Shown here in pieces: positions 1-64,000 of a stretch of 64,000 nt of DNA. The stretch spans positions 124,001 to 188,000 of the forward strand of contig JBBFKQ010000002.1 of NCBI GenBank assembly GCA_037481935.1, written 5' to 3'. The position numbers were made by a program, and so were the translations under genes. Position 1 is the stretch's first letter. Each line of letters begins with the position of its first letter. Source of the stretch: Aquificaceae bacterium. Lineage in GTDB: Bacteria > Aquificota > Aquificia > Aquificales > Aquificaceae. A model generated the notes under the pieces. It saw only the letters and a list, made by a program, of their open reading frames with translations, was not told the DNA's origin and ran no database searches.

Positions 1-412
1 AGGCCTTTGGCTCTCTCTGTGGGTCTATACCCAGAAGAGTTACTGGCTTGTCTTTTACTCCATACTTGAGGATTCCTCTGCTTACGAGCCTGGGTGCCAC
101 ACCCAGAACTTCCGAGTTGTCCTCAAGCCTCTGCACCAAATCCTGCCATCCCAGTATTCTGTCCTTTTCCCTGGGTTTTTCACCAAGAAGAAGGGCTGTA
201 GCCTCCACCTGCTGATGCTCTTCCCTCGGCTTTATCCTTATATGTGGCTCTAGGTCTATGACCTGCTGTATAAAGTAGTTCTGAAAACCAAGCATAAGGG
301 AGCTCATCACTATGAAGGCGGAAACTCCTATGGAAACGCCAACCACAGAAACAAGCGTCTGTCTTTTCCTTTCAAGGAGAAGTTTGAAGGCAACAAAGAG
401 CACATGTCTCAT
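1..412 (-). CDS. ABC transporter permease (MacB/LolC FtsX-type), N-terminal part, cut by window edge
   Basis: Reading frame on the minus strand starting at ATG 412 and running off the left edge, so only about 137 N-terminal residues are visible. The N-terminus has a short basic cytoplasmic stretch (LLLERKRQ) followed by a hydrophobic helix (TLVSVVGVSIGVSAFIVMSS), the usual start of FtsX/MacB/LolC-family permeases. It then enters a soluble periplasmic domain (around IDLEPHIRIKP). It overlaps the upstream adaptor gene by ATGA, so the two are probably translationally coupled and form an adaptor-permease exporter. The ATPase is presumably further left. Substrate (lipoprotein, peptide or drug) cannot be told from this fragment. 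Confidence 0.75.
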   Translation of the reverse strand, partial: MRHVLFVAFKLLLERKRQTLVSVVGVSIGVSAFIVMSSLMLGFQNYFIQQVIDLEPHIRIKPREEHQQVEATALLLGEKPREKDRILGWQDLVQRLEDNSEVLGVAPRLVSRGILKYGVKDKPVTLLGIDPQREPKA

Positions 413-1515
413 GGCAGTATTACTCTGTCACCCGGCCTGAGTCCCTCTAATACCTCAAAATACTCTCCGTATCTCCTCCCAACCTTTACGGGAGTCTTTA
501 CCCTTCTCACCCCGTCGTAAAGAAGCACATGCCCTTCTCTGTAAGCCACCGCCGGTATGAGAAGAGCTCTCTTCCTCTCCACCTCTATCTGACCGTCCAC
601 CGTTGAGCCGTTGGGAAGGTCTTCTGGCAGTTCTGCACTTACCTTTACCGTTATGAGCTTTCTGCTTCTGTCCACTTCCCTTACTACCTGAAAGACCCTT
701 CCCTCAAAACTTCTTTCAGGGTATGCATCCACCCTTAGAAGAACCCTCTGTCCCTCCTTCAGCATACTGGCATACTCCTCATCCACTTCAAGCCATACCT
801 CCCATCCTCCTGAACCCACTGAAAAGAGTCTGTTTTCCTGACTTATGTGGTTTATGTAATCACCGGGGTTTACAAACTTTTTCAGCACATACCCCTCTAT
901 GGGGCTTTTTATGGTGTATTTTTCCTTTTCTCTTATGAGCCTTTCCCTCTCCGCCAGAAGCACCCTTTCCTCAGACCTGAGAGAGTTTATGGCATCCTCG
1001 TAGCTACTTTTTGCCCTTTCATGCTCTTTTGAGGCCAGTTCATACTGAGTTCTGCTCTGCTCATAGGTTTCTCTCGGTATAAGACCCTGTGAAAAGAGCC
1101 TTTCCCTTCTCTCAAAAAGCCTCCTGCTGTTTTCCATACTTACGCGTGAAGATTCAACGGCATTTTCAAGGCTTCTCAGATAGGGTGAGCCTTCCTTCAG
1201 CCTCTCACGCACAAGATTGAGCCTCTCTGATGCCTCCCTTATGCCCGCCTCCAGGGGTCCTGCATCCATCAGGGCAAGCACCTGCCCCTTTCTTACAAAG
1301 TCCCCCTCCTTCACATAAACTTCCTTCACATGTCCGGAAACTTCAGCCCTTACCACCACATACTGGCTCGCCTTTGCAAAACCGGAGCCGTAAACCAGTA
1401 TCTTTACCTCTTCCTCCTTTGCCACTGCGTAGTTTTCCCTGTTTCCTCTTACTGCGAGCAAAAGCACAAGGAGCGCAATAAAGATTAAGGGAAGAGCCAG
1501 GAGGAGCCTGCGCAT
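409..1515 (-). CDS. HlyD/MacA-family periplasmic adaptor protein
   Basis: 368 residues. An N-terminal membrane anchor (about residues 3-23, LLLALPLIFIALLVLLLAV) is followed by a barrel-sandwich/lipoyl half-motif (about 55-90, SGHVKEVYVKEGDFVRKG). A long Arg/Glu-rich coiled-coil hairpin follows (about 90-200), then the second lipoyl half (SPIEGYVLKKFVNPGD) and a beta-barrel domain. This order is that of membrane-fusion proteins that link an inner-membrane ABC or RND pump to an outer-membrane channel. The gene precedes an FtsX-type permease with an ATGA overlap, which favours a MacAB-like tripartite exporter over an RND pump. No outer-membrane channel gene is in view. Confidence 0.85.
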   Translation of the reverse strand: MRRLLLALPLIFIALLVLLLAVRGNRENYAVAKEEEVKILVYGSGFAKASQYVVVRAEVSGHVKEVYVKEGDFVRKGQVLALMDAGPLEAGIREASERLNLVRERLKEGSPYLRSLENAVESSRVSMENSRRLFERRERLFSQGLIPRETYEQSRTQYELASKEHERAKSSYEDAINSLRSEERVLLAERERLIREKEKYTIKSPIEGYVLKKFVNPGDYINHISQENRLFSVGSGGWEVWLEVDEEYASMLKEGQRVLLRVDAYPERSFEGRVFQVVREVDRSRKLITVKVSAELPEDLPNGSTVDGQIEVERKRALLIPAVAYREGHVLLYDGVRRVKTPVKVGRRYGEYFEVLEGLRPGDRVILP

Positions 1516-1528
1516 CTCTGTTATATTA

Positions 1529-2170
1529 TCACAGAACCCCTATCCTTTCCCTGTTACCTAATACCACCAGAATGTCATCTGGAAGTATTACCTCCTCAGC
1601 TGATGGGTTAACTATGAACCTTTCGCCCCTCTTTATGGCAAGCACTGTCACATCGTATTTTCTTCTGAGGTCAAGCTCCCTGAGGGTTCTGTTGTGAAGT
1701 CTCTGCGGTGGCTTCATTTCAAATATGCTGTAGTTTTCCGCTATGGGTATCTCCTCTATAAAGCCACCCATGAGAAGAGAATGGGCAAGCCTTATGGCCA
1801 TATCCCTTTCAGGATGTATTACCCTGCTCACCCCAAGCCTTTCAAGAATTCTTCCATGAAGTGGGTTGACCGCCTTGGCTATTATCTCTTTCACTCCAAG
1901 CTCCATGAGCTGAACCACCACGAGTATGCTTGCCTCAATGTTTTCCCCTATGCTCACTATCACCACATCCGCATTGGCTATGCCAGACTCCTTTAGGGCC
2001 TTTTCATTGGTGGCATCAAGTATGAAGGCTTGAGATACAAGCTCCGCTATGGCCTTTACCTTCTCCTCATCCACATCACAGGCTATAACCTCCGCACCGC
2101 CTTCGGCCAAGGTCTTTGCCACGTTAAAACCGAACCTTCCAAGTCCAATAACTCCAAAAACCTTCTTCAT
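1529..2170 (-). CDS. ktrA: Ktr/Trk potassium uptake regulatory subunit (RCK domain)
   Basis: 213 residues, the usual length for KtrA. A Rossmann NAD/ATP-binding RCK_N domain begins at once, with GLGRFG at residues 9-14 and an acidic residue (D31) at the end of the second strand. An RCK_C (TrkA_C) domain fills the last third. KtrA forms a cytosolic ring gating the membrane subunit KtrB. It lies directly downstream of the ktrB gene with an ATGA overlap (stop of ktrB inside the ktrA start), so the two are co-translated. A single RCK unit argues for KtrA rather than the double-length TrkA. Confidence 0.88.
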   Translation of the reverse strand: MKKVFGVIGLGRFGFNVAKTLAEGGAEVIACDVDEEKVKAIAELVSQAFILDATNEKALKESGIANADVVIVSIGENIEASILVVVQLMELGVKEIIAKAVNPLHGRILERLGVSRVIHPERDMAIRLAHSLLMGGFIEEIPIAENYSIFEMKPPQRLHNRTLRELDLRRKYDVTVLAIKRGERFIVNPSAEEVILPDDILVVLGNRERIGVL

Positions 2171-3489
2171 ATCAAAAGCCTCGCCTCAGGAAGTTTTACA
2201 TGAGTTGGTTTTTCTTTACCCACAAGGGCAAGCATAAAGCCAAGCAGGCCCACCCTTCCTATGAGCATGCTTAGAATTATAAGGCCTTTACCCAAGGGAG
2301 AAAAGTCTGCAGAGAGGCTAAGGCCCTTAGGATTGCCCAAAGAAAGCCCCACAGTAGCAAAGGCCGATACCGTCTCAAAGAGAGCGGGCAATAGTTTTAT
2401 GTTTTCAATCTCTGCCAGAAGCATGGCCACAATAGTGTTGTAGGCAAAGGCCAAGCTAAGTATAACCATAGCCCTATGCACTTGAACTTCTATGAGCCTC
2501 CTTCCAAAGACTACCACATCTTGCCTACCCTTTATATAAGAAAGCACAGCCAAAAAGACCACCACAGCCGTTATGGTTTTTATGCCCCCACCAGTGCCAC
2601 CGGGAGAAGCTCCCACAAACATAAGGTTTATTATCAAAAACTGGGATGCCTCAGAAAGCTTTGCAATATCTATGGTGTTAAAGCCGGCCGTTCTGGCAGA
2701 AACGCTATGAAAGAAGCTTGCAAGCACCTTTTCTCCCAAAGACATATCTTTGAAGCGCCACAGGTCAAAAAGAAGGAAAATAAAGCCTATAAGAATAAGA
2801 AAGGAAGAAGACAAAAAGACAAGCTTTGTATGTGTAGAAATCCTCCTTATCTCACCCCTTTTGTAGAGTATTAGCTCGTATATAACATAAAAGCCCAACC
2901 CACCAAGGATTATCAAAAGGCTTATAACCAAGTTTACCCATACATTTCCCCTAAAACCCATAAGGTTATCAGAAAAGGTGGAAAAGCCGGCGTTGTTGAA
3001 GGCGGAAACAGAATGAAATAGGCTGGCAAAAAAGGCATTTGCTGGGTCCCTTAGTTTAAACAGAAAAGGCGGAAAGAGGGCAAGCATGCCAAGGAACTCA
3101 ATAAAGAAAACAATGGGTATAATCCTTTTTATAAACCTTACAAGCCCATGCATACCGGGATAGTTAAAAGACTCTGCCAGCATAAGCCTATCTCTCAAAC
3201 CTAGCCTCTTCCTAAGGGATATAAAAAAGTAAGTGGTAAGGGTCATATATCCAAGGCCACCTATTTGAATAAGGGCCAATACCACAACCTTTCCAAAGAA
3301 GTTTAGGTCTTTTTCCGTGTCAAGCACCACAAGGCCTGTTACCGTTGTGGCAGAGGTGGCGGTAAAAAGGGCGTCCAAGTAGCTTATAGGTCTTGTGGTG
3401 GAAAGATATATAAGGACGGAGCCTATGAGTATTACTACTAAGTAGGAAGTCAGCAATATTCTATGTGGCGTCCACTCAAAATTTTTCAT
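2167..3489 (-). CDS. ktrB: Ktr/Trk potassium transporter membrane subunit
   Basis: 440 residues of strongly hydrophobic sequence with the four pore-loop repeats of the TrkH/KtrB/HKT superfamily. Each carries a filter glycine: SATTVTGL, SAFNNAGFS, SARTAGFNT and SAFATVGLS. The glycine-rich intramembrane gate loop (GASPGGTGGGIKT) lies in the third repeat. It is the ion-conducting subunit paired with the overlapping ktrA. Base composition (about 40% G+C by hand count of sample lines) is lower than that of the adaptor gene to its left (about 60%) and marks the start of a lower-GC stretch that continues into mnmC2. Confidence 0.9.
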   Translation of the reverse strand: MKNFEWTPHRILLTSYLVVILIGSVLIYLSTTRPISYLDALFTATSATTVTGLVVLDTEKDLNFFGKVVVLALIQIGGLGYMTLTTYFFISLRKRLGLRDRLMLAESFNYPGMHGLVRFIKRIIPIVFFIEFLGMLALFPPFLFKLRDPANAFFASLFHSVSAFNNAGFSTFSDNLMGFRGNVWVNLVISLLIILGGLGFYVIYELILYKRGEIRRISTHTKLVFLSSSFLILIGFIFLLFDLWRFKDMSLGEKVLASFFHSVSARTAGFNTIDIAKLSEASQFLIINLMFVGASPGGTGGGIKTITAVVVFLAVLSYIKGRQDVVVFGRRLIEVQVHRAMVILSLAFAYNTIVAMLLAEIENIKLLPALFETVSAFATVGLSLGNPKGLSLSADFSPLGKGLIILSMLIGRVGLLGFMLALVGKEKPTHVKLPEARLLI

Positions 3490-3506
3490 GCCTTAGTTAA
3501 ATTTTA

Positions 3507-3512
3507 ATTATA
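3507..3512 (-). promoter_or_regulatory. Candidate -10 element for ktrB-ktrA
   Basis: TATAAT on the minus strand, 17 nt before the ktrB start. A short AAGG ribosome-binding sequence sits between the two. No clear -35 is visible. Confidence 0.45.
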
Positions 3513-3561
3513 TTTGTTTTCACAAGGTCAGTTTATAAACAGCCCCCGCAGGGCAATTCCC

Positions 3562-3588
3562 TTGACAAAATTCTAAGGTTGCTATATT
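3562..3588 (+). promoter_or_regulatory. Candidate sigma70 promoter for the thioredoxin-like gene
   Basis: TTGACA at 3562-3567 and TATATT at 3583-3588 with 15 nt between them (17 if TATTAC at 3585-3590 is used). It lies about 25 nt upstream of the ATG at 3614 and is one of the few -35/-10 pairs in the window with a consensus -35. Confidence 0.45.
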
Positions 3589-3613
3589 ACATAAACAGAG
3601 AGATGATAAAGCT

Positions 3614-3868
3614 ATGAAATGGGAGCTTTTTAGGGCGGATTGCAAACTCTGCGACAAGATGGAAAACATGATAAGAGAGAGCTTCCCCTTGGTGAATTTA
3701 GAGGTTCATAGGGCAAGTGAATGTATAGATGGGAGTTGCTGTAAATTGGCTGAAAACTATGGAATTAGATGCGTGCCAACCCTTGTTATAAATGGAAAGA
3801 TCGTAGCAGAAGGCATTGTTGATAAAAATGTAATAGATGAACTAAGAAGGAAATATTACAAGGTCTAA
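3614..3868 (+). CDS. Thioredoxin/glutaredoxin-like small protein with CxxC
   Basis: 84 residues with a thioredoxin-fold layout: beta strand (KWELFRA), redox motif CKLC (C10, C13), helix, and the cis-proline segment CVPTLVI (P55) followed by the GK turn. It carries four further cysteines (C37, C42, C43, C53), unusual for so short a redoxin. The ATG at 3614 follows a weak GA-rich ribosome-binding region. It precedes mnmC2 by 12 nt, so the two are probably co-transcribed. Likely a cytosolic dithiol oxidoreductase or a metal/sulfur-handling redoxin. The partner is unknown. The low G+C matches the following gene. Confidence 0.65.
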   Translation: MKWELFRADCKLCDKMENMIRESFPLVNLEVHRASECIDGSCCKLAENYGIRCVPTLVINGKIVAEGIVDKNVIDELRRKYYKV

Positions 3869-3880
3869 AATAATTGAATT

Positions 3881-4846
3881 ATGAAGGTTGAAAGGGTTAT
3901 AAAAGTCTATTTAACAAGAGAAGGCATAGATATACCCGAAGAGAGATTAAGCAGTATAGTTTTAGAACTAAAATCTTGGTTAAAGCCTTCCCTTGAAGGG
4001 TCTGGCATTATAAAAACACAGGAAGGTGATTTTACTCTTATGCATTCCCATTACGGAGAACCGTACCATAGCCTATCTGCCGGTGCCATAAGGGAATGTC
4101 TTGAAAAGTTTTTTAACCCTTCTGGACTTTTGGAGAAGGTACAAAGCCTCAAAAGGATAAACATCTTAGATATTGGCTTTGGACTTGGCTATAATGTGGC
4201 TGTAGCCATCAAAAAGTTAAAAGAGATAAACCCACTTATAGAGATTGAAATAATATCCCTTGAGAAGGAAGTGCCTGCTCAAGTTCCACCAATGCCAAAA
4301 GAGTTTAGAAGCATCCACAAAAATATTTTGGAAAAGCTTCCCAGCTTTGAGGAAGATGGTGTAAGTTTTAAGCTTTACCTTGGGGATGCAAGGGAAAGTA
4401 TAAAGAAGATAAAAGACTTTGAAGCCCATGCGGTTTTTCATGATGGCTTTTCACCTTACAGAAATCCAGAGCTGTGGAGCCTTCAGTTTCTCGCTCAGGT
4501 AAGGAGACTTATGGTTGCTGATGGTGTGTGGGTTTCTTACACCTCTTCCCTGCCTGTGAGAAAGGCCCTGAAGGAGCTGGGCTTTAGCCTCTTTTCTACG
4601 GAGGGCGTGGGCAGGAAGAGGGGAGGAACGGGAGCGTGTTTTGGCTGTGAAGAAAGGCTCAAAAAGGATGAGAAAAGAAAGCTCTGTCTTTCCCCTTATG
4701 CCATACCCTTCCTTGACCCCGAAATGAAAAGTGAGCCTCTGGATATACTCCTTGACTACAGGATAAGGGTGGAACTTCTGAAAATGGCCCAGGGCGGACT
4801 TGAACCGCCGACACCCCGGTTTTCAGCCGGGTGCTCTACCAACTGA
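3881..4846 (+). CDS. mnmC2: tRNA (mnm5s2U34) methyltransferase, MnmC2-type, stand-alone
   Basis: SAM-dependent methyltransferase of the Methyltransf_30/DUF752 family. Motif I (ILDIGFGLGYN, residues 95-105) and the family signature DGFSPYRNPELW (188-199) are present, followed by GVGRKRGGTGA. In enterobacteria this domain is fused to an FAD oxidase. In Aquifex aeolicus it is known as a separate enzyme completing mnm5U at the tRNA wobble position, and the length here fits that form. The frame runs on through the antisense strand of tRNA-Phe, so about the last 20 residues (302-321) copy tRNA sequence and stop within it. G+C rises abruptly after about position 4440, from roughly 35-40% to 50-58% by hand count. 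Confidence 0.82.
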   Translation: MKVERVIKVYLTREGIDIPEERLSSIVLELKSWLKPSLEGSGIIKTQEGDFTLMHSHYGEPYHSLSAGAIRECLEKFFNPSGLLEKVQSLKRINILDIGFGLGYNVAVAIKKLKEINPLIEIEIISLEKEVPAQVPPMPKEFRSIHKNILEKLPSFEEDGVSFKLYLGDARESIKKIKDFEAHAVFHDGFSPYRNPELWSLQFLAQVRRLMVADGVWVSYTSSLPVRKALKELGFSLFSTEGVGRKRGGTGACFGCEERLKKDEKRKLCLSPYAIPFLDPEMKSEPLDILLDYRIRVELLKMAQGGLEPPTPRFSAGCSTN

Positions 4847-4857
4847 GCTACCGGGCC
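4785..4857 (-). tRNA. tRNA-Phe (anticodon GAA)
   Basis: Minus-strand cloverleaf of 73 nt. The acceptor stem GGCCCGG pairs with CTGGGCC (one G-U). The D arm contains AGTTGGTAGA. The anticodon stem CCCGG/CCGGG encloses loop CTGAAAA, giving anticodon GAA. The T arm is GGCGG-TTCAAGT-CCGCC, with discriminator A. CCA is not encoded; TTTT follows, which may help termination. The 3' two-thirds overlaps the end of mnmC2 on the other strand. Confidence 0.95.
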
Positions 4858-4869
4858 TGTGAAGTTAAT

Positions 4870-4875
4870 ATTATA
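4870..4875 (-). promoter_or_regulatory. Candidate -10 for tRNA-Phe
   Basis: TATAAT on the minus strand, 12 nt before the first base of the mature tRNA. This allows a transcript start a few bases upstream of the tRNA 5' end. It overlaps the ribosome-binding region of the divergent cytochrome gene. Confidence 0.5.
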
Positions 4876-4892
4876 TATCCAAGGAGGGAAAA

Positions 4893-5792
4893 ATGACAGC
4901 CCTTTTTGTGCTCTTTTTTCTTCTCACCTCCTGCGGTGATGTTTTTGTGGAGAAGGACCTCCTTCAGAGACCTCAGTCAAAGAGATGTTCTGACTGTCAT
5001 GCGGAGATATTCAGAGAGTGGGAAAAGAGCAGGCATGCCATGGCATGGAAGAGCGAAAAGTTCAGGCTTGAAAGCGAGGATTACACAAAGACCAAGTGTC
5101 TTTCCTGCCACGCACCCCATCAGGTTGACCCGGAGATAAAACCCGTCCTGAGGGTTGAGTTCAAAGAGGATGGGGTTTCCTGCGTTGCCTGCCATTTCAA
5201 AGAGCAGACAAAGGCTATGCACGGACCCCACAAAGTATGGTCTCCACCTCATCCATCACGGCAGGACCTTAACTACACAAAGTCCTTCTTCTGTGCAGGA
5301 TGCCATCAGGAAACATACAGGGAATGGCATTTAACAAAGGTTCAGAAGTCCTGTCAAGACTGCCACATGCCCTCCATGGGAGAAAAAAGGCTCGTTCAGA
5401 AGTTTCCCTTTGAATACTTCCACAGCAAAAAGCCAAGACATGACCACAGCTTTCCTGCTGGTAAGGCAAAGCCAGAGGATGTGCTCCTTGAGCTGGAAAG
5501 GGGAGAAACTCTGAGGCTTAAGGTAACCAACCTGGGTGTTCCCCACAACCTGCCCACCGCAGACCAGGGGGACCCAAAGCTCTACATAATAGTGAACGCA
5601 ACCCTTCCCACAGGAGAGTCTGCAAGGGTGGTAAGAGTCCTTTCCTATCAGGCAAAAAACGCCCTTGTGTATGGTGTCCCCACCTACATTGACCTTCCAT
5701 GGCAGGAGGTGGAGAGCCTGAGTGTCAGCGTGCAGAGGAAGCTGAGCTGGAAGGAAGAGAGGGAGAAGATAAAGGAGGTCAAAGTCAGGTAG
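4893..5792 (+). CDS. Pentaheme c-type cytochrome, predicted lipoprotein
   Basis: 299 residues. A short hydrophobic leader ends in a lipobox-like LLTSC (C14), so the protein is probably lipid-anchored outside the cytoplasmic membrane. Five CxxCH heme-binding motifs are visible: CSDCH (32-36), CLSCH (69-73), CVACH (97-101), CAGCH (134-138) and CQDCH (154-158). Many extra histidines can serve as distal ligands. The C-terminal half (about 180-299) has no heme motifs and looks like a beta-rich domain. Spacing resembles the cytochrome c554 group. Being just upstream of the oxidase operon suggests electron transfer, but the partner is not shown. A strong AAGGAGGG site precedes the ATG. Confidence 0.8.
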   Translation: MTALFVLFFLLTSCGDVFVEKDLLQRPQSKRCSDCHAEIFREWEKSRHAMAWKSEKFRLESEDYTKTKCLSCHAPHQVDPEIKPVLRVEFKEDGVSCVACHFKEQTKAMHGPHKVWSPPHPSRQDLNYTKSFFCAGCHQETYREWHLTKVQKSCQDCHMPSMGEKRLVQKFPFEYFHSKKPRHDHSFPAGKAKPEDVLLELERGETLRLKVTNLGVPHNLPTADQGDPKLYIIVNATLPTGESARVVRVLSYQAKNALVYGVPTYIDLPWQEVESLSVSVQRKLSWKEEREKIKEVKVR

Positions 5793-5829
5793 TATAAGTT
5801 TTTCTTATAATGCTATAAGCAAATGTGGA

Positions 5830-5859
5830 TTGATTGTATGCGACAGGACTTATTAATAT
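5830..5859 (+). promoter_or_regulatory. Possible promoter of the cox operon
   Basis: The 100-nt gap before coxC holds TTGATT (5830-5835) and an AT-rich -10-like stretch (TATTAATAT, 5851-5859). Two earlier TATAAT/TATAAG-like hexamers lie near 5800-5815. A strong AGGAGG ribosome-binding site follows. The exact promoter cannot be decided by eye. Confidence 0.35.
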
Positions 5860-5892
5860 TTTTACTCCTACAAGGCTAAGAGGAGGTAAAAT

Positions 5893-6675
5893 ATGGCACA
5901 GCACGAGGTGCACCACCACCTTGGAGAGCACGAGTACAGCTACTGGCCCCTGCCCGTAGGTCTTGCAGTTCTCTTAATCCCGCTCACCTTCATAGCCCTT
6001 ATGGTGTGGCAGAAGCCCATGCTTGCTCTCATCTTTGGGGGCGTGAGTCTCGTCCTCTTTGTTCTGGGTATAGTGGGTTGGATAAACGAGTTCTTCTCAA
6101 AGGGGCATGAAGAGGGGCTTGGTATGCCCGCTATGATGTTCTTTATAGTGTCTGAGGTGGTAATATTCGGAACCATGTTTGCCGGCTTTTACATGGCAAG
6201 GGCAACGCATGCAGATGTGTGGGCTCAGTGGGTCCCAAAGGGCATGAACCTGACCATACCTGTCATACTTACCTTTATCCTGTGGGCATCAAGTGCCACC
6301 ATAGCCATAGCGGAGAAGCTCTTTGAAAGAGGCAGGAATGGGCTTTCTGCCTTCTTTGTTCTTCTTACTATAGCCCTTGGCTCTGCCTTCATGGTTATTC
6401 ACGTTATGGAGTGGCTTCATCTCTGGCACGAAGGCTTTACCCTCAGCTCCAACATGTATGGCACTGGCTTTTACATGCTCACAGGTATACACACCTCTCA
6501 CATAGTGGTTGGTCTTCTTACCATGCTGGTTGCCATGTTCCTTCTTTTGACGGGAAAGGCAGGTGAGCACAAGGGACACACCTACATCAAGGCAATAACC
6601 ATGTACTGGCACTTTGTGGACATTATGTGGCTTCTCGTGGCAAGCAGTGCCTACCTGATAGGTAGCCTGGCATGA
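5893..6675 (+). CDS. coxC: Cytochrome c oxidase subunit III
   Basis: 260 residues. Seven hydrophobic segments follow a His-rich N-terminus (HEVHHHLGEHEY). Family landmarks include the MPAMMFFIVSEVVIFGTMFAGFY helix, FYMLTGIHTSHIVVGL and the final YWHFVDIMWLLV. Subunit III stabilises the catalytic core of heme-copper oxidases. It is the first gene of coxC-sco-coxB-coxA, an order that differs from the common II-I-III. The AGGAGG site 8 nt before ATG is strong. The stop overlaps the sco start by ATGA. Confidence 0.95.
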   Translation: MAQHEVHHHLGEHEYSYWPLPVGLAVLLIPLTFIALMVWQKPMLALIFGGVSLVLFVLGIVGWINEFFSKGHEEGLGMPAMMFFIVSEVVIFGTMFAGFYMARATHADVWAQWVPKGMNLTIPVILTFILWASSATIAIAEKLFERGRNGLSAFFVLLTIALGSAFMVIHVMEWLHLWHEGFTLSSNMYGTGFYMLTGIHTSHIVVGLLTMLVAMFLLLTGKAGEHKGHTYIKAITMYWHFVDIMWLLVASSAYLIGSLA

Positions 6676-7469
6676 AACCTCTGCTTCTGTTAGCCATGCT
6701 CTTATCCCTCACCTTTGCCAGAGAGCCATACGAATATGGCAGATACACAAGCTACTATGGAGAGCAGGATGTGAGCGTTGTAAAGATACAGGAGGACCTC
6801 TTCATAGGCAAACAGGTCCCAGACGTGAGCGTAAAGACCATAAAGGGAGAGGTAAGTTTGAGAGAGTTCATATCCGGAAAGCCTACAGCCCTTCTCTTTG
6901 CCTACTACACCTGTGATACAGTCTGCCCGATTACTGCAGAAAACCTCTACAAAGTCTCAAAAAATCTTCCCAGAGACTACAGATACCTGGTCCTATCCTT
7001 TGACGAGAGGGATAACATTGAAACTATGAAACAGTTTATGCTCAGAAACTTTGGCACCACAGACCTGCCAGATAACTGGCTCGTGGGGCTTCTTTCAAAA
7101 GAGGACATAAGGAAGCTGACCCAGTCTTTGGGCTACAAGTTCTACTTCATAGACAGGGACAGGATATTTATACATCCCAACGTAACCATATTCCTGTCTC
7201 CAGAGGGAAGGATAATGAGGTATCTATACGGTGCATTCCTGAGAGACAGGGACATAAGCCTTGCCTTTGTTGATGCTCAGAGGGAGAAACCCTCGGTAAA
7301 CAACATCGTTGACCTTGCCATACTCGCCTGTTACAGGTATGACCACGCAAGGAGCAGGTATGTGATAGACCCTACTCTTATATTTGCAGGTCTTGGCCTG
7401 CTGGGACTCTTTGGAACCTTTTCCCTTGCATACCTTTACAGCAGAAATAGAAAGGAGGTGCACCCATGA
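6672..7469 (+). CDS. SCO1/SenC-type copper chaperone for the oxidase
   Basis: 265 residues. A signal peptide (LLLLAMLLSLTFA) is followed by a thioredoxin-like domain with the copper-binding CDTVC motif (CxxxC, about residue 78) and a later His (FIHPNVTIF) in the place of the Sco copper ligand. Unlike most Sco proteins, a hydrophobic helix is at the C-terminus (LIFAGLGLLGLFGTFSLAYLY). The chaperone therefore seems anchored by its tail. It lies between subunits III and II and overlaps both neighbours by ATGA, consistent with loading CuA into subunit II. Confidence 0.9.
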   Translation: MKPLLLLAMLLSLTFAREPYEYGRYTSYYGEQDVSVVKIQEDLFIGKQVPDVSVKTIKGEVSLREFISGKPTALLFAYYTCDTVCPITAENLYKVSKNLPRDYRYLVLSFDERDNIETMKQFMLRNFGTTDLPDNWLVGLLSKEDIRKLTQSLGYKFYFIDRDRIFIHPNVTIFLSPEGRIMRYLYGAFLRDRDISLAFVDAQREKPSVNNIVDLAILACYRYDHARSRYVIDPTLIFAGLGLLGLFGTFSLAYLYSRNRKEVHP

Positions 7470-8182
7470 AGGAGATTCTTGCCTATCCTGCCAATTACTG
7501 GCAGACCATGTACGAGATATGGCTCTTTATAGCGGTGGTGATTTATCTCGTCGTATTCATCCCCGGAGCCTATTTCCTCATCAAGTATCGTTATAGGAAG
7601 GGTGTAAATGAAAAAGCTCAGCATGTGCATGAGAGCAAGGCCCTTGAAATACTCTGGACCATAATCCCCACCATAGTGGTCATATACCTGGCAACGCATA
7701 GCTTTGCCTTCTACAGGGTTCAGAGAAATGCTCCAGAAGGTGCCATGGAAATTAAGGTTACTGCCTTCATGTGGGGCTGGGAGTTTGATTATCCTAATGG
7801 TAAGAAGGTCTTTTCCTTTTTCAACAGCGTGGTAAACCCTGAAACAAACACCTACCTTAAGCCAGAAGAGGTTAACGATATGTTCAAGGCATACATACCC
7901 GCAGAAACCCCTGTAAAAGTGCTTCTCACTTCAAGGGACGTGATTCACTCCTTCTATGTTCATCCTGCCAAGGTGACGGAGGATGCTGTACCTGGAAGGA
8001 TAACCCACATGTGGTTTCAGATAAACAAACCTGGGGAATACTGGGTCTTTTGCAGGGAATACTGCGGAACCCAGCATTCAAAGATGGCAGCTGTGCTCAA
8101 GGTTGTTCCTAAGGAAGAGTTTAATAGATGGCTGAACGAAGGTATGCAAACAAGCAATGCTTCAGATAAACAAAACCTTTAA
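7466..8182 (+). CDS. coxB: Cytochrome c oxidase subunit II (CuA)
   Basis: 238 residues with two N-terminal transmembrane helices (about 15-38 and 58-80) and a periplasmic cupredoxin domain. The complete CuA site is visible: the upstream His in VIHSFYVHPAKV, then CREYCGTQHSKM (CxxxCxxxHxxM). The acidic/aromatic patch MWGWEFDYPNG is the electron-entry region. There is no fused cytochrome c domain, so an external c-type cytochrome must be the donor. The AAAGGAGGTG site lies inside the end of sco. Confidence 0.95.
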   Translation: MKEILAYPANYWQTMYEIWLFIAVVIYLVVFIPGAYFLIKYRYRKGVNEKAQHVHESKALEILWTIIPTIVVIYLATHSFAFYRVQRNAPEGAMEIKVTAFMWGWEFDYPNGKKVFSFFNSVVNPETNTYLKPEEVNDMFKAYIPAETPVKVLLTSRDVIHSFYVHPAKVTEDAVPGRITHMWFQINKPGEYWVFCREYCGTQHSKMAAVLKVVPKEEFNRWLNEGMQTSNASDKQNL

Positions 8183-8197
8183 AGGAGGTGCATCACC

Positions 8198-9817
8198 ATG
8201 GCTGCAGTGAGCTACAGGCCCTATTTCAGTGCGGGTCTTAAAGAGTGGATATTTACCACGGACCACAAGAAGATAGGTATCATGTACGGGGTAACCAGCC
8301 TTGTTTTCTTTCTCATAGCTGGTCTATCTGCCCTTGCCATAAGGATGGAGCTCTATCAACCTGGTCTGCAGTATATGGGGGAGGATACTTACAATCAGGC
8401 TCTCACGGTGCATGGAGTTCTCATGCAGTTCTGGTGGGCTGTTGCCATATGGAGCTCTTTTGGTAACTATCTTCTGCCCCTGATGATAGGAGCAAGAGAT
8501 GTTGCATTCCCAAGGCTCAACGCCCTGAGCTACTGGTTTTTCTTCGCCGCGAGCGTGCTTGCCCTCATAACCCTTCTCCCGGGCAACCACATAAGGATGA
8601 TGTGGACGGGTTACCCTCCCTTTTCTCTTAACGAAAACGCAGGACCCGTAGCCTTTTACGCCCTTATAATACATATGCTGGGTGCTTCATCTCTTGCAAG
8701 TGCAATAAATCTGGTAGTAACAAACCTCACCATGAGGGCACCTGGCATAACCCTCAAGAAGATGAACCTCTTTCTGCACTCTTTCCTTGCCATGAACGTT
8801 ATTCAGATTCTTGGTGTTCCTGCCCTTGCGGGTGCAGTGACTATGCTCCTTATGGACAGGTATTTCCATACCGCCTTCTTTGACCCTACGAGGGGTGGAG
8901 ACCCACTTCTCTATCAGAACCTCTTCTGGTTCTACTCTCACCCCGTTGTTTACGTTATGATACTTCCAGCCTTTGGTCTAATATCTGAGATGATAGCCAC
9001 CTTCTCAAGGAGGGAGATTTTTGGCAGGACCTCAATGATAATAGCCATATGGGGTATAGCCATACTTGGCTTTATGGTCTGGATACACCACATGTTTACC
9101 AGCGGTGTGCCAGACTGGATAAGGATACTTTTCTCCTACACAACAGTCCTCATAGGTGTTCCCACGGGTATAAAGATATTCAACTGGATATTTACCCTCT
9201 ACAAGGGCTCTGTGAGGTTTACTGCGCCCATGCTTTACACACTGAGCTCCATATTCATGTTCCTTATAGGTGGTCTTACGGGTATACCCCTAGGACTTCC
9301 GGCCTTTGACATCGCGGTTCACGACTCCCACTTCGTGGTTGCTCACTTCCACTACGTGCTGGGCATGGCTCTGACCCTTGCAGCCTTTGGTGGCTTCCAC
9401 TACTGGTATCCAAAATTCACAGGCAGGATGTATAGCGAGCTGTGGGCTAAGATAGGACTTGTGGTAATTATGATAGGCTCCAACCTTTTCTATTTCCTCC
9501 AGTTCATAGTAGGTCTTGAGGGAATGCCCAGAAGGTATGCAGACTACCCGGCTATAGAGAGCTGGATAAGGCTCCATGAACTTCAGACCGTGGGTGCAAT
9601 GATACTCGGTTTTGGCGTGCTCATAGCCATTTTAAACCTTCTTCTCTCCACAAAGCTTGGCAAAAAGGCGGAAGACAACCCCTGGCAGTCTCCATCCCTT
9701 GAGTGGCTCATACCCTCTCCACCACCACCTCATAACTTCGATAAGACACCTCATATGCCAGAGGACTGGGACCCATACAACTACGAGTGGCTTGAAAAAC
9801 AGCACAGGAAGCAATAA
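8198..9817 (+). CDS. coxA: Cytochrome c oxidase subunit I, A2-type heme-copper oxidase
   Basis: 539 residues with twelve helices. Heme and CuB ligands are recognisable: VHGVLMQFWW, FYSHPVVYV (CuB His with the cross-linked Tyr four residues later) and VHDSHFVVAHFHYVLG. At the position of the D-channel glutamate of A1 enzymes (HPEVY) there is Val, with Tyr-Ser just before the His (YSHP). This is the hallmark of A2-type oxidases. The AAAGGAGGTG site precedes the ATG by 8 nt. This is the terminal oxidase core of aerobic respiration. Confidence 0.95.
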   Translation: MAAVSYRPYFSAGLKEWIFTTDHKKIGIMYGVTSLVFFLIAGLSALAIRMELYQPGLQYMGEDTYNQALTVHGVLMQFWWAVAIWSSFGNYLLPLMIGARDVAFPRLNALSYWFFFAASVLALITLLPGNHIRMMWTGYPPFSLNENAGPVAFYALIIHMLGASSLASAINLVVTNLTMRAPGITLKKMNLFLHSFLAMNVIQILGVPALAGAVTMLLMDRYFHTAFFDPTRGGDPLLYQNLFWFYSHPVVYVMILPAFGLISEMIATFSRREIFGRTSMIIAIWGIAILGFMVWIHHMFTSGVPDWIRILFSYTTVLIGVPTGIKIFNWIFTLYKGSVRFTAPMLYTLSSIFMFLIGGLTGIPLGLPAFDIAVHDSHFVVAHFHYVLGMALTLAAFGGFHYWYPKFTGRMYSELWAKIGLVVIMIGSNLFYFLQFIVGLEGMPRRYADYPAIESWIRLHELQTVGAMILGFGVLIAILNLLLSTKLGKKAEDNPWQSPSLEWLIPSPPPPHNFDKTPHMPEDWDPYNYEWLEKQHRKQ

Positions 9818-9823
9818 GCTGAC

Positions 9824-9839
9824 GGGGCCTGCGCGCCCC
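9824..9839 (+). terminator. Weak hairpin after coxA
   Basis: GGGGC (9824-9828) and GCCCC (9835-9839) flank a 6-nt loop. The following CTTTAAAT is a poor U-tract, so this may be an RNA-processing or partial termination structure rather than a strong terminator. A short ORF begins 8 nt later. Confidence 0.35.
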
Positions 9840-9847
9840 CTTTAAAT

Positions 9848-9994
9848 ATGAGAAAGAAGCTTGCACTCATAATACTTCTGTTACTTGTTGCTCTTTCTTT
9901 CTTTCTAAGTGTTCTTTACTTTGCAAACCCTGAGCACAGAAGGGAGAAAATACAGGAATACAAAAACAAGATAGAAAAGCGAAGGCCTCAGTAG
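9848..9994 (+). CDS. Small single-span membrane protein after coxA
   Basis: 48 residues. MRKK is followed by one hydrophobic helix (LALIILLLLVALSFFLSVLYF) and a charged tail (PEHRREKIQEYKNKIEKRRPQ). The topology is a basic start, one span and a basic coiled tail. No Shine-Dalgarno sequence is obvious, but the ORF lies directly behind coxA on the same strand and only the stop region overlaps the convergent Omp85 gene (7 bp). Small one-helix subunits or assembly factors are common beside heme-copper oxidase genes. Function is not recognised. Confidence 0.5.
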   Translation: MRKKLALIILLLLVALSFFLSVLYFANPEHRREKIQEYKNKIEKRRPQ

Positions 9995-12591
9995 TAGTAG
10001 CCCACAGATAGATACACTTTAAACTTTCTGAACCATTCCTTTTCAAAGGGGAAGGCTATGTCCAGCCTTATGGGTCCTATTGGTGTGTTCACACCCAATG
10101 CTCCACCTGCGTCTGCTTTAACATCCCTGAAAAGGTCTCTGGGCTTGTTGGCAACGCTTCCGGCATCTCCAAAAACAACTCCCACAAAGGGCTCTCTCAG
10201 TGGAAGTATGAATTCAAGCCTTCCAAAGGTGTAATACTTGCCGCCATCAGGCTGACCTACCTCCTCAAAGGAGTAGCCCCTCAGGTCCCTAAGACCTCCC
10301 AGGAAAAACCTGTCAAATATGGGTGCATCCCCCCACACCGCGCCACTTGCTACCTTAAAGCTGAGTTTAAGACCTCTTTGCATGGGTATCAGATAAAAGG
10401 TGGAGAGGTCAAATCTGGCGTAACGCGCATCTCCCTCTACAAGGCTGAAACTTATGCTATCGTAGTGTATCCTGCTGGGTGAGAAAATGTCGTCCTTGAA
10501 CTCTCTTATGAGAAAGGTCCCATATTTTCTGATATGAAATACCTGTCCGTCCACCTTATTTTTCAAAATGCTGAAAACAGGACCTATGGATGTGTCCCTT
10601 GTTATCCTGTATCCCAGCTGAAGGTTAGAACCATAAGAGTCAAGCGTGTAGCTTTTGTGCTCCTCATAGCTTTTAAACATGTTTGATTTAAACCAGTATC
10701 TGCTTGAAAAGAAAAAATTGTCTGAAATGCTCAGGTCATACAGCTCTCTCTTGCCAGTCCTTCTGTATCTAAATCCAGAGGAAATGCCCAGTCCAAAGAG
10801 GTTTTTCAAACCAAGAAAGCTCTCAAGGGAGATATTTTCTTCCGTGTTGTATCCAAGGGAAAGGTCAAAGATTCCTCTTTTGTCTTCAGATACCTGAATC
10901 AGACGGTGCACAAGCTTTTTCTCTCGGTCAACAAAAGTATCTATGGACACACCGCTGAAAATTCCACTGCTCAGCATGTTGTGCAAGGTCATGTCGTTTA
11001 ACATTTCCGAGTAATCTTCTGACTTCTCCGTCATGTAGGAGAGTTCACGGAGTGAAGTTTTATTATAGCCGTAATAAACTGTTTCGCCTGTTTTGTATAC
11101 TGGTCCTTCCTTCACTCTGTATATGTATATGTAAAAGGTTGTTTTTTCATCCTCTTCAATCTTTACATCTATATCATATTCACCCTCCATAAGTCCCTTT
11201 TTGAGGAAATAGTTTTGAAGGTCAAGGTTCAGAGCTTCAATAAAGTCTGTGTTGAATATGGCTGGAAGTTTTTCTCTGTGTTTTTTGAATAGGTTTTCTA
11301 TTTTTTTATTTTCTCCTTCGTATTTCAAGTCTTTCAAAACCTGTTTTTTACCCTGAATAATTTCTATGCGCACTTTCACGCTCTTTTCATCTCTGAGAAT
11401 ATCCTTGTCTAACCTGCCAGTCGCAAGAGTGTAACCATCCTTGCGGAGCTTTTCAAGTTGAGAATTCAGGAGCGCTTCCAGTGTGTCCTCGTCGTAGAGC
11501 TGTCCCTCAAAGCCTTCTCCAACCATCCTGTATCTTTCCCCCTCTTGGACTCTGAAGTTTATGCTCTCTCCTTTTACTTCGTAGTCAACCCTCACATCAA
11601 AAAAACCCTTTCTGTGGTAAGCCCTTATGATGTTTTCCTTTGCCTCCTCAAGAGAGAAGGGGTCAACCCCCTTTCTTTCCAGACCGCTTATTACTGCGAG
11701 CTCCTTTTCTGTGAAAAAGGAAGCACCTTCTGCGTGCACTCTGTATCTTTTTCCTTCAATTATCTGAAAGATGGGTCTGGCAACGAAGCCTCTTCCTGTT
11801 ATGGCACCCAGGGTGGCAAGGGGATGGCTGAAAAGGTTTGATATGCCTTCAGATATTGAGCCGAGTATTCTTAAGGGTTTCCTTTTCACCTCCATTTCTC
11901 TTGGCATAAGAACCTCGTAGAAGGGTCTTTTTAGTCTTAGCTTTTCCAGACCCTCGTAGTAGACAAAGCTATCCCAGAACCCTTCCCCTATGTAAAAGTC
12001 CTGGAGCTGAAACACGCTATCTCTGAAAAGGCTTTCCTTTACCACTCTACCTCTTACAAGCCCTATTGCCTGGTCCAGGATGGAGGGTGGGTAGCTTGAA
12101 CCTCTGTATACTCCTCCCTCTGTAAAATATACTGGTCCCTCATCTATTCCTATGTAGAGGTCTATGTAACCTTCTTCGTCTTTTATCAGCGTCACGCCTA
12201 CTGAGGTGTCAAGAAAACCTCTGTCCATGTAAAGCCTTTTTATCCTTTCTTCTACATCTCCCTCTCTGAACTCAGGACCCCGCACAGGCATACCCTCATA
12301 AAAGCCAAGGTATGAAAGTATCTCCTCCCTCAGAAGTGCCACGTTTCCCCTTATATGTATAGACCTAATTATTGGAAACCTCTCCACATATATGTATATA
12401 CTTTCTCCATCCTCCATGAGGTAAACATCCTTCACATCCTCTATTTTCCTGATAATATCAATCATTTCCCTGTAATTCTGCTGGTTTACAGTCCTCTCCA
12501 GATTGCTTTTCCTGAGTGGGTAATTGGATATGATAAAAACCTGAGCAAAGAGGCTCATGGGAAAAAGGAGGAGAAGAAGAAAAGGGAGCAT
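9988..12591 (-). CDS. Omp85-family outer membrane protein (BamA/TamA type)
   Basis: 867 residues. A signal peptide (LPFLLLLLFPMSLFA) is followed by a series of POTRA-like domains (e.g. IRSIHIRGNVALLREEILSYLGFYEGMPV and RKGVDPFSLEEAKENIIRAYHRKGFFDVRV). The C-terminal half is a surface-antigen beta-barrel. Typical barrel landmarks are FDRFFLGGLRDLRGY (the conserved RGY loop) and GALGVNTPIGPIRLDIAFPF, with a terminal aromatic YYY. Omp85 proteins insert beta-barrel proteins into the outer membrane. The length fits BamA, but TamA cannot be excluded by eye. It is transcribed divergently from flgJ over a shared -10 region. Confidence 0.88.
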   Translation of the reverse strand: MLPFLLLLLFPMSLFAQVFIISNYPLRKSNLERTVNQQNYREMIDIIRKIEDVKDVYLMEDGESIYIYVERFPIIRSIHIRGNVALLREEILSYLGFYEGMPVRGPEFREGDVEERIKRLYMDRGFLDTSVGVTLIKDEEGYIDLYIGIDEGPVYFTEGGVYRGSSYPPSILDQAIGLVRGRVVKESLFRDSVFQLQDFYIGEGFWDSFVYYEGLEKLRLKRPFYEVLMPREMEVKRKPLRILGSISEGISNLFSHPLATLGAITGRGFVARPIFQIIEGKRYRVHAEGASFFTEKELAVISGLERKGVDPFSLEEAKENIIRAYHRKGFFDVRVDYEVKGESINFRVQEGERYRMVGEGFEGQLYDEDTLEALLNSQLEKLRKDGYTLATGRLDKDILRDEKSVKVRIEIIQGKKQVLKDLKYEGENKKIENLFKKHREKLPAIFNTDFIEALNLDLQNYFLKKGLMEGEYDIDVKIEEDEKTTFYIYIYRVKEGPVYKTGETVYYGYNKTSLRELSYMTEKSEDYSEMLNDMTLHNMLSSGIFSGVSIDTFVDREKKLVHRLIQVSEDKRGIFDLSLGYNTEENISLESFLGLKNLFGLGISSGFRYRRTGKRELYDLSISDNFFFSSRYWFKSNMFKSYEEHKSYTLDSYGSNLQLGYRITRDTSIGPVFSILKNKVDGQVFHIRKYGTFLIREFKDDIFSPSRIHYDSISFSLVEGDARYARFDLSTFYLIPMQRGLKLSFKVASGAVWGDAPIFDRFFLGGLRDLRGYSFEEVGQPDGGKYYTFGRLEFILPLREPFVGVVFGDAGSVANKPRDLFRDVKADAGGALGVNTPIGPIRLDIAFPFEKEWFRKFKVYLSVGYYY

Positions 12592-12593
12592 AT

Positions 12594-12603
12594 TATAATT
12601 TTA
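12594..12603. promoter_or_regulatory. Shared divergent -10 region, Omp85 gene / flgJ
   Basis: TATAAT on the plus strand (12594-12599) ends 7 nt before the flgJ ATG. TAAAAT on the minus strand (12603-12598) ends 6 nt before the Omp85 ATG. The two overlap. Neither gene has a Shine-Dalgarno sequence, so both mRNAs are predicted to be leaderless. Confidence 0.6.
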
Positions 12604-12606
12604 GCA

Positions 12607-12882
12607 ATGGACCTCAGCAGAAAGGTGCTCTTTTCAAACCCCGGCCTGGGTTATGCGGATATTCAGAAAAAGGACGAGAAAGAAGTTGCTATTGAGTTTG
12701 AATCCATACTTCTCAAGGAGATTCTGAAGGCAGCCTTCAAGCCAATTCTTGAGAGTAAGTCTTTTGACACCAGGCTATACTACGATACCTTCCTTGAAAA
12801 TCTCAGTAAAAAGCTGGCGGAGGCGGGAGGAATTGGTATAGCAAGGTTCATACTAGAGAACATTAAAGATGGGAAGACTTGA
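12607..12882 (+). CDS. flgJ: FlgJ-type flagellar rod-binding protein (no hydrolase domain)
   Basis: 91 residues matching the N-terminal rod-binding domain of FlgJ: EFESILLKEILKAAFKP (the FES-L-L-KEML pattern), then a Tyr-rich linker and LSKKLAEAGGIGIARFI (the L-K-GGxGxA pattern). The peptidoglycan-hydrolase half of enterobacterial FlgJ is absent, as in many other phyla. ATG 12607 was chosen over an upstream in-frame Met because the longer frame is antisense to the Omp85 gene and a -10 hexamer lies 7 nt before this ATG. The 3' end lies inside the duplicated segment and overlaps the aminotransferase start by 14 nt. Confidence 0.75.
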   Translation: MDLSRKVLFSNPGLGYADIQKKDEKEVAIEFESILLKEILKAAFKPILESKSFDTRLYYDTFLENLSKKLAEAGGIGIARFILENIKDGKT

Positions 12883-13990
12883 CAGGGTAAGTCCTTTTAT
12901 AGTTATGGACATCCTCAAGGAGGCTCAGAACATAGGGGATGTAGTCCATATGGAAATAGGCGAGCCAGACCTTGAACCTCCACCCGGTGCAGTAGAGGCT
13001 CTTGAGAGGGCTGTGAGGGAAAAGAGATACTTCTACACACCAAGCCTCGGCCTATGGGAACTCAGGGAACGCGTAGCCCGGCACTATTACGAATACTATC
13101 ATGTTGACGTATCCCCATCAAGAGTTATCATAACAACGGGCACATCAGGAGCCTTTCTTGTGGCCTATGCCATACTTATGAACGCAGGAGAAAAGGTTGT
13201 GCTTTCTGACCCTTCCTACCCCTGCTACAAGAACTTTGCTCATGTGCTGGACATAGAGCCCCTTTTTGTAAGGGTAGACAGAAGCACAAGGTATCAGATA
13301 GTCCCCGACCAGTTAAAAGACCTCCAGGACTTTACTGCTGTCCATATATCCTCTCCTGCAAACCCCACTGGCACACTCTATGAGGAGGATAATCTGAAGG
13401 CACTTGTAGAATACTGTGAGGAGAGGGGTAAATACTTCATATCGGATGAGATATACCATGGTCTTGTTTATGATAGAAAGGAAAAAACCGCCCTTGAATT
13501 CAGCCAGAAGGCTATAGTTATAAATGGGTTTTCAAAGGCTTTCTGCATGCCTGGCTTCAGGCTTGGCTGGATGATACTCCCTGATGAAGATATGGTAAGA
13601 AGGGCAGAGCTGGTTATACAGAACCTCTACATATCTGCCCCAGTTCTGAGCCAGTATGCTGCCCTGGAAGCTTTTGACTATGACTATCTGAGAAGGGTCA
13701 GGGATGTTTACAGGGAGAGAAGGGATTTTCTTTACGCGGATTTAAGGGATTTACTTGATATTGATGCATATCCCGATGGTGCCTTCTACATCTGGGCGAG
13801 CGTAGAAAAGTATGGACTTGATGGCTACAGCCTGTCGCAGGAGCTTTTGAGAAAGGCAAGGGTTGCAGTTACGCCGGGTATAGATTTTGGAACCAACAAC
13901 ACAGATAGATACATAAGGATATCCTTTGCAAAGGATGGAGGCACCCTCAGAGAGGGTGCCAGAAGGATAAGGGATTACTTTATGAGATAG
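12869..13990 (+). CDS. PLP-dependent class I/II aminotransferase, copy 1
   Basis: 373 residues, fold-type I aminotransferase. N-terminal IGEPDLEPP resembles the substrate-side segment of aspartate-type enzymes. SSPANPTGTL (N165) and SDEIYHGLVY (D193, Y196) bind the PLP ring, and SKAFCMPGFRLGW (K223) carries the Schiff-base lysine. A C-terminal Arg for the substrate carboxylate is in DRYIRISFA. Probably an aspartate, aromatic or alanine-type transaminase; substrate cannot be fixed from motifs. The start lies inside the end of flgJ. The 3' end overlaps the convergent OmpA-like gene by 16 bp. An identical copy lies 2,270 bp downstream. Confidence 0.9.
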   Translation: MGRLDRVSPFIVMDILKEAQNIGDVVHMEIGEPDLEPPPGAVEALERAVREKRYFYTPSLGLWELRERVARHYYEYYHVDVSPSRVIITTGTSGAFLVAYAILMNAGEKVVLSDPSYPCYKNFAHVLDIEPLFVRVDRSTRYQIVPDQLKDLQDFTAVHISSPANPTGTLYEEDNLKALVEYCEERGKYFISDEIYHGLVYDRKEKTALEFSQKAIVINGFSKAFCMPGFRLGWMILPDEDMVRRAELVIQNLYISAPVLSQYAALEAFDYDYLRRVRDVYRERRDFLYADLRDLLDIDAYPDGAFYIWASVEKYGLDGYSLSQELLRKARVAVTPGIDFGTNNTDRYIRISFAKDGGTLREGARRIRDYFMR

Positions 13991-14637
13991 ATTCTCACAG
14001 CCCTCTGCTGCGCATGTTTTGGACCCAGAAGGTCTGCCACCTCCTTACCGTAAGAGGCTATTCTCATTCTTCCAATGTCTACTCCCTTCTTTGCAAGATA
14101 GCTGGCAACCATCTGCGCCCTCCACATGGATAGGTTGAAGTTATACCTGCTGCTTCCCCTTGTGTCTGCAAAACCTACTATAAGCACCTCTCTGCTATCG
14201 CCTCTTAGCTTTTCCACCATATCGTCAAGTTTTTTGGCTTCAGACTTCTTTATGTTGAACCTGTCAAAATCAAAGAAAACCACTCCTACTTCCTCCAGCT
14301 GCCATCTGTAGGGACCAACTCCATCTTCTCTTTTGGGTGCAGGTGCTGGCCTCTGTTCAAGAGCCCTTATCCTTTTTTCGTGGTCTTCAGCCACACCCTC
14401 CAGCTTCTTAACCCTTCCTTCAAGGTCTCCAACCTTCCTGTTTGCCTCTTCTGCCTTTTTGTTTGCCTCTTCTGCCAGCTTCTTGCTCTCAACTATTGCA
14501 TCAAAATATCCCTTGTAGCACTTGTCCAACATGTATTTAGAGAAAACCTCTTGAGGACTTCCGCAGGGGTCCATGGGCTTCTGTTGGGCAAATACAACTC
14601 CGGAGAAAAGAGCTACAGCAAGAACTGCCTTTCTCAT
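13975..14637 (-). CDS. OmpA/Pal-like outer membrane protein, copy 1
   Basis: 220 residues. The signal peptide is MRKAVLAVALFSGVVFA. A Lys/Glu-rich coiled coil follows (AEEANKKAEEANRKVGDLEGRVKKLEG, about 60-100), then a Pro-rich linker (RPAPAPK). The C-terminal OmpA domain contains FFDFDRFNIK, VLIVGFADTRGSSRYN and LSMWRAQMVASYL, the peptidoglycan-binding pattern. ATG 14637 is preferred over an upstream in-frame Met because AGGAGGTGG lies just before it and the signal peptide starts there. Likely an envelope tether. An exact copy is at 16245-16907. Confidence 0.9.
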   Translation of the reverse strand: MRKAVLAVALFSGVVFAQQKPMDPCGSPQEVFSKYMLDKCYKGYFDAIVESKKLAEEANKKAEEANRKVGDLEGRVKKLEGVAEDHEKRIRALEQRPAPAPKREDGVGPYRWQLEEVGVVFFDFDRFNIKKSEAKKLDDMVEKLRGDSREVLIVGFADTRGSSRYNFNLSMWRAQMVASYLAKKGVDIGRMRIASYGKEVADLLGPKHAQQRAVRIYLIK

Positions 14638-14667
14638 GTTTCCACCTCCTTTCCTTGACTTGTATAT

Positions 14668-14673
14668 ATTATA
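14668..14673 (-). promoter_or_regulatory. -10 of the OmpA-like gene, copy 1
   Basis: TATAAT on the minus strand, 30 nt before ATG 14637, followed by a leader with AGGAGGTGG. The same element recurs at 16938-16943 in copy 2. Confidence 0.55.
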
Positions 14674-14696
14674 CATCGCTCTTTATGAAAAAATTG

Positions 14697-15074
14697 TTAA
14701 GTTTTAAAGGAAGCTCTGAGTTTTTCAACTATACTCCTCATGATTTCGTCCGCCTGCTCCCCCTCTCGTGTTATTATCCTGTGAGAAAGGCATAGTGGGG
14801 CAAGTTCAAGAATGTCCTCTGGAACAACGAAATCTCTGTCCCTTGTGAAGGCCATCGCCTTGGCGCAGTTTATGAGGTGCATGAGACCCCTCGTGGATAC
14901 ACCGAGCAGTATCCCAGGGTGCTGCCTGGTGGCATGGGCTATTTCCACCGCAAGGTGGGCAACTTCTGGAGAAACGTAGAACTTTCTTATACTTTCCATG
15001 ACAGAGGCTAGGTCCTGAAGCTTTACCACCGGTTTTAACCTTTCAACTTTTTCAAGGGGATTTTCTCCCCTCAA
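14697..15074 (-). pseudogene. Truncated moxR (C-terminal 125 codons) in copy 1
   Basis: Identical to the last 125 codons of the intact MoxR gene at 16967-17878 but cut at the duplication junction (15075/15076). The Walker A, Walker B and sensor regions are lost. Only the helical lid part remains (from LRGENPLEKVERLKP to RASFKT). A TTG codon could start translation near 15074, but no ribosome-binding site is evident. Most likely non-functional. Confidence 0.9.
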
Positions 15075-15075
15075 T

Positions 15076-15152
15076 GTAAAAAGCTGGCGGAGGCGGGAGG
15101 AATTGGTATAGCAAGGTTCATACTAGAGAACATTAAAGATGGGAAGACTTGA
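15076..15152 (+). pseudogene. Truncated flgJ 3' fragment at the duplication junction
   Basis: The last 77 nt of flgJ (from the KKLAEAGG codons to the stop) repeated at the start of copy 2 and joined to the broken end of antisense moxR. It cannot encode the rod-binding domain. It still overlaps the start of the second aminotransferase copy. Confidence 0.9.
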
Positions 15153-16260
15153 CAGGGTAAGTCCTTTTATAGTTATGGACATCCTCAAGGAGGCTCAGAA
15201 CATAGGGGATGTAGTCCATATGGAAATAGGCGAGCCAGACCTTGAACCTCCACCCGGTGCAGTAGAGGCTCTTGAGAGGGCTGTGAGGGAAAAGAGATAC
15301 TTCTACACACCAAGCCTCGGCCTATGGGAACTCAGGGAACGCGTAGCCCGGCACTATTACGAATACTATCATGTTGACGTATCCCCATCAAGAGTTATCA
15401 TAACAACGGGCACATCAGGAGCCTTTCTTGTGGCCTATGCCATACTTATGAACGCAGGAGAAAAGGTTGTGCTTTCTGACCCTTCCTACCCCTGCTACAA
15501 GAACTTTGCTCATGTGCTGGACATAGAGCCCCTTTTTGTAAGGGTAGACAGAAGCACAAGGTATCAGATAGTCCCCGACCAGTTAAAAGACCTCCAGGAC
15601 TTTACTGCTGTCCATATATCCTCTCCTGCAAACCCCACTGGCACACTCTATGAGGAGGATAATCTGAAGGCACTTGTAGAATACTGTGAGGAGAGGGGTA
15701 AATACTTCATATCGGATGAGATATACCATGGTCTTGTTTATGATAGAAAGGAAAAAACCGCCCTTGAATTCAGCCAGAAGGCTATAGTTATAAATGGGTT
15801 TTCAAAGGCTTTCTGCATGCCTGGCTTCAGGCTTGGCTGGATGATACTCCCTGATGAAGATATGGTAAGAAGGGCAGAGCTGGTTATACAGAACCTCTAC
15901 ATATCTGCCCCAGTTCTGAGCCAGTATGCTGCCCTGGAAGCTTTTGACTATGACTATCTGAGAAGGGTCAGGGATGTTTACAGGGAGAGAAGGGATTTTC
16001 TTTACGCGGATTTAAGGGATTTACTTGATATTGATGCATATCCCGATGGTGCCTTCTACATCTGGGCGAGCGTAGAAAAGTATGGACTTGATGGCTACAG
16101 CCTGTCGCAGGAGCTTTTGAGAAAGGCAAGGGTTGCAGTTACGCCGGGTATAGATTTTGGAACCAACAACACAGATAGATACATAAGGATATCCTTTGCA
16201 AAGGATGGAGGCACCCTCAGAGAGGGTGCCAGAAGGATAAGGGATTACTTTATGAGATAG
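15139..16260 (+). CDS. PLP-dependent class I/II aminotransferase, copy 2
   Basis: Identical 373-residue protein to the one at 12869-13990 (Schiff-base K223). It lacks the flgJ promoter and the complete flgJ gene upstream. Its transcription would have to come from within the first copy or from sequence created at the junction. If both copies are expressed, gene dosage is doubled. Confidence 0.9.
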   Translation: MGRLDRVSPFIVMDILKEAQNIGDVVHMEIGEPDLEPPPGAVEALERAVREKRYFYTPSLGLWELRERVARHYYEYYHVDVSPSRVIITTGTSGAFLVAYAILMNAGEKVVLSDPSYPCYKNFAHVLDIEPLFVRVDRSTRYQIVPDQLKDLQDFTAVHISSPANPTGTLYEEDNLKALVEYCEERGKYFISDEIYHGLVYDRKEKTALEFSQKAIVINGFSKAFCMPGFRLGWMILPDEDMVRRAELVIQNLYISAPVLSQYAALEAFDYDYLRRVRDVYRERRDFLYADLRDLLDIDAYPDGAFYIWASVEKYGLDGYSLSQELLRKARVAVTPGIDFGTNNTDRYIRISFAKDGGTLREGARRIRDYFMR

Positions 16261-16907
16261 ATTCTCACAGCCCTCTGCTGCGCATGTTTTGGACCCAGAA
16301 GGTCTGCCACCTCCTTACCGTAAGAGGCTATTCTCATTCTTCCAATGTCTACTCCCTTCTTTGCAAGATAGCTGGCAACCATCTGCGCCCTCCACATGGA
16401 TAGGTTGAAGTTATACCTGCTGCTTCCCCTTGTGTCTGCAAAACCTACTATAAGCACCTCTCTGCTATCGCCTCTTAGCTTTTCCACCATATCGTCAAGT
16501 TTTTTGGCTTCAGACTTCTTTATGTTGAACCTGTCAAAATCAAAGAAAACCACTCCTACTTCCTCCAGCTGCCATCTGTAGGGACCAACTCCATCTTCTC
16601 TTTTGGGTGCAGGTGCTGGCCTCTGTTCAAGAGCCCTTATCCTTTTTTCGTGGTCTTCAGCCACACCCTCCAGCTTCTTAACCCTTCCTTCAAGGTCTCC
16701 AACCTTCCTGTTTGCCTCTTCTGCCTTTTTGTTTGCCTCTTCTGCCAGCTTCTTGCTCTCAACTATTGCATCAAAATATCCCTTGTAGCACTTGTCCAAC
16801 ATGTATTTAGAGAAAACCTCTTGAGGACTTCCGCAGGGGTCCATGGGCTTCTGTTGGGCAAATACAACTCCGGAGAAAAGAGCTACAGCAAGAACTGCCT
16901 TTCTCAT
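16245..16907 (-). CDS. OmpA/Pal-like outer membrane protein, copy 2
   Basis: Identical 220-residue protein to copy 1, with the same signal peptide, coiled coil and OmpA domain. This is the copy with its ancestral upstream neighbour, moxR, transcribed in the same direction 59 nt before it. It has its own leader and AGGAGGTGG site. Confidence 0.9.
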   Translation of the reverse strand: MRKAVLAVALFSGVVFAQQKPMDPCGSPQEVFSKYMLDKCYKGYFDAIVESKKLAEEANKKAEEANRKVGDLEGRVKKLEGVAEDHEKRIRALEQRPAPAPKREDGVGPYRWQLEEVGVVFFDFDRFNIKKSEAKKLDDMVEKLRGDSREVLIVGFADTRGSSRYNFNLSMWRAQMVASYLAKKGVDIGRMRIASYGKEVADLLGPKHAQQRAVRIYLIK

Positions 16908-16937
16908 GTTTCCACCTCCTTTCCTTGACTTGTATAT

Positions 16938-16943
16938 ATTATA
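16938..16943 (-). promoter_or_regulatory. -10 of the OmpA-like gene, copy 2
   Basis: TATAAT on the minus strand in the moxR/OmpA-like gap, 30 nt before ATG 16907. No convincing -35 is present at 17 nt. Confidence 0.55.
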
Positions 16944-16966
16944 CATCGCTCTTTATGAAAAAATTG

Positions 16967-17878
16967 TTAAGTTTTAAAGGAAGCTCTGAGTTTTTCAACT
17001 ATACTCCTCATGATTTCGTCCGCCTGCTCCCCCTCTCGTGTTATTATCCTGTGAGAAAGGCATAGTGGGGCAAGTTCAAGAATGTCCTCTGGAACAACGA
17101 AATCTCTGTCCCTTGTGAAGGCCATCGCCTTGGCGCAGTTTATGAGGTGCATGAGACCCCTCGTGGATACACCGAGCAGTATCCCAGGGTGCTGCCTGGT
17201 GGCATGGGCTATTTCCACCGCAAGGTGGGCAACTTCTGGAGAAACGTAGAACTTTCTTATACTTTCCATGACAGAGGCTAGGTCCTGAAGCTTTACCACC
17301 GGTTTTAACCTTTCAACTTTTTCAAGGGGATTTTCTCCCCTCAATATCTGGGCCTCCGTTTCCATGTCTGGGTATCCGAGGCTCAGCCTCATGCTGAACC
17401 TGTCAAGCTGGGATTCTGGAAGAGGATAAGTGCCGTGCTGTTCCACAGGGTTCTGGGTTGCTATAACGAAGAAGGGCTGTGGAAGCTCGTGGGTTACGCC
17501 ATCCACGGAGACCTTCCCCTCTGCCATGGCTTCCAAAAGGGCACTCTGGGTTTTGGGTGTAGCCCTGTTTATCTCATCTGCAAGTATGAGGTTGTTGAAT
17601 ATGGGCCCTTTCTTGAAAACAAAGGACTTTTTTGACTGATCGTAGAGACTCACTCCAAGTATGTCTGAAGGAAGAAGGTCGCTTGTGAACTGAATCCTTG
17701 CAAAGGAAAGACCCAGAACTCTTGCCATTGAAAGGGCAAGGGTTGTTTTCCCCACACCTGGCACATCCTCCAAAAGAAGATGCCCTCCAGAAAGGAGGCA
17801 TATGAGGGAGTAGTTCACTACCTCGTCCTTCCCCTTCAGCACCCTCTTTATTTCTGATACAACTGTTTCAAGTTCCAT
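16967..17878 (-). CDS. MoxR-family AAA+ ATPase (intact copy)
   Basis: 303 residues. Walker A is EDVPGVGKTT, Walker B is ILADEINRA, sensor 1 is VIATQNPVEQHGTYPLPESQLDRF (the MoxR signature), and a C-terminal lid with TRGLMHLINCAKAMA follows. MoxR ATPases act as chaperones for metal-centre or envelope-complex assembly, usually beside a DUF58/VWA partner. None is in view here, where the neighbour is an OmpA-like gene. ATG 17878 was chosen because TATAAT lies 9 nt upstream. A longer frame beginning at 17920 would overlap the rimP start. Confidence 0.9.
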   Translation of the reverse strand: MELETVVSEIKRVLKGKDEVVNYSLICLLSGGHLLLEDVPGVGKTTLALSMARVLGLSFARIQFTSDLLPSDILGVSLYDQSKKSFVFKKGPIFNNLILADEINRATPKTQSALLEAMAEGKVSVDGVTHELPQPFFVIATQNPVEQHGTYPLPESQLDRFSMRLSLGYPDMETEAQILRGENPLEKVERLKPVVKLQDLASVMESIRKFYVSPEVAHLAVEIAHATRQHPGILLGVSTRGLMHLINCAKAMAFTRDRDFVVPEDILELAPLCLSHRIITREGEQADEIMRSIVEKLRASFKT

Positions 17879-17887
17879 ACTCAGAAC

Positions 17888-17905
17888 ATTATACAGTGCT
17901 ATAAT
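17888..17905. promoter_or_regulatory. Divergent -10 elements for moxR and rimP
   Basis: The minus-strand TATAAT (17893-17888) ends 9 nt before the moxR ATG. The plus-strand TATAAT (17900-17905) ends 9 nt before the rimP ATG. Neither gene has a Shine-Dalgarno sequence in that interval, so transcripts probably start at or next to the start codons. Confidence 0.6.
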
Positions 17906-17914
17906 TGTAAAACC

Positions 17915-18388
17915 ATGCATTTGCAGGAAAAGTTGATAGCGGAAAGAGTGAAGGAGCTTGTGGAGCCAATAGTGAGAAACATGGGTTACAGACTTTTCGA
18001 TGTGGAGTTCAGGTCTGAGAGGGGATGGGTGCTCAGAATAATACTTGATAAGGAAGGAGGCATAACCCTTGGGGACTGCGAGGAGGTAAGCAAAAGAATA
18101 AGCGCCCTGCTGGATGTGGAGGATATAATACCTGTTTCCTATGTGCTTGAGGTATCCTCACCCGGGCTGACAAGAGAGCTAACAAAACCTTCACACTTTG
18201 AGTTCTTTCAGGGAAGGCTCATAAGGGTGGTTCTCAGAGAACCTGTGGAAGGAAAGAGAGAGTTCAGGGGATACATAGAGGAGATTAGAGAAGGCATCCT
18301 TCGGCTCAAGGAAAAGGATACGGGTAAAGAATACCACATTCCCCTCTCCATCATCGCCAGAGCCAACCTGGAGCTTGAAAGATGGTAA
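17915..18388 (+). CDS. rimP: Ribosome maturation factor RimP
   Basis: 157 residues, the usual length. The N-terminal alpha/beta domain contains VEPIVRNMGYRLFDVEF and LRIILDKEGGITLGDCEEVSKRIS. The family motif YVLEVSSPGLTRELT follows, then a C-terminal SH3-like barrel. RimP binds the 30S subunit during maturation. It heads the rimP-nusA-methyltransferase operon, overlapping nusA by 7 nt. In many bacteria infB follows nusA; here it does not. Confidence 0.92.
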   Translation: MHLQEKLIAERVKELVEPIVRNMGYRLFDVEFRSERGWVLRIILDKEGGITLGDCEEVSKRISALLDVEDIIPVSYVLEVSSPGLTRELTKPSHFEFFQGRLIRVVLREPVEGKREFRGYIEEIREGILRLKEKDTGKEYHIPLSIIARANLELERW

Positions 18389-19365
18389 AAAACCTCAAGA
18401 AGCTCATAGAACAGGTGGCAAAGGATAAGAACCTTCCTGAATGGGTTGTAGAGAAGTCTCTTAAGAACGCCATAGCACTCGCCATAAAAAGGGACAGGAG
18501 GATAAAGGAAGAGCTTGAAGTGCACCTTGAGGATGACCAGATAAAGGTATGCATAGTGAGAAGGAAAAACGGTGAGCTGGCAAAGTTTCCTCTGGACATA
18601 TCAACAGAGGATGTGAACAGAATTGCCGCCCACGCAGCAAAAGAGGAGTTTCTGAAAGAGCTGGAAAAGGCGGAGGAGGAGAGGGGATACCTTGAATACC
18701 TTGAAAGAGAGGGAGAGATAGTGTTTGGCATAGTGAGGAGGGTAACGGATGAAGGAGAGGTTATAGTGGACCTGGGTAAGGTGGTGGGGATACTTCCACC
18801 AAGGGAACAGATAAGGAAAGAGGAATACAAGCAGGGGAGCAGACTCAAAGCCCTGCTTCTCAGCGTGAGAGAAAAAAAGGGAAGGTACGAAATTATACTG
18901 TCAAGGACGCATCCCAGATTTCTCAAAAAGCTCATAGAACATGAGGTGCCGGAGGTTGCCAGAGGTGATGTGGTCATAAAAGCCATAGTTAGAGAGCCGG
19001 GAGAGAGGGCAAAGGTGCTCGTGCACTCCGAAGACCCCAAGATTGACCCCGTGGGTGTTATAGTGGGTATAAGAGGTTCAAGAATAGCCCCCATATCTGA
19101 GGAGCTTTCTGGTGAAAAGATAGACATAATAAGATGGACCTCCGATGAGGAGGAACTTATAAAGAGAAGCATATCCCCCGCTCCTGTGTCAAGGATAAGG
19201 CTTGACAGAAAGAACAAAAGGGCGGAGGTAGCGGTGCCTAAAGAAAAGCTGTCCCTTGCCATAGGTAAGTATGGTGTAAATGTCAAACTGGCAAACAGAC
19301 TTACGGGCTGGCATATAGATGTGATGTCTGAGGAAGACTTTGAAGCCCTGATGAAACTTACATGA
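18382..19365 (+). CDS. nusA: Transcription elongation/termination factor NusA
   Basis: 327 residues, the short form lacking the C-terminal acidic repeats of enterobacteria. The N-terminal RNA-polymerase-binding domain begins KNLKKLIEQVAKDK. An S1 domain (GIVRRVTDEGEVIVDLGKVVGILP) and KH1/KH2 domains (VGVIVGIRGSRI and LSLAIGKYGVNVKLANRLTGW) follow. It binds the polymerase and nascent RNA to control pausing, termination and rRNA antitermination. NusB, a partner in rRNA antitermination, is encoded at 57.7 kb. Confidence 0.95.
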   Translation: MVKNLKKLIEQVAKDKNLPEWVVEKSLKNAIALAIKRDRRIKEELEVHLEDDQIKVCIVRRKNGELAKFPLDISTEDVNRIAAHAAKEEFLKELEKAEEERGYLEYLEREGEIVFGIVRRVTDEGEVIVDLGKVVGILPPREQIRKEEYKQGSRLKALLLSVREKKGRYEIILSRTHPRFLKKLIEHEVPEVARGDVVIKAIVREPGERAKVLVHSEDPKIDPVGVIVGIRGSRIAPISEELSGEKIDIIRWTSDEEELIKRSISPAPVSRIRLDRKNKRAEVAVPKEKLSLAIGKYGVNVKLANRLTGWHIDVMSEEDFEALMKLT

Positions 19366-20612
19366 ACTCTCAGGAAGGTCTATACATAAAAAAGCTCGTC
19401 TACGGTGGTTATGGTCTTGCACAGAAGGAGGGCAAAAATGTTCTCGTGGACTATGCCCTTCCTGGAGAGATAGTGGATGTTCAGAGCCTTCAGGAAAAGA
19501 AGGACTATTCTCTTGCAAGGGTGAAGAAGGTGATAATGCCCTCCTCTGCCAGGAGAGAACCACCATGCCCTTATTTTGGGACCTGCGGAGGCTGTCAGCT
19601 CCAGCATATGGAATATTCAGCTCAGATAAAGTCAAAGGAAGAGATACTTCTTGAAACACTGAGTAGGATTGGAAAGCTGAAGGTAAGTAAGCTTGAACCT
19701 TCCCTCTTTTCTGAAGAGTTTGCATACAGGGTCAGGGTCCAGTTCAAAGTTTCCGGTGGAAAGCTGGGATTCTTTGAGAGAAGGAGCTACAGACTTGTGG
19801 AGATAGAGAAGTGCCTTGTGGCGCATCCTGCTATCAACGAGCTTATTCCGTCCCTGAAGGAGCTTGCGGTCAGGCTTGATGGTCTTAAGGAAATACATGT
19901 GCTTTACTCCCCGCAGGAGGGAGAGGCCCTCCTCAAGCTCCTTTCAGAGAAAAGCTTTCCAAGAGAAAGGCTTAAAAAGCTTACAGAAACCACGCTTCCC
20001 AAGAAAGTTGTTGGCGTTTGTCTTTACAGAGAACACAGGTTGCATACCATCGGCAGAGATTTTACCTTTGTAAGGATTGGTCCCTACAGATACAGGGTAA
20101 GTATGGACTCCTTCCTTCAGGTGAACCATCTTCTCTGGGAAGCCTTTGTGAATTCTGCCCTTCCCGGAGAGAGGTTCGACAGGGTGCTTGAGCTACACTG
20201 TGGAATAGGCTTTTTTAGCCTTTTCCTTGCTGGCAGGTCCGACTTTGTCCTCTCCTACGACACAAGCAGGTCTGCCATAAGAGATGCAGAGTATAACGCC
20301 AGAATCAACTCTGTTAGCAATGTGAGCTTTCAGCAGGAAAGCAGTATGGAAGCCCTCAAAAGACATGCAGGAGAAGCCATAGACCTTCTTTTCCTTGACC
20401 CACCGCGGTCAGGACTTTCCGATGGCGAGACAAAGCTTATTCTTAAGAACAGTCCCCGAGAAATTGTATATGTCTCATGTGAGCCCACAACCCTCGCTAG
20501 AGACCTGAAGGTTCTGGTAAAGGGTGGATACAGACTGACGAGCCTGAGGATGGTTGATAACTTTCCCAATACCTATCATATTGAAGCAATAGCTCATCTG
20601 AGGCTGGAGTAA
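19362..20612 (+). CDS. 23S rRNA (uracil-5-)-methyltransferase, RlmD/RumA family
   Basis: 416 residues. An N-terminal TRAM-like segment (KKLVYGGYGLAQKEGKNVLVDYALPGE) is followed by the cysteine cluster for a 4Fe-4S centre (CPYFGTCGGCQLQHM). The C-terminal SAM methyltransferase domain has LELHCGIGFFSLFLA, the DPPRSG catalytic loop region, and YVSCEPTTLARDL with the nucleophilic cysteine. Family members make m5U in 23S rRNA (RlmC/RlmD) or tRNA (TrmA); the 4Fe-4S motif favours an rRNA enzyme, exact site unknown. The start overlaps nusA by ATGA. Confidence 0.88.
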   Translation: MNSQEGLYIKKLVYGGYGLAQKEGKNVLVDYALPGEIVDVQSLQEKKDYSLARVKKVIMPSSARREPPCPYFGTCGGCQLQHMEYSAQIKSKEEILLETLSRIGKLKVSKLEPSLFSEEFAYRVRVQFKVSGGKLGFFERRSYRLVEIEKCLVAHPAINELIPSLKELAVRLDGLKEIHVLYSPQEGEALLKLLSEKSFPRERLKKLTETTLPKKVVGVCLYREHRLHTIGRDFTFVRIGPYRYRVSMDSFLQVNHLLWEAFVNSALPGERFDRVLELHCGIGFFSLFLAGRSDFVLSYDTSRSAIRDAEYNARINSVSNVSFQQESSMEALKRHAGEAIDLLFLDPPRSGLSDGETKLILKNSPREIVYVSCEPTTLARDLKVLVKGGYRLTSLRMVDNFPNTYHIEAIAHLRLE

Positions 20613-20719
20613 TGCACCTCAGAAGGGTTTTCATGGAAGAACCCGTACTAAGGATACTTGACAGAAGTCTGGATTTTTCAAGTATCTCTGAACTTGCCAC
20701 CTGCTGTGTATGGTCATAA
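20612..20719 (+). CDS. Possible 35-residue ORF coupled to the methyltransferase stop
   Basis: The TAA stop of the methyltransferase shares its last A with an ATG (TAATG), opening a 35-codon frame (MHLRRVFMEEPVLRILDRSL, ending in ATCCVWS). The arrangement would allow re-initiation. It has no recognised domain and may be a chance or decayed frame in the 154-nt gap before nrdA. Only its position supports it. Confidence 0.22.
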   Translation: MHLRRVFMEEPVLRILDRSLDFSSISELATCCVWS

Positions 20720-20744
20720 ACTAAAATTCTTACTATCAGAAGAG

Positions 20745-20750
20745 TATAAA
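20745..20750 (+). promoter_or_regulatory. Possible -10 for nrdA
   Basis: TATAAA, 16 nt before the nrdA ATG, is followed directly by the AGGAGG site. A TAAAAT at 20722-20727 is an alternative. No NrdR-box pair was recognised. Confidence 0.3.
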
Positions 20751-20766
20751 AAAAGGAGGTAAACCC

Positions 20767-23058
20767 ATGCACGTCCTCAAAAGGAGCGGAAAGAAGGAGT
20801 CTCTGGACATTTCCAAGATTCGTATAGTCATAGATTTTGCGTGTGCAGGTATAGACGTGGACCCTATGGAGCTGGAGCTGGATGCTCAGATACAGTTCAG
20901 GGACGGCATAAGCACAAAGGAGATACAGCAGCTCCTTATAAGGACAGCAGCAGAAAAGGTTTCACCTCAGACTCCTCAGTGGCAGTATGTGGCGGCAAGG
21001 CTCCTTCTTTACGACCTTTACAAGGATGTGGGGCATCTCAGGGGTTATAAGGTAAAGGACAAGATAAACGGTAAATACAAACCTTACAACCCGGAGAGTT
21101 TCTACAGGCTTGTAAAAACCTACGCGGAAAGGGGAATATATGGAGATTATCTTATCAGGGAATACACAGAAGAGGACTTTAACCAGCTCGCCAGATATAT
21201 AGACCCAGACAGGGACCTGCTTTTTACCTACACAGGAATAAAGGTGCTTGCAGACAGGTATCTGGTGAGGGATGAGGATGGAAACATAATAGAGCTTCCT
21301 CAGGAGATGTATATGCTAATAGCCATGACCCTCGCTCTTCCCGAGAAAAGGGAAGATAGACTCGGCTATGCAAAACTCTTCTATGACCTTATGAGCAGAC
21401 ATGAAGTATCTCTTGCCACCCCTACTCTGATGAACGCCAGAAGAACCCACACACAGCTGAGCTCCTGCTTTGTGCTTACGGTGGATGACGACTTGTATGA
21501 CATTTTTGACAACGTGCAGAAGGCTGGTCAGATTTCCAAGTTTGCAGGTGGTCTTGGCATATACCTTGGAAAGATAAGGGCAACGGGCGCTCCCATAAGG
21601 AAGTTCAAGGGGGCAAGCTCTGGCGTCCTTCCGGTGGTCAAAATTCTCAACGATGTGATGATATATGTGGACCAGCTCGGGATGAGAAAGGGTTCTGCAA
21701 GTATAACCCTTGACATATGGCACAAGGACATACTGGAATTTCTTGAAGTAAAGACCAACGTGGGCGATGAGAGGAAAAAGGCTCACGACATACATCCGGC
21801 TATAGCCATACCCGACCTATTTATGAAAAGGCTTAAGGCAAGGCAGAAGTGGACCCTTATTGACCCCTACTACTGCAAGAATGTAAAGGATGGCAAAAAC
21901 CTTGAGGACCTCTACGGAGAAGAGTTTGAGGAGCTATACGAGAGGCTGGAAAGGGAGGTTCCATCCAACGCAAAGAAGGAAGTGGACGCCTTTGAGCTCT
22001 GGAAGAGGCTTCTGACCGTTGTCTTTGAAACGGGGGAGCCCTATATCTTTTTCAGGGATACCGCAAACAGACTTAACCCCAACAAACACTGCGGAATGGT
22101 ATACAGCTCTAATTTATGCCATGAAATAGTGCAGAACATGTCTGCAACCACGCACATAGAGGATACCCTGCAGGAGGATGGCACCATAGTCCACAGGAAA
22201 AGAGCCGGTGATGTAGTGGTCTGCAATCTGGGGTCTATAAACCTTGGAAAAGTCTACTCAAAGGAGGATATGGAAAGGGTGGTGCCGCTTCTTGTAAGGA
22301 TGCTGGACAATGTGATAAGCATAAACTTCTATGCAATAAAGGAGGCAGAGTGGACAAATCGCAGATACAGGTCCATAGGTATAGGCGTGAGCAACTACCA
22401 CTACTGCCTTGTAAAAAAGGGTATCCAGTGGGAGTCAGAGGAGCACCTTGAGTTTACAAAGGAGCTTTTTGAAAGAATAGCCTTCTACGCTATAAAGGGT
22501 TCCATGGAGCTGGCAAAGGAAAGGGGAGCATATCCCCTCTTTGAAGGTTCAGACTGGAGCAGGGGTGTATTCTTTGGAAGGTCTGCGGAGGAAAACAGGA
22601 GGATTTCAAAGAACGGTTTTGACTGGGTATCCCTTGCGGAAGAGGTCAAAAAGAACGGCATGAGAAACGCCTATCTGCTGGCAGTTATGCCCACGGGCTC
22701 CACCTCCCTCATAGTGGGTGCCACACCTTCCATAGACCCAATTTTTGCCAAGTTTTACAAAGAGGAAAACATGTCTGGCATCCTGCCTCAGGTGCCTCCA
22801 GAGATTGATAGATACTTCTGGCACTACAAGAGCGCCTACAGTATAGACCAGGAATGGGTCATAAGAGCGGCGGCTGCAAGGCAGAAGTGGATAGACCAGG
22901 CGCAGTCCCTTAACCTCTTCATAGACCCCGAGCAGATAGATGGTCCAAGGCTTTCAAGACTTTACGAACTTGCCTGGGAACTTGGACTCAAAACAGTTTA
23001 CTATACAAGGAGCAAGTCCATGACAGACATTGAAGAATGTGAAAGCTGCTCCACATGA
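20767..23058 (+). CDS. nrdA: Ribonucleotide reductase class I, catalytic subunit
   Basis: 763 residues, complete and without an intein. An N-terminal ATP-cone ([20 protein letters not shown]) gives allosteric control. The catalytic core has the LSSCFVL cysteine, the SSNLCHEIV active-site triad (Asn-Cys-Glu) and VCNLGSINL. The radical-transfer tyrosines are in TVYYTRSKS. The C-terminal swivel dithiol is C758-x2-C761, re-reduced by a thioredoxin-type protein. It makes dNDPs. Strong AGGAGGT site; nrdB follows after 11 nt with its own GGAGG. Confidence 0.95.
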
Positions 23059-23069
23059 GGAGGTAGAAG

Positions 23070-24098
23070 ATGGAAAGGACTATAATCTTCAATCCAGGAG
23101 GCGACAGAGAACCCTCAAAGCGAAGGATAGCCTTTGGCAATCCCACCAACATAATGGAGCTGAACAGCGTCAAGTATCAGTGGGCTTTTGACCTCTACAA
23201 GACAATGGGCTTTACCAACTTCTGGATTCCCGAAGAGATACCTATGAATGAGGACAGAAAACAGTATGAGAAGGAGCTATCCCAGTATGAGAAAAGAGCC
23301 TATGAGATGGTTCTCTCCTTCCTTATAGCCCTTGACTCCTATCAGGTGAACATGCTTAAAGAGTTTGCACGCTACATTACAGCACCTGAGCTTGTTATGG
23401 CTCTCACTTCCCAGGAGTTTCAGGAAGCACTTCACAGCTATTCTTACCAGTTTGTGCTTGAGAGCGTTGTGGACCCCAGGATTGCGGACGAGATATACAA
23501 CTACTGGAGGCAGGACCAGGTTCTTATGGAACGCAACAGGGTCATCGCAGAGCTATACAACGAGTTCATAAGAAAACCAACAGAAGAAAACTTCATAAAG
23601 GCAGTCTTCGGGAACTATGTGCTCGAGAGTCTGTATTTTTACTCTGGCTTTGCCTTCTTCTATACCCTGGGAAGGCAGGGGAAGATGAGGAATACGGTTC
23701 AGCAGATAAAGTATATCAACAGGGATGAACTTACGCATGTGACCCTCTTTAGAAACATCATCCTTACCCTCAGGGAAGAACAGCCAGAACTTTTTACGCC
23801 AGAGCTTGAAAAATGGGTCTATGAATTTTTCAGGTTTGCCACGGAAAAGGAGATAGAGTGGGGCAAATACGTGACCCAGAACCAGATACTTGGGCTGAAC
23901 GATTACCTGATAGACAGGTATATAAAGTATCTTTCCAACCTCAGGCTCACGCAGCTTGGCTACAAACCACTCTATCCGGAGGTTACAGACAACCCAATGA
24001 AATGGATAGACCAGTTCAGAACGATAAACGACACAAAAACCGACTTCTTCCAGGCAAAGCCACAGACCTATGCCAAAAGAAGCGAACTAAAGTGGTAG
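23070..24098 (+). CDS. nrdB: Ribonucleotide reductase class I, radical-generating subunit
   Basis: 342 residues, ferritin-like R2 fold. Metal ligands are visible in order: D in FLIALDSYQ, E and H in TSQEFQEALHSYSY (with the radical-site Tyr at the end of this motif), then a second set in the second half (E in AVFGNYVLESLYF, E and H in NRDELTHVTLF). It forms the dinuclear metal cofactor that starts catalysis in NrdA. The gene is uninterrupted. Its end overlaps the convergent folK by 12 bp. Confidence 0.95.
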   Translation: MERTIIFNPGGDREPSKRRIAFGNPTNIMELNSVKYQWAFDLYKTMGFTNFWIPEEIPMNEDRKQYEKELSQYEKRAYEMVLSFLIALDSYQVNMLKEFARYITAPELVMALTSQEFQEALHSYSYQFVLESVVDPRIADEIYNYWRQDQVLMERNRVIAELYNEFIRKPTEENFIKAVFGNYVLESLYFYSGFAFFYTLGRQGKMRNTVQQIKYINRDELTHVTLFRNIILTLREEQPELFTPELEKWVYEFFRFATEKEIEWGKYVTQNQILGLNDYLIDRYIKYLSNLRLTQLGYKPLYPEVTDNPMKWIDQFRTINDTKTDFFQAKPQTYAKRSELKW

Positions 24099-24575
24099 AA
24101 GACAGGCAAAGGGCTTCAGATTGTTTTCGAGCTTTTCTGCATAAGTCTGAAGCCTATCTCTCCTGAGAGGGTGAAGTAGGTTTGGGTTCAGCTCAAGAAG
24201 TGGGAAAAGGAAAAAATCCCTCTCTGTCAGGTAAAGATGCGGAACTCTCAGAAAGCTGAGCATCAGGATGTGGTTTTCATACAGCAGTATGTCAAGGTCT
24301 ATCTCCCTCGGTCCCCATCTTTCCCTTGGCTTCCTGCCAGTCTTCTGCTCAATTTCCTTCAAAACTTTAAGGAGGCCTATAGGTTCCAGCTTAGTTTCAA
24401 ACTCAAGGACGCCGTTTATAAACTCAGGCTGGTCTGTCTTGCCCCAGGGTTTGCTTATGTATAGGGTGGAGACTTTCAGGATAGAGCCATAGTCCTTCAA
24501 AAGCTCAAGGGCTTTCAGGATGTAAGAGAGCCTGTCCTCCACATTGCTGCCAAAGGCTATGTAGCACACGGGCAT
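24087..24575 (-). CDS. folK: 6-hydroxymethyl-7,8-dihydropterin pyrophosphokinase
   Basis: 162 residues. AFGSNVEDRLSYI (the GSN start), PEFINGVLEFET (the FxNxV motif) and RERWGPREIDLDILLYEN (the metal-binding GPRxIDLDIL motif) identify HPPK. It transfers pyrophosphate from ATP to the pterin in folate synthesis. It lies 9 nt downstream of fabG on the same strand. TATTAA, overlapping the fabG stop, is 9 nt before its ATG and could give it a separate start. Confidence 0.93.
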   Translation of the reverse strand: MPVCYIAFGSNVEDRLSYILKALELLKDYGSILKVSTLYISKPWGKTDQPEFINGVLEFETKLEPIGLLKVLKEIEQKTGRKPRERWGPREIDLDILLYENHILMLSFLRVPHLYLTERDFFLFPLLELNPNLLHPLRRDRLQTYAEKLENNLKPFACLLPL

Positions 24576-24584
24576 GGAAAAAGG

Positions 24585-25334
24585 TTAATACATTCCACCG
24601 TTTACATGGAGCACTTCACCCGTTATGTAGCCGGCATGCTCCGAGCACAGGAATAGGACCACACCCGCCACATCCTCTGGCTTTCCAAACCTTCCCAGAG
24701 GTATGTTTTTTAAATAGTTCTTCCTTATATCTTCTGAGAGCACGGCGGTCATGTCTGTTTCAATAAAGCCCGGTGCCACTGCGTTAACTGTAATGTTTCT
24801 ACTTGCCAGCTCTTTGGCAAGGCTTTTGGTAAAGCCAAGTAGGGCAGATTTTGTAGAGGCGTAGTTTACCTGTCCTGGATTGCCCGTAAAGCCCACAACG
24901 GAGGATATGTTTATGACCCTTCCCCAGCGGTTTTTTAACATAGCCTTTGTGGCGAGGGATGTTATCAGAAAAGTGCCGGTAAGGTTTGTCCTTATTACCT
25001 CTTCCCAGTCCTTGAGGGACATTCTCAGAAAAAGCTTATCCCTGGTTATGCCTGCGTTGTTCACCAGTATGTCCACACCTCCCCACCTTTCCTCAACTCT
25101 TGCATAAGCTTCTCTTACTGAAGTTTCATCTGCCATGTTCATGGCAATTCCAAAAGCCTCAACACCGTTGCTTTCTCCTATCTGCCTTGCCACTTCTTCA
25201 GCCCTCAGCTCATCCCTTCCAGTTATAACTACCTTTGCACCCGCCCTTGCAAGAAACTCAGCTATTGACCTTCCAATGCCCCTTGTGGACCCTGTTACAA
25301 GGGCTCTTTTACCCGATAAATCTACGCAGAACAT
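24585..25334 (-). CDS. fabG: 3-oxoacyl-[acyl-carrier-protein] reductase
   Basis: 249 residues, classical short-chain dehydrogenase. The nucleotide-binding TGSTRGIGRSIA is at the start, NNAG (VNNAGITRDKLFLRM) in the middle, the catalytic Ser in INISSVVGFTGNPGQ and YASTKSALLGFTKSLA (YxxxK) follow, and the FabG-like end is GYITGEVLHVNGGMY. It reduces 3-oxoacyl-ACP in fatty acid elongation. It is transcribed divergently from nadD with its -10 6 nt before ATG and is probably leaderless. Confidence 0.93.
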   Translation of the reverse strand: MFCVDLSGKRALVTGSTRGIGRSIAEFLARAGAKVVITGRDELRAEEVARQIGESNGVEAFGIAMNMADETSVREAYARVEERWGGVDILVNNAGITRDKLFLRMSLKDWEEVIRTNLTGTFLITSLATKAMLKNRWGRVINISSVVGFTGNPGQVNYASTKSALLGFTKSLAKELASRNITVNAVAPGFIETDMTAVLSEDIRKNYLKNIPLGRFGKPEDVAGVVLFLCSEHAGYITGEVLHVNGGMY

Positions 25335-25336
25335 GC

Positions 25337-25346
25337 TAAGATTTTA
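25337..25346. promoter_or_regulatory. Overlapping divergent -10 elements, fabG / nadD
   Basis: The minus-strand TAAAAT (25346-25341) ends 6 nt before the fabG ATG. The plus-strand TAAGAT (25337-25342) ends 11 nt before the nadD ATG. The whole intergenic region is 19 nt. Confidence 0.5.
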
Positions 25347-25353
25347 ACACAGC

Positions 25354-25962
25354 ATGAAGCTCTTCTTTGGCGGCAGCTTTGACCCTGTTCATCTTGGTCA
25401 TCTCCTCGTGGCAAGGGATGTGAGAGAAGCTATGGACTTTGAAAGTGTGGTCTTTGTGCCTGCCCATCAGGCACCCCTGAAGGAGCCCCACATGGCAAGT
25501 CCGGAGGACAGGCTTGAAATGCTTAAACTCTCTGTTGAAGGTCTTGAAGGCTTTGAGGTGAGCAGTATGGAGGTAGAAAGGGGTGGCATATCCTACACGG
25601 TGGACACCGCAAGAGAGCTCTATGCAGGTCAGAGAGAAAGACCCTTTTTCCTTGTGGGTGCAGACAGCTTTCTGAGCCTTCACCTCTGGAGAGAGCCCCA
25701 TGAGCTCATATCTCTTGCACGCTTTGTGGTGGTGGACAGGGAAGGCAAATGGGAGAGGTTGAAAAGATACATAAAAGAAAACTTCCCAAAGCTCAGAGAG
25801 GGAGAGGATTTTTACCTTTTATCCGTAAGGCGCATAGACATATCTTCCACGGAGATAAGGGAAAGGTTGAAAAACGGAAGGAGTATAAGGTGGATGGTGC
25901 CGGAGAAGGTTGAGGATTACATACTGGCAAGGGGTTTATATACTTCAAACAGTTTACCCTGA
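25354..25962 (+). CDS. nadD: Nicotinate-nucleotide adenylyltransferase
   Basis: 202 residues. LFFGGSFDPVHLGHLLVARDV holds the GxFDPxHxGH nucleotidyltransferase motif. VPAHQAPLKEP is the substrate loop, LVGADSFLSLHLWREP the NadD-specific segment and ISSTEIRERL the C-terminal ATP-binding motif. It makes deamido-NAD. The 3' end overlaps the convergent methyltransferase gene by 46 bp. nadC, the preceding step, is encoded at 53 kb. Confidence 0.94.
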   Translation: MKLFFGGSFDPVHLGHLLVARDVREAMDFESVVFVPAHQAPLKEPHMASPEDRLEMLKLSVEGLEGFEVSSMEVERGGISYTVDTARELYAGQRERPFFLVGADSFLSLHLWREPHELISLARFVVVDREGKWERLKRYIKENFPKLREGEDFYLLSVRRIDISSTEIRERLKNGRSIRWMVPEKVEDYILARGLYTSNSLP

Positions 25963-26693
25963 ATCTCCTCCTTTCGCAATCTTTCTATAATTACACTGTA
26001 GTATGTTTCAGAGAGCTCAATGGTTATGAAATTTCTTCCAAGTCTTTTGGCTACAACTGCAGTTGTGCCAGTTCCTCCAAAAGGGTCAAGCACAATATCC
26101 CCTGGATTTGAGCTGGCGAGAATAACCCTCTCAAGGAGAGCTTCCGGCATCTGACAGGGGTGTCTTCCAACTCTCTCTTTAAAAGTGCCACATACCCTCG
26201 GGAAGGTCCACACGTCATCGGGAATTCTACCCTTTGGGTTTGCTCTTCTATCCCGATATACAAGCTGTCTTGCAGAGGGAACCCTTATCTCATCTGAGTT
26301 AAAGGTAAATCTTTCCTTATCCTTCGTGAAATACAGAATGTGTGTGTGCGAGCGTGTAAACTTCTTTTTTTGGTGTTGTCCAAAGGTATAATACCATATT
26401 ATCCAGTTTCTCATGTATAGACCAAGCCTTTTCATGATTATCACAAGTTCCGCAGCAAACTCATCACCTATAGCTACATATATTGAGCCGGTTTTTTTTA
26501 GAACTCTATAGGCTTCCCTCAACCAATCTTCTGACCATTGCAGATACTCCTCATACTCCAGACTATCCTTCCATTTGTCATACCTTATGCCTATATTAAA
26601 GGGTGGGTCTGCAAAAATCAGGTCTATGCATTCATTAGGGAACTCTCTCATTATCTCTATGCAATCTCCCAAGTATACCTTGTTTAGCTCCAT
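25917..26693 (-). CDS. Type II DNA methyltransferase, beta class (system 1)
   Basis: 258 residues. Motif IV DPPFN (FADPPFNIGIRYDKW) comes near the start and motif I (DPFGGTGTTAVVAKRLGRNF) near the end, the beta-class order of amino-methyltransferases. DPPF favours N6-adenine methylation. It begins 2 nt after the stop of the adjacent endonuclease-like gene on the same strand, so the two form a restriction-modification operon. The target sequence cannot be read from the protein. The end overlaps nadD antisense by 46 bp. Confidence 0.88.
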   Translation of the reverse strand: MELNKVYLGDCIEIMREFPNECIDLIFADPPFNIGIRYDKWKDSLEYEEYLQWSEDWLREAYRVLKKTGSIYVAIGDEFAAELVIIMKRLGLYMRNWIIWYYTFGQHQKKKFTRSHTHILYFTKDKERFTFNSDEIRVPSARQLVYRDRRANPKGRIPDDVWTFPRVCGTFKERVGRHPCQMPEALLERVILASSNPGDIVLDPFGGTGTTAVVAKRLGRNFITIELSETYYSVIIERLRKEEIQGKLFEVYKPLASM

Positions 26694-26695
26694 AA

Positions 26696-27514
26696 CTACC
26701 CTCTAAGTTCAAATATCTGGCAGGGTTTTATTTTAAACTGTAGCTTTGTAGGGTCTGGTGTTCCACCTTTTCTCTGCATTGTTATCCTGCCTATGTAAAG
26801 GTTGCCCATCGGAGATATGCGGACATCTCCTCTTCCGAAAAAGTTTATTGCAATGTTTATATCTGATATTGCAAAATCTGTAATATCCTTTTCCTTTACA
26901 TATCTCGCAACTATAAGCCAGTCTGCCGATAGGGCACCTCTACCTTTTAGAACATCGCAAACCACCAACATTTTGTTTTTTCTGAAAAAATCAACTATCT
27001 TTTCCCTTATCATTTCGGGCATCTCGTCAAAGAAAAGCCTTCTATGGTCTCTGCGAGCGTAGCCTTCTGGTGGTTTTACCTCACCCGTAAAGTATTTAAG
27101 CCACAGAGCAATCTCTTCATCAAAGCCCCACATTTCTCTGTAGTTATCCACTCTTCGCTTATCAACCTGATTATAGTCTGCATCACTGTTCGCTTTTTTA
27201 ACTGATACATTTTCAACAAAAAGTGTATTATCGTAAATCAAATATATTCTTACTTGCACATCGCTCTTCTTATATAGAATATCATGCTTAAGTTTATTGA
27301 TATCAAGCCCGTATTTTACAGCCATTTCCTTAGATATTTTCACTGGCACGACTTCGGCGTGTAGCTCACTTATCTTATCTGGTTCGTATCCCATATACCT
27401 TAACCATGCCTGCGCCTCGCTATCTTTCCTGTAGTTGTTAAACTTCTGAGCTATGGCTCGCTCACTGGCAAAACCACCCTTTGCGGTAATAGAGCCAACC
27501 AACCGCCTGTTCAT
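26696..27514 (-). CDS. Probable type II restriction endonuclease (system 1)
   Basis: 272 residues, paired with the methyltransferase immediately downstream. The segment SDVQVRIYLIYDNTLFVENVSVKK fits a PD-(D/E)xK-like core (D, then E-x-x-x-x-K on the next strand), followed by a charged KANSDADYNQVDKRRVDNY stretch. No family was recognised with certainty; the assignment rests on operon context plus this core. Base composition is far lower in G+C (one line 28%, another 43%) than the flanking sulP and nadD genes, a sign of recent acquisition. Confidence 0.7.
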   Translation of the reverse strand: MNRRLVGSITAKGGFASERAIAQKFNNYRKDSEAQAWLRYMGYEPDKISELHAEVVPVKISKEMAVKYGLDINKLKHDILYKKSDVQVRIYLIYDNTLFVENVSVKKANSDADYNQVDKRRVDNYREMWGFDEEIALWLKYFTGEVKPPEGYARRDHRRLFFDEMPEMIREKIVDFFRKNKMLVVCDVLKGRGALSADWLIVARYVKEKDITDFAISDINIAINFFGRGDVRISPMGNLYIGRITMQRKGGTPDPTKLQFKIKPCQIFELRG

Positions 27515-27527
27515 GGCTGAAAGAGGC

Positions 27528-29306
27528 TCACGCCACCTTTTCCACAGGCTTGAAGCCCTGCTCCTTTACACTCCAGCATTCTTTGAAGACAGCGTAGGGA
27601 CATCTCTTTCTGCAGTATTCGTGGTCAAGTTTTTTGAAAAGCTCCACTATGGACTGACCCTTTGAGTCAAACACGTAGTCTATGTCCATATGTTTGTCAA
27701 GCTCCACATTTTCAAGAAGTGGGTATACGGTGCATCCTATGTTGGCAAGAGCAGGCTCCGCACCCATAGCCCTTATTCTGTCAAGAAGCCTTACCAGCAT
27801 CAGGCTCCCCGATGCATCCATGTGGTTAACCGCCTCCAGGTCAAGAAGCACAAACTTGAGGGCCTTTTTCCTCTCCTCCACCCTCTGAAGCACATACTCA
27901 TACACATATTCGGCGTTGCCGAAGTATATGGACATGTTGGGTCTTATGTACAGTATCTGGGGACACTCAGGGAGTTTTTCCCTCTCTGCGTTCACAAAGG
28001 TGGAAGACCCCGGGTTCCTCGTGAGCACCACAATCCTGGGATACATGGTCTTGTATACAAAGCTTCCAAAGGCTATGAGAGTTCCAAGAGTTATGGCAAC
28101 CCACAGGTCCATGAAAAAGACGGTGGCAAAGGTCACTCCCGCCACAATGCCATCTACTGGGTTTATCCTGTAGAGCCTGAGTATTTCCTGAGGTCTTATA
28201 AGACTTATAACCGCAGAGAGCACTATGGCGGAAAGCGTTGCCTTCGGAAGGTAGTAGAAAAAGGGCGCAAGAAAGAGCAGGGTAAGACCGATAACGGCAC
28301 CTGTTATAACGCTGGCGATGGGCGTCTTTGCACCAAGCTGAAAGTTGAGGGCTGACCTCGAAAAGGAGCCACCCACTGGAAAGCCTTTGAAAAGACCTGC
28401 CACCACATTGGCAAGCCCCTGACCTACAAGCTCCTGATTTGGGTCCCATCTGTCCCCCGCTCTTATGGCAAGCTGCTTGGCTATGGCCACAGCCTCCATA
28501 AGACCAAAGGCAGATATTACGATTGCACCCACCCAGAGCTGGGAAAAGGTTCTGTAGTCCACCGACGGAATCTCAAGGGGAGGTAGACCACTTGGCACAT
28601 TTCCCACCAGGGAGACACCAAAATTCTGGAGGCCCAGAAAATATGAGGCTATAGAGGTTATGAAAACCGCAAGGAGCGCACCAGGAAGGAGAGGGCTTAT
28701 CCTCTTTGAGAACCATATTATGGCGTAGGCGACAACACCCACAATAAGCGTGTATGGATTTGTCTGGGAAAGCTTGCTTATTATGTCCGCAAGAACCTCG
28801 TATATGTGGGTGCTCTGAGTTATCTTAAAGCCAAGAAGATGCCCGGCCTGACTGAGGGCTATAACCAGTGCACCGGCGCTGGTAAAACCAACTATCACAC
28901 TGTTAGATATGAGCTCTACCACAAAGGCGAGCTTAAAAATACCCACAGTTAGCCTTATAAAGCCCACCATGAGTGCCAGCACTGCTGCAAGCATGACCCA
29001 CCTTTCACTGCCGGGCTCCGCCAGCCCATAAAGGGCAGACCCGGTAAGCAGTGCAGTCATGGCCACTGGTCCCGTTGCCAGAAACCTTGAACTTCCAAAT
29101 AATGCAGCCACCATAACCGGCAGGAAGGAGGCGTATAGCCCGTATATGGGGGGCATGCCTGCAAGAAGTGCGTAAGCCATGGACTGGGGAACCAGCACCG
29201 CAGCCACTGTAAGGCCAGCTATCAGGTCCCTTGTGAATTTATCCCTATCGTAGCTCTTCAGCCAGGGCATAAAGGGTGCAAGGTCAAGGGTTATGTTTAT
29301 CTTCAT
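27528..29306 (-). CDS. SulP-family anion permease with STAS domain and Cys-rich tail
   Basis: 592 residues. The membrane domain begins with the SulP signature (DLIAGLTVAAVLVPQSMAYALLAGMPPIYGLYAS), followed by further helices and the AFVGGSFSRSALNFQLGAKTPIA-type motif (here FPVGGSFSRSALN). A cytosolic STAS domain is near the end (FVLLDLEAVNHMDASGSLML). The tail carries YCRKRCPYAVFKECW, a CX3CX7C cluster not typical of the family. SulP proteins move sulfate, bicarbonate or other anions; the ion is not determinable here. The start overlaps the PIN-like gene by ATGA. Confidence 0.87.
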   Translation of the reverse strand: MKINITLDLAPFMPWLKSYDRDKFTRDLIAGLTVAAVLVPQSMAYALLAGMPPIYGLYASFLPVMVAALFGSSRFLATGPVAMTALLTGSALYGLAEPGSERWVMLAAVLALMVGFIRLTVGIFKLAFVVELISNSVIVGFTSAGALVIALSQAGHLLGFKITQSTHIYEVLADIISKLSQTNPYTLIVGVVAYAIIWFSKRISPLLPGALLAVFITSIASYFLGLQNFGVSLVGNVPSGLPPLEIPSVDYRTFSQLWVGAIVISAFGLMEAVAIAKQLAIRAGDRWDPNQELVGQGLANVVAGLFKGFPVGGSFSRSALNFQLGAKTPIASVITGAVIGLTLLFLAPFFYYLPKATLSAIVLSAVISLIRPQEILRLYRINPVDGIVAGVTFATVFFMDLWVAITLGTLIAFGSFVYKTMYPRIVVLTRNPGSSTFVNAEREKLPECPQILYIRPNMSIYFGNAEYVYEYVLQRVEERKKALKFVLLDLEAVNHMDASGSLMLVRLLDRIRAMGAEPALANIGCTVYPLLENVELDKHMDIDYVFDSKGQSIVELFKKLDHEYCRKRCPYAVFKECWSVKEQGFKPVEKVA

Positions 29307-29647
29307 AGCCTTATCCTCTCTGCATTGAATCTTTTTAGCTGAACTTCTTTCAGGGCTTCAAGCAAGTCCATACCCTCTGAATAAAGCTTCAGAGCTTCTT
29401 CAAGGTCCCTTTTGCCCTCCACTCTAAATAGCCTGTCTTCAATCATTGTTCTCAGACTCCTTGCTATCAGGTCTTTGCTGATTCCAAAGTTAAACTCAAG
29501 AAGGTATGCCAGCTCAAGGAGCGTGTAGTTGGAGAGAAAGACTTTGCCCTTCTTTCTTTCAACCTCTCTAAAGTAGTTTTCCAGCCTTTCTGACCTCTCT
29601 CCCTTTGTCAGAAAATCTATAAGGTCCTGCGTATCTATGGCATCCAT
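29303..29647 (-). CDS. Small PIN-domain-like protein
   Basis: 114 residues. IDTQDLIDFL resembles the first acidic strand of PIN nucleases, NYTLLELAYLLE the second acidic position, and EALKLYSEGMDLLEAL the later acidic helix. The usual final T-x-D strand is replaced by RFNAERIRL, and the protein is shorter than typical PIN toxins (130-140 residues). No antitoxin gene is adjacent: it overlaps proA (13 nt) and sulP (4 nt) in an apparent operon. It may be a degenerate or non-toxin PIN protein. Low certainty. Confidence 0.45.
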   Translation of the reverse strand: MDAIDTQDLIDFLTKGERSERLENYFREVERKKGKVFLSNYTLLELAYLLEFNFGISKDLIARSLRTMIEDRLFRVEGKRDLEEALKLYSEGMDLLEALKEVQLKRFNAERIRL

Positions 29648-30948
29648 TCAGGCGGAACCCCTACGTTGTCTCTCAAATGTCCATTACCCAGTATTACAAA
29701 CTTCTGGATTGTGAGCTCTTCAAGAGCCATTGGACCCCTTGCATGTATCTTATCTGTAGAAATACCCATCTCCGCACCAAGACCAAACTCGTTCCCATCT
29801 GTAAATCGTGTGGAGGCGTTCACATATACGGCTGCTGAGTCCACTTCTTTTATGAACTTCATGGCTTTTGTGTAGTTTTCCGTTATGATGGCGTCTGAGT
29901 GCTTTGAGCCGTATTTTTCTATGAAGTCCATTGCCTCCTCAAGGCTACCCACAGTCTTTACCGCCAGTATAAGGTCAAGGAACTCCTCATAGTAGTCCTC
30001 CTCCGTTGCAGGCACTGCCTTCACATGGGACAGCTCCGGTCTTGACCTTATTGCCTGAAGGCTTTCCTGGTCGCACCTTAGCTCTACGCCAGCCCTTCCC
30101 AGTATATCAGCCATCCTTGGCCAGAAGCTGTTTAAAAGGCTTCTGTGGATTATGAGGTTCTCCACGGCGTTGCAGACAGATGGCCTCTGAACCTTGGCGT
30201 TGTATACTATGTGATAGGCCTTTATGAGGTCTGCCTCCTCGTCCACGTATATGTTGCAGACCCCCTTGTAGTGCTTTATTACAGGCACCTTTGCCTTCTC
30301 CGCCACGGCCCTTATGAGACTTTCACCGCCCCTTGGAATCGCCACATCTACCTTGCCCTCCATTCCAAGGATTTCCCATACTATTTCCCTCTCAGGTCTG
30401 TCTATGAACTGCACTGCCTCCTCCGGAAAGCCTGTTTCTCTGCATGCCTGACGGAGTATCTCCACAAGGGCTCTGTTGGAGTTTATAGCCTCTTTTCCAC
30501 CCCTCAGTATAACCGCATTTGAAGACTTCATGCACAGAGAGGCGGCCTCTATGGTCACGTTGGGTCTTGCTTCGTATACTATGAAGATTACCCCGAGGGG
30601 AACCCTCATCCTGCCCACCTGAAGACCGTTGGGCAGAGTCCACATGCGCGTTATCTCTCCCACAGGGTCTGGAAGCCCTGCCACATCTCTGAGAACCTTT
30701 ACCATACCCTCTATGCGTTTGTCGTTGAGGAGCAGTCTGTCTATGAGGGCTGGAGGAAGTCCCTGAGATTTTGCATAATCTATATCCTTCTGGTTCTCTC
30801 CTTTTATAAAATCTCTTTTCTCCTGCAGTAGCTCTGCGGCCCTTAGGAGGGCTCTGTTCTTTATGTGCGTTGTAACAGACATAAGCCTTCTCAGCGTAGA
30901 GCGGGCAAGCTCTACCTTTTCCTCGGCATAACTTTTGATTTCCACCAT
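29635..30948 (-). CDS. proA: Gamma-glutamyl phosphate reductase
   Basis: 437 residues, the usual length. The aldehyde-dehydrogenase fold is shown by the cofactor region VIFIVYEARPNVTIEAASLCMKSSNAVILRGGKEA, VPVIKHYKGVCNIYVDEEAD, the catalytic cysteine in QRPSVCNAVENLI, and the FTDGNEFGLGAEMGISTDKIHARGPM ending specific to ProA. It makes glutamate semialdehyde for proline. A TATAAT lies 9 nt before the ATG. proB is not in the window. Confidence 0.95.
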   Translation of the reverse strand: MVEIKSYAEEKVELARSTLRRLMSVTTHIKNRALLRAAELLQEKRDFIKGENQKDIDYAKSQGLPPALIDRLLLNDKRIEGMVKVLRDVAGLPDPVGEITRMWTLPNGLQVGRMRVPLGVIFIVYEARPNVTIEAASLCMKSSNAVILRGGKEAINSNRALVEILRQACRETGFPEEAVQFIDRPEREIVWEILGMEGKVDVAIPRGGESLIRAVAEKAKVPVIKHYKGVCNIYVDEEADLIKAYHIVYNAKVQRPSVCNAVENLIIHRSLLNSFWPRMADILGRAGVELRCDQESLQAIRSRPELSHVKAVPATEEDYYEEFLDLILAVKTVGSLEEAMDFIEKYGSKHSDAIITENYTKAMKFIKEVDSAAVYVNASTRFTDGNEFGLGAEMGISTDKIHARGPMALEELTIQKFVILGNGHLRDNVGVPPEWMP

Positions 30949-30957
30949 GGTATTAAA

Positions 30958-30963
30958 ATTATA
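30958..30963 (-). promoter_or_regulatory. -10 of proA
   Basis: TATAAT on the minus strand, 9 nt before the proA ATG. It overlaps the stop region of the upstream fliI gene. No Shine-Dalgarno sequence lies between it and the ATG. Confidence 0.5.
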
Positions 30964-32236
30964 CCAGTTTGTCGTAAAGCCTCTTCAGGGCTTCCAGACT
31001 TTCTTCATAACTTACCTTCTCATCCACACCCTGTTTGAAAAACTCTCTGATTTCTTCATAGTTCTTTACTGCCCTGTCCACAAGAGGATTGCTCCCGGGA
31101 TTGTAAAGACCGAGGTTTACCATATCTTCCATAGACTCGTAGGCGCTCAGCACTTCTCTTATATACATGGCCATGTGCATGTGCTCCTTACTTACCACCT
31201 GAGGCATGAGCCTGCTGAGGCTCCTTACAGGGTCTATGGCAGGGTGTATGCCTGCGTTTGCCCTCTTCCTTGAGAGGATTATATGCCCATCAAGAACGCC
31301 CATGAGGGAGTCTGCAACAGGGTCAAGGCTTATATCATCCCCCTCCACAAGGACGCTGAATATGCCTGTTATACTACCCTTTTTAAAATTCCCGCAGTTT
31401 TCCACAACCTTTGAAAGCAAATAGAAAACCGAAGGTGTATAGCCTTTCATGGTGGGTGGCTCTCCCGCAGACAGCCCTACCTCCCTCTGAGCCATGGCAA
31501 GCCTCGTGATGGAGTCCATAAGGAGGAGCACATGCAGCCCCATGTCTGCAAGATATCTTGCGTGGACAAGAGCACTCAGTGCTCCCTTTACTTTAAGTAT
31601 GGGGGTCTGGTCTGAGGTGGTTACCACTATTACACTTTTCTTCCTTCCTTCTTCCCCGAGCACATCCTCCACAAACTCTCTCACTTCCCTCCCCCTCTCA
31701 CCTATCAGAGCAAGAACCACCGCGTCCACTTTGCTGTTTTTCACTATCATACCCAAAAGCGTGCTCTTGCCCACCCCAGCACCCGCAAATATTCCCACCT
31801 TCTGACCCTTCCCCAGCGTCAGGAGTGCGTTTATTGACCTTATGCCGCAGTCAAAGGTTTCCCTTATCCTTTCCCTCTCCAGGGGGTTTATGTCTTCAAG
31901 GAGAATGGGCTTTCTTTCACCAGCGGGGAGTGAACCATCTGAAAGCCTTCTTCCAAAGGGGTCAAGCAGTTCACCGAGAAGATTTTTTCCCACAAGGGTG
32001 GAAATGTGCTCTTTTTTTATCCATACTTTATCACCTGCCTTTACTCCAGATGGATAGCTGAAGGGCATTATTATGCATCTGTCCTCGTTAAAGCCGATTA
32101 TCTCCCCTTCAACAGGCCTGTTTCTGTGTGGGAATATTATCACATGGTCTCCTACTGCCCCGTCTGTATTGTAGGCTTCAAGGTAAACACCGCTCGCCCT
32201 GTAAACCTTATGGTATATTCTAGACACTCCCCTCAT
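30959..32236 (-). CDS. fliI: Flagellar export ATPase FliI
   Basis: 425 residues. Walker A is GIFAGAGVGKSTLLGM and Walker B is VLLLMDSITRLAMAQREVGLSAGEPP, the FliI/YscN signature. It also has GSITGIFSVLVEGDD and DPVADSLMGVLDGHIILSRKRANAGIHPAID. It energises the flagellar type III export gate. It is third in fliG-fliH-fliI (minus strand) and overlaps fliH by 17 nt. FliJ is not found downstream; proA follows. Confidence 0.95.
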   Translation of the reverse strand: MRGVSRIYHKVYRASGVYLEAYNTDGAVGDHVIIFPHRNRPVEGEIIGFNEDRCIIMPFSYPSGVKAGDKVWIKKEHISTLVGKNLLGELLDPFGRRLSDGSLPAGERKPILLEDINPLERERIRETFDCGIRSINALLTLGKGQKVGIFAGAGVGKSTLLGMIVKNSKVDAVVLALIGERGREVREFVEDVLGEEGRKKSVIVVTTSDQTPILKVKGALSALVHARYLADMGLHVLLLMDSITRLAMAQREVGLSAGEPPTMKGYTPSVFYLLSKVVENCGNFKKGSITGIFSVLVEGDDISLDPVADSLMGVLDGHIILSRKRANAGIHPAIDPVRSLSRLMPQVVSKEHMHMAMYIREVLSAYESMEDMVNLGLYNPGSNPLVDRAVKNYEEIREFFKQGVDEKVSYEESLEALKRLYDKLV

Positions 32237-32906
32237 TTCTCATATCCTCAAGAAGGTCCTGCAGCACCTCATCGTATCGCCTCTCTATCCAAAGCTTTGG
32301 TGTTTCTATGAGGAACTCCCCTTCCTTCAGTTCTCCCTTTACTACTGGGCTAATCTGCACTCCATCTCCCAGTCTTTCTTTCAGACTTTCCAGATGGTGG
32401 GAAATTCTGTGAAAGTCCTTGGGGTTAAGGTAGAGAACCACCTGACCCTTGAGCTCAACCCCCGACTCAAGAACTTTTGAAAGAGCTCTCAGGATAACAT
32501 CTTCCTTTGGTATAAGGTCAGTGACAAGAAGCTCTCTCAAAAGCTTGGAAACAAGCTCAATTACTTCTTCCTTCATGTTTACCCTTATGTTCTTAAAGGC
32601 TTCTATGAGCCTTTCCGATAGATTCTCAAGAATCTTCTCAACCGCCCTTTTCTCCTCTAACTCTTTGAGAGCCATGTCCCTCTCTTCAAGGACCTTTGCC
32701 CTTTCCCTTTCAAGGTTTTCCAGCTGGAACTTGAGAGTTCCGATTTCTTCCTTCAGCTTTTCCCTTTCCGCTTGCCATCGGAGTTCCAACTCTTCACATG
32801 GAGGCTGAAGCTTTCCAGCATCTTCCTTGACTTGCGGAGTTTGTATCTCTTCTTTGTGCTCCAGGTTATGTAGATGGTGAAGTGGTCTGAACTCCCCCTT
32901 AGACAT
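32220..32906 (-). CDS. fliH: Flagellar export regulator FliH
   Basis: 228 residues. A polar N-terminus is followed by a long Glu/Lys coiled coil (about 35-110). The FliH C-terminal domain resembles V-ATPase subunit E (ERLIEAFKNIRVNMKEEVIELVSKLLRELLVTDLI, then VVLYLNPKDFHRI, GDGVQISPVVKGELKEGEFLIETP and ERRYDEVLQDLLEDM). FliH binds and restrains FliI. Position between fliG and fliI with overlaps on both sides (8 and 17 nt) makes the call firm despite the weak sequence conservation of the family. Confidence 0.88.
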   Translation of the reverse strand: MSKGEFRPLHHLHNLEHKEEIQTPQVKEDAGKLQPPCEELELRWQAEREKLKEEIGTLKFQLENLERERAKVLEERDMALKELEEKRAVEKILENLSERLIEAFKNIRVNMKEEVIELVSKLLRELLVTDLIPKEDVILRALSKVLESGVELKGQVVLYLNPKDFHRISHHLESLKERLGDGVQISPVVKGELKEGEFLIETPKLWIERRYDEVLQDLLEDMRNEGSV

Positions 32907-33903
32907 AGGTCTCCCCGCCTGTTATGTCTATTACTCCCTGGTCTGCCAGGTTCTTTATAACCTGTATTACCTGTTTCTGCGCCTTTTCTACCTCTGAAGC
33001 CCTTAAGGGTCCAAGAGCCTCCATGTCCTCCCTCATAATGTCAGCAGCCTTTTTGGACATGTTGGAGAAGAACTTTTCCCTTATGTCCTCGGGTGCCCCT
33101 TTAAGAGCTATTATGAGAGTGCTTTTTTCTACAGCCTTGAGTATTTCCACTATTGCCCTGTTGTCCAGCTTTCGGATGTCTTCAAAGGTGAACATCTTTT
33201 CCTTTATCTTCTCTGAAAGGTATGGGTCCTCTTCGTCCAGCTTTGCCAGTATTCTGTTGGTGGTATCTCTGTCAAGCATATTGAGAAGCTCCGCGGTTAG
33301 AGTAATTCCCTCCATCTTCTGCATTATTCCGCTAACCCCCATACTTCTTATCTCTTCTGCAAGAACCTCTATCAGTTCACCGAAGAACTCGGGAGATATG
33401 TTTTCAAGGGTTGCAAGCCTCTTTACCACTTCTATTCCAACAGTGTCCGGAAGCAGCTTTAGTATCTCTGCAGATTTGTTGGGGTTTAGCTGAGAAAGAA
33501 CCACCGCTATAGTTTGGGGATGCTCACCCATCAGTATGTTTGCAAGTATTTTGCTGTCAACCCTCTCAAGTTCCTGAAAGCTTTTTATGAGGTTTGAACT
33601 GCTCAGAAACTCGTATATCTTGGCAAACTTGTCTGGTGGAAGAGCCTTTCTTGCAAACTCAAGCAGTGCATCTATGTCTGGAGTTATAAAGGAGGTTGCC
33701 CTGTATTCTTCTATAAACTCCTTTGCCACCTCTTCTATGTCCTTCAGGGTTATACCTTCAATGTTTGTGGCATGAAGTAGAACTTCCTGAATCTCATCGT
33801 CGGAGAGTTCTTTCATTACCTCCACCGCCACCTGTGGTGGCATGGCCATGAGCAGTATGGCCGCCTTCTGAGCCTTGCTCAGTTTACTCCTGACTTCCGG
33901 CAT
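32899..33903 (-). CDS. fliG: Flagellar motor switch protein FliG
   Basis: 334 residues with the three FliG domains. The N-terminal part has KAAILLMAMPPQVAVEVMKELSDDEIQ. The middle domain carries EHPQTIAVVLSQLNPNKSAEIL (the EHPQ motif). The C-terminal part has FTFEDIRKLDNRAIVEILKAVEKSTLIIALKGAPEDIREKFFSNMSKKAADIMREDMEALGP, containing the charged torque helix. It converts ion flow and CheY signals to rotation. It heads the fliGHI operon, divergent from moaE. Confidence 0.95.
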   Translation of the reverse strand: MPEVRSKLSKAQKAAILLMAMPPQVAVEVMKELSDDEIQEVLLHATNIEGITLKDIEEVAKEFIEEYRATSFITPDIDALLEFARKALPPDKFAKIYEFLSSSNLIKSFQELERVDSKILANILMGEHPQTIAVVLSQLNPNKSAEILKLLPDTVGIEVVKRLATLENISPEFFGELIEVLAEEIRSMGVSGIMQKMEGITLTAELLNMLDRDTTNRILAKLDEEDPYLSEKIKEKMFTFEDIRKLDNRAIVEILKAVEKSTLIIALKGAPEDIREKFFSNMSKKAADIMREDMEALGPLRASEVEKAQKQVIQVIKNLADQGVIDITGGETYV

Positions 33904-33958
33904 GTATAATAGTTTAAGACTTTTTGAGATAAGTCATCAAAGGGTTCAGGACAAAACC

Positions 33959-33964
33959 TATAAT
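33959..33964 (+). promoter_or_regulatory. -10 of moaE
   Basis: TATAAT ends 7 nt before the moaE ATG with no Shine-Dalgarno sequence. On the other strand TAAACT (33916-33911) lies 7 nt before the fliG ATG as a weaker counterpart. Confidence 0.55.
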
Positions 33965-33971
33965 TATAGAC

Positions 33972-34394
33972 ATGGTTCCCAAAGTCTATCTTGGAGTGGA
34001 GTGGATAGGTGCAGAGAGTGTTCTCTCGGAGTATCAACCACCAGAGGATTGCGGTGCAGGTCTCCTGTTCCTCGGCATAGCAAGGTCTGCACCTGAAGAT
34101 GGGGATGTGATGGAGCTTCACTATGAAGCTTTTCCTGAGATGGCTATAAAGGTTATGGAGGAGATAAGGGAAGAGACGCTCAGGAATTTCCCGGTAAGGG
34201 AGGTCTTTATACATCACAGGCTGGGCGTGGTAAAGGTGGGAGAGCCCTCCTTTATGGTGGTGGTCTTCGGTGGGCACAGAGATGAAACCTTCAGAGCATG
34301 CAGGTATGCAGTGGATGAGGTGAAAAAGAGAGTGCCCATATGGAAGAAGGAGGTTTTCAGCGATGGTAAGGGTGAGTGGGTGCTCGGAGCATGA
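33972..34394 (+). CDS. moaE: Molybdopterin synthase catalytic subunit
   Basis: 140 residues. [31 protein letters not shown] matches the MoaE core (G-x-V-R....L.YE.Y..MA), and [31 protein letters not shown] carries the HR-G-v-GE and HR signatures. [17 protein letters not shown] contains the catalytic lysines. It inserts sulfur into precursor Z with MoaD, which is not in view. The stop overlaps moaA by ATGA. Confidence 0.93.
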
Positions 34395-35392
34395 TTAGGG
34401 ACGCCCTTGGAAGGGAGCTTCATGACCTGAGGATATCGGTAACGGACAGGTGCAACTTCAGATGCACCTTCTGTATGCCAGAGGGAGAGGAATACGAGTT
34501 CTTCAGACGTGAGGAGATACTTTCCTTTGAGGAGATAGCAAGGTTTGTAAAGGCCGTAATTCCGCTTGGTGTGAAGAAGGTAAGACTTACGGGGGGAGAA
34601 CCCCTCCTCAGAAGGCGTCTTGAAAACCTTATTAAATACCTTTCAGAACTCCCCCTTGAGGACATGAGCCTTACCACAAACGGATTTCTGCTAAAAGAAA
34701 AGGCAAGAATTCTGAAAGAGGCAGGGCTCAAAAGGGTGACGGTGAGCCTTCATTCTCTGAAGGACGAGGTTTTCTCAAAGCTTGTAGGGAGAGACGTGAA
34801 GGTTTCCAAAATACTTGAGGGTATAGAAGAGGCTCTAAGGGTGGGACTGAGCCCCGTAAAGGTGAACGTATGCGTCATAAGGGGCGTTAACCATGATGAG
34901 ATAATAGATATAGCCAGCTTTTTCAAAGGGATGGGCGTAGTGGTCAGGTTCATAGAGTTTATGGACGTGGGAAATATAAATGGCTGGTCTCTGGAAAGGG
35001 TGTATTCCACAAGGGAGATGCTTGAACTTCTTCAGAAACACTTTGAGCTTGAGCCGGTGGAAAAGGCTTACAGGGGAGAAGTGGCGGAGAGATACAGATA
35101 CAGGGACGACGGTCTGGAGGTGGGCTTCATATCCTCAGTAACCCAGCCCTTCTGTGGAGATTGCAACAGGCTAAGACTTACCGCAGATGGAAGACTTCTC
35201 ACATGCCTCTTTGCTCATGATGGTCATGATGTAAAGAGCCTTATAAGAGGCGGTGCGGAGGATGAGGAGATAAGGGAGTTTGTAAGAAGTATCTGGACCA
35301 GAAGGTCTGACAGGTATTCAGAGCATAGGCTTGAGCTCCTCAGAAGTGGGATAGTCCCGAAGAGATTTGAGATGTTCAAGGTGGGGGGTTGA
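34391..35392 (+). CDS. moaA: GTP 3',8-cyclase (radical SAM)
   Basis: 333 residues. [21 protein letters not shown] has the radical-SAM CxxxCxxC cluster, [12 protein letters not shown] is the SAM-binding segment, and [23 protein letters not shown] forms the second, substrate-binding cluster. The C-terminus ends in the conserved Gly-Gly (FKVGG). It performs the first step of molybdenum cofactor synthesis. ATG 34391, in ATGA overlap with moaE, is preferred to an in-frame Met 15 nt earlier. Confidence 0.94.
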
Positions 35393-35394
35393 GT

Positions 35395-35808
35395 ATGATA
35401 GAGCACAGGCAGGTGGAATTCCTGATAAACCCTGTTAAGAACAGGGTATGGGCGGTGAGCATGCCCGATGGAGAGCTTCTGACGGACCTTGTATCTGTAA
35501 GGAGAGCACGCTTCTGTCTTGAGTCTGATGAGCAATATTGGCTCAATCCCTTCGGTGGTGCTTACCACTGGACCACAAGAGAGTCCCAGCCCTACGAGGA
35601 GGAATTTGTAAGGTTTAAGGAAGAAGCACAGCAGTATATGTGTATCTTTGGTCTTGAGATAGCACACCTTGAGTATCTTGACTTTTCTCCCCTATCCGGT
35701 GATTTGCTTTTTGATGAGGAGAACCTTCTTGACAGGCTGGGACAGGCTCAGAAAGAGGAGTTCAAAAGGTTCATGTTAGAGTTGTGGGAATACGTAAAGG
35801 AGGAATAG
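35395..35808 (+). CDS. Uncharacterised 137-residue protein after moaA
   Basis: Acidic soluble protein without signal or membrane segments. It begins MIEHRQVEFLINPVKNRVWAV and contains a Trp/Tyr-rich middle (YWLNPFGGAYHWTT) and a Glu-rich helical end. ATG 35395 is preferred because a G-rich ribosome-binding stretch precedes it; a TTG 6 nt earlier is in frame. It sits 2 nt after moaA and 1 nt before the Trm112-like gene, so it is part of that operon. No family was recognised. Confidence 0.65.
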   Translation: MIEHRQVEFLINPVKNRVWAVSMPDGELLTDLVSVRRARFCLESDEQYWLNPFGGAYHWTTRESQPYEEEFVRFKEEAQQYMCIFGLEIAHLEYLDFSPLSGDLLFDEENLLDRLGQAQKEEFKRFMLELWEYVKEE

Positions 35809-35809
35809 G

Positions 35810-36010
35810 ATGCTGAGCAGAGAACTTCTTGAAATACTCGCATGCCCAAGGTGCAAGGGCGACCTCACTTACGACGAAAGGAGAAATGTGCTCATATGCA
35901 CCAACTGCAGGGTTTACTACCCCGTAGAAGAAGACATTCCCATACTCCTTACAGACTCTGCAAGACCTCTTGAAGAGCTTGAAGTAGAGTCTCAGGCTGA
36001 GAATTCCTGA
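35810..36010 (+). CDS. Trm112-like zinc-ribbon protein (YcaR/UPF0434 family)
   Basis: 66 residues. LLEILACPRCKGDLTYDERRN and LICTNCRVYYPVEEDIPILL give the family's CxxC...CxxC zinc-ribbon and the PVxxxIPxLL motif. Eukaryotic Trm112 activates methyltransferases; the bacterial role is less clear. GGAGG precedes the ATG inside the preceding gene. Its last 62 nt are antisense to the HAD phosphatase gene. Confidence 0.88.
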   Translation: MLSRELLEILACPRCKGDLTYDERRNVLICTNCRVYYPVEEDIPILLTDSARPLEELEVESQAENS

Positions 36011-36617
36011 CTTTATCTGGCACCACCCTCTCTCCCACATGAATGTATTCAAGGGGCTTTGCGTATATTTTTCTGTAATCTCTCAGCATCCGCCAGTCTG
36101 CAAGGCTGTCGCCTACATAAACGCCAGCGTCAATCCCAAGACCTTCAACACACAGATGCAGGGCGTAAGGGTGGGGCTTTCTCAGTTCTTCTTCCTGTAT
36201 TGTATCCTCATCCACCACGAAGTCAAAGAAGTGTGAAAGCCCGGACCTCTCAAAGAGATGCTGCAGGTCTTCTCTGGGTCTTCCTGTGACTATGCCAAGT
36301 GGGTAGCCCATGGCTTTCAGCTCCCCGAAAAAGTCACCTCCCAGTATGAGCCTTTCCTTTTCTCTCAGTGTCCTATAAAGCCGGTTGAATAAACTCTTTA
36401 TCTCTTCAAAGTCTGCATCACCCCCGTATTCCCTTATGACCTCAAGGGTTGCAAGCCAGTCGTTGTTAATGCCTCTGGAAAACTTTATTCTTCTTACATC
36501 TTCTATAGGAACCTCCCTTCCGAGAAAGTGTTCTGCCGTGTGCTTTATGGCGTAGTGATAGGACTGGCTTACGTCCACTATGACCCCGTCCACATCAAAG
36601 ATAACACCCTTCTTCAT
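35949..36617 (-). CDS. HAD-superfamily phosphatase (subfamily IA)
   Basis: 222 residues. Motif I is GVIFDVDGVIVDVSQSY (nucleophile Asp), motif II is LGIVTGRPR, a lysine follows in LRKPHPYAL, and motif III is VYVGDSLADWRMLRDY. A helical cap lies between motifs I and II. Phosphoglycolate-phosphatase-like but substrate unknown. ATG 36617 in ATGA overlap with the LysR gene is preferred over a longer frame that would be inside that gene. It is co-transcribed behind the LysR regulator, and its end overlaps the Trm112-like gene by 62 bp. Confidence 0.85.
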   Translation of the reverse strand: MKKGVIFDVDGVIVDVSQSYHYAIKHTAEHFLGREVPIEDVRRIKFSRGINNDWLATLEVIREYGGDADFEEIKSLFNRLYRTLREKERLILGGDFFGELKAMGYPLGIVTGRPREDLQHLFERSGLSHFFDFVVDEDTIQEEELRKPHPYALHLCVEGLGIDAGVYVGDSLADWRMLRDYRKIYAKPLEYIHVGERVVPDKVRNSQPETLLQALQEVLQSL

Positions 36618-37525
36618 CCCGCCACCAGCTCGGAGCTTGCCTTTGAAAGGAGAAACTTCATGAACCTGCTTGCCAGGAAGGTGAGCTTTTCGTGCTCGGG
36701 ATAGATTATGTAATACCACCTGACTGCATTGAAGCCCCTTATTTTTACAGGAACCACACTACCTTCCTCTATTGCCTTTTCCACGATGCCCTTAGAAAGA
36801 AAACTACAGCCGTAGCCCTTCTTTACCATGCTCAGGATAGACCTTCCACAGTTTATCTCTATCCTTATGTTCAGCCTTTCAAAGATTATGCCAAGCCTCT
36901 CCAGCTCCTCCTTGACCACCTTCCTTGTGCCTGAACTCACCTCTCTGAATATGAGGTCCGCTCCGTAGAGCTCTTCAGGCTCTATTTCCCCCTTTTTGGC
37001 AAAGGGATGGGAAGGGTGTGTAAAGAAGACCACCTCATCCATGAACCACTTGATGGAGCTGAACCTTTCAGAGGGCTCTCTCTCTATCACTCCTATGTTG
37101 AGGACGCCTGAGGAGAGACCCTCTTCTATGTGCTGTGAATTGTCCACAAGGACCCTTATGGAGATGTTGGGAAGCTGTTGGTGGAACTCCACCAGAAGCT
37201 CGGGAACCTTGTATTCGCTCAGGGTTGTGCTTATGCCCAGAAGCAGTGTGTCCTTAAAGTCCTTTTTTATCTTTGCCATCTCCTCCATGAGGTTCTCATA
37301 ACTTGCCAGGAGACTCTTGGCTATCTGGTATATCCTCTTGCCCTCGTCGGTAAGCACTATCCTTCCACCCTGTCTCTGGAAAAGCTTTGCACCTATTATC
37401 CTCTCAAGGGCTTTTATCTGCTGGGTTACGGCGGGCTGAGTTATATACAGTATTTCAGAAGCCTTTGAAAAGCTTCCCAGGTCTGCAACCGCCACAAAGG
37501 TCTTGAGCTTGCTGATGTCTATCAT
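36614..37525 (-). CDS. LysR-family transcriptional regulator
   Basis: 303 residues. The N-terminal winged helix (LKTFVAVADLGSFSKASEILYITQPAVTQQIKALERIIGAKLF) is a classic LysR DNA-binding domain. The periplasmic-binding-protein-like sensor domain begins near residue 90 (DTLLLGISTTLSEYKVPELL). The effector is unknown. The adjacent co-transcribed gene is a HAD phosphatase. A candidate operator with alternating CTTAT/ATAAG arms lies 30-56 bp before the start (37555-37581), consistent with autoregulation. Confidence 0.92.
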   Translation of the reverse strand: MIDISKLKTFVAVADLGSFSKASEILYITQPAVTQQIKALERIIGAKLFQRQGGRIVLTDEGKRIYQIAKSLLASYENLMEEMAKIKKDFKDTLLLGISTTLSEYKVPELLVEFHQQLPNISIRVLVDNSQHIEEGLSSGVLNIGVIEREPSERFSSIKWFMDEVVFFTHPSHPFAKKGEIEPEELYGADLIFREVSSGTRKVVKEELERLGIIFERLNIRIEINCGRSILSMVKKGYGCSFLSKGIVEKAIEEGSVVPVKIRGFNAVRWYYIIYPEHEKLTFLASRFMKFLLSKASSELVAG

Positions 37526-37554
37526 TACAGTTTAAAATTTTAATATAAATCCTT

Positions 37555-37581
37555 CTTATGGCAAGGATAAGTCTAACTTAT
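37555..37581. promoter_or_regulatory. Candidate LysR operator (three alternating arms)
   Basis: CTTAT (37555-37559), ATAAG (37567-37571) and CTTAT (37577-37581) form two overlapping inverted repeats. The left one contains TTAT-N7-ATAA, which meets the T-N11-A rule of LysR boxes. It covers the -35 area of the LysR gene (a TATATT -10 candidate lies at 37547-37542) and the stop codon of the gene upstream. Confidence 0.5.
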
Positions 37582-37974
37582 CTTAAAGAGAGCCCTTATG
37601 AGATTCTCTAACTGTTCCAGAAGCCTTGATAGGTCCTCTCTTTTCAGAGTCTTTGGCTCCTCAAGCACCCAGTGCTCCCTTCTCATGTGTCTTTCCGAAT
37701 AGGGACACATGTCTCTTGCCTCCGGGGAAAGAGTTATGAGCAGGTCTATCTGGTCATAGGGTATGCTCTCCATTCCCTTTGGATGAAGGTTGTCTGTGGC
37801 ATAGCCCTTCTCTTTCAGGAGGTTTATGACTTCCTCCGGCACACTACCTGCTGGCTCCACACCTGCAGAGTATATATCCGGAGTTAGAAGTGCAAGCCTT
37901 GAAAGTTTTCTTGCCACAGCCTCAGCCATTATGCTCCTTACTGCATTTCTTGTGGATATGAAGGCTATCCTCAT
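37573..37974 (-). CDS. LMW-phosphatase/ArsC-like protein lacking the catalytic Cys
   Basis: 133 residues of the low-molecular-weight protein phosphatase/arsenate reductase fold. The P-loop, normally C-x5-R-S, reads STRNAVRS (residues 7-14): the nucleophilic cysteine is Ser7, while Asn10, Arg13 and Ser14 are kept. The codon is TCC and the frame is otherwise intact. Classical arsenate reduction or phosphotyrosine hydrolysis is therefore unlikely; a binding role is possible. TAAAAT at the rdgB stop lies 9 nt before its ATG. It is followed by the LysR gene. Confidence 0.82.
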   Translation of the reverse strand: MRIAFISTRNAVRSIMAEAVARKLSRLALLTPDIYSAGVEPAGSVPEEVINLLKEKGYATDNLHPKGMESIPYDQIDLLITLSPEARDMCPYSERHMRREHWVLEEPKTLKREDLSRLLEQLENLIRALFKIS

Positions 37975-37981
37975 GGAATTG

Positions 37982-38578
37982 CTATTTTAGCATCTGTATC
38001 AGTTTTCTGGCGGCTTTGCCCCTGTGGGATATGAGGTTTTTCTCCCCCATGCTTAGCTCTGCCATGCTCTTGAGGAAGCCCTCCGGCTGGAATATGGGGT
38101 CGTATCCGAAGCCTCCAGCTCCCCTTGGCTCTGTAAGTATGGTGCCGTAGCATCTTCCTTCAGCCCACAGACCTCCCCCCTCTGCATAAACTACCACAAA
38201 GGCAGTGTAGTAGGCTCTTCTGTCCTCCATATGCTTCATGAGCCTGAGCACCTTTTCTATGTTGGCTCTGTCTTTGCTCTCCTTTACCGGCTCTTTTCCA
38301 CCCCAATCAATCTGGTAAAACCTGCTGGAATACACACCTGGATAGCCCTCAAGGGCAGGAATCACAAGCCCCGAGTCCTCAGCGAGGGCGGGAATTCTGT
38401 AGACCTCGTAGTATGCTCTGGCTTTGATGTAGGCGTTTTCCAGAAAGCTACAGCCCCTCTCTTCCACTTCCAGGCTTGTGTCTGGCATGAGAAGCTCAAT
38501 ATCTGAACCTTCAAAGAGACTTTTTATCTCTCTCACTTTTCCCTGATTGGTGGTGGCAATGAGGAGCCTTCTGAGCAT
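37982..38578 (-). CDS. rdgB: dITP/XTP pyrophosphatase (RdgB/HAM1)
   Basis: 198 residues. LLIATTNQGKVREIKSLF (SxNxxK-type start), FLENAYIKARAYYEVYRIPALAEDSGLVIPALEGYPGVYSSRF (the DSGL motif) and GAGGFGYDPIFQPEG are family signatures, ending in SHRGKA. It clears non-canonical purine triphosphates. ATG 38578 is chosen because TATAAT lies 6 nt upstream and the family starts here. The longer frame would run into the divergent restriction gene. Confidence 0.93.
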   Translation of the reverse strand: MLRRLLIATTNQGKVREIKSLFEGSDIELLMPDTSLEVEERGCSFLENAYIKARAYYEVYRIPALAEDSGLVIPALEGYPGVYSSRFYQIDWGGKEPVKESKDRANIEKVLRLMKHMEDRRAYYTAFVVVYAEGGGLWAEGRCYGTILTEPRGAGGFGYDPIFQPEGFLKSMAELSMGEKNLISHRGKAARKLIQMLK

Positions 38579-38580
38579 GC

Positions 38581-38590
38581 TAAAATTATA
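38581..38590. promoter_or_regulatory. Overlapping divergent -10 elements, rdgB / restriction gene
   Basis: The minus-strand TATAAT (38590-38585) ends 6 nt before the rdgB ATG. The plus-strand TAAAAT (38581-38586) ends 8 nt before the ATG of the endonuclease gene. The complete intergenic region is only 16 nt. Confidence 0.55.
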
Positions 38591-38594
38591 TCGC

Positions 38595-39254
38595 ATGAAC
38601 GAAAACCTCAGAAAAAGCATAGTTCTTTACGCCACCGATGAAAGTGAACAGCTTGAGAGATTTCTTAGAAGTTTGTCAAGACCTACATTGGAATCCCTCC
38701 TTATAGACCTTATGACCATGTATTACAATGACAAAAATTCCTCAAGGCTTAGGGAGCTATCTGCAATATATATAGCCGGGTATAAACCCACCGAAGAAAA
38801 GCTTGGATACAACGGCTATATGCAACATGTGGATAAAGGCATAGTGACTTACTGCGAGGTAAAACCGAAGAATACAGATAGCAGAGACAAAAAACTCAAT
38901 GGTGGCGGAAGTTTTAATGATTATACTCCAGAAAGATTTGAAAGGGATATGAAAGAAAACCCTAAAGTTTTGACCTGTGGGTTCGTGCACGGCAAACTGA
39001 TATACCTTTTTGAGTTTGACTTTTTGTGCTTGAAGGACAGGCTTTACAACCTGATAAAAAGACGCTTTCCAGATAAAGTTCGTAGACCGGGAGAGTATCT
39101 GCGTTCCGCCAGCTTCTCTATAAGGGATTACAGGGACTGTAGTAGCCTGAAAGCGGTATTTTTACGAAAGGACATAGAAAGGTTTTATGACTTCCTCTCA
39201 AGAGACCTTATAGAGGCCATAGAGGACTTTAGAAGGAAAAATGCGCAGGATTGA
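38595..39254 (+). CDS. Probable type II restriction endonuclease (system 2)
   Basis: 219 residues. GYNGYMQHVDKGIVTYCEVKPKN suggests a nuclease core (Asp, then E-x-K on the following strand) of the PD-(D/E)xK kind. A helical N-terminus (residues 1-70) and a basic C-terminal part (RRFPDKVRRPGEYLR) flank it. The gene overlaps the methyltransferase gene by 14 nt, the main reason for the call. No exact family is certain. G+C (one line 35%) is well below that of rdgB and gatB. ATG 38595 lies 8 nt after a -10 hexamer; an in-frame Met at 38547 is inside rdgB. Confidence 0.66.
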   Translation: MNENLRKSIVLYATDESEQLERFLRSLSRPTLESLLIDLMTMYYNDKNSSRLRELSAIYIAGYKPTEEKLGYNGYMQHVDKGIVTYCEVKPKNTDSRDKKLNGGGSFNDYTPERFERDMKENPKVLTCGFVHGKLIYLFEFDFLCLKDRLYNLIKRRFPDKVRRPGEYLRSASFSIRDYRDCSSLKAVFLRKDIERFYDFLSRDLIEAIEDFRRKNAQD

Positions 39255-40062
39255 AGAATTTATAAACAGGGTTATATGTGGTGATGCTCTAGAGGTTCTG
39301 AGGGAAATGCCTTCAGACAGTGTTGACCTTGGCATAACTTCACCTCCCTATAACAAAAAGGAGAAGCATGGAGGCTGGCTCGTTTCGAAGGTAGTCTACA
39401 GAGGATACAAAGATGTTATGTCTGAAGAGGACTATCAAATATGGCAGGTGGATGTGCTTGACGAGCTATACAGGGTTGTAAAGGAAGGTGGCAGTTTCTT
39501 TTATAACCACAAGGTGAGGTATGAAAACGGCAGGATGATACATCCCCTTGAATGGCTGGGTAAAAGCAGGTGGACCTTGTGGCAGGAGATAATCTGGAAC
39601 AGAAGGATAGCGGGCAACATAAGAGGGTGGAGGTTCTGGCAGGTTGAAGAGAGAATATACTGGCTTGTAAAAGGAAAGCCAAGAGAGCTAAATCCCAGAC
39701 ACGCAAAACTCACATCTGTATGGGATATAAGACCTGAACAGGGACACAAAGGTCACCCTGCGGTCTTCCCCATAGAACTGCCCACCAGAATCATTCATTC
39801 CATTTTTGAGGACAGAAAAGGCATAGTTATAGACCCCTTCTGCGGGACTGGAACTACCTTGGTATCTGCCAAGCTACTGGGAAAGGATTACATAGGTATA
39901 GACATATCGCAGGACTACGTTGAGTATGCCCTGAAAAGGCTTGAAAGGGCGGAGAAGGAATACGCAAAAGTCTTGCAGGAGCTTTCCCTCCACAGTGTGG
40001 AGCTCACCTTTAAAGAGAGAAAGGAAAAGGGGATGTGGAGCAAAAGGCTCAGAAGTTTATAA
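39241..40062 (+). CDS. Type II DNA methyltransferase, beta class (system 2)
   Basis: 273 residues. Motif IV is TSPPYN ([12 protein letters not shown], about residue 35) and motif I is [26 protein letters not shown] (about 200), the beta-class order. SPPY is frequent in N4-cytosine enzymes but also found in N6-adenine ones. The [14 protein letters not shown] segment before motif I is common in this group. Composition (one line 52% G+C) matches the chromosome, unlike its AT-rich partner. The stop codon lies inside the -10 of gatB. Confidence 0.88.
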
Positions 40063-40063
40063 T
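40058..40063 (+). promoter_or_regulatory. -10 of gatB, fused to the methyltransferase stop
   Basis: TATAAT whose TAA is the stop codon of the methyltransferase (40060-40062). It ends 6 nt before the gatB ATG, with no Shine-Dalgarno sequence. Confidence 0.5.
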
Positions 40064-40069
40064 ATAAGC

Positions 40070-41494
40070 ATGAGCATGGAATTTGAGCCAGTTATAGGTC
40101 TTGAGATACACGTGCAGATGGACACAAGAACAAAGCTCTTCTGCTCCTGTCCGGTGGAGTTCGGTGCAGAGCCCAACAGCAACGTGTGTCCTGTATGCCT
40201 TGGGCTTCCCGGCAGCTTGCCGGTTATAAACAGGAGGGCAGTGGAGTTTGCCATAAGGGCAGGGCTTGCCCTGAACTGTCAGATAAACACCCGCTCAGTC
40301 TTTGCAAGAAAGAACTACTTCTATCCAGACCTTCCAAAGGGCTATCAGATTTCTCAATATGAGGAGCCTCTTGCGGTCAACGGATGGCTTGAGGTTGGTG
40401 GCAAGAGGGTAAGGATAAGAAGGCTTCATATGGAGGAGGATGCGGGTAAAAACATCCACGAAGGCTCAAAGACCTATGTGGACCTCAACAGGGCGGGCAC
40501 GCCCCTCATGGAAATAGTCACAGAGCCGGACATAGACTCTCCCCAGATGGCGAGGGAGTTTCTTGAAAGGCTCAGGAACATAATGAGATATGCGGGCGTG
40601 TCCCGTGCAGACATGGAAAAGGGACAGCTTCGCTGTGATATAAACCTCTCCATAAGACCAAAGGGCTCAAAGGAGCTCGGCACAAGGGTGGAGATAAAGA
40701 ACGTAAACTCCTTCAGGTTTGTGCAGAAAGCCATAGAGGCGGAGATGGAGCGTCAGATAAAGCTGGTGCTGTCCGGTGAGAAGGTGATTCAGGAAACACG
40801 GACCTTTGACCCCTCCACGGGGCTCACCCATCCCATGAGAACAAAGGAAGAGGCAGAAGACTACCGATACTTCCCAGACCCGGACCTTCTCCCCCTCGTG
40901 ATTCCTGCAGACTGGATAGAAAGTATAAGAAGGAGCATGCCAGAGCTTCCAGAGCAGAGGCTTGAGAGGTTCATCAGAGATTATGCCCTTGACGAGTATT
41001 CCGCAAGGGTTCTGACCGACAACAAGGATCTGGGAGACTTCTTTGAGGAGTCTCTGAAGTTTTATCCAGAAGACCCTAAACTGACCGCCAACTGGCTGCT
41101 AAACGACCTTCTTGGAAACCTCTCTGAGGCTGGAAAAGATATAGAAAACTCCACGGTAAGCCCCCAGAGCCTTGCGGAGCTCGTAAAGCTCATAAGGGAA
41201 GGCGTTCTTTCTTCCAGACTGGCAAAAGAGGTGTTAAAAGAGATGGTCTCCACGGGCAAGGAGCCCTCAAAAATAGTAGAGGAAAAGGGACTCAGGCAGG
41301 TAAGTGATGAAGACACCATAAGGGCAATGATTGAAGAGGTGGTGAAAGAAAACAGCAGAGAGGTGGAACGTTTCAGGGCTGGTGAAGAGAAGGTCTTTGG
41401 CTTTCTTGTGGGTCAGGTGATGAAAAAGGCAAAGGGCAAAGCAAACCCACAGGTGGTAAACAGGCTCCTCAGAGAGATGCTGACCGGTGGATGA
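40070..41494 (+). CDS. gatB: Aspartyl/glutamyl-tRNA(Asn/Gln) amidotransferase subunit B
   Basis: 474 residues. [63 protein letters not shown] and [19 protein letters not shown] are GatB hallmarks. The cysteines near the start bind zinc, and a helical YqeY-like tail (about 400-474) binds tRNA. It transamidates Glu-tRNA(Gln) or Asp-tRNA(Asn) with GatA/GatC, not seen here. A second Met two codons later is equally possible as start. The downstream DUF2784 gene overlaps by ATGA. Confidence 0.95.
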
Positions 41495-41871
41495 AGGAGC
41501 TCTACCTCTTTCTTGCCCATGTGGTGGTCTTTGTCCACTTTCTCTGGATAGTCTTTCTGCTAACGGGCTGGGTCTTTTCCCTTAGATTCAGAGCAATAAG
41601 ATGGCTCCACATGGGCGGAGTCCTCTTTGCCCTTTTCCTCAACATCACAAAACTTCACTGCCCCCTTACATACCTTGAGATATGGCTCAGAAAGAAGGCG
41701 GGTGCACAGGCATACGACAGCTCCTTCATAATCCATTACCTTGAAAAGCTCATATACATAAGAATAGAGCCTGAGCTTCTGAGACTTCTTACCTACCTTT
41801 TTGTTGTCTTCTTTCTTGTCTTTTATGGTCTTCTTTGGTTAAAGAATAGAGCTTCAAACCAGCCTTTCTGA
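41491..41871 (+). CDS. DUF2784-family membrane protein
   Basis: 126 residues with about three to four hydrophobic helices ([37 protein letters not shown], and [19 protein letters not shown]). The family pattern includes HxxW in the first helix and [21 protein letters not shown]. Function of the family is unknown. It overlaps gatB by ATGA and the convergent GGDEF/EAL gene by 18 bp. Confidence 0.75.
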
Positions 41872-44391
41872 AGGCTTACCAATGTAATAACCCTGAGCAT
41901 AGTCAACTCCGATGTCTTTCAGTATTCTGAGGACCTCTTCGCTTTCCACGTGTTCCGCAATGGTTTTCATACCCATTCCCCTTGCGAGGGTTACCACGGA
42001 CTCTATGAATATCCTGTCTCTCCAGTCCTCCTTCAGGTCCTTTACAAACTCCCCTTCCAGTTTTACAAAATCAACGGGCAGTTTCTTTATGTAATGGAAA
42101 GAGGAATACCCAGAACCGAAGTCGTCAATGGCAAAGAGAAAACCTTCAGCCTTGAGCAATCTTATAAACCTTTCAAGAAGGCTTATGTTCCTTATACTTT
42201 CCCTCTCAGTAAGCTCAAAAACAAGCTGTGAAGGCTCTATGTCATAGGATTGTATAAGCCTTTTCATGTTCTTAATAAAGTCATTCATAAGCATAGCCCT
42301 TGGGGATAGATTGAGGAAAAGCTTACCCCGGTAGTTGACCTCGCCGGCTTTCCTGATAGCCTTTTCATAGACCATGGCATCCATCCTTAAAACAACACCG
42401 AGCCTCTCAGCCATCTCTATAAACTCACCCGCAGGTAAGAGACCCTCGCCTATTCTCATAAGAACCTCATAACCAAACACTTCTCCTGTTCTTAGGTCCT
42501 GTATTGGTTGAAAGAATGGATAAATCTCCCCTCTGTCAAGAGAAGTTAGAACCCTTATAGCTTTACTACTGTATTCTCTGTATGATTGCACAAGGTCTTC
42601 TTGACTTGGAAGCCTTATCCTGTCCTTGCCCTCTTCTTTGGCGTTTCTGAGCATGCTGTCTGCTATGAGAAAAAGGTCCTTTGGTGTGTTCGCATGGTCT
42701 GGATATACTGCTATCCCAGCGGAAACTCTCGGTGATACGGAGCTCTGGTCAGGCAGGGTCAGTGTGATGCTTTCTATGTGTTCTTTAAGAGATGATGCAA
42801 GGCTGTAGGCGTTAAGTGGGTCAGCCCCAACAGCTATAATGGCAAATTCATCCCCTCCATACCTTGCAGCTATGTCTGCCTTTCTCTTTCTTTCACCTAT
42901 GGCCCTTGCAACTTCTTTTAGAAGCGTATCACCCACATGGTGACCATAGGTGTCGTTTATGAATTTGAAATTATCGAGGTCAAGGATTATCAGGGAAAGC
43001 TTCCTGTCAAACCGCTTTGCTCTTTCCATCTCATAGTTCAAAAGCTCCCAGAAGGTCCTCTGGTTATAGAGTGTGGTGAGCGGGTCCCTCATGGCATAAA
43101 ACTCTACCTGCTCTATGTAATCACTTATAGCCTTTGAAGAGCCTATGGCGTTCACGAGGGTTGAAAGCAGGCTGTTGATAACCGCTTGCTTTGCAGGGTC
43201 CTCCATCACACAAGATTCCACTCCAACGCCAACGATTCCCCCAACCTGCGGCTTATCAAAGAAAACAGCTTTTGTTCTCAGTCTTATTTTTTCTCTGTCC
43301 TCTTCGCTATAGCTTTCAGAACCGTTTACCGTATGGTGAAAAAGGTATAGCTGTCTTCCCATGAGCAGAGACAGTGGAAGCTCAAGGCTTACTTTTGATT
43401 TTATGAAGGATTCTATGTAGTTTTTTGTCTCCTCATCTGCCCTTTTATACCAGAATATTTCAATCTTGAGCACATCCGGCTCAAGGAAGAGTGAGAAGAC
43501 TATGTCTATGGGGATTATGGAATTCATCTCCTTTATAAGGTTTTTTACATAATCGTGCCAGTTTTTTATGGTCTTTGAAGTTATTATGAACCTTTCTAAA
43601 AGCTTGGCTTCCGTATCTAAAATGTCCCTATCTATGGCTATTAATTTTATTCTGGTGCCAAGATGCTGGAGTGATTCGTAAATAGGCTTAAGTTCTTTGT
43701 AAGATATTTCAGTTCTTCTGAGGAGACTTTCCACATCCTCAACGGATTTTATGCTTTCAATACTTTCACTTATGCTATTACTTAAGGATTTTATAAGACT
43801 TCTGAATGTGAACATAAGAAATGTAAACAGCACAGAAAAGAACAAAAGAGGCGTAAGTGTAAGGAATTTAAAAGTGCTCTCAATGCCAGAAATAAAGGCT
43901 TTCAGATTTATGCTTGTCTCCACAAGTCCGAGGACACTGCCCTCCTTTGCATTCCAGTGGCACCTGAGGCATTCACTTTCTGCCTTGATGGGTTTTATGT
44001 AAAAATAAACGCCTTTTTCAAACTTGCTCTGAGCTTCGCCCCTCATGGCTATAAGATGCATGGCTGTCTTTGCAGGTTCAGGAACAGTTCCATAAATCTC
44101 CTTTACAATATCCGACCTGTATAAGTTTATGCTTACCGGGGTTCCCTGATAAGAGACCTCAATAGCCTTCATAAATTCAAGAAGGTCTTTTCTTTCCCAC
44201 CCCCTTTTCATAACCTGATATATGGAGCTGAAAACCTGATTTGAAATCCCATGGGCTGTTTGATGTGCCATGTTCTGGGTGAAGGATTTTACATAACGGG
44301 AGGCAATTATGTAAATAACAGCGTAAACCGGAAGGATTATCAGTAGGTATAAGAAGGTAATTCTAAATATCAGGCTTTTTTGAGCTTTCAC
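41854..44391 (-). CDS. Membrane sensor with heme motif, GGDEF and EAL domains
   Basis: 845 residues, GTG start. TM1 (about 8-30) and TM2 (about 175-197) enclose a DUF3365/Tll0287-like periplasmic domain with a c-type heme motif CLRCH (141-145). A GAF-like region (about 250-420) precedes GGDEF (512-516, intact) with an inhibitory-site RKAD (503-506). The EAL domain reads EVLMR (642-646) and keeps ELTE, DDFGSGYSS, VKLEGEF, IAEHVE and QGYYIGKP. Both c-di-GMP synthesis and breakdown look possible. It probably couples redox or a heme ligand outside the membrane to c-di-GMP. The sensor half is lower in G+C than the EAL half. Confidence 0.88.
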   Translation of the reverse strand: MKAQKSLIFRITFLYLLIILPVYAVIYIIASRYVKSFTQNMAHQTAHGISNQVFSSIYQVMKRGWERKDLLEFMKAIEVSYQGTPVSINLYRSDIVKEIYGTVPEPAKTAMHLIAMRGEAQSKFEKGVYFYIKPIKAESECLRCHWNAKEGSVLGLVETSINLKAFISGIESTFKFLTLTPLLFFSVLFTFLMFTFRSLIKSLSNSISESIESIKSVEDVESLLRRTEISYKELKPIYESLQHLGTRIKLIAIDRDILDTEAKLLERFIITSKTIKNWHDYVKNLIKEMNSIIPIDIVFSLFLEPDVLKIEIFWYKRADEETKNYIESFIKSKVSLELPLSLLMGRQLYLFHHTVNGSESYSEEDREKIRLRTKAVFFDKPQVGGIVGVGVESCVMEDPAKQAVINSLLSTLVNAIGSSKAISDYIEQVEFYAMRDPLTTLYNQRTFWELLNYEMERAKRFDRKLSLIILDLDNFKFINDTYGHHVGDTLLKEVARAIGERKRKADIAARYGGDEFAIIAVGADPLNAYSLASSLKEHIESITLTLPDQSSVSPRVSAGIAVYPDHANTPKDLFLIADSMLRNAKEEGKDRIRLPSQEDLVQSYREYSSKAIRVLTSLDRGEIYPFFQPIQDLRTGEVFGYEVLMRIGEGLLPAGEFIEMAERLGVVLRMDAMVYEKAIRKAGEVNYRGKLFLNLSPRAMLMNDFIKNMKRLIQSYDIEPSQLVFELTERESIRNISLLERFIRLLKAEGFLFAIDDFGSGYSSFHYIKKLPVDFVKLEGEFVKDLKEDWRDRIFIESVVTLARGMGMKTIAEHVESEEVLRILKDIGVDYAQGYYIGKPSERLV

Positions 44392-44398
44392 CGATTAA

Positions 44399-44413
44399 AT
44401 TATAGCTTATAAT
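44399..44413. promoter_or_regulatory. Divergent -10 elements, GGDEF/EAL sensor / rpiB
   Basis: The minus-strand TATAAT (44404-44399) ends 7 nt before the GTG of the sensor. The plus-strand TATAAT (44408-44413) ends 6 nt before the rpiB ATG. No Shine-Dalgarno sequence is present on either side. Confidence 0.6.
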
Positions 44414-44419
44414 TAAAAC

Positions 44420-44866
44420 ATGCTCAGCATAGCCATCGGCTCAGACCATGCAGGATTTCCCCTCAAGGAGAAGATTAAGGAGTTTCTCCTTTCAAAGGGT
44501 TATAAGGTAATTGACTTTGGGACGGAGTCCACAGACTCCACCGATTATCCTCTCTTTGCAAGGGATGTATGTCTTGCGGTTCAGAGGGATGAGGCTCAGA
44601 GAGGGATTCTGGTCTGCGGGACTGGTATAGGCATGTCCATAACAGCCAACAAGTTCAGGGGCATAAGGGCTGCTCTGTGTCTTAATGAATACATGGCTCG
44701 TATGAGCAGAAAGCACAACGACGCAAATGTGCTGTGCCTCGGAGACAGGATATTGGGAGATGACCTTGCCCTTGCCATAGTGGAGGCATGGCTTTCCGCA
44801 GACTTTGAAGGTGGCAGGCACGAAAGAAGGGTGAAGCTCATAAAAGAGATAGAGGATATGCTATAA
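44420..44866 (+). CDS. rpiB: Ribose-5-phosphate isomerase B
   Basis: 148 residues. AIGSDHAGFPLKEKI (GSDHAG), DFGTESTDSTDYP, ILVCGTGIGMSITANKFRGIRAALC (catalytic Cys in CGTGIG), and SRKHNDANVLCLGDR are all diagnostic. It interconverts ribulose- and ribose-5-phosphate. Its TAA stop is embedded in a TATAAT (44862-44867) that may serve the following ATP-synthase genes. Confidence 0.95.
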   Translation: MLSIAIGSDHAGFPLKEKIKEFLLSKGYKVIDFGTESTDSTDYPLFARDVCLAVQRDEAQRGILVCGTGIGMSITANKFRGIRAALCLNEYMARMSRKHNDANVLCLGDRILGDDLALAIVEAWLSADFEGGRHERRVKLIKEIEDML

Positions 44867-44867
44867 T
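44862..44867 (+). promoter_or_regulatory. Possible -10 for the atpF'-atpF-atpH cluster
   Basis: TATAAT containing the rpiB stop codon, 17 nt before the atpF' ATG. An AGGAGG site lies in between, so this transcript would have a normal short leader. Confidence 0.4.
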
Positions 44868-44884
44868 ACCTACAGGAGGCTGTC

Positions 44885-45325
44885 ATGGATATACAGCAAG
44901 CCATGTATCCCAACATAACCCTCTTTATTCAGGCGATACTTTTTCTGGTCTTCACCGCCATAGTGAGAAGCATCCTTGTAAAGCCCTACTCTCAGGTTAT
45001 AGAGGAGAGGGAGAGGCTCACGCAGAAAAACACGGAGGAAGCCATAAGGCTCAGAGAAGAGGCTCAGAGGCATTTTCAGGAAGCCCAGAGCATACTGGAA
45101 AAGGGAAGAAGGGAGTCCAACCAGATACTGGAGCAGGCAAGAAGGGAGGCAGAAAGGCTCAGGGCTGAAATTCTTGCAAAGGTGGAGCAGGAAACTCAGG
45201 AAGAGATATCAAGGGCTGTTGAAGATATAAGGAAGAGCCTTGAGGAGGAGAAAAGAAAGCTTGATGAAAGAGTCAGGGAAATTGCAGAGCTCATCACCAG
45301 CAAGGTTCTGGAGGAGGCGGCATGA
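44885..45325 (+). CDS. ATP synthase F0 subunit b' (first b-type subunit)
   Basis: 146 residues. One N-terminal membrane helix (about 9-32, TLFIQAILFLVFTAIVRSILVKPY) is followed by a long charged coiled coil (RERLTQKNTEEAIRLREEAQ to the end). It pairs with the following b subunit to make a heterodimeric stator, as in cyanobacteria and Aquificae. The stop overlaps atpF by ATGA. Subunits a and c and the F1 alpha, beta, gamma and epsilon genes are not in the window, so the operon is split. Confidence 0.88.
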   Translation: MDIQQAMYPNITLFIQAILFLVFTAIVRSILVKPYSQVIEERERLTQKNTEEAIRLREEAQRHFQEAQSILEKGRRESNQILEQARREAERLRAEILAKVEQETQEEISRAVEDIRKSLEEEKRKLDERVREIAELITSKVLEEAA

Positions 45326-45816
45326 GTGAAGGAAACCACACCCTTGAGCTCCTGTGGAAAGGTCTCAACATACTGGCTTTTCTGGGTATAGTCTACTACT
45401 TTGGAAGAAAGCCCATCTCAGAAGCCTTTAACAGATACTTTCATAGCCTTACTGAAAAGCTGATAGGCTCTGAAAGGGAGCTTACGGAGGCTCAGGAAGA
45501 GCTAAGAAGAGCAAAGGATAGCCTTCAGGACGCTCAGAGAAGGTATCAGGAGCAACTCAGGATATCCCAGCAGACTGCACAGACCATTAGAGAGGAGGAG
45601 GAGAAAAAGGCGCAGGAAATAGCTGGCAGGATAAGGGAGAAGACAAAGGAGGTCATAGACATAGAGCTAAAGAAGGCAAAGGAGGAGCTTCTTCGCTACG
45701 GTGCGGGGAGGGCATACCAGCTTGCGGTGGATGCTCTTAAGGAAAGGTTTAAAGATGAAAAGCTCCAGAGGGCATACATAGAGAAATCCCTCAAAAAACT
45801 GGAGGCGGAAAGATGA
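45322..45816 (+). CDS. atpF: ATP synthase F0 subunit b
   Basis: 164 residues. An N-terminal hydrophobic helix (LLWKGLNILAFLGIVYYFGRKPI) is followed by a heptad-rich Glu/Lys/Gln coiled coil to about residue 130. The end (GRAYQLAVDALKERFKDEKLQRAYIEKSL) resembles the delta-binding tail of b subunits. It overlaps atpF' and atpH by ATGA on both sides, ensuring balanced stator synthesis. Confidence 0.88.
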   Translation: MSEGNHTLELLWKGLNILAFLGIVYYFGRKPISEAFNRYFHSLTEKLIGSERELTEAQEELRRAKDSLQDAQRRYQEQLRISQQTAQTIREEEEKKAQEIAGRIREKTKEVIDIELKKAKEELLRYGAGRAYQLAVDALKERFKDEKLQRAYIEKSLKKLEAER

Positions 45817-46349
45817 CCGCAAGACCGGAGATAGTGAGAAAAATCGCCAAGCTGCTCCTGGAAAAGTCTCCAAAGGAAAGGCAGGAGCTTCTGAAGTTAT
45901 CCCAGCTTCTGGAGCTTCTTTACAGGCTATACAGGTCAGAAAAGGACTTCAGGGGCTTTGTGCTCAACCCCACTATACCCAAGGAGAAAAAGCTTGAATT
46001 TCTGAGAAGTCTCAGAGAAAGACTGGGTATAGACCAGAGGGTGGATGAAGTTCTTGACTATTTGCTTGAGGTCAACGCTGTCCCCATACTGGGGGAAGTC
46101 AGAAGAGTCTATGATTACGAGGTGGAAAAGCTCCTCAGGCTCAGTAAGGCTTTGCTGGTTCTGGCAAGGAGGGTAAACGAGCAGGAGCTGGAAAGGATAA
46201 AGGAAGTCATAAGAGAGTTCACAGGAAGGGATTACGAGTTTGAGGTGGTAGAAGACCCTGAGCTAATTGGGGGCTTTCTTCTCAAGACATCAAGCTTTGT
46301 GCTGGATGCCTCCGTTAAGAGAGGGCTTGAAGGAATCCTGAGAGGCTGA
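45813..46349 (+). CDS. atpH: ATP synthase F1 subunit delta
   Basis: 178 residues. An N-terminal helical bundle (EIVRKIAKLLLEKSPKERQELLKLSQLLELLYRLYRSEKDFRGFVLNP) is followed by the C-terminal segment YEFEVVEDPELIGGFLLKTSSFVLDASVKRGLEGI, the OSCP/delta signature (D-x-x-L-I-G-G-F). It links the b/b' stalk to F1. It is last of the stator trio; a short unknown gene follows 1 nt later. Confidence 0.92.
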   Translation: MTARPEIVRKIAKLLLEKSPKERQELLKLSQLLELLYRLYRSEKDFRGFVLNPTIPKEKKLEFLRSLRERLGIDQRVDEVLDYLLEVNAVPILGEVRRVYDYEVEKLLRLSKALLVLARRVNEQELERIKEVIREFTGRDYEFEVVEDPELIGGFLLKTSSFVLDASVKRGLEGILRG

Positions 46350-46350
46350 C

Positions 46351-46629
46351 ATGGAATACCCCAGAGAAAAGTTTGAACAACTTTCAAAAAGATTAAAGTC
46401 TATGGCAATTCCTCCAGAGGTGGACGTGGAGCTTCTCATGCCCGAAAGGGACGATGTGGAATATCCAACGGTGGTCATAACCTACCTTGAGGGTGATGAG
46501 GAAGGTCCTCAGAAGGAGCTGGTTTTCAACGAAGCCTACTGGAGCTCTTCTGTGGAAAACCTGCTGGGTGCGGTGATGCATCAGGTCAAATCCCTTATGG
46601 AAGAGCTACAATCCTTTGAAGGAGAATAG
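46351..46629 (+). CDS. Uncharacterised 92-residue acidic protein between atpH and ndk
   Basis: It starts 1 nt after the atpH stop and ends 12 nt before ndk, so it lies inside the atp-ndk transcription unit. The sequence is acidic with a predicted beta centre (EYPTVVITYLEGDEEGPQKELVF) and a C-terminal helix (VENLLGAVMHQVKSLMEEL). No cysteines, membrane helix or signal peptide. No family was recognised. Confidence 0.7.
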   Translation: MEYPREKFEQLSKRLKSMAIPPEVDVELLMPERDDVEYPTVVITYLEGDEEGPQKELVFNEAYWSSSVENLLGAVMHQVKSLMEELQSFEGE

Positions 46630-46641
46630 AGGAGGTAACAG

Positions 46642-47064
46642 ATGGAGAGGACGCTGGTTATTGTAAAGCCCGACGCCTTTGAAAAGGGAGCCACAGGCAG
46701 GATAATTGACAGGTTTATATCCGAGGGCTTTAAAATAAGAGCCCTCAAGCTCTTCAGATTTACAAGAGAGCAGGCAGAGGGTTTTTACGCTGTTCACAGA
46801 GAAAGACCTTTCTTCGGTGAGCTTGTGGAATTCATGACCTCAGGTCCGGTGGTTGCCATGGTGTTGGAGGGCGAGGATGCCATAAGGAGGGTAAGGGAAA
46901 TCATAGGTCCAACAGACAGCAACGAGGCAAGAAAAGTAGCACCCAACTCCATAAGGGCTCTCTTTGGCACCGACAAGGGCAAGAATGCAGTGCACGCTTC
47001 AGACTCAAGGGAGTCTGCGGACTACGAGATACCTTTTATATTCTCACAGCTTGAGATAGTCTGA
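46642..47064 (+). CDS. ndk: Nucleoside diphosphate kinase
   Basis: 140 residues. RTLVIVKPDAFEKGATGRII, EFMTSGPVVAMVLEGEDAI, the active-site His in KNAVHASDSRESADYEIPFIF, and NEARKVAPNSIRALFG identify NDK. It balances NTP and dNTP pools. The AGGAGG site is strong. Its last 43 bp are antisense to the end of hemH. Confidence 0.95.
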   Translation: MERTLVIVKPDAFEKGATGRIIDRFISEGFKIRALKLFRFTREQAEGFYAVHRERPFFGELVEFMTSGPVVAMVLEGEDAIRRVREIIGPTDSNEARKVAPNSIRALFGTDKGKNAVHASDSRESADYEIPFIFSQLEIV

Positions 47065-48041
47065 AGCACGAGCTCTTTAAGAGCCTGTATGTAGGTGGGG
47101 TGTGTTTTCAGCGTGGGTATTCTCACAAAGTCCACACCCCTCTCCCTTGCCATGTTTCCGTAAAGGTAATCAAGCTCGTAAAGGGTCTCTGAGTGCTCGC
47201 AGGTAAAGGACACGGGGATAACCGCTATCTTTTTCACTCCTGAGTTTATGAACTCTTCTAAAAGCCTGTCGGTAAAAGGCTCAAGCCACTTGGTGGGTCC
47301 CACCTTGCTCTGATAGCCCAGAGCATGCCTTACACCAGGAAAGTGCTCCATTATCAGCCTTACTGTCTCCTCAGTCTGTTTCTGGTAGGGGTCCCCCTCT
47401 TTTATGATGTTCACAGGGAGGCTGTGGGCGGTAAAGAGGAAAAAGTATTCCTGCCATCTGGGCAGGTTTTCTCTTATGTTTTCCACCATCGCCCTTATGT
47501 AGGTGGGGTGGTTGTGATAGCAGTTTATCCTGAGTATAGGCACTGAGGAGGGGTAAAAGTAGGGGTTTTCCTGCCCCCTGAGCGTGGTCAGTGCAAAATG
47601 CCTGCCCCTTCCTGTAAGTCTTCTAAAGACTCTGTCAAACTCGTTAAAGGAAGAGCCAGTGGTTGTCCTGCTATACTGGGGATACAGAGGCAGAAGAACA
47701 AGCCTTTCCACGGGGTGCTTTAGAAGCTCTCTCAGGGCTTCTTCTGTGAAGGGGTGCCAGTATCTGAGGGCAACCACCACCTTAAAGCCCTCTCCCAGAG
47801 CTTCCTGCAGTGCCTGAGCCTGAGCCTGAGTCTGCTCCCTCTGAGGAGACCTGCCACCCATTATCTCGTAGTAGTGCCTTGTCTTCTTTGCCCTCAGCCT
47901 TGAGATGAGCCATGCCACTGGCTTCTGTATGGGTCTGGGAATTCTTATTATGTCGTGGTCAGAAAAGAGGTTATACAGAAAGGGCTGTATTGCAGACAGG
48001 CTGTCCGGACCGCCCATGTTAAAGAGAACCACTCCCGTCAT
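47022..48041 (-). CDS. hemH: Ferrochelatase
   Basis: 339 residues. VVLFNMGGPDSLSAIQPFLYNLFSD is the N-terminal HemH signature. RYWHPFTEEALREL, LLPLYPQYSRTTTGSSFNEF and the active-site segment FLFTAHSLPVN (conserved His) follow, with PVSFTCEHSETLYELDYLY near the end. It inserts iron into protoporphyrin and so supplies heme for the oxidase and c-type cytochromes in this window. TATGAT, overlapping the hisA stop region, lies 6 nt before the ATG. Confidence 0.95.
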   Translation of the reverse strand: MTGVVLFNMGGPDSLSAIQPFLYNLFSDHDIIRIPRPIQKPVAWLISRLRAKKTRHYYEIMGGRSPQREQTQAQAQALQEALGEGFKVVVALRYWHPFTEEALRELLKHPVERLVLLPLYPQYSRTTTGSSFNEFDRVFRRLTGRGRHFALTTLRGQENPYFYPSSVPILRINCYHNHPTYIRAMVENIRENLPRWQEYFFLFTAHSLPVNIIKEGDPYQKQTEETVRLIMEHFPGVRHALGYQSKVGPTKWLEPFTDRLLEEFINSGVKKIAVIPVSFTCEHSETLYELDYLYGNMARERGVDFVRIPTLKTHPTYIQALKELVLQTISSCENIKGIS

Positions 48042-48048
48042 GGAAAAA

Positions 48049-48753
48049 TCATACCAGCTCTCTCAGGTTTATTCTGCCCTCATAAATTGCCTTTCCAACC
48101 ACAACCCCTTCCACTACACCCATGAGCCTTTTTATGTCCTCAAGGCTGGCAACTCCGCCAGAGGCAAGCAAGGGCTTTTTCACAAATTTTCTGAACTCTC
48201 TGTAGGGCTCTGCGTCCACGCCCTCAAGAGTGCCGTCCCTGTCTATGTTGGTGTATAGGTATCCCCATATGGGCTTTTCTTCATAGACAAGGGCAAGCTC
48301 CTGCGGGCTTATAGAACTTTCTTCTTTCCATCCACCCACCGCTACCTTTCCTCCCTTTGAATCTACCGCCAGTATGACCCTCTGGGGGAAAAGCTCCAGT
48401 ATGCGCTCAAAGGTCTCGGGCTCCCTAACAGCCAGAGTGCCTACAACAAAAAGGTCCACACCTTCCTCCAGCAAAACCCTACAGCTCTCCGGGTTCCTTA
48501 TACCCCCACCCACCTGAACTATGCCGGAGAAAGACCTTCTTATGAGCTTTATGGTGGGCAGGTTTACCGGGATACCTTTGAGGCTTCCGTCAAGGTCCAC
48601 CACGTGAAGCCTCTTAAAACCAAGCTCCTCAAAAAGTCTTGCCATATCCTCCGGCGAGTTTGAATATACCTTTGCCTTCTCAAAGTCTCCCCTCAGGAGC
48701 CTTACCAGCTTACCACCTTTGATGTCTATGGCAGGAATTACAAAGTCTCTCAT
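48049..48753 (-). CDS. hisA: Phosphoribosylformimino-5-aminoimidazole carboxamide ribotide isomerase
   Basis: 234 residues, beta/alpha barrel. VIPAIDIKGGKLVRLLRGDF has the first catalytic Asp. LHVVDLDGSLKGIPVN, IVQVGGGIRNPES (first phosphate loop) and YTNIDRDGTLEGVDAEPY (second catalytic Asp) follow, with LLASGGVASLEDI as second phosphate loop. This is a step of histidine synthesis. It overlaps the upstream EAL gene by ATGA, an unusual operon partner. Confidence 0.94.
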   Translation of the reverse strand: MRDFVIPAIDIKGGKLVRLLRGDFEKAKVYSNSPEDMARLFEELGFKRLHVVDLDGSLKGIPVNLPTIKLIRRSFSGIVQVGGGIRNPESCRVLLEEGVDLFVVGTLAVREPETFERILELFPQRVILAVDSKGGKVAVGGWKEESSISPQELALVYEEKPIWGYLYTNIDRDGTLEGVDAEPYREFRKFVKKPLLASGGVASLEDIKRLMGVVEGVVVGKAIYEGRINLRELV

Positions 48754-49979
48754 AGTATCTGTGGTTTACCCAGATAAAAGCCCTGTGCCATGTCCACTCT
48801 CAGGCTCTTCACGAGCTGAAGCTCATCCTCCCTCTCTACCTGCTCCGCAAGAACACTGAATCCCAGCCTCTTCAGACCAACAACAACCCACTTAAGCATG
48901 GAACGAGCTTCTCTCAGGAAAAAGCCATCAAGCTTTACCACATCCGGTTTCGTTTTTATCAGCCTTTCCACCGAGGAATATTCAACTCCAAAGTCGTCCA
49001 CTGCAACCCCAAAACCGTAGCTTCTGACTTCCTTTACCAGCTCCACCAGGTCTTCAGTGCTGCCTGTCATCTTACCCTCAGAAAGCTCTAGCACCACTCT
49101 GGAGGGTTCAAGTCCATAGGAGATTACTTCCTTGTGAAAGTCGGAGACCTTGAGCCTACCCTTGGCTATAAAGTTGACAAAGTTGTAGGGGAAGTTTATG
49201 TACATCCTTCCTTCTAACCCAATTGCTTTGAACCTTAAAAAGGCCTTCTGAAGCACTATCTCTTCAAACAGGCTTATGAAAGATGTCTTTAAGAGGTCCT
49301 CTATGAAACACCCTGCAGGCACAACCCTCCCATCCTCCATCAGCAGCCTCATGAGCACCTCGTAACCCTCAACCTGCCCCTTCTCAAGGTTGTATATGGG
49401 CTGAAAGGCAGGTTCTAAAGACCTTTTGTTTAAAACCTGCAGAAGGGTCTGGTGGTCAAGGGACTTTCTGGGAAGCTCTTCCTGGATAAGCACAATATCA
49501 TCTCCGCCTCTGCTCTTTGCCTCTGCTACACGGGTTTCTACAAGCTCAAGCACAGCCTCTGCACTGTTTCCCTTCGGCACGAAGCTGTAAATACCAATGG
49601 TAACACTTATTCTTGACTCCAGTTCAAGACCCTCTATCCTGTTCCTTATCCTCCTTGCCACTTTCTCTGCACCCTTTGTATCAGAGTTTGGAAGTAATAT
49701 GAGAAAGGAACTGCCTTTGTATTTCCCAGCTATATCACTTTTCCTTATGCTGGAAGAAATTATTTCGGCAATTTTCAAAAGAATATGGTTACCATATCCA
49801 TAGCCACCCTTTCTGTTTATCTGTTTCATGTTGTCCACATCCAGAAGGACTACAGAAAGACTTTCTCCCCTCCTTTCATAAAGGTAGATTAATTTCTGCA
49901 CGTATTCAAGAAGGCAACCTATGTTTGACGCAAGCGTTTGCCGATAGAGTTCCAGACAGCTAAGATTTTTCCTAACCAC
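48750..49979 (-). CDS. Cytosolic EAL protein with degenerate GGDEF domain
   Basis: 409 residues, GTG start, no membrane helix. The GGDEF domain keeps VVLLDVDNMKQIN but the signature is KGSSF (88-92), so cyclase activity is not expected. The EAL domain has EVLMR (E207), INFPYNF, LELSEGK, VDDFGVEYSS, VKLDGFF, LAEQVER and QGFYLGKP, so c-di-GMP phosphodiesterase residues look complete. It may bind GTP or c-di-GMP through the degenerate domain for control. Translationally coupled to hisA by ATGA and divergent from hslV. Confidence 0.85.
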   Translation of the reverse strand: MVRKNLSCLELYRQTLASNIGCLLEYVQKLIYLYERRGESLSVVLLDVDNMKQINRKGGYGYGNHILLKIAEIISSSIRKSDIAGKYKGSSFLILLPNSDTKGAEKVARRIRNRIEGLELESRISVTIGIYSFVPKGNSAEAVLELVETRVAEAKSRGGDDIVLIQEELPRKSLDHQTLLQVLNKRSLEPAFQPIYNLEKGQVEGYEVLMRLLMEDGRVVPAGCFIEDLLKTSFISLFEEIVLQKAFLRFKAIGLEGRMYINFPYNFVNFIAKGRLKVSDFHKEVISYGLEPSRVVLELSEGKMTGSTEDLVELVKEVRSYGFGVAVDDFGVEYSSVERLIKTKPDVVKLDGFFLREARSMLKWVVVGLKRLGFSVLAEQVEREDELQLVKSLRVDMAQGFYLGKPQIL

Positions 49980-49985
49980 AGACTG

Positions 49986-49997
49986 TAAAATATTATA
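49986..49997. promoter_or_regulatory. Overlapping divergent -10 elements, EAL gene / hslV
   Basis: The plus-strand TAAAAT (49986-49991) ends 9 nt before the hslV ATG. The minus-strand TATAAT (49997-49992) ends 12 nt before the GTG of the EAL gene. The gap between the genes is 21 nt and has no Shine-Dalgarno sequence. Confidence 0.5.
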
Positions 49998-50000
49998 ACA

Positions 50001-50537
50001 ATGGTAGTAATAAAATCAACCACCATAATTGCAGTGAGGAGAAAGGGCACCACCGTAATGGGTGGCGATGGTCAGGTTACTCTTGGCTCTTCCGTGATAA
50101 AGCATTCTGCAAAGAAAATAAGAAAGCTATACAGGGACAGTGTGCTTGTTGGCTTTGCCGGTTCAGCGGCCGATGGGCTTGCCCTTATGGAAAGGCTTGA
50201 GGCAAAACTGGAAGAGTTCAGGGGTAACCTTCTCAGAGCATGCGTGGAACTTGCCAAGGACTGGAGGATGGACAGGAGCCTGAGAAGGCTTGAGGCACTT
50301 CTGCTTGTGGCGGACAGAGAGCGCATGCTACTTCTCTCTGGCAACGGTGATGTGATAGAACCCGACGAGCCAGTGCTTGCCATAGGCTCGGGAGGAGATT
50401 ACGCGAGGTCTTCAGCTCTAGCCCTCTACAGAAACACAGACATGTCTGCAGAGGAGATAGTGAGAGAATCTCTGAAAATTGCAGGTGAGATATGCATATA
50501 CACAAACCAGAGCTTTCTTATAGAGAAGCTGGAGTAG
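50001..50537 (+). CDS. hslV: ATP-dependent protease peptidase subunit HslV
   Basis: 178 residues. STTIIAVRRKGTTVMGGDGQVTLGSSVIKHSAKKIRKLY is the HslV N-terminal region. The Thr-Thr after a six-residue leader would be exposed by processing as the nucleophile. VGFAGSAADGLALMERLEAKLEE and LAIGSGGDYARSSALALYRNTDMSAEEIV follow. It forms the proteolytic chamber that works with the ATPase HslU, which is not adjacent here. Usually hslVU form an operon, so the split is notable. Confidence 0.94.
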   Translation: MVVIKSTTIIAVRRKGTTVMGGDGQVTLGSSVIKHSAKKIRKLYRDSVLVGFAGSAADGLALMERLEAKLEEFRGNLLRACVELAKDWRMDRSLRRLEALLLVADRERMLLLSGNGDVIEPDEPVLAIGSGGDYARSSALALYRNTDMSAEEIVRESLKIAGEICIYTNQSFLIEKLE

Positions 50538-50552
50538 GCTAAAATTTTTGTC

Positions 50553-51980
50553 ATGTTTAGAAAAGTTCTTGTGGCAAACAGAGGAGAGGTTGCTCTCAGG
50601 ATAATAAGGGCCTGCGAGGAGCTTGGTATAAGGACGGCGGCCATATACTCAGAGGCAGACACAAGGTCCCTCTATGTGAAAAAGGCAGATGAGGCATATC
50701 TCATTCCCGGAGACCCCGTGCGGGCTTATCTTGACTATGTGAAAATCGTAGACCTTGCCAAATCAGTAGGGGCTGATGCCATACATCCAGGTTATGGCTT
50801 TCTTGCGGAGAACGCAGACTTTGCCCGCTACTGTCAGAGCAACCGTATAACCTTTATAGGACCCTCCCCAGAGCATATTGAACTCTTCGGGGACAAGGTA
50901 AAGGCAAAGCAGGCAATGCAGAAGCTGGGCATTCCCACCATACCCGGTTCCCCAGACCCTCTCAAAAATCCAGAGGACGCCCTGCACTACGCGAGGGAAA
51001 TAGGGCTCCCCGTGATCCTAAAGTCTGCCTATGGCGGTGGTGGGAGGGGGATGAGGGTTGTCCGAAGCCTTGAGGAACTGCCAAGGCTTTTTGAGTCTGG
51101 CTACAGGGAGGCGGAGACCTTCTTTGGAAGGGGTGACCTCTTTGTGGAGAAGTATTTAGACAATCCCAAGCATATAGAGGTTCAGGTTCTCGGGGACATG
51201 TATGGCAACGTGGTTCATCTGGGTGAAAGGGACTGCTCAGTGCAGAGAAAACATCAGAAAATCATAGAGCTTACCCCGTGCCCCGTGCTTCCCACGGAGC
51301 TCAGACAGAAGATGCTCGGGCTGAGCGTAAAGGCAATGATGCAGGTGGGATACTACAGCGCAGGCACTCTTGAGTTTCTTGTGGACCTCAAAAGCAAAGA
51401 GTTTTACTTCATAGAGATGAACACGCGACTTCAGGTGGAGCACACCATTACGGAGATGGTGACAGGTATAGACATAGTGGAGACAATGATAAGGGTTGCT
51501 GCGGGTGAGCCTCTCCCCTTCACCCAGAGTGATGTGACCTTCAGAGGCTATGCCATTGAGTTCAGGATAAACGCAGAAGACCCCAGAAGGGGCTTTGCAC
51601 CAGCTCCTGGCAAAATAACCGCCTACTATTCTCCCGGCGGTCCAGGCATAAGGATGGATGCGGGTGTTTACAAGGACTACGTGATTCCGCCCTACTATGA
51701 CTCCATGATAGCCAAGATGAGCGTCTGGGCTCTAACATGGGACAGGGTGCTGGCGAGGGCAAGAAGGGCAATAGATGAGTTTATAATCAGAGGTGTCCCC
51801 ACCAACATACCCCTTCATAGAGAGATAATAAGAGACCCAGACTTTATATCGGGCAACTTTGGCATAAGGTTCCTGGAGGAAAAACTTCCCCACTACGATT
51901 TTGAGATAGAGGGTGAGGAAGACCCCGAAACCCTGGCCCTTGCCATATCTGCTGCCATAGCGGCCTACTACGGACTGTAA
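50553..51980 (+). CDS. Biotin carboxylase subunit (AccC or 2-oxoglutarate carboxylase CfiB type)
   Basis: 475 residues. MFRKVLVANRGEVALRIIRA starts the pre-ATP-grasp domain. SAYGGGGRGMRVV is the ATP-grasp glycine loop, VQRKHQKIIELTPCP and FIEMNTRLQVEHTITEMVTGIDIVE are catalytic segments, and the end carries an AISAAIAAYYG-like tail. It carboxylates biotin for an acetyl-CoA, pyruvate or 2-oxoglutarate carboxylase. The tail and isolated position are reminiscent of PycA/CfiB subunits, and Hydrogenobacter uses CfiB in the reductive TCA cycle. No biotin-carrier gene is adjacent to decide. A TAAAAT lies 7 nt before the ATG. Confidence 0.85.
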   Translation: MFRKVLVANRGEVALRIIRACEELGIRTAAIYSEADTRSLYVKKADEAYLIPGDPVRAYLDYVKIVDLAKSVGADAIHPGYGFLAENADFARYCQSNRITFIGPSPEHIELFGDKVKAKQAMQKLGIPTIPGSPDPLKNPEDALHYAREIGLPVILKSAYGGGGRGMRVVRSLEELPRLFESGYREAETFFGRGDLFVEKYLDNPKHIEVQVLGDMYGNVVHLGERDCSVQRKHQKIIELTPCPVLPTELRQKMLGLSVKAMMQVGYYSAGTLEFLVDLKSKEFYFIEMNTRLQVEHTITEMVTGIDIVETMIRVAAGEPLPFTQSDVTFRGYAIEFRINAEDPRRGFAPAPGKITAYYSPGGPGIRMDAGVYKDYVIPPYYDSMIAKMSVWALTWDRVLARARRAIDEFIIRGVPTNIPLHREIIRDPDFISGNFGIRFLEEKLPHYDFEIEGEEDPETLALAISAAIAAYYGL

Positions 51981-52711
51981 TCTACGGACACCCCACTGCT
52001 CTCAAAGCCAAGGGGGCCGACCACTTTCACCGTGTAGGTGGCCTTTGTCTTCGGCGGTTCTACCTCAAGGGCAAAGCCCATGGTCCTTTCTATCTCCTTC
52101 CCGTCCCTGTAGACTACAAACTCCCTGTAAGGGTGCGGGTAAAACCAGACAAGGTAGAGACTATTTTTGCTTGCTCTTAGCTCAAGCCCTTCAACCTCCG
52201 GGACTGGGGGTGGAGGCTTGGGCTTTACGCAGAATTCCACGGGCTGGCTCTCCACATCTCCTTTAAGTCCAGTAAGGGCGTAGCATCTTTCCCAGTAGTC
52301 CTTCTCCAGCTGTATTTCCCTCATGAAAGTTTTTGCTGTCTCAGGGTGGATAAGGCCATCTCTGAGAACATAGAGTCTATAAGCTTCAAAACCAGAAGGA
52401 AGGACCTTTACGGAGGTGTCTTCTTCCAGAAGTCTGACAGATGGCCTCTCCTCCAGAGCCTGAGGGACGCAGAACTTTCTGGAGCCTTCCCCCAGTCTCT
52501 CTACCACAAGGCAGAAGGCTTTTCCTTCCTCCCTTACCCAGTAGTCATCGTGTTTTTCGAATCCCTTTACCTTTATGTCTCCAGAAAGACTCTTCACGTA
52601 TACCTTCTGCCCTATTCTTCTTATCTCAACCTCCGGAGGTTTGAGCACTTGGGGATTTGCCTTTATGCCACAGCCTGCCAGTAAAAGAGCTAGCGGCAGG
52701 AATCTTTTCAT
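51968..52711 (-). CDS. Predicted lipoprotein with fibronectin-III-like end
   Basis: 247 residues. The signal peptide has lipobox LLLAGC (C14), so the protein is probably membrane-tethered. The middle is beta-rich (VEIRRIGQKVYVKSLSGDIKVKGF). A Pro-rich hinge (VKPKPPPPVPEVEG) leads to a C-terminal domain resembling fibronectin type III (LELRASKNSLYLVWFYPHPYREFVVYRDGKEI). No specific function was recognised. It follows the rhodanese gene with an ATGA overlap and ends antisense to the biotin carboxylase gene (13 bp). Confidence 0.72.
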   Translation of the reverse strand: MKRFLPLALLLAGCGIKANPQVLKPPEVEIRRIGQKVYVKSLSGDIKVKGFEKHDDYWVREEGKAFCLVVERLGEGSRKFCVPQALEERPSVRLLEEDTSVKVLPSGFEAYRLYVLRDGLIHPETAKTFMREIQLEKDYWERCYALTGLKGDVESQPVEFCVKPKPPPPVPEVEGLELRASKNSLYLVWFYPHPYREFVVYRDGKEIERTMGFALEVEPPKTKATYTVKVVGPLGFESSGVSVDYSP

Positions 52712-53025
52712 TTAGGCGGTCCAGACTCCTTTTCGTAGGGCCATATGAGTATGCCACCTGCCAGATTGTAGGCCTCGTAGCCCATGTGCCTCAGAAAATA
52801 GGTTGCAAAGGCACTGCGTTCACCACTTCTGCAGTAGACTATGTATGTTTTATCCTTTGGCAGGTCTTTGAAGGCGTATCTGAGCTCATCAAGGGGTATG
52901 AGCGTTGAGTTGGGAATTCTTAGCTGCACGTGTTCCTGCGGTGTTCTCACATCAAGAAGAACAACATTGTCCTTCTGAAGCATTTCCTTTGCTTCCTGCG
53001 GTCCTACCTCTGGCACCTGAAACAT
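52708..53025 (-). CDS. Single-domain rhodanese-like sulfurtransferase
   Basis: 105 residues. VVLLDVRTPQEHVQLRIPNSTLIPLDEL is the rhodanese N-terminal motif, and IVYCRSGERSAFATYFLRHMGYEAYNLAGGILIW holds the active-site loop with Cys in CRSGER and the G-G-I-x-W end. It transfers sulfane sulfur. No signal peptide, so cytosolic. It has an AGGAGG-like site at its start and is coupled to the downstream lipoprotein by ATGA. nadC precedes it on the same strand 22 nt away. Confidence 0.9.
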   Translation of the reverse strand: MFQVPEVGPQEAKEMLQKDNVVLLDVRTPQEHVQLRIPNSTLIPLDELRYAFKDLPKDKTYIVYCRSGERSAFATYFLRHMGYEAYNLAGGILIWPYEKESGPPK

Positions 53026-53047
53026 GCTTACCTCCTTAAACTGATAA

Positions 53048-53866
53048 TTATATTCTAAAGAGTCTCATGCTCAGGTCAAGCCACCTTGCTGAGTGGGTTA
53101 TGGCACCGCTTGAGATGAAATCAACTCCTTCTATTGCATAACCCCTTATGTTCTGAAGTGTTATGTTGCCCGACACTTCCACCATGACCTTCCCCTTTGT
53201 GAGCTTCACCGCCTCCCTCACCCCTTCAGTGCTGAAGTTGTCAAGAAGGACCATGTCAACGCCACACTCAAGGGCTTCTTGGAGCTCCTGAAGGCTCTCC
53301 ACCTCCACCTCAATTCTGTAAACTGGACTTATCCTCTCCTTTACCCTTTTTACCGCTTCCTTAATGCTACCAGCCACCACCTTGTGGTTGTCCTTTATGA
53401 GCACCATATCGTAGAGGGCATACCTGTGGTTTACGCCTCCACCCACTCTAACCGCATACTTTTCAAAGTATCTCAGGCCGGGGGTTGTTTTCCTTGTGTC
53501 AAGAAGCCTCACATCAGTTCCTTCAAGGGCCCTGACAAATTTTCTCGTGAGCGTGGCAATTCCGCTGAGCCTCTGAAGAAGGTTGAGAGCTACCCTTTCA
53601 CCCATCAGCAGCACATCCGCAGGACCCTCAATTAAAAGTAGCTCATCACCCTCAAAAAACTCTTCTCCATCCCTCAAACTCCCTATGAGCTTTACCTCTC
53701 CAAGAAGCCGGAATACCCTCAGGGCAAACTCTACACCGGCAAGGACTCCTCCCTCCTTAGCCCTTATAACTCCCCTCGCCCTTTCACCTCTGAACATGCC
53801 CTCTGTTGTTATATCCCCCCTTCCCAGGTCCTCTTCAATAAATCTTAACAAAAGGCTGTCTACCAT
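53048..53866 (-). CDS. nadC: Quinolinate (nicotinate-nucleotide) phosphoribosyltransferase
   Basis: 272 residues. EEDLGRGDITTEGMF, GVLAGVEFALRVF, ERVALNLLQRLSGIATLT, LDTRKTTPGLRYFEKYAVRVGGGVNHRYALYDMVLIKDNH and VDMVLLDNFSTEGVREAV are consecutive NadC motifs (RKTTPGLR binds quinolinate). It makes nicotinate mononucleotide for NadD. Divergent from glgA, with TAAAAT 8 nt before its ATG. Confidence 0.95.
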   Translation of the reverse strand: MVDSLLLRFIEEDLGRGDITTEGMFRGERARGVIRAKEGGVLAGVEFALRVFRLLGEVKLIGSLRDGEEFFEGDELLLIEGPADVLLMGERVALNLLQRLSGIATLTRKFVRALEGTDVRLLDTRKTTPGLRYFEKYAVRVGGGVNHRYALYDMVLIKDNHKVVAGSIKEAVKRVKERISPVYRIEVEVESLQELQEALECGVDMVLLDNFSTEGVREAVKLTKGKVMVEVSGNITLQNIRGYAIEGVDFISSGAITHSARWLDLSMRLFRI

Positions 53867-53870
53867 AGGC

Positions 53871-53880
53871 TATAATTTTA
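53871..53880. promoter_or_regulatory. Overlapping divergent -10 elements, nadC / glgA
   Basis: The minus-strand TAAAAT (53880-53875) ends 8 nt before the nadC ATG. The plus-strand TATAAT (53871-53876) ends 14 nt before the glgA ATG, with a GGGGAG ribosome-binding sequence between. nadC looks leaderless and glgA has a very short leader. Confidence 0.55.
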
Positions 53881-53890
53881 AAGGGGAGCT

Positions 53891-55342
53891 ATGAAAATAG
53901 TGTTCGTTGCCTCAGAAAGCGCCGCCTACATAAAGGCGGGTGGGCTTGGGGATGTGGTTCATTCTCTTGCAAAAGCCCTTATAAGACTTGGACACTCCCT
54001 TTATGTGATAATGCCCAGATACTCAAAGATAAGGGGAGACATGAGGGCTGTATCTGGCGGAAAAGTCTTCTTCGGCAACCAGTGGCAAGAATTTAAGGTC
54101 TTTGAGGATATAAAGGAACATGTGAAATATTACTTTCTGGATTCTCCTCAGTATTATCAGAGGGATTATATATACGCGACCCCTAAGGGAGAATACGAAG
54201 ACAATCCCCTCAGGTTCGGCTTTCTGTCTCTGGCCAGCCTTGAGGTGATAAAGAGCCTGCAGATTAAACCCGATGTGATTCACCTGCACGACTGGCATAC
54301 GGGGCTTCTACCCCTCTACAAAAAGATACACTATTCAGAGCTTCATCATGTTCCCACCATATTCACCATACACAACGCCCTTCATCAGGGCATATACGAC
54401 CACCACTTTATCCCACTTCTCAACCTCCCATGGGATGTTTACCATCCCTTTAACGGTATAGAGTTTTATGGAAAAATAAACTTCCTCAAGGCGGGGATAG
54501 CTTTTTGTGATGTTCTGACCACCGTGAGCCCCTCCTATGCTGAGGAGCTAAGACACCACGCCTACGGTCTTGAGGGTCTTATAAGGGAAAAAAAATACTT
54601 TTTTGGTATATTGAACGGCATAGACTACGATGTGTGGAACCCTGAATCTGACAGGCTGATAAAACACCATTACGGCGTAAAAAACTTTCCCAGGGGCAAG
54701 GCTGGCAACAAAAAACATCTGAAGGAAACCTTTGGGCTCAAGACGCCAAACGAAAGACCCCTTGTGGGAATGGTTTCAAGGCTCACAGCACAGAAGGGTC
54801 TTGACCTTGTTCAGGGAATACTCTGCGAGGCAGTCCGAGAGGGTTTTGACTTTGTTTTCCTTGGCTCGGGGGAGGAAAAGTATCAGGATATGCTCATAGA
54901 GTTCATGAAGAAACATCCGGATAGCGTCAGGGTCAGAATCGAATACAACGAGGAACTTGCCCACAAGATATTCGCCGGAGCGGACATGTTCCTCATGCCC
55001 TCTCTCTTTGAGCCCTGCGGCATATCCCAGATGATAGCCATGAGGTATGGCACAGTCCCTGTAGTGAGGTCAACGGGCGGCCTCAGAGATACGGTGATAG
55101 ACTTTGTGGACAACCCACATGAGGGCAACGGCTTTTCCTTTGAAGAATTCTCAAGTAGAGAACTCATGCATGCCCTTCTCAAGGCAAGGGTATACTACGA
55201 CATGCACATGTGCGACCACTCAAAGGAATGGCATGAAATAATAAAAAGGTGTATGAAGAAGGATTTCTCCTGGGAAAAAAGCGCCAGAGAATACGAGAGA
55301 ATATACTCCACAGCTATAATGCTCAGAAGATATGGTTCTTAG
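53891..55342 (+). CDS. glgA: Glycogen synthase (ADP-glucose type)
   Basis: 483 residues, GT5 glycosyltransferase. KIVFVASESAAYIKAGGLGDVVHSLAKAL has the KxGGLGDV ADP-glucose motif. VIHLHDWHTGLLPLY, PTIFTIHNALHQGIY and TTVSPSYAEEL follow, with the second-domain motif EPCGISQMIAMRYGTVPVVRSTGGLRDTV. It extends alpha-1,4-glucan. The other glycogen genes are not nearby. It overlaps rfaE2 by 11 nt. Confidence 0.94.
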   Translation: MKIVFVASESAAYIKAGGLGDVVHSLAKALIRLGHSLYVIMPRYSKIRGDMRAVSGGKVFFGNQWQEFKVFEDIKEHVKYYFLDSPQYYQRDYIYATPKGEYEDNPLRFGFLSLASLEVIKSLQIKPDVIHLHDWHTGLLPLYKKIHYSELHHVPTIFTIHNALHQGIYDHHFIPLLNLPWDVYHPFNGIEFYGKINFLKAGIAFCDVLTTVSPSYAEELRHHAYGLEGLIREKKYFFGILNGIDYDVWNPESDRLIKHHYGVKNFPRGKAGNKKHLKETFGLKTPNERPLVGMVSRLTAQKGLDLVQGILCEAVREGFDFVFLGSGEEKYQDMLIEFMKKHPDSVRVRIEYNEELAHKIFAGADMFLMPSLFEPCGISQMIAMRYGTVPVVRSTGGLRDTVIDFVDNPHEGNGFSFEEFSSRELMHALLKARVYYDMHMCDHSKEWHEIIKRCMKKDFSWEKSAREYERIYSTAIMLRRYGS

Positions 55343-55811
55343 TCTTGAGGAACTCATAAAACTTCTTGAACCTGTAAGAGACAGAAAAAGTATAGTTTTT
55401 ACAAATGGCTGTTTTGACCTGCTTCATGCAGGGCATGCCAATTACCTTGCAAAGGCAAAGAGCCTGGGTGATATACTTGTGGTGGGGCTAAACTCCGACT
55501 CCTCTGTAAGGAGAATCAAGGGTCCAAAAAGACCTGTAATTCCACAGCACATGAGGGCTTACCTCCTTGACAGCCTCAAATCCGTGGATTTCGTGGTCAT
55601 ATTTGAAGAAGACACGCCTCTGGAGCTCATAAAAGCCATAAGGCCCCATGTGCTTGTAAAGGGTGCAGACTGGGATATAAAGGATATAGTAGGGGCAGAC
55701 TTTGTGCTTTCCTACGGTGGGAGGGTGGAGAGGGTAGAATTTGAGTTTCACATATCCACCTCTGATATCATACGCCGGATAGTTGAGCTTTACAGAGAGG
55801 AAGAAAGATGA
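55332..55811 (+). CDS. rfaE2: D-glycero-beta-D-manno-heptose 1-phosphate adenylyltransferase
   Basis: 159 residues. VFTNGCFDLLHAGHANYLAKAKSLGDILVVGLNSDSSVRRIKGPKRPV has the FDLLHAGH nucleotidyltransferase motif and the NSDxSVrxlKG segment of HldE/RfaE domain II. It occurs alone rather than fused to the kinase, as in the split form of the family. It activates heptose for lipopolysaccharide core synthesis. The 3' end overlaps the convergent RecO-like gene by 22 bp. Confidence 0.92.
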   Translation: MVLSLEELIKLLEPVRDRKSIVFTNGCFDLLHAGHANYLAKAKSLGDILVVGLNSDSSVRRIKGPKRPVIPQHMRAYLLDSLKSVDFVVIFEEDTPLELIKAIRPHVLVKGADWDIKDIVGADFVLSYGGRVERVEFEFHISTSDIIRRIVELYREEER

Positions 55812-56368
55812 GCCTCTATGGCATCTTCAAGTCTTGAGAGAAGTTCCTGGCTCACTTTCAATCTTTCAAGTCTCTTTAAAGCTTCTTCCTCCATTAGTCT
55901 TCTTACGAGCCCCCTGAGTCTTTCTTCAAAAACCTCCTCCTTGTAAAGTCCAAGGCGCCTGAGAAAATCTAGCTTGAACTTTGAAAGGAATAAGCCATGG
56001 TTCTGTGGATTGAGAGTGATGTAGAAAAGTGCCATGTTAAAAAGTTCAGGGTCATACTGCAGAAACCATCTTTCTACAAAGAGGGCAATAGAGTTCATCC
56101 ACACAAACCTCTGATAGCTCCCAAGACATAGATAGGATATAAACTCCACTTCAATGAGGTCATCAAAGATTATCAGACTCCCAGATTGTCTGTATACGAA
56201 GCTTATTAGGTTGAAAGCTTCTAAATAGCCCAATAGCCCCCTGTCTACTTTCAGTCCACCTGGCACAAAGACCTTTACAGGTCCGCAGGTTCCGTAGGCT
56301 TTCAGCATTATGTCCTCGTCACCCGCCCTGAACCTTCTGAGAATCAGGAAACTACCCTTTGCGGACAT
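55790..56368 (-). CDS. RecO-like protein, divergent
   Basis: 192 residues. The N-terminus (ILRRFRAGDEDIMLKAYGTCGPVKVFVPGGLK) resembles the RecO OB-fold entry, and the rest is helical like the RecO C-terminal domain (LFNMALFYITLNPQNHGLFLSKFKLDFLRRLGLY). No zinc-finger cysteine cluster is present and the protein is shorter than typical RecO (about 240), so the call is tentative. RecO loads RecA with RecR. TATAAT within a perfect palindrome lies 8 nt before the ATG. Confidence 0.5.
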   Translation of the reverse strand: MSAKGSFLILRRFRAGDEDIMLKAYGTCGPVKVFVPGGLKVDRGLLGYLEAFNLISFVYRQSGSLIIFDDLIEVEFISYLCLGSYQRFVWMNSIALFVERWFLQYDPELFNMALFYITLNPQNHGLFLSKFKLDFLRRLGLYKEEVFEERLRGLVRRLMEEEALKRLERLKVSQELLSRLEDAIEAHLSSSL

Positions 56369-56370
56369 GT

Positions 56371-56384
56371 GCTATAATTATAGC
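56371..56384. promoter_or_regulatory. Perfectly palindromic divergent promoter core
   Basis: GCTATAATTATAGC is a 14-nt perfect palindrome holding TATAAT on both strands: plus 56373-56378 and minus 56382-56377. The minus copy ends 8 nt before the RecO-like ATG; the plus copy ends 23 nt before the panC ATG. Confidence 0.6.
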
Positions 56385-56401
56385 CCTCTGAATGATGAGC
56401 C

Positions 56402-57262
56402 ATGCCAACGCTTTTTAAAAAGCCAAGAGAAATAAGGAATTACCTGAAGTCTGTCAGGTGTGATAGCAGGCAGAGTATCGGCTTTGTTCCCACAATGGGC
56501 TATCTTCACGATGGACACAGAAGGCTTATAAGAGAATCAAAATTGCATAACGACATTACTGTGGTAAGCATCTATGTGAACCCACTGCAGTTTGGTGTAG
56601 GAGAGGACTACGAAAAATATCCCAGGGACATAGAGAGGGACATGAGTATATGTGAGGAAGAGGGCGTGGATGTGGTCTTTGCTCCCTCTGATGAAGACAT
56701 GTATCCAGAAAAACCCCTTGTAAGCATAGAGATAAAGGGTCTCACAGACTTGCTTGAAGGTAAGTTCAGACCTGGTCATTTCGGTGGTGTATGCACCGTT
56801 GTCCTCAAGCTCTTTAACATAATACAACCTGACAGGGCTTACTTTGGAGAAAAGGACTATCAGCAGCTTAAGATTGTGCAGAGGCTAGTCAAAGACCTGA
56901 GCCTGCCCGTGGAGATAGTTCCGGTTCCAACAGTCAGGGATGAGGATGGGCTAGCTCTGAGTTCAAGAAACTCATATCTCTCCCCTCAGGAGAGAGAATC
57001 AGCCCTTTCCCTCTACAGGTCCTTCCTTCTTGCAGAAAAACTCTTTAAAAACGGCAACAGGCAGGCAGAGCTGCTCAAGGAGGCCATAAGGGAGTTTATA
57101 CTGAGGCATCCCCATGTAAAGGGTATAGATTATGTAGAGATAACTGACCAGGACCTAAGGCCGGTGCAGGAGGCAAGCGTAGGTGATAGAATACTTCTTG
57201 CAGTGTGGGTAGGAAACACGAGGCTCATAGACAACTGGAGGATAGGCGATGCAGAAGTATGA
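56402..57262 (+). CDS. panC: Pantothenate synthetase
   Basis: 286 residues. [20 protein letters not shown] (with the PTMGxLHxGH motif), [57 protein letters not shown] and [12 protein letters not shown] identify PanC. It joins pantoate and beta-alanine. It heads the panC-ribH-nusB run; the stop overlaps ribH by 14 nt. Confidence 0.95.
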
Positions 57263-57713
57263 GGGTCTTCTGAAGGCAGAAGGTATAAGCATTGGTATAG
57301 TGGCCAGCAGGTTTAATCATCTTTTGGTGGACAGACTGATAGAGGGTGCTACAGATTGTATAATCAGGCACGGAGGCGCTGAGGAAAACATACATCTTGT
57401 AAGGGTTCCTGGCTCATGGGAGATTCCCCTTGCAGTAAAGGAGCTCATAAACAGAAAGGGGCTGGATGGAGTTGTTGCCCTGGGTGTTCTTATAAGGGGA
57501 CAGACACCACACTTTGAATACATAGCCAGTGAAGTGGCTAAGGGTCTTGCCGTGGTAAGCCTTGAGACTGGAAAACCTGTGGGCTTTGGAGTTATAACTG
57601 CGGATACCTTGGAGCAGGCAGTGGAGAGGGCAGGGACCAAGCAGGGCAACAAGGGCTGGGAGGCAGCGCTGTCTGTTATAGAGATGGTCAACCTTCTGAG
57701 AAGTTTTGAATGA
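57249..57713 (+). CDS. ribH: 6,7-dimethyl-8-ribityllumazine synthase
   Basis: 154 residues. [61 protein letters not shown] (catalytic His in TPHFEYI) and [33 protein letters not shown] are full-length lumazine-synthase motifs. It makes the riboflavin precursor and usually forms capsid-like 60-mers. The ribH-nusB pairing is common in bacteria. It overlaps nusB by ATGA. Confidence 0.96.
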
Positions 57714-58126
57714 TATACAAACCTCAGGCAAGAAGGGATGCCTTTTTAGTCCTCTATCAATGGGATATGAAGGGCGAACCAGTTGAAGGACTTGTAGAAG
57801 AATACATAACAGCAAACCGTATAAGCCTGCAGGACCAGAGAAGATACTTGAGAAAACTTGTAAAGACATACATGGAAAACTCCACAAGCATTGACAAGCT
57901 AATAGCTGAGCTTTCAGAAAGATGGGACATTGACAGGGTGGGTTATATAGAGAGGAACATACTCAGGATAGCTCTTGCTGAGTTTCTTCATGTGGGAGTG
58001 AAAAATCCAAAACTAACCATCTATGACTATGTGAAGCTGGCACAGAAGTATGCAGGCAAAAAATCTGCACAGTTTATAAACGGTATACTGGGAAGGGTGG
58101 TAAAGGAGAAGTTGGGTGAAGGCTAA
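57710..58126 (+). CDS. nusB: Transcription antitermination factor NusB
   Basis: 138 residues, all-helical. [41 protein letters not shown] and [29 protein letters not shown] are NusB signatures. It binds boxA RNA with S10 and NusA to prevent premature termination in rRNA operons. It overlaps the convergent tatA gene by 4 bp. Confidence 0.94.
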
Positions 58127-58320
58127 GACTTTTCCCCTTCCTTGACCTCCTCGCCCTTTACCTCCTTCACCTTTTCCTCCTCACCTGAAAAAGCCTTCTT
58201 GAAGTTTCTTATGCCCTCGCCCAGGGACCTGCCAACTTCGGGGAGTCTACCCGCTCCAAAGATGAGCAGGACTATAAGAAGTATTAGAAGAATCTCCGTA
58301 AAGGATAGCTGTGGTATCAT
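58123..58320 (-). CDS. tatA: Sec-independent translocase subunit TatA, paralog 1
   Basis: 65 residues. One N-terminal membrane helix ([38 protein letters not shown]) contains the TatA FG hinge and the amphipathic helix, followed by a Glu/Lys-rich tail. It forms the twin-arginine translocation pore. It lies second in a two-gene tatA-tatA operon with an ATGA overlap. tatC is not in the window. Confidence 0.92.
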
Positions 58321-58496
58321 GCCTGTTCCTTCTTTTCGGGCTTTTTCTCCTCTTCTGTCTCACCGGCAAGAGCCTTTTTGAAGTTCCTTATGCCTTCACC
58401 CAGCCCCTTGCCAAACTCGGGCAGCTTTGAGGCACCAAATATGACAAGTATTACGAGAAGTATAAGGACTATCTGCCAGGGCAATGGAAAATGCAT
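58317..58496 (-). CDS. tatA: Sec-independent translocase subunit TatA/TatE, paralog 2
   Basis: 59 residues. [20 protein letters not shown] is the membrane helix, with [23 protein letters not shown] as the hinge and amphipathic helix (FG at the elbow) and a charged tail. It is closely related to paralog 1, with identical [12 protein letters not shown]-type helix cores, which points to gene duplication. It has its own sigma70-type promoter and AGGAGG site and is the first gene of the pair. Confidence 0.9.
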
Positions 58497-58520
58497 CTTT
58501 TCACCTCCTTGTCCTTAATA

Positions 58521-58565
58521 ATTATATGCCCGCCCCTTGACAAAGACAAGGGGACAGTTTATGAT
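58521..58565. promoter_or_regulatory. Divergent sigma70 promoters for tatA pair and cspA, -35 boxes in one inverted repeat
   Basis: Plus strand: TTGACA (58537-58542), 17 nt, TATGAT (58560-58565) toward cspA. Minus strand: TTGTCT (58549-58544), 17 nt, TATAAT (58526-58521) toward tatA. Both -35 boxes lie in a perfect inverted repeat, CCCCTTG (58533-58539) and CAAGGGG (58547-58553), separated by 7 nt. The repeat could be an operator. Confidence 0.7.
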
Positions 58566-58582
58566 TATCCTGGAGTGGGTAA

Positions 58583-58607
58583 AGAAAGGGAGGGCGCCTA
58601 CCTTTCT
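58583..58607 (+). promoter_or_regulatory. Hairpin in the cspA 5' leader
   Basis: AGAAAGG (58583-58589) pairs with CCTTTCT (58601-58607) across an 11-nt loop that itself has AGG/CCT complementarity. It lies in the roughly 75-nt leader predicted from the promoter at 58537-58565 and upstream of the AAGGAGG site. Confidence 0.4.
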
Positions 58608-58647
58608 GGACTTACTCAGTAATAATTTTTAAGGAGGTTTTTGTTCC

Positions 58648-58857
58648 ATGTCACTCACAGGCACAGTCAAATGGTTCAGCAAGGAAAAGGGTTATGGCTT
58701 TATAACCCGAGATGACAATCAGGGGGATGTGTTCGTTCACTTCTCCGCCATACAGCAGAGGGGCTTCAAAACCCTTGAGCAAGGTCAGAGGGTTGAGTTT
58801 GAAGTAGAACAGGATACAAAGGGTTTGAGAGCAAAGAACGTAAAAGTCCTGTCATGA
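58648..58857 (+). CDS. Cold-shock-domain RNA chaperone (CspA family)
   Basis: 69 residues, a single OB-fold. [20 protein letters not shown] carries RNP1 (KGYGFI), DVFVHFSAI carries RNP2, and [20 protein letters not shown] is the family end. In thermophiles such proteins act as general RNA chaperones. It is preceded by a consensus promoter, a structured leader and a strong AAGGAGG site, and followed by a short GC hairpin, so it is probably a single-gene transcript that is well expressed. Confidence 0.95.
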
Positions 58858-58863
58858 CCCCTT

Positions 58864-58876
58864 CCCCCTCCGGGGG
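58864..58876 (+). terminator. Short GC hairpin between cspA and folC
   Basis: CCCCC (58864-58868), loop TCC, GGGGG (58872-58876). It is followed by GCTATAATTAATCC rather than a T-run, so termination would be weak. The hairpin is immediately upstream of the folC -10. Confidence 0.4.
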
Positions 58877-58878
58877 GC

Positions 58879-58884
58879 TATAAT
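58879..58884 (+). promoter_or_regulatory. -10 of folC
   Basis: TATAAT ends 8 nt before the folC ATG with no Shine-Dalgarno sequence between them, consistent with a leaderless start. Confidence 0.55.
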
Positions 58885-58892
58885 TAATCCTT

Positions 58893-60119
58893 ATGCAACT
58901 CTACGACCTGTATCGTGGCAGGGATTATCACATTGTTCCAACCTTGGAAAGGATAGAAAAGGCCGTAAGCTATCTATCCTTCAAACCCTCTTACATTTCA
59001 CTTCAGGTAGGTGGGACCAACGGAAAAGGTTCTACCTGTGCCTTTGCTCAGAGCATCCTCAGACATCATGGCTATAAAGTTGGCTGGTTTGTTTCTCCCC
59101 ATCTCTCTGATGAGAGGGAAAGGTGGAGGATAAACGGTGAGAAGATACCCGAGGAAAGACTCTCAGAGCATGTGGGGGAGCTGAGACCTGTTTTTGAGAG
59201 GTTTGAACTCACCTACTTTGAAGCCTGCACACTTATAGCACTCCTATACTTTGAGGAAGAGAAGGTGGACTTTGCGGTTTTTGAGGTAGGCATGGGCGGC
59301 AGGTGGGATGCAACAAAAGTTTGCCAGCCAGAGGTCTGCGTAATAACCAACATACAGAGAGACCATACCAGGTGGCTTGGAAGGGACTGCGAAAGCAGGG
59401 CGGTGGAGAAGCTGGGCATCTACAGAAGGGGAAAGCCTCTGGTGCTCGGGAGTATGAGGTTTCCGCTATACACAAAGGCTCTGGAGCTGTGTGATGAAAG
59501 GGACCTTTATGTGGCCGGCATTGACTTTTTCTGCTCTGGCAGGGTTGAGGGTGCAAAGACGGTTATGGATTTTTACGAGGATGGAAATATCAGGCTTGAA
59601 AAAGCAGAGCTTGGTCTCTGGGGCAGGTATCAGGTTGACAACGCAAGCCTTGCCATAAGGGCTACTGGGCTTTTGATAGACCTGAAAGAGGATGCACTCA
59701 GGAACGCTCTGAAAACTACCAGATGGGAGGGCAGGATGGAAATCCTCAGGAAAAGCCCCCTGTTAATACTGGACGGAGCCCATAATCCTGACGGGGTGGC
59801 AAGGGTTGTGAAAGAGTTGAAAAGGCATATGGGAAAGCTTACCCCTGTATTTACAGCCCTGAAGGACAAGGAGTGGGAGCTTTCGCTTTTTCATCTGAGG
59901 GAGCTTTCAGACAGAATTTACCTTGTTCCTGTAAAGCATCACAGAGGAGAAGAAATGCTGACCCTCTATCAGAAGGCGAGAGAAGTGGGCTTTAGAGAAG
60001 TCATTGTTCTTGATGGCTCAGAACAGCTTCTTGAACTCAAAGAGGACCTGCTGGTGCTTGGGTCCTTATATCTTGTAGGGGAGATAAGGGAGATACTGGA
60101 GAGGGAAAAGGTAGTATGA
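58893..60119 (+). CDS. folC: Dihydrofolate synthase / folylpolyglutamate synthase
   Basis: 408 residues, Mur-ligase fold. VGGTNGKGSTCAFAQSIL is the P-loop, GWFVSPHLSDERERWRINGE the folate-site region, FEVGMGGRWDATKVCQPEVCVITNIQRDHTRWLG the metal-binding segment, and LLILDGAHNPDG the ATP-side HNP motif. It adds glutamate to dihydropteroate or folates. The stop overlaps engB by ATGA. Confidence 0.94.
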   Translation: MQLYDLYRGRDYHIVPTLERIEKAVSYLSFKPSYISLQVGGTNGKGSTCAFAQSILRHHGYKVGWFVSPHLSDERERWRINGEKIPEERLSEHVGELRPVFERFELTYFEACTLIALLYFEEEKVDFAVFEVGMGGRWDATKVCQPEVCVITNIQRDHTRWLGRDCESRAVEKLGIYRRGKPLVLGSMRFPLYTKALELCDERDLYVAGIDFFCSGRVEGAKTVMDFYEDGNIRLEKAELGLWGRYQVDNASLAIRATGLLIDLKEDALRNALKTTRWEGRMEILRKSPLLILDGAHNPDGVARVVKELKRHMGKLTPVFTALKDKEWELSLFHLRELSDRIYLVPVKHHRGEEMLTLYQKAREVGFREVIVLDGSEQLLELKEDLLVLGSLYLVGEIREILEREKVV

Positions 60120-60667
60120 AGGTTAGGTTTGTGGGTAGTTTTGTGAAAGGCTTTCCCATGGACGACCTCATGCATGTGGTATTTGTGGGCAGGTCAAACG
60201 TGGGAAAGTCATCCCTCATAAACATGCTGGTGGGGAAAGATGTAGCACGGGTAAGCAAAGAGCCCGGCAGAACAAGAGCCATAAACCTTTTTCTCCTTGA
60301 AGACCACGGTCTTTATCTTGCTGACCTTCCGGGCTATGGCTTCGCAAAAGTTTCAAAAAAGGTAAGGGAAGAGTGGAAAAGAATGATAGAGGGATACTTT
60401 CATGCCTGCTGGGAAGACATAAAGCTTGTCCTTTTGCTCATTGACAGCCTTGTGGGTCCTACAGAGCTGGACATTGAGAGCCTTAACTGGCTTCAGAGCC
60501 TGAATCTTCCCCACATAATAGCCCTGACAAAATGTGATAGAGCGAGCCAGAGAGAACTCAGTTCAACGCTCAAAAAGATAAGGGAATTTTCCCACGCAGA
60601 GGTAGTGCCCACTTCTGCAAAAGAGGGTATGGGCAAGAAGGAGCTTCTTAAATATGTTCTCAGCTAA
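60116..60667 (+). CDS. engB: Ribosome biogenesis GTPase EngB/YsxC
   Basis: 183 residues. G1 is GRSNVGKSSLIN, G2 a Thr in PGRTRAINLF, G3 DLPGYGFAKVS, G4 TKCD and G5 PTSAKEG. The circularly ordinary G domain without extra domains and the PGRTR segment are typical of EngB, which acts in 50S assembly. It overlaps folC (4 nt) and lipA (14 nt). Confidence 0.95.
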   Translation: MKVRFVGSFVKGFPMDDLMHVVFVGRSNVGKSSLINMLVGKDVARVSKEPGRTRAINLFLLEDHGLYLADLPGYGFAKVSKKVREEWKRMIEGYFHACWEDIKLVLLLIDSLVGPTELDIESLNWLQSLNLPHIIALTKCDRASQRELSSTLKKIREFSHAEVVPTSAKEGMGKKELLKYVLS

Positions 60668-61478
60668 GGCACCTCAGATGGAACTGGTTGGAAAAACCCT
60701 GTGTATACTGAAAAAGTATTCTCTCAACACCGTCTGTGAGGAATCCCTCTGTCCAAACATTGGAGAGTGCTTTTCCAAAGGGACAGCTACCTTCCTGATA
60801 ATGGGCATGGTATGCACAAGAGCCTGCAAATACTGTCATGTATCCAGCGGAAGACCACAGCCACCAGACCCCTCAGAACCAGTCAGGTTATACCATGCAG
60901 TTAAAGAGCTTGGGCTCAGGCACGTGGTGATAACCTCCGTGGACAGGGACGACCTTCCAGACTTTGGTGCGGGGCACTTCAGGAGATGCGTGGAGTTTCT
61001 AAAGTCAAGAGACAGCAGTCTAAGGGTTGAGGTGCTAACTCCAGACTTTCAGGGTTCTGAGAAAGTCCTTGAGGAAATCATAAAGGCAAAGCCCCACATA
61101 CTTTCCCATAACATAGAAACGGTGGAGAGAATCTTTAGAGAGGTGAGACCTCAGGGTGATTACAGGAGGAGCCTCAGGGTTCTCAGGTTCTATTCCGAGA
61201 GCGGAGTCGCTCCTGTAAAGTCTGGCATAATGCTTGGTCTTGGTGAAAGGTGGGAGGAGATAATAAAAACCATGGGGGACCTTAAAAGCGCTGGTGTGTC
61301 CTCTCTTGTGATTGGGCAGTATCTAAGACCAAGCCCAAAACACTACCCCGTCAAAAAATTCTACTCTGACGAGGAGTTCAAAAAACTTGAGGAGATAGCA
61401 CTGGAAATGGGCTTTGAAAAGGTTCTTTCAAAGCCTCTAGCGAGGTCTTCTTATCACGCAGAAGAGCTTGCACTCTAA
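60654..61478 (+). CDS. lipA: Lipoyl synthase
   Basis: 274 residues, slightly short for LipA. The auxiliary cluster cysteines are C28, C33 and C39 (CEESLCPNIGEC). The radical-SAM cluster is C54, C58 and C61 (CTRACKYC). The conserved C-terminal ARSSY provides the Ser ligand to the auxiliary cluster. HVVITSVDRDDLPDFGAGHF and GLGERWEEIIKTM are family segments. It inserts two sulfurs into octanoyl groups. Downstream, after 2 nt, lies a CRISPR-repeat-like 29-mer. Confidence 0.95.
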   Translation: MFSAKAPQMELVGKTLCILKKYSLNTVCEESLCPNIGECFSKGTATFLIMGMVCTRACKYCHVSSGRPQPPDPSEPVRLYHAVKELGLRHVVITSVDRDDLPDFGAGHFRRCVEFLKSRDSSLRVEVLTPDFQGSEKVLEEIIKAKPHILSHNIETVERIFREVRPQGDYRRSLRVLRFYSESGVAPVKSGIMLGLGERWEEIIKTMGDLKSAGVSSLVIGQYLRPSPKHYPVKKFYSDEEFKKLEEIALEMGFEKVLSKPLARSSYHAEELAL

Positions 61479-61480
61479 AT

Positions 61481-61509
61481 CTTTCAATCCCACATTTGGC
61501 GGCTAAAAC
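61481..61509 (-). other. Solitary CRISPR-repeat-like sequence
   Basis: On the minus strand these 29 nt begin GTTTTAGCCGCC and end GTGGGATTGAAAG. The length, the GTTTT start and the ATTGAAAG end match the layout of type I-B/III CRISPR repeats, whose last 8 nt form the crRNA 5' tag. No second full repeat is found within the 230-nt gap, and no cas gene is in the window. A partial echo (GTTTT, then AAATG) occurs at 61512-61533. It may be an orphan repeat, a regulatory mini-CRISPR or coincidence. Confidence 0.4.
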
Positions 61510-61552
61510 CCGTCGTGGCATTTCGCCGAAAACTCTTCAGCAACAATTACTA

Positions 61553-61675
61553 TAATAGCATAGGGGTGCCATCAAAAGCAAGCAAATTTTCTCCAAGTGG
61601 CGGTAGTGCATTTTTTCTTTCCTGTCCTCAGGAAGGTGGGGATTTTTACCGCCACGCTCAGGATTATGCTATAAT
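61553..61675 (+). promoter_or_regulatory. rplT upstream region: two -10 candidates and a long inverted repeat
   Basis: A TATAAT-like hexamer lies near 61551-61556 and another at 61670-61675. Between them GTGGCGGTA (61597-61605) is perfectly complementary to TACCGCCAC (61647-61655). The 41-nt interior holds a smaller hairpin, TTCCT (61619-61623) with AGGAA (61630-61634). RNA started at the upstream site would carry this structure before rplT; RNA started at the second would not. Confidence 0.5.
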
Positions 61676-61708
61676 TAAAAGATTGTTAGGAAACCTTAGG
61701 AGGCTGAA

Positions 61709-62068
61709 ATGCGTGCAAAGGGTCCTTCTTCAAGGAAGTTCAAGAAGAAGATACTGAAGCTGGCAAAGGGTTTTAGAGGTCAGCGTAAGAATGTATACAG
61801 AAGGGCGAAGGAGTATGTTTTCAGGGCTTTACAGTATCAGTATAGAGACAGAAGGCAGAGAAAGAGGCAGTTCAGAAGGCTCTGGATTGCCCGTATTAAT
61901 GCTGCGGTCAGAGCCCATGGACTTTCCTACGGCAAGTTTATGAACGGACTTTCAAGGGCTGGCATAAACCTCAACAGGAAAATGCTTGCAGAGATGGCAG
62001 TTAGAGACCCTGAAGGTTTTTCTAAAGTGGTAAGCAGGGCGAAAGAAGCTCTGGCACAGACTGCATGA
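61709..62068 (+). CDS. rplT: 50S ribosomal protein L20
   Basis: 119 residues, highly basic. [86 protein letters not shown] follows the L20 consensus throughout. AGGAGG precedes the ATG. infC and rpmI, its usual upstream neighbours, are absent. A structured 230-nt region lies upstream instead. It overlaps pheS by ATGA. Confidence 0.97.
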
Positions 62069-63078
62069 TAGATTTTCAGAGGCTTCAGGGAGAGCTCGAG
62101 GAGGAAATACACAGAGTAAAAGACCTTAATGAGCTCTCACAGCTCAAAGCAAGATACCTTGGAAAAAAAGGGTTCATAACTCAGGCAATAGCACACATAA
62201 GGGAAGTGTCTCCGGAAGAGAGGAAGGAATACGGCTCGAGGGTAAACAGTCTAAAGGAGTTTGCAGAAGAGCTTTTCAGGAAAAAGGAGGAGGAGCTAAG
62301 GGCTTTTGAGATTGAAAGAAAGCTCTCAAAAGAATGGCTTGACCTTTCCGTGCCCCTTGAGCCTGCCATCGGCACCCTTCACCCACTTACTCAGACTCTG
62401 AGAAGGATAAAGGACATATTCGTGAGTATGGGCTTTTCTGTAATGGAAGGTCCAGAGCTTGAACTTGAAGAGTATAACTTTGATATGCTCAACATACCAA
62501 AGGAACATCCAGCCAGAGAGATGCAAGACACCTTCTATGTAAACAGGGAAGGTTATCTCCTGCGCACCCACACCTCTCCTGTTCAGATAAGAACCATGCT
62601 ATCACAGAAACCTCCCATATACATAGTGGCCCCGGGGAGAGTTTACAGAAGGGATGATGACCCTACCCATTCGCCCATGTTTCATCAGGTGGAGGGTCTC
62701 GCTGTAGACAGGGACATAAACTTTGGACATATGAAATACACCATTGAGACCTTTCTCAGGGGGTTCTTCAAGATAGACATGCCCGTCAGGTTCAGAGCCT
62801 CTTACTTTCCCTTCACAGAGCCCTCTGCAGAAGTGGATATAGGCTGTGTCATATGCGGTGGTGAGGGCTGCAGAGTCTGTAAAGAAAGCGGCTGGCTGGA
62901 GGTTATGGGCTGTGGTATGGTTCATCCTGTGGTCCTTCAGAACTGTGGTATTGACCCTGAAGAATATCAGGGTTTTGCCTTTGGAATGGGTGTTGAAAGG
63001 CTTGCCATGCTCTATTTTGGTGTAGACAACATAAAGCTGTTCTTTGAGAACGATATAAGGTTTCTCAAGCAATTTTAA
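62065..63078 (+). CDS. pheS: Phenylalanyl-tRNA synthetase alpha subunit
   Basis: 337 residues. An N-terminal coiled coil (about 1-85) is followed by the class II catalytic core with [19 protein letters not shown] (motif 1), [21 protein letters not shown] (motif 2), [15 protein letters not shown]-like segment and [31 protein letters not shown] (motif 3). Cysteines in [16 protein letters not shown] may bind zinc. pheT does not follow; an MFS transporter does. tRNA-Phe, its substrate, is encoded at 4.8 kb. Confidence 0.96.
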
Positions 63079-63080
63079 CC

Positions 63081-64000
63081 ATGCTGAAAGACTTTACGCC
63101 CCAGGAGAGGAAGGTAGTTCTCAGCATAACTTTTGCAGTTATGGTGCGCATGCTTGGTCTGTTTTTGCTCCTTCCCGTTCTATCACCCTATCTGAAGACC
63201 CTTGAAGGAGCAACTCCACAGCTTATAGGTCTTGCCATAGGCATATACGGTCTTGCGCAGGCTATTCTTCAGATACCCTTTGGTTATCTCTCTGACAGAC
63301 ATGGAAGAAAGCCTGTAATATTGGTTGGTATGCTCACCTACGCCCTTGGCAGTCTAATGGCTGGTCTTGTTTCAAACATATGGAGTATGGTGTTTGCTCG
63401 TTTCCTTCAGGGCTTTGGTGCAGTCTCTTCTGCCATGATAGCTCTTTCTGCGGACCTTACCAGAGAAGAGGTCAGAACAAGAGCTTTTGCCCATATAGGT
63501 GCCTCCATAGGGCTTACTTTTGCTCTCAGTCTTACAATAGCCCCGGTTCTTGCAGGAAAGTTTGGAGTTCCATTTCTCTTTTTTCTCACCGCATTTCTAA
63601 GCCTTCTTGCCACAGCGGTGCTTATGCTGAGGGTTCCCGAGCCTTCCCAGAGGTCAAAGGAGAGGGAGATAAATCCGTCGCTGAAAAATATAACCATGCT
63701 TCTTACCGATAAAAACCAGCTTTTCCTCAATCTCTCCATAGCCCTGACCCATGCCTTCATGGTGGTCATATTTACCGTGGTGCCCTACGAACTGGTCTAC
63801 CTCTACCACTTTCCCAAGCTCAGACACTGGGAGATTTACCTGCCCACCATTCTTCTTGCCCTTGCCTTCATGGTGCCGATGGTGATTCTGGCAGAAAAGA
63901 GAGGCAGGTTCAGGGAGGTGTTCATGCTCGGGGTGCTACTTCTTGGGCTTTCCTTTATATCTTTTGCGCTTCTTGGAAACTTCCTGGGCATTGTGCTTAT
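63081..64000 (+). CDS. MFS transporter, N-terminal part, cut by window edge
   Basis: About 306 residues are visible from ATG 63081, 2 nt after pheS, and the frame is open at the right edge. At least nine hydrophobic helices are seen. The loop after helix 2 has the MFS motif GYLSDRHGRKPVI (GxLaDrxGrkpv). The motif QGFGAVSSAMIALSADLTREEVRTRAF matches drug-efflux type transporters of the 12-helix family. Substrate unknown. No separate promoter is visible, so it may be read through from rplT-pheS. Confidence 0.85.
   Translation, partial: MLKDFTPQERKVVLSITFAVMVRMLGLFLLLPVLSPYLKTLEGATPQLIGLAIGIYGLAQAILQIPFGYLSDRHGRKPVILVGMLTYALGSLMAGLVSNIWSMVFARFLQGFGAVSSAMIALSADLTREEVRTRAFAHIGASIGLTFALSLTIAPVLAGKFGVPFLFFLTAFLSLLATAVLMLRVPEPSQRSKEREINPSLKNITMLLTDKNQLFLNLSIALTHAFMVVIFTVVPYELVYLYHFPKLRHWEIYLPTILLALAFMVPMVILAEKRGRFREVFMLGVLLLGLSFISFALLGNFLGIVL

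What the first reader, a model, noticed from the sequence alone, without database searches (positions are those of the whole stretch)
61481..61509. Orphan CRISPR-repeat-like 29-mer just after lipA
On the minus strand the element starts GTTTT and ends ATTGAAAG, the layout of type I-B/III repeats with their 8-nt crRNA tag. It stands alone between lipA and rplT, outside any array. If transcribed leftwards, the adjoining 'spacer' would be antisense to the 3' end of lipA. Single repeats of this kind are known as array remnants and as regulatory or toxin-guarding mini-CRISPRs. A partial echo of the repeat lies at 61512-61533.
Basis: partly seen in the sequence, partly recalled or inferred. Interest (0 to 1): 0.7.

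Follow-up and report, generated by a model that had tools for sequence, protein, structure and literature searches.

The report
Collapsed CRISPR array, leader still attached
The lone 29-base repeat next to lipA is a genuine CRISPR repeat, the last one left, with its leader still in place, of an immune-memory array that related bacteria still carry at this same spot; this genome has lost the array's other repeats and the matching cas genes, an outcome that is already known.

Summary
The 29-mer at 61481-61509 (minus) is an undecayed CRISPR repeat. It is identical to all 46 repeats of an array on a public contig. It is three substitutions from the repeats of 25- and 4-repeat arrays lying between lipA and rplT in sister species G036 and G037. 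What survives in the window is that array's leader end: leader 61510-61612 plus one repeat. The leader keeps a 26-nt motif unchanged (26/26, against 43% identity at four-fold sites), the 77-nt motif-to-repeat distance and ACGG at the junction. The motif occurs only in this genus (7 of 64 family genomes, 13 sites). The cognate type I-B cas operon is gone: on contig C10 an about 80-aa cas6 stub runs into one repeat, a 37-nt spacer and a degenerate repeat, where G036 has a full I-B locus between the same neighbours. The genome keeps another I-B and a III-B system, with another repeat and leader. Leader-plus-single-repeat loci recur in three more species without Cas1 hits. Best explanation: recent collapse of the array after, or together with, loss of its cas genes. 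No RNA evidence was available.

The parts
61481..61509 (-). Single CRISPR repeat GTTTTAGCCGCCAAATGTGGGATTGAAAG (8-nt tag ATTGAAAG at 61488-61481)
   Evidence: Identical to 46/46 repeats of an array on JANXCE010000054.1; 1 mismatch to the repeat at the cas6 stub on own contig C10; 2-3 mismatches to arrays of congeners
61510..61612 (-). CRISPR leader of the lost array (103 nt, motif end to repeat)
   Evidence: 76/103 identical to the leader of the G036 lipA array and 76/100 to the leader of the G036 cas-adjacent array; whole-unit blastn E = 3e-26
61587..61612 (-). Conserved leader motif AATGCACTACCGCCACTTGGAGAAAA
   Evidence: 26/26 identical to the G036 and G037 lipA-array leaders although four-fold sites in lipA are only 43% identical; 13 sites in 7 of 64 family genomes, all in this genus, none in reversed controls; motif-to-repeat distance 77 nt, as at the other resolvable sites
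61510..61513 (-). ACGG at the leader-repeat junction, the place where new spacers would be inserted
   Evidence: Preserved in every aligned leader but one, which has ATGG; role inferred
61552..61581 (-). Candidate leader promoter TTGCTT - 18 nt - TATTAT, reading through the repeat into antisense lipA
   Evidence: Same hexamers at the same spacing by eye in the G036 lipA and cas leaders; does not reach the threshold of the generic scan; transcription not shown
60654..61478 (+). lipA (radical SAM); its stop codon lies 2 nt from the repeat
   Evidence: its C-terminal codons and the trailer found in G036/G037 differ here
61709..62068 (+). rplT (ribosomal protein L20), the other boundary of the array site
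   Evidence: the lipA-rplT gap is 34-35 nt in G040, G041, G043, G045

Best explanation
The 29-mer is the sole surviving repeat of a type I-B CRISPR array that lay between lipA and rplT in the common ancestor of this genome and G036/G037/G038. In this lineage the array collapsed to leader plus one repeat, most likely by recombination or replication slippage between repeats, together with loss of the trailer beside lipA. The cognate cas operon was lost by a deletion running from inside cas6 into the cas-adjacent array on contig C10. Shown: the repeat's identity, the leader, the shared position with living arrays, and the cas6-stub junction where G036 has the operon. Inferred: the mechanism and timing of collapse, and that it is recent. 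If the leader promoter still fires, its only product would be a short RNA antisense to the lipA 3' end; no function is needed to explain it.
For: Repeat identical to a living 46-repeat array and of the same family as congener arrays. Arrays at the same place and orientation in G036 (25 repeats) and G037 (4), with a leader and partial repeat beside rplT in G038. Leader homologous to that of the G036 lipA array and of its cas-adjacent array. Array-bearing species form one clade with this genome at its base (local support 0.978 and 0.972), while outgroup congeners have a 34-35 nt gap. The C10 cas6 stub (Cas6b E = 1e-9) runs into repeat, 37-nt spacer and degenerate repeat, between def and the glycine-transporter gene as in G036, where cas6-cas8b-cas11b-cas7-cas5-cas3-cas4-cas1 and a 17-repeat array lie between. 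No I-B cas7 of this kind in this genome. Leader-plus-single-repeat loci also in G041, G042 and G043, which give no Cas1 hit. Collapse to a single repeat, and loss of spacers with cas decay, are described (PMC7056967, PMC8047081, PMC2886076).
Against: A clean repeat-repeat recombination should leave the ancestral trailer beside lipA; here it is missing, so a further deletion, or one deletion ending in the array, must be assumed. The repeat variant differs from that of G036/G037 at three bases, so the ancestral array is inferred from position and leader, not from shared spacers. No reads were available to exclude a mis-joined array in this 26-contig assembly.
Confidence: 0.86

Rival explanations
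1. It is an ungrown seed: a leader-plus-one-repeat unit landed between lipA and rplT in the clade ancestor; it grew into arrays in G036/G037 and never grew here. The unit would be a naive docking site for spacers.
For: Leader-plus-single-repeat units recur at G041:C82, G043:C55 and G042:C66, with two repeats at G042:C188, and near-identical leaders occur at several places in G042. Solitary leader-adjacent repeats can take up spacers in the laboratory (PMC8047081). The trailer of G036/G037 is absent here.
Against: Cognate cas1/cas2/cas4 are lost with the C10 locus, and the remaining I-B arrays use an unrelated leader and repeat. A 46-repeat array with the identical repeat exists elsewhere. The single-repeat units occur in genomes without Cas1 hits, which points to decay rather than seeding.
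Confidence: 0.07
2. It is a domesticated regulatory element (CreA-like or scaRNA-like): the leader promoter makes a crRNA-like RNA that controls lipA or another gene through the remaining Cas proteins.
For: Leader motif, junction and repeat are undecayed; candidate promoter hexamers are kept; the genome still encodes two Cas6 proteins, an I-B Cascade and a III-B complex.
Against: Known ectopic regulatory repeats are degenerate and usually two (PMC9458426); this one is single and exact. The remaining systems use a different repeat, GTTGCTAATCTACCGTGTGGAGTTGAAAC. The 'spacer' is the lipA end itself. No toxin-like ORF beside it. The folds of the repeat and of the predicted RNA are no better than shuffles.
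Confidence: 0.04
3. Assembly artefact: the array is really longer and was collapsed by the assembler at the 29-bp repeat.
For: The genome is in 26 contigs and one live array lies near the end of contig C3. The identical repeat makes a 46-repeat array on a separate public contig.
Against: A 29-bp repeat is shorter than the k-mers normally used for the final assembly, so joining lipA directly to the leader would need reads spanning both (general knowledge). The C10 junction independently shows loss of the cognate cas operon, so a shrunken array is expected.
Confidence: 0.03

Closest known systems
Collapsed CRISPR array (single repeat left after loss of all spacers), as described for type I-F in Legionella pneumophila (PMC7056967) and reviewed in PMC8047081
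   Same: Leader plus one intact repeat where relatives have an array; no spacers
   Different: Type I-B in a thermophilic Aquificaceae genome; the trailer is lost too; the cognate cas operon is deleted, so refilling by its own machinery is not possible
cas-less orphan arrays and leaders in Escherichia/Salmonella (PMC2886076)
   Same: Leaders outlive the cas genes; spacers dwindle after cas loss
   Different: Here the array is down to one repeat, and a cas6 stub marks a deletion junction at the cas locus
CreTA / CreA ectopic repeats guarding type I systems (PMC8501985, PMC9458426)
   Same: Repeat outside an array in a bacterium with a type I-B system
   Different: CreA repeats are degenerate, usually flank a short spacer-like stretch matching the toxin promoter, and lie by a toxin gene; none of that is present
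Solitary repeat units in viruses (Racr RNA anti-CRISPRs, PMC10651486)
   Same: One CRISPR-type repeat on its own
   Different: Here it lies among housekeeping genes with a full host leader; the repeat pattern was not found in viral contigs

Membership tests
Collapsed/orphan CRISPR array | Repeat identical or nearly so to repeats of a bona fide array | tested here: met
   46/46 identical in L124; congener arrays
Collapsed/orphan CRISPR array | Leader on the expected side at the expected distance | tested here: met
   Leader homology E = 3e-26; 77-nt motif-to-repeat spacing
Collapsed/orphan CRISPR array | Array at the orthologous position in relatives | tested here: met
   G036 and G037 between lipA and rplT; leader and partial repeat beside rplT in G038
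Collapsed/orphan CRISPR array | Cognate cas genes absent (orphan) | tested here: met
   cas6 stub junction on C10; no cas7 of this kind; the Cas1 genes present belong to other systems
Collapsed/orphan CRISPR array | Trailer retained next to the remaining repeat (signature of first-to-last repeat recombination) | tested here: not met
   Trailer of G036/G037 absent; repeat abuts lipA. This bears on the route of loss, not on the origin
CreTA antitoxin (CreA) | One or two degenerate repeats with a spacer-like stretch matching a toxin promoter | tested here: not met
   One exact repeat, 'spacer' is lipA, no second repeat
CreTA antitoxin (CreA) | Toxin gene or RNA next to it, repressed by the cognate Cascade | tested here: not met
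   No toxin-like ORF between lipA and rplT; cognate cas7 not found. A small toxin RNA was not specifically searched for
Viral solitary repeat (Racr) | Lies in a phage or prophage | tested here: not met
   Flanked by lipA, rplT and a pheS-like gene; no match in viral contigs
crRNA-producing locus | Transcription and Cas6 processing at the tag | not testable with these tools
   No RNA data; candidate promoter only

The most novel reading that the evidence does not exclude
Leader-plus-one-repeat units are a stable form in this genus, kept as ready spacer-docking sites or as small RNA sources after the cas genes are gone: the unit is undecayed here, and similar units stand alone at three other sites in G041, G042 and G043.
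Probability: 0.08. Interest if true: 0.6.

Novelty: new member of a known kind. Interest (0 to 1): 0.33.

Why it matters
It gives a natural example of how a CRISPR-Cas system disappears. Within one small clade one can see a full I-B system with two arrays (G036), an array of four repeats with no cognate cas6 or cas7 found (G037), and leader plus one repeat with a cas6 stub (this genome). It also delivers a clear leader motif for type I-B arrays of this Aquificaceae genus, usable to find eroded loci that repeat-based array finders cannot call because they need at least two repeats.

Tried and rejected
Partial echo at 61512-61533: scores no better than chance. rplT leader fold: relatives without the array have only 34-35 nt there, and Rfam finds nothing at the site. 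Repeat or predicted RNA with unusual folding: no. Generic promoter scan: nothing at threshold. Viral origin: no match to the repeat pattern in viral contigs, and no match for the C10 spacer. Use by the remaining systems: their arrays have an unrelated leader and repeat. The Caldimicrobium-labelled MAG with the identical repeat has no convincing cas6 of this kind (best E = 7e-4, 26% identity), and its array contig has low coverage, so it may be an Aquificaceae contaminant; left open.

Full report
Observation. The 29 bases at 61481-61509 read, on the minus strand, GTTTTAGCCGCCAAATGTGGGATTGAAAG and start 2 nt after the lipA stop. The window holds no other copy at up to 3 mismatches and none is expected. 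The whole genome (1.69 Mb, 26 contigs) holds one more, with one mismatch, at C10:39517-39545.

It is a real CRISPR repeat. In the same family, 5 of 64 genomes match at up to 3 mismatches, all in the window's genus: this one and four with arrays at about 66-nt period (G036 41 matches, G037 4, G042 8, G044 4). In the public genome collection, a 3,058-bp contig of a MAG labelled Caldimicrobium sp. SKYB6 is an array of 46 repeats, all identical to the window's 29-mer. The window's repeat is therefore an intact copy of a living variant, not a decayed one.

It sits where relatives have an array. In G036 lipA ends at about 667.19 kb and an array of 25 repeats (one degenerate) follows, read towards lipA; in G037 an array of 4 repeats lies in the same place. 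In G038 a contig begins with a partial repeat and the same leader next to rplT. G040, G041, G043 and G045 have only 34-35 nt between lipA and rplT; G046 has a different 2.3-kb insert. A lipA+rplT protein tree puts this genome as sister to G036/G037/G038 (supports 0.978 and 0.972). One gain of the array in that clade, followed by collapse here, is the simplest history.

The leader is still there. Bases 61510-61612 align without a net gap to the leader of the G036 lipA array (76/103) and also to that of its cas-adjacent array (76/100). A 26-nt motif (61587-61612) is 26/26 identical to the G036 and G037 lipA leaders, whereas four-fold sites of lipA are 43% and of rplT 46% identical between this genome and G036. 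If sites changed independently at the four-fold rate, 26/26 would have a chance of about 3e-10 (own arithmetic, 0.43^26). Across 64 family genomes the motif occurs 13 times in 7 genomes, all in this genus, and never in the reversed control. The distance from motif to repeat is 77 nt (78 once), and ACGG precedes the repeat in all aligned leaders but one. A candidate promoter TTGCTT-18-TATTAT recurs in the G036 leaders but is below the threshold of the generic scan. This constraint must have acted until recently; whether it still acts cannot be told.

The cognate system is gone. G036 carries cas6-cas8b-cas11b-cas7-cas5-cas3-cas4-cas1 (I-B by PADLOC models) and a leader with 17 repeats, between def (deformylase) and a glycine-transporter gene. 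A cas2-like frame lies before the leader (by eye). In this genome the same neighbours enclose only the first about 80 codons of cas6 (71% identical to G036; Cas6b E = 1e-9), running straight into a repeat, a 37-nt spacer and a degenerate terminal repeat. A deletion from within cas6 to near the array's end explains this. No cas7 of this kind remains. Two other systems persist: a complete I-B on C3 and a III-B on C16, each with its own cas6 and cas1. The arrays on C1, C3 and C4 have 13-16 repeats of GTTGCTAATCTACCGTGTGGAGTTGAAAC and an unrelated leader.

How it most likely came about. Recombination or slippage between repeats can remove all spacers and leave one repeat (PMC7056967; PMC8047081), and leaders outlive cas genes while spacers dwindle (PMC2886076). 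The genus shows the same trend: leader plus a single repeat of a related type at G041:C82, G042:C66 and G043:C55, and two repeats at G042:C188, in genomes that give no Cas1 hit; note that these are draft genomes. One detail does not fit a simple first-to-last recombination: the trailer seen in G036/G037 between lipA and the last repeat is missing here, so a deletion must also have trimmed the lipA side.

Alternatives. A naive seed unit, a domesticated regulator and an assembly collapse are treated under rivals; none is excluded outright, each is less likely. The toxin-guard reading fails its tests: one exact repeat, no second repeat, no toxin-like ORF, cognate Cascade cas7 not found. The echo is chance-level. 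No RNA data exist here, so transcription from the leader into antisense lipA is only possible, not shown.

Verdict. Ordinary in kind and well explained: a collapsed type I-B CRISPR array reduced to leader plus one repeat, in a genome that deleted the matching cas operon. New member of a known kind; interest moderate to low.

Noticed in passing
L121:2738-2766 (JANXCE010000013.1, about 300 bp from the contig end): An exact single copy of the window's 29-mer lies inside what looks by eye like a disrupted transposase gene in the Caldimicrobium-labelled MAG SKYB6; the upstream 180 bases do not look like the leader. Origin unexplained.
   Followed up: partly
L149:1287-1511 and L151:1770-2018: In G043:C55 and G041:C82 the leader-plus-single-repeat unit adjoins a 74-83 aa ORF (67% identical between them; hydrophobic N-terminus and coiled coil, no Pfam family over its cut-off), with other CRISPR repeats or a partial repeat on its far side. 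A mobile or guarded cassette is possible.
   Followed up: partly
L004:9241-9640 (G000:C10): cas6 stub fused to repeat, 37-nt spacer and degenerate repeat: the scar of the lost I-B operon.
   Followed up: yes
L078:610-2890 (G046): A 2.3-kb insert with a 531-aa ORF of no clear Pfam family and a 153-aa ORF sits in the same lipA-rplT gap, so the site may be a recurrent insertion point.
   Followed up: partly
window 61619-61642: Terminator-like hairpin with T-run on the + strand between the leader and the rplT start; may end the lipA transcript.
   Followed up: no
L066, L067, L069, L146-L151: The same leader motif serves two different repeat types in this genus (GTTTTAGCTGCCAATTGTGGGATTGAAAG and GTTTTAATCCCACTGTGTGGGGTTGCGAC).
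   Followed up: partly
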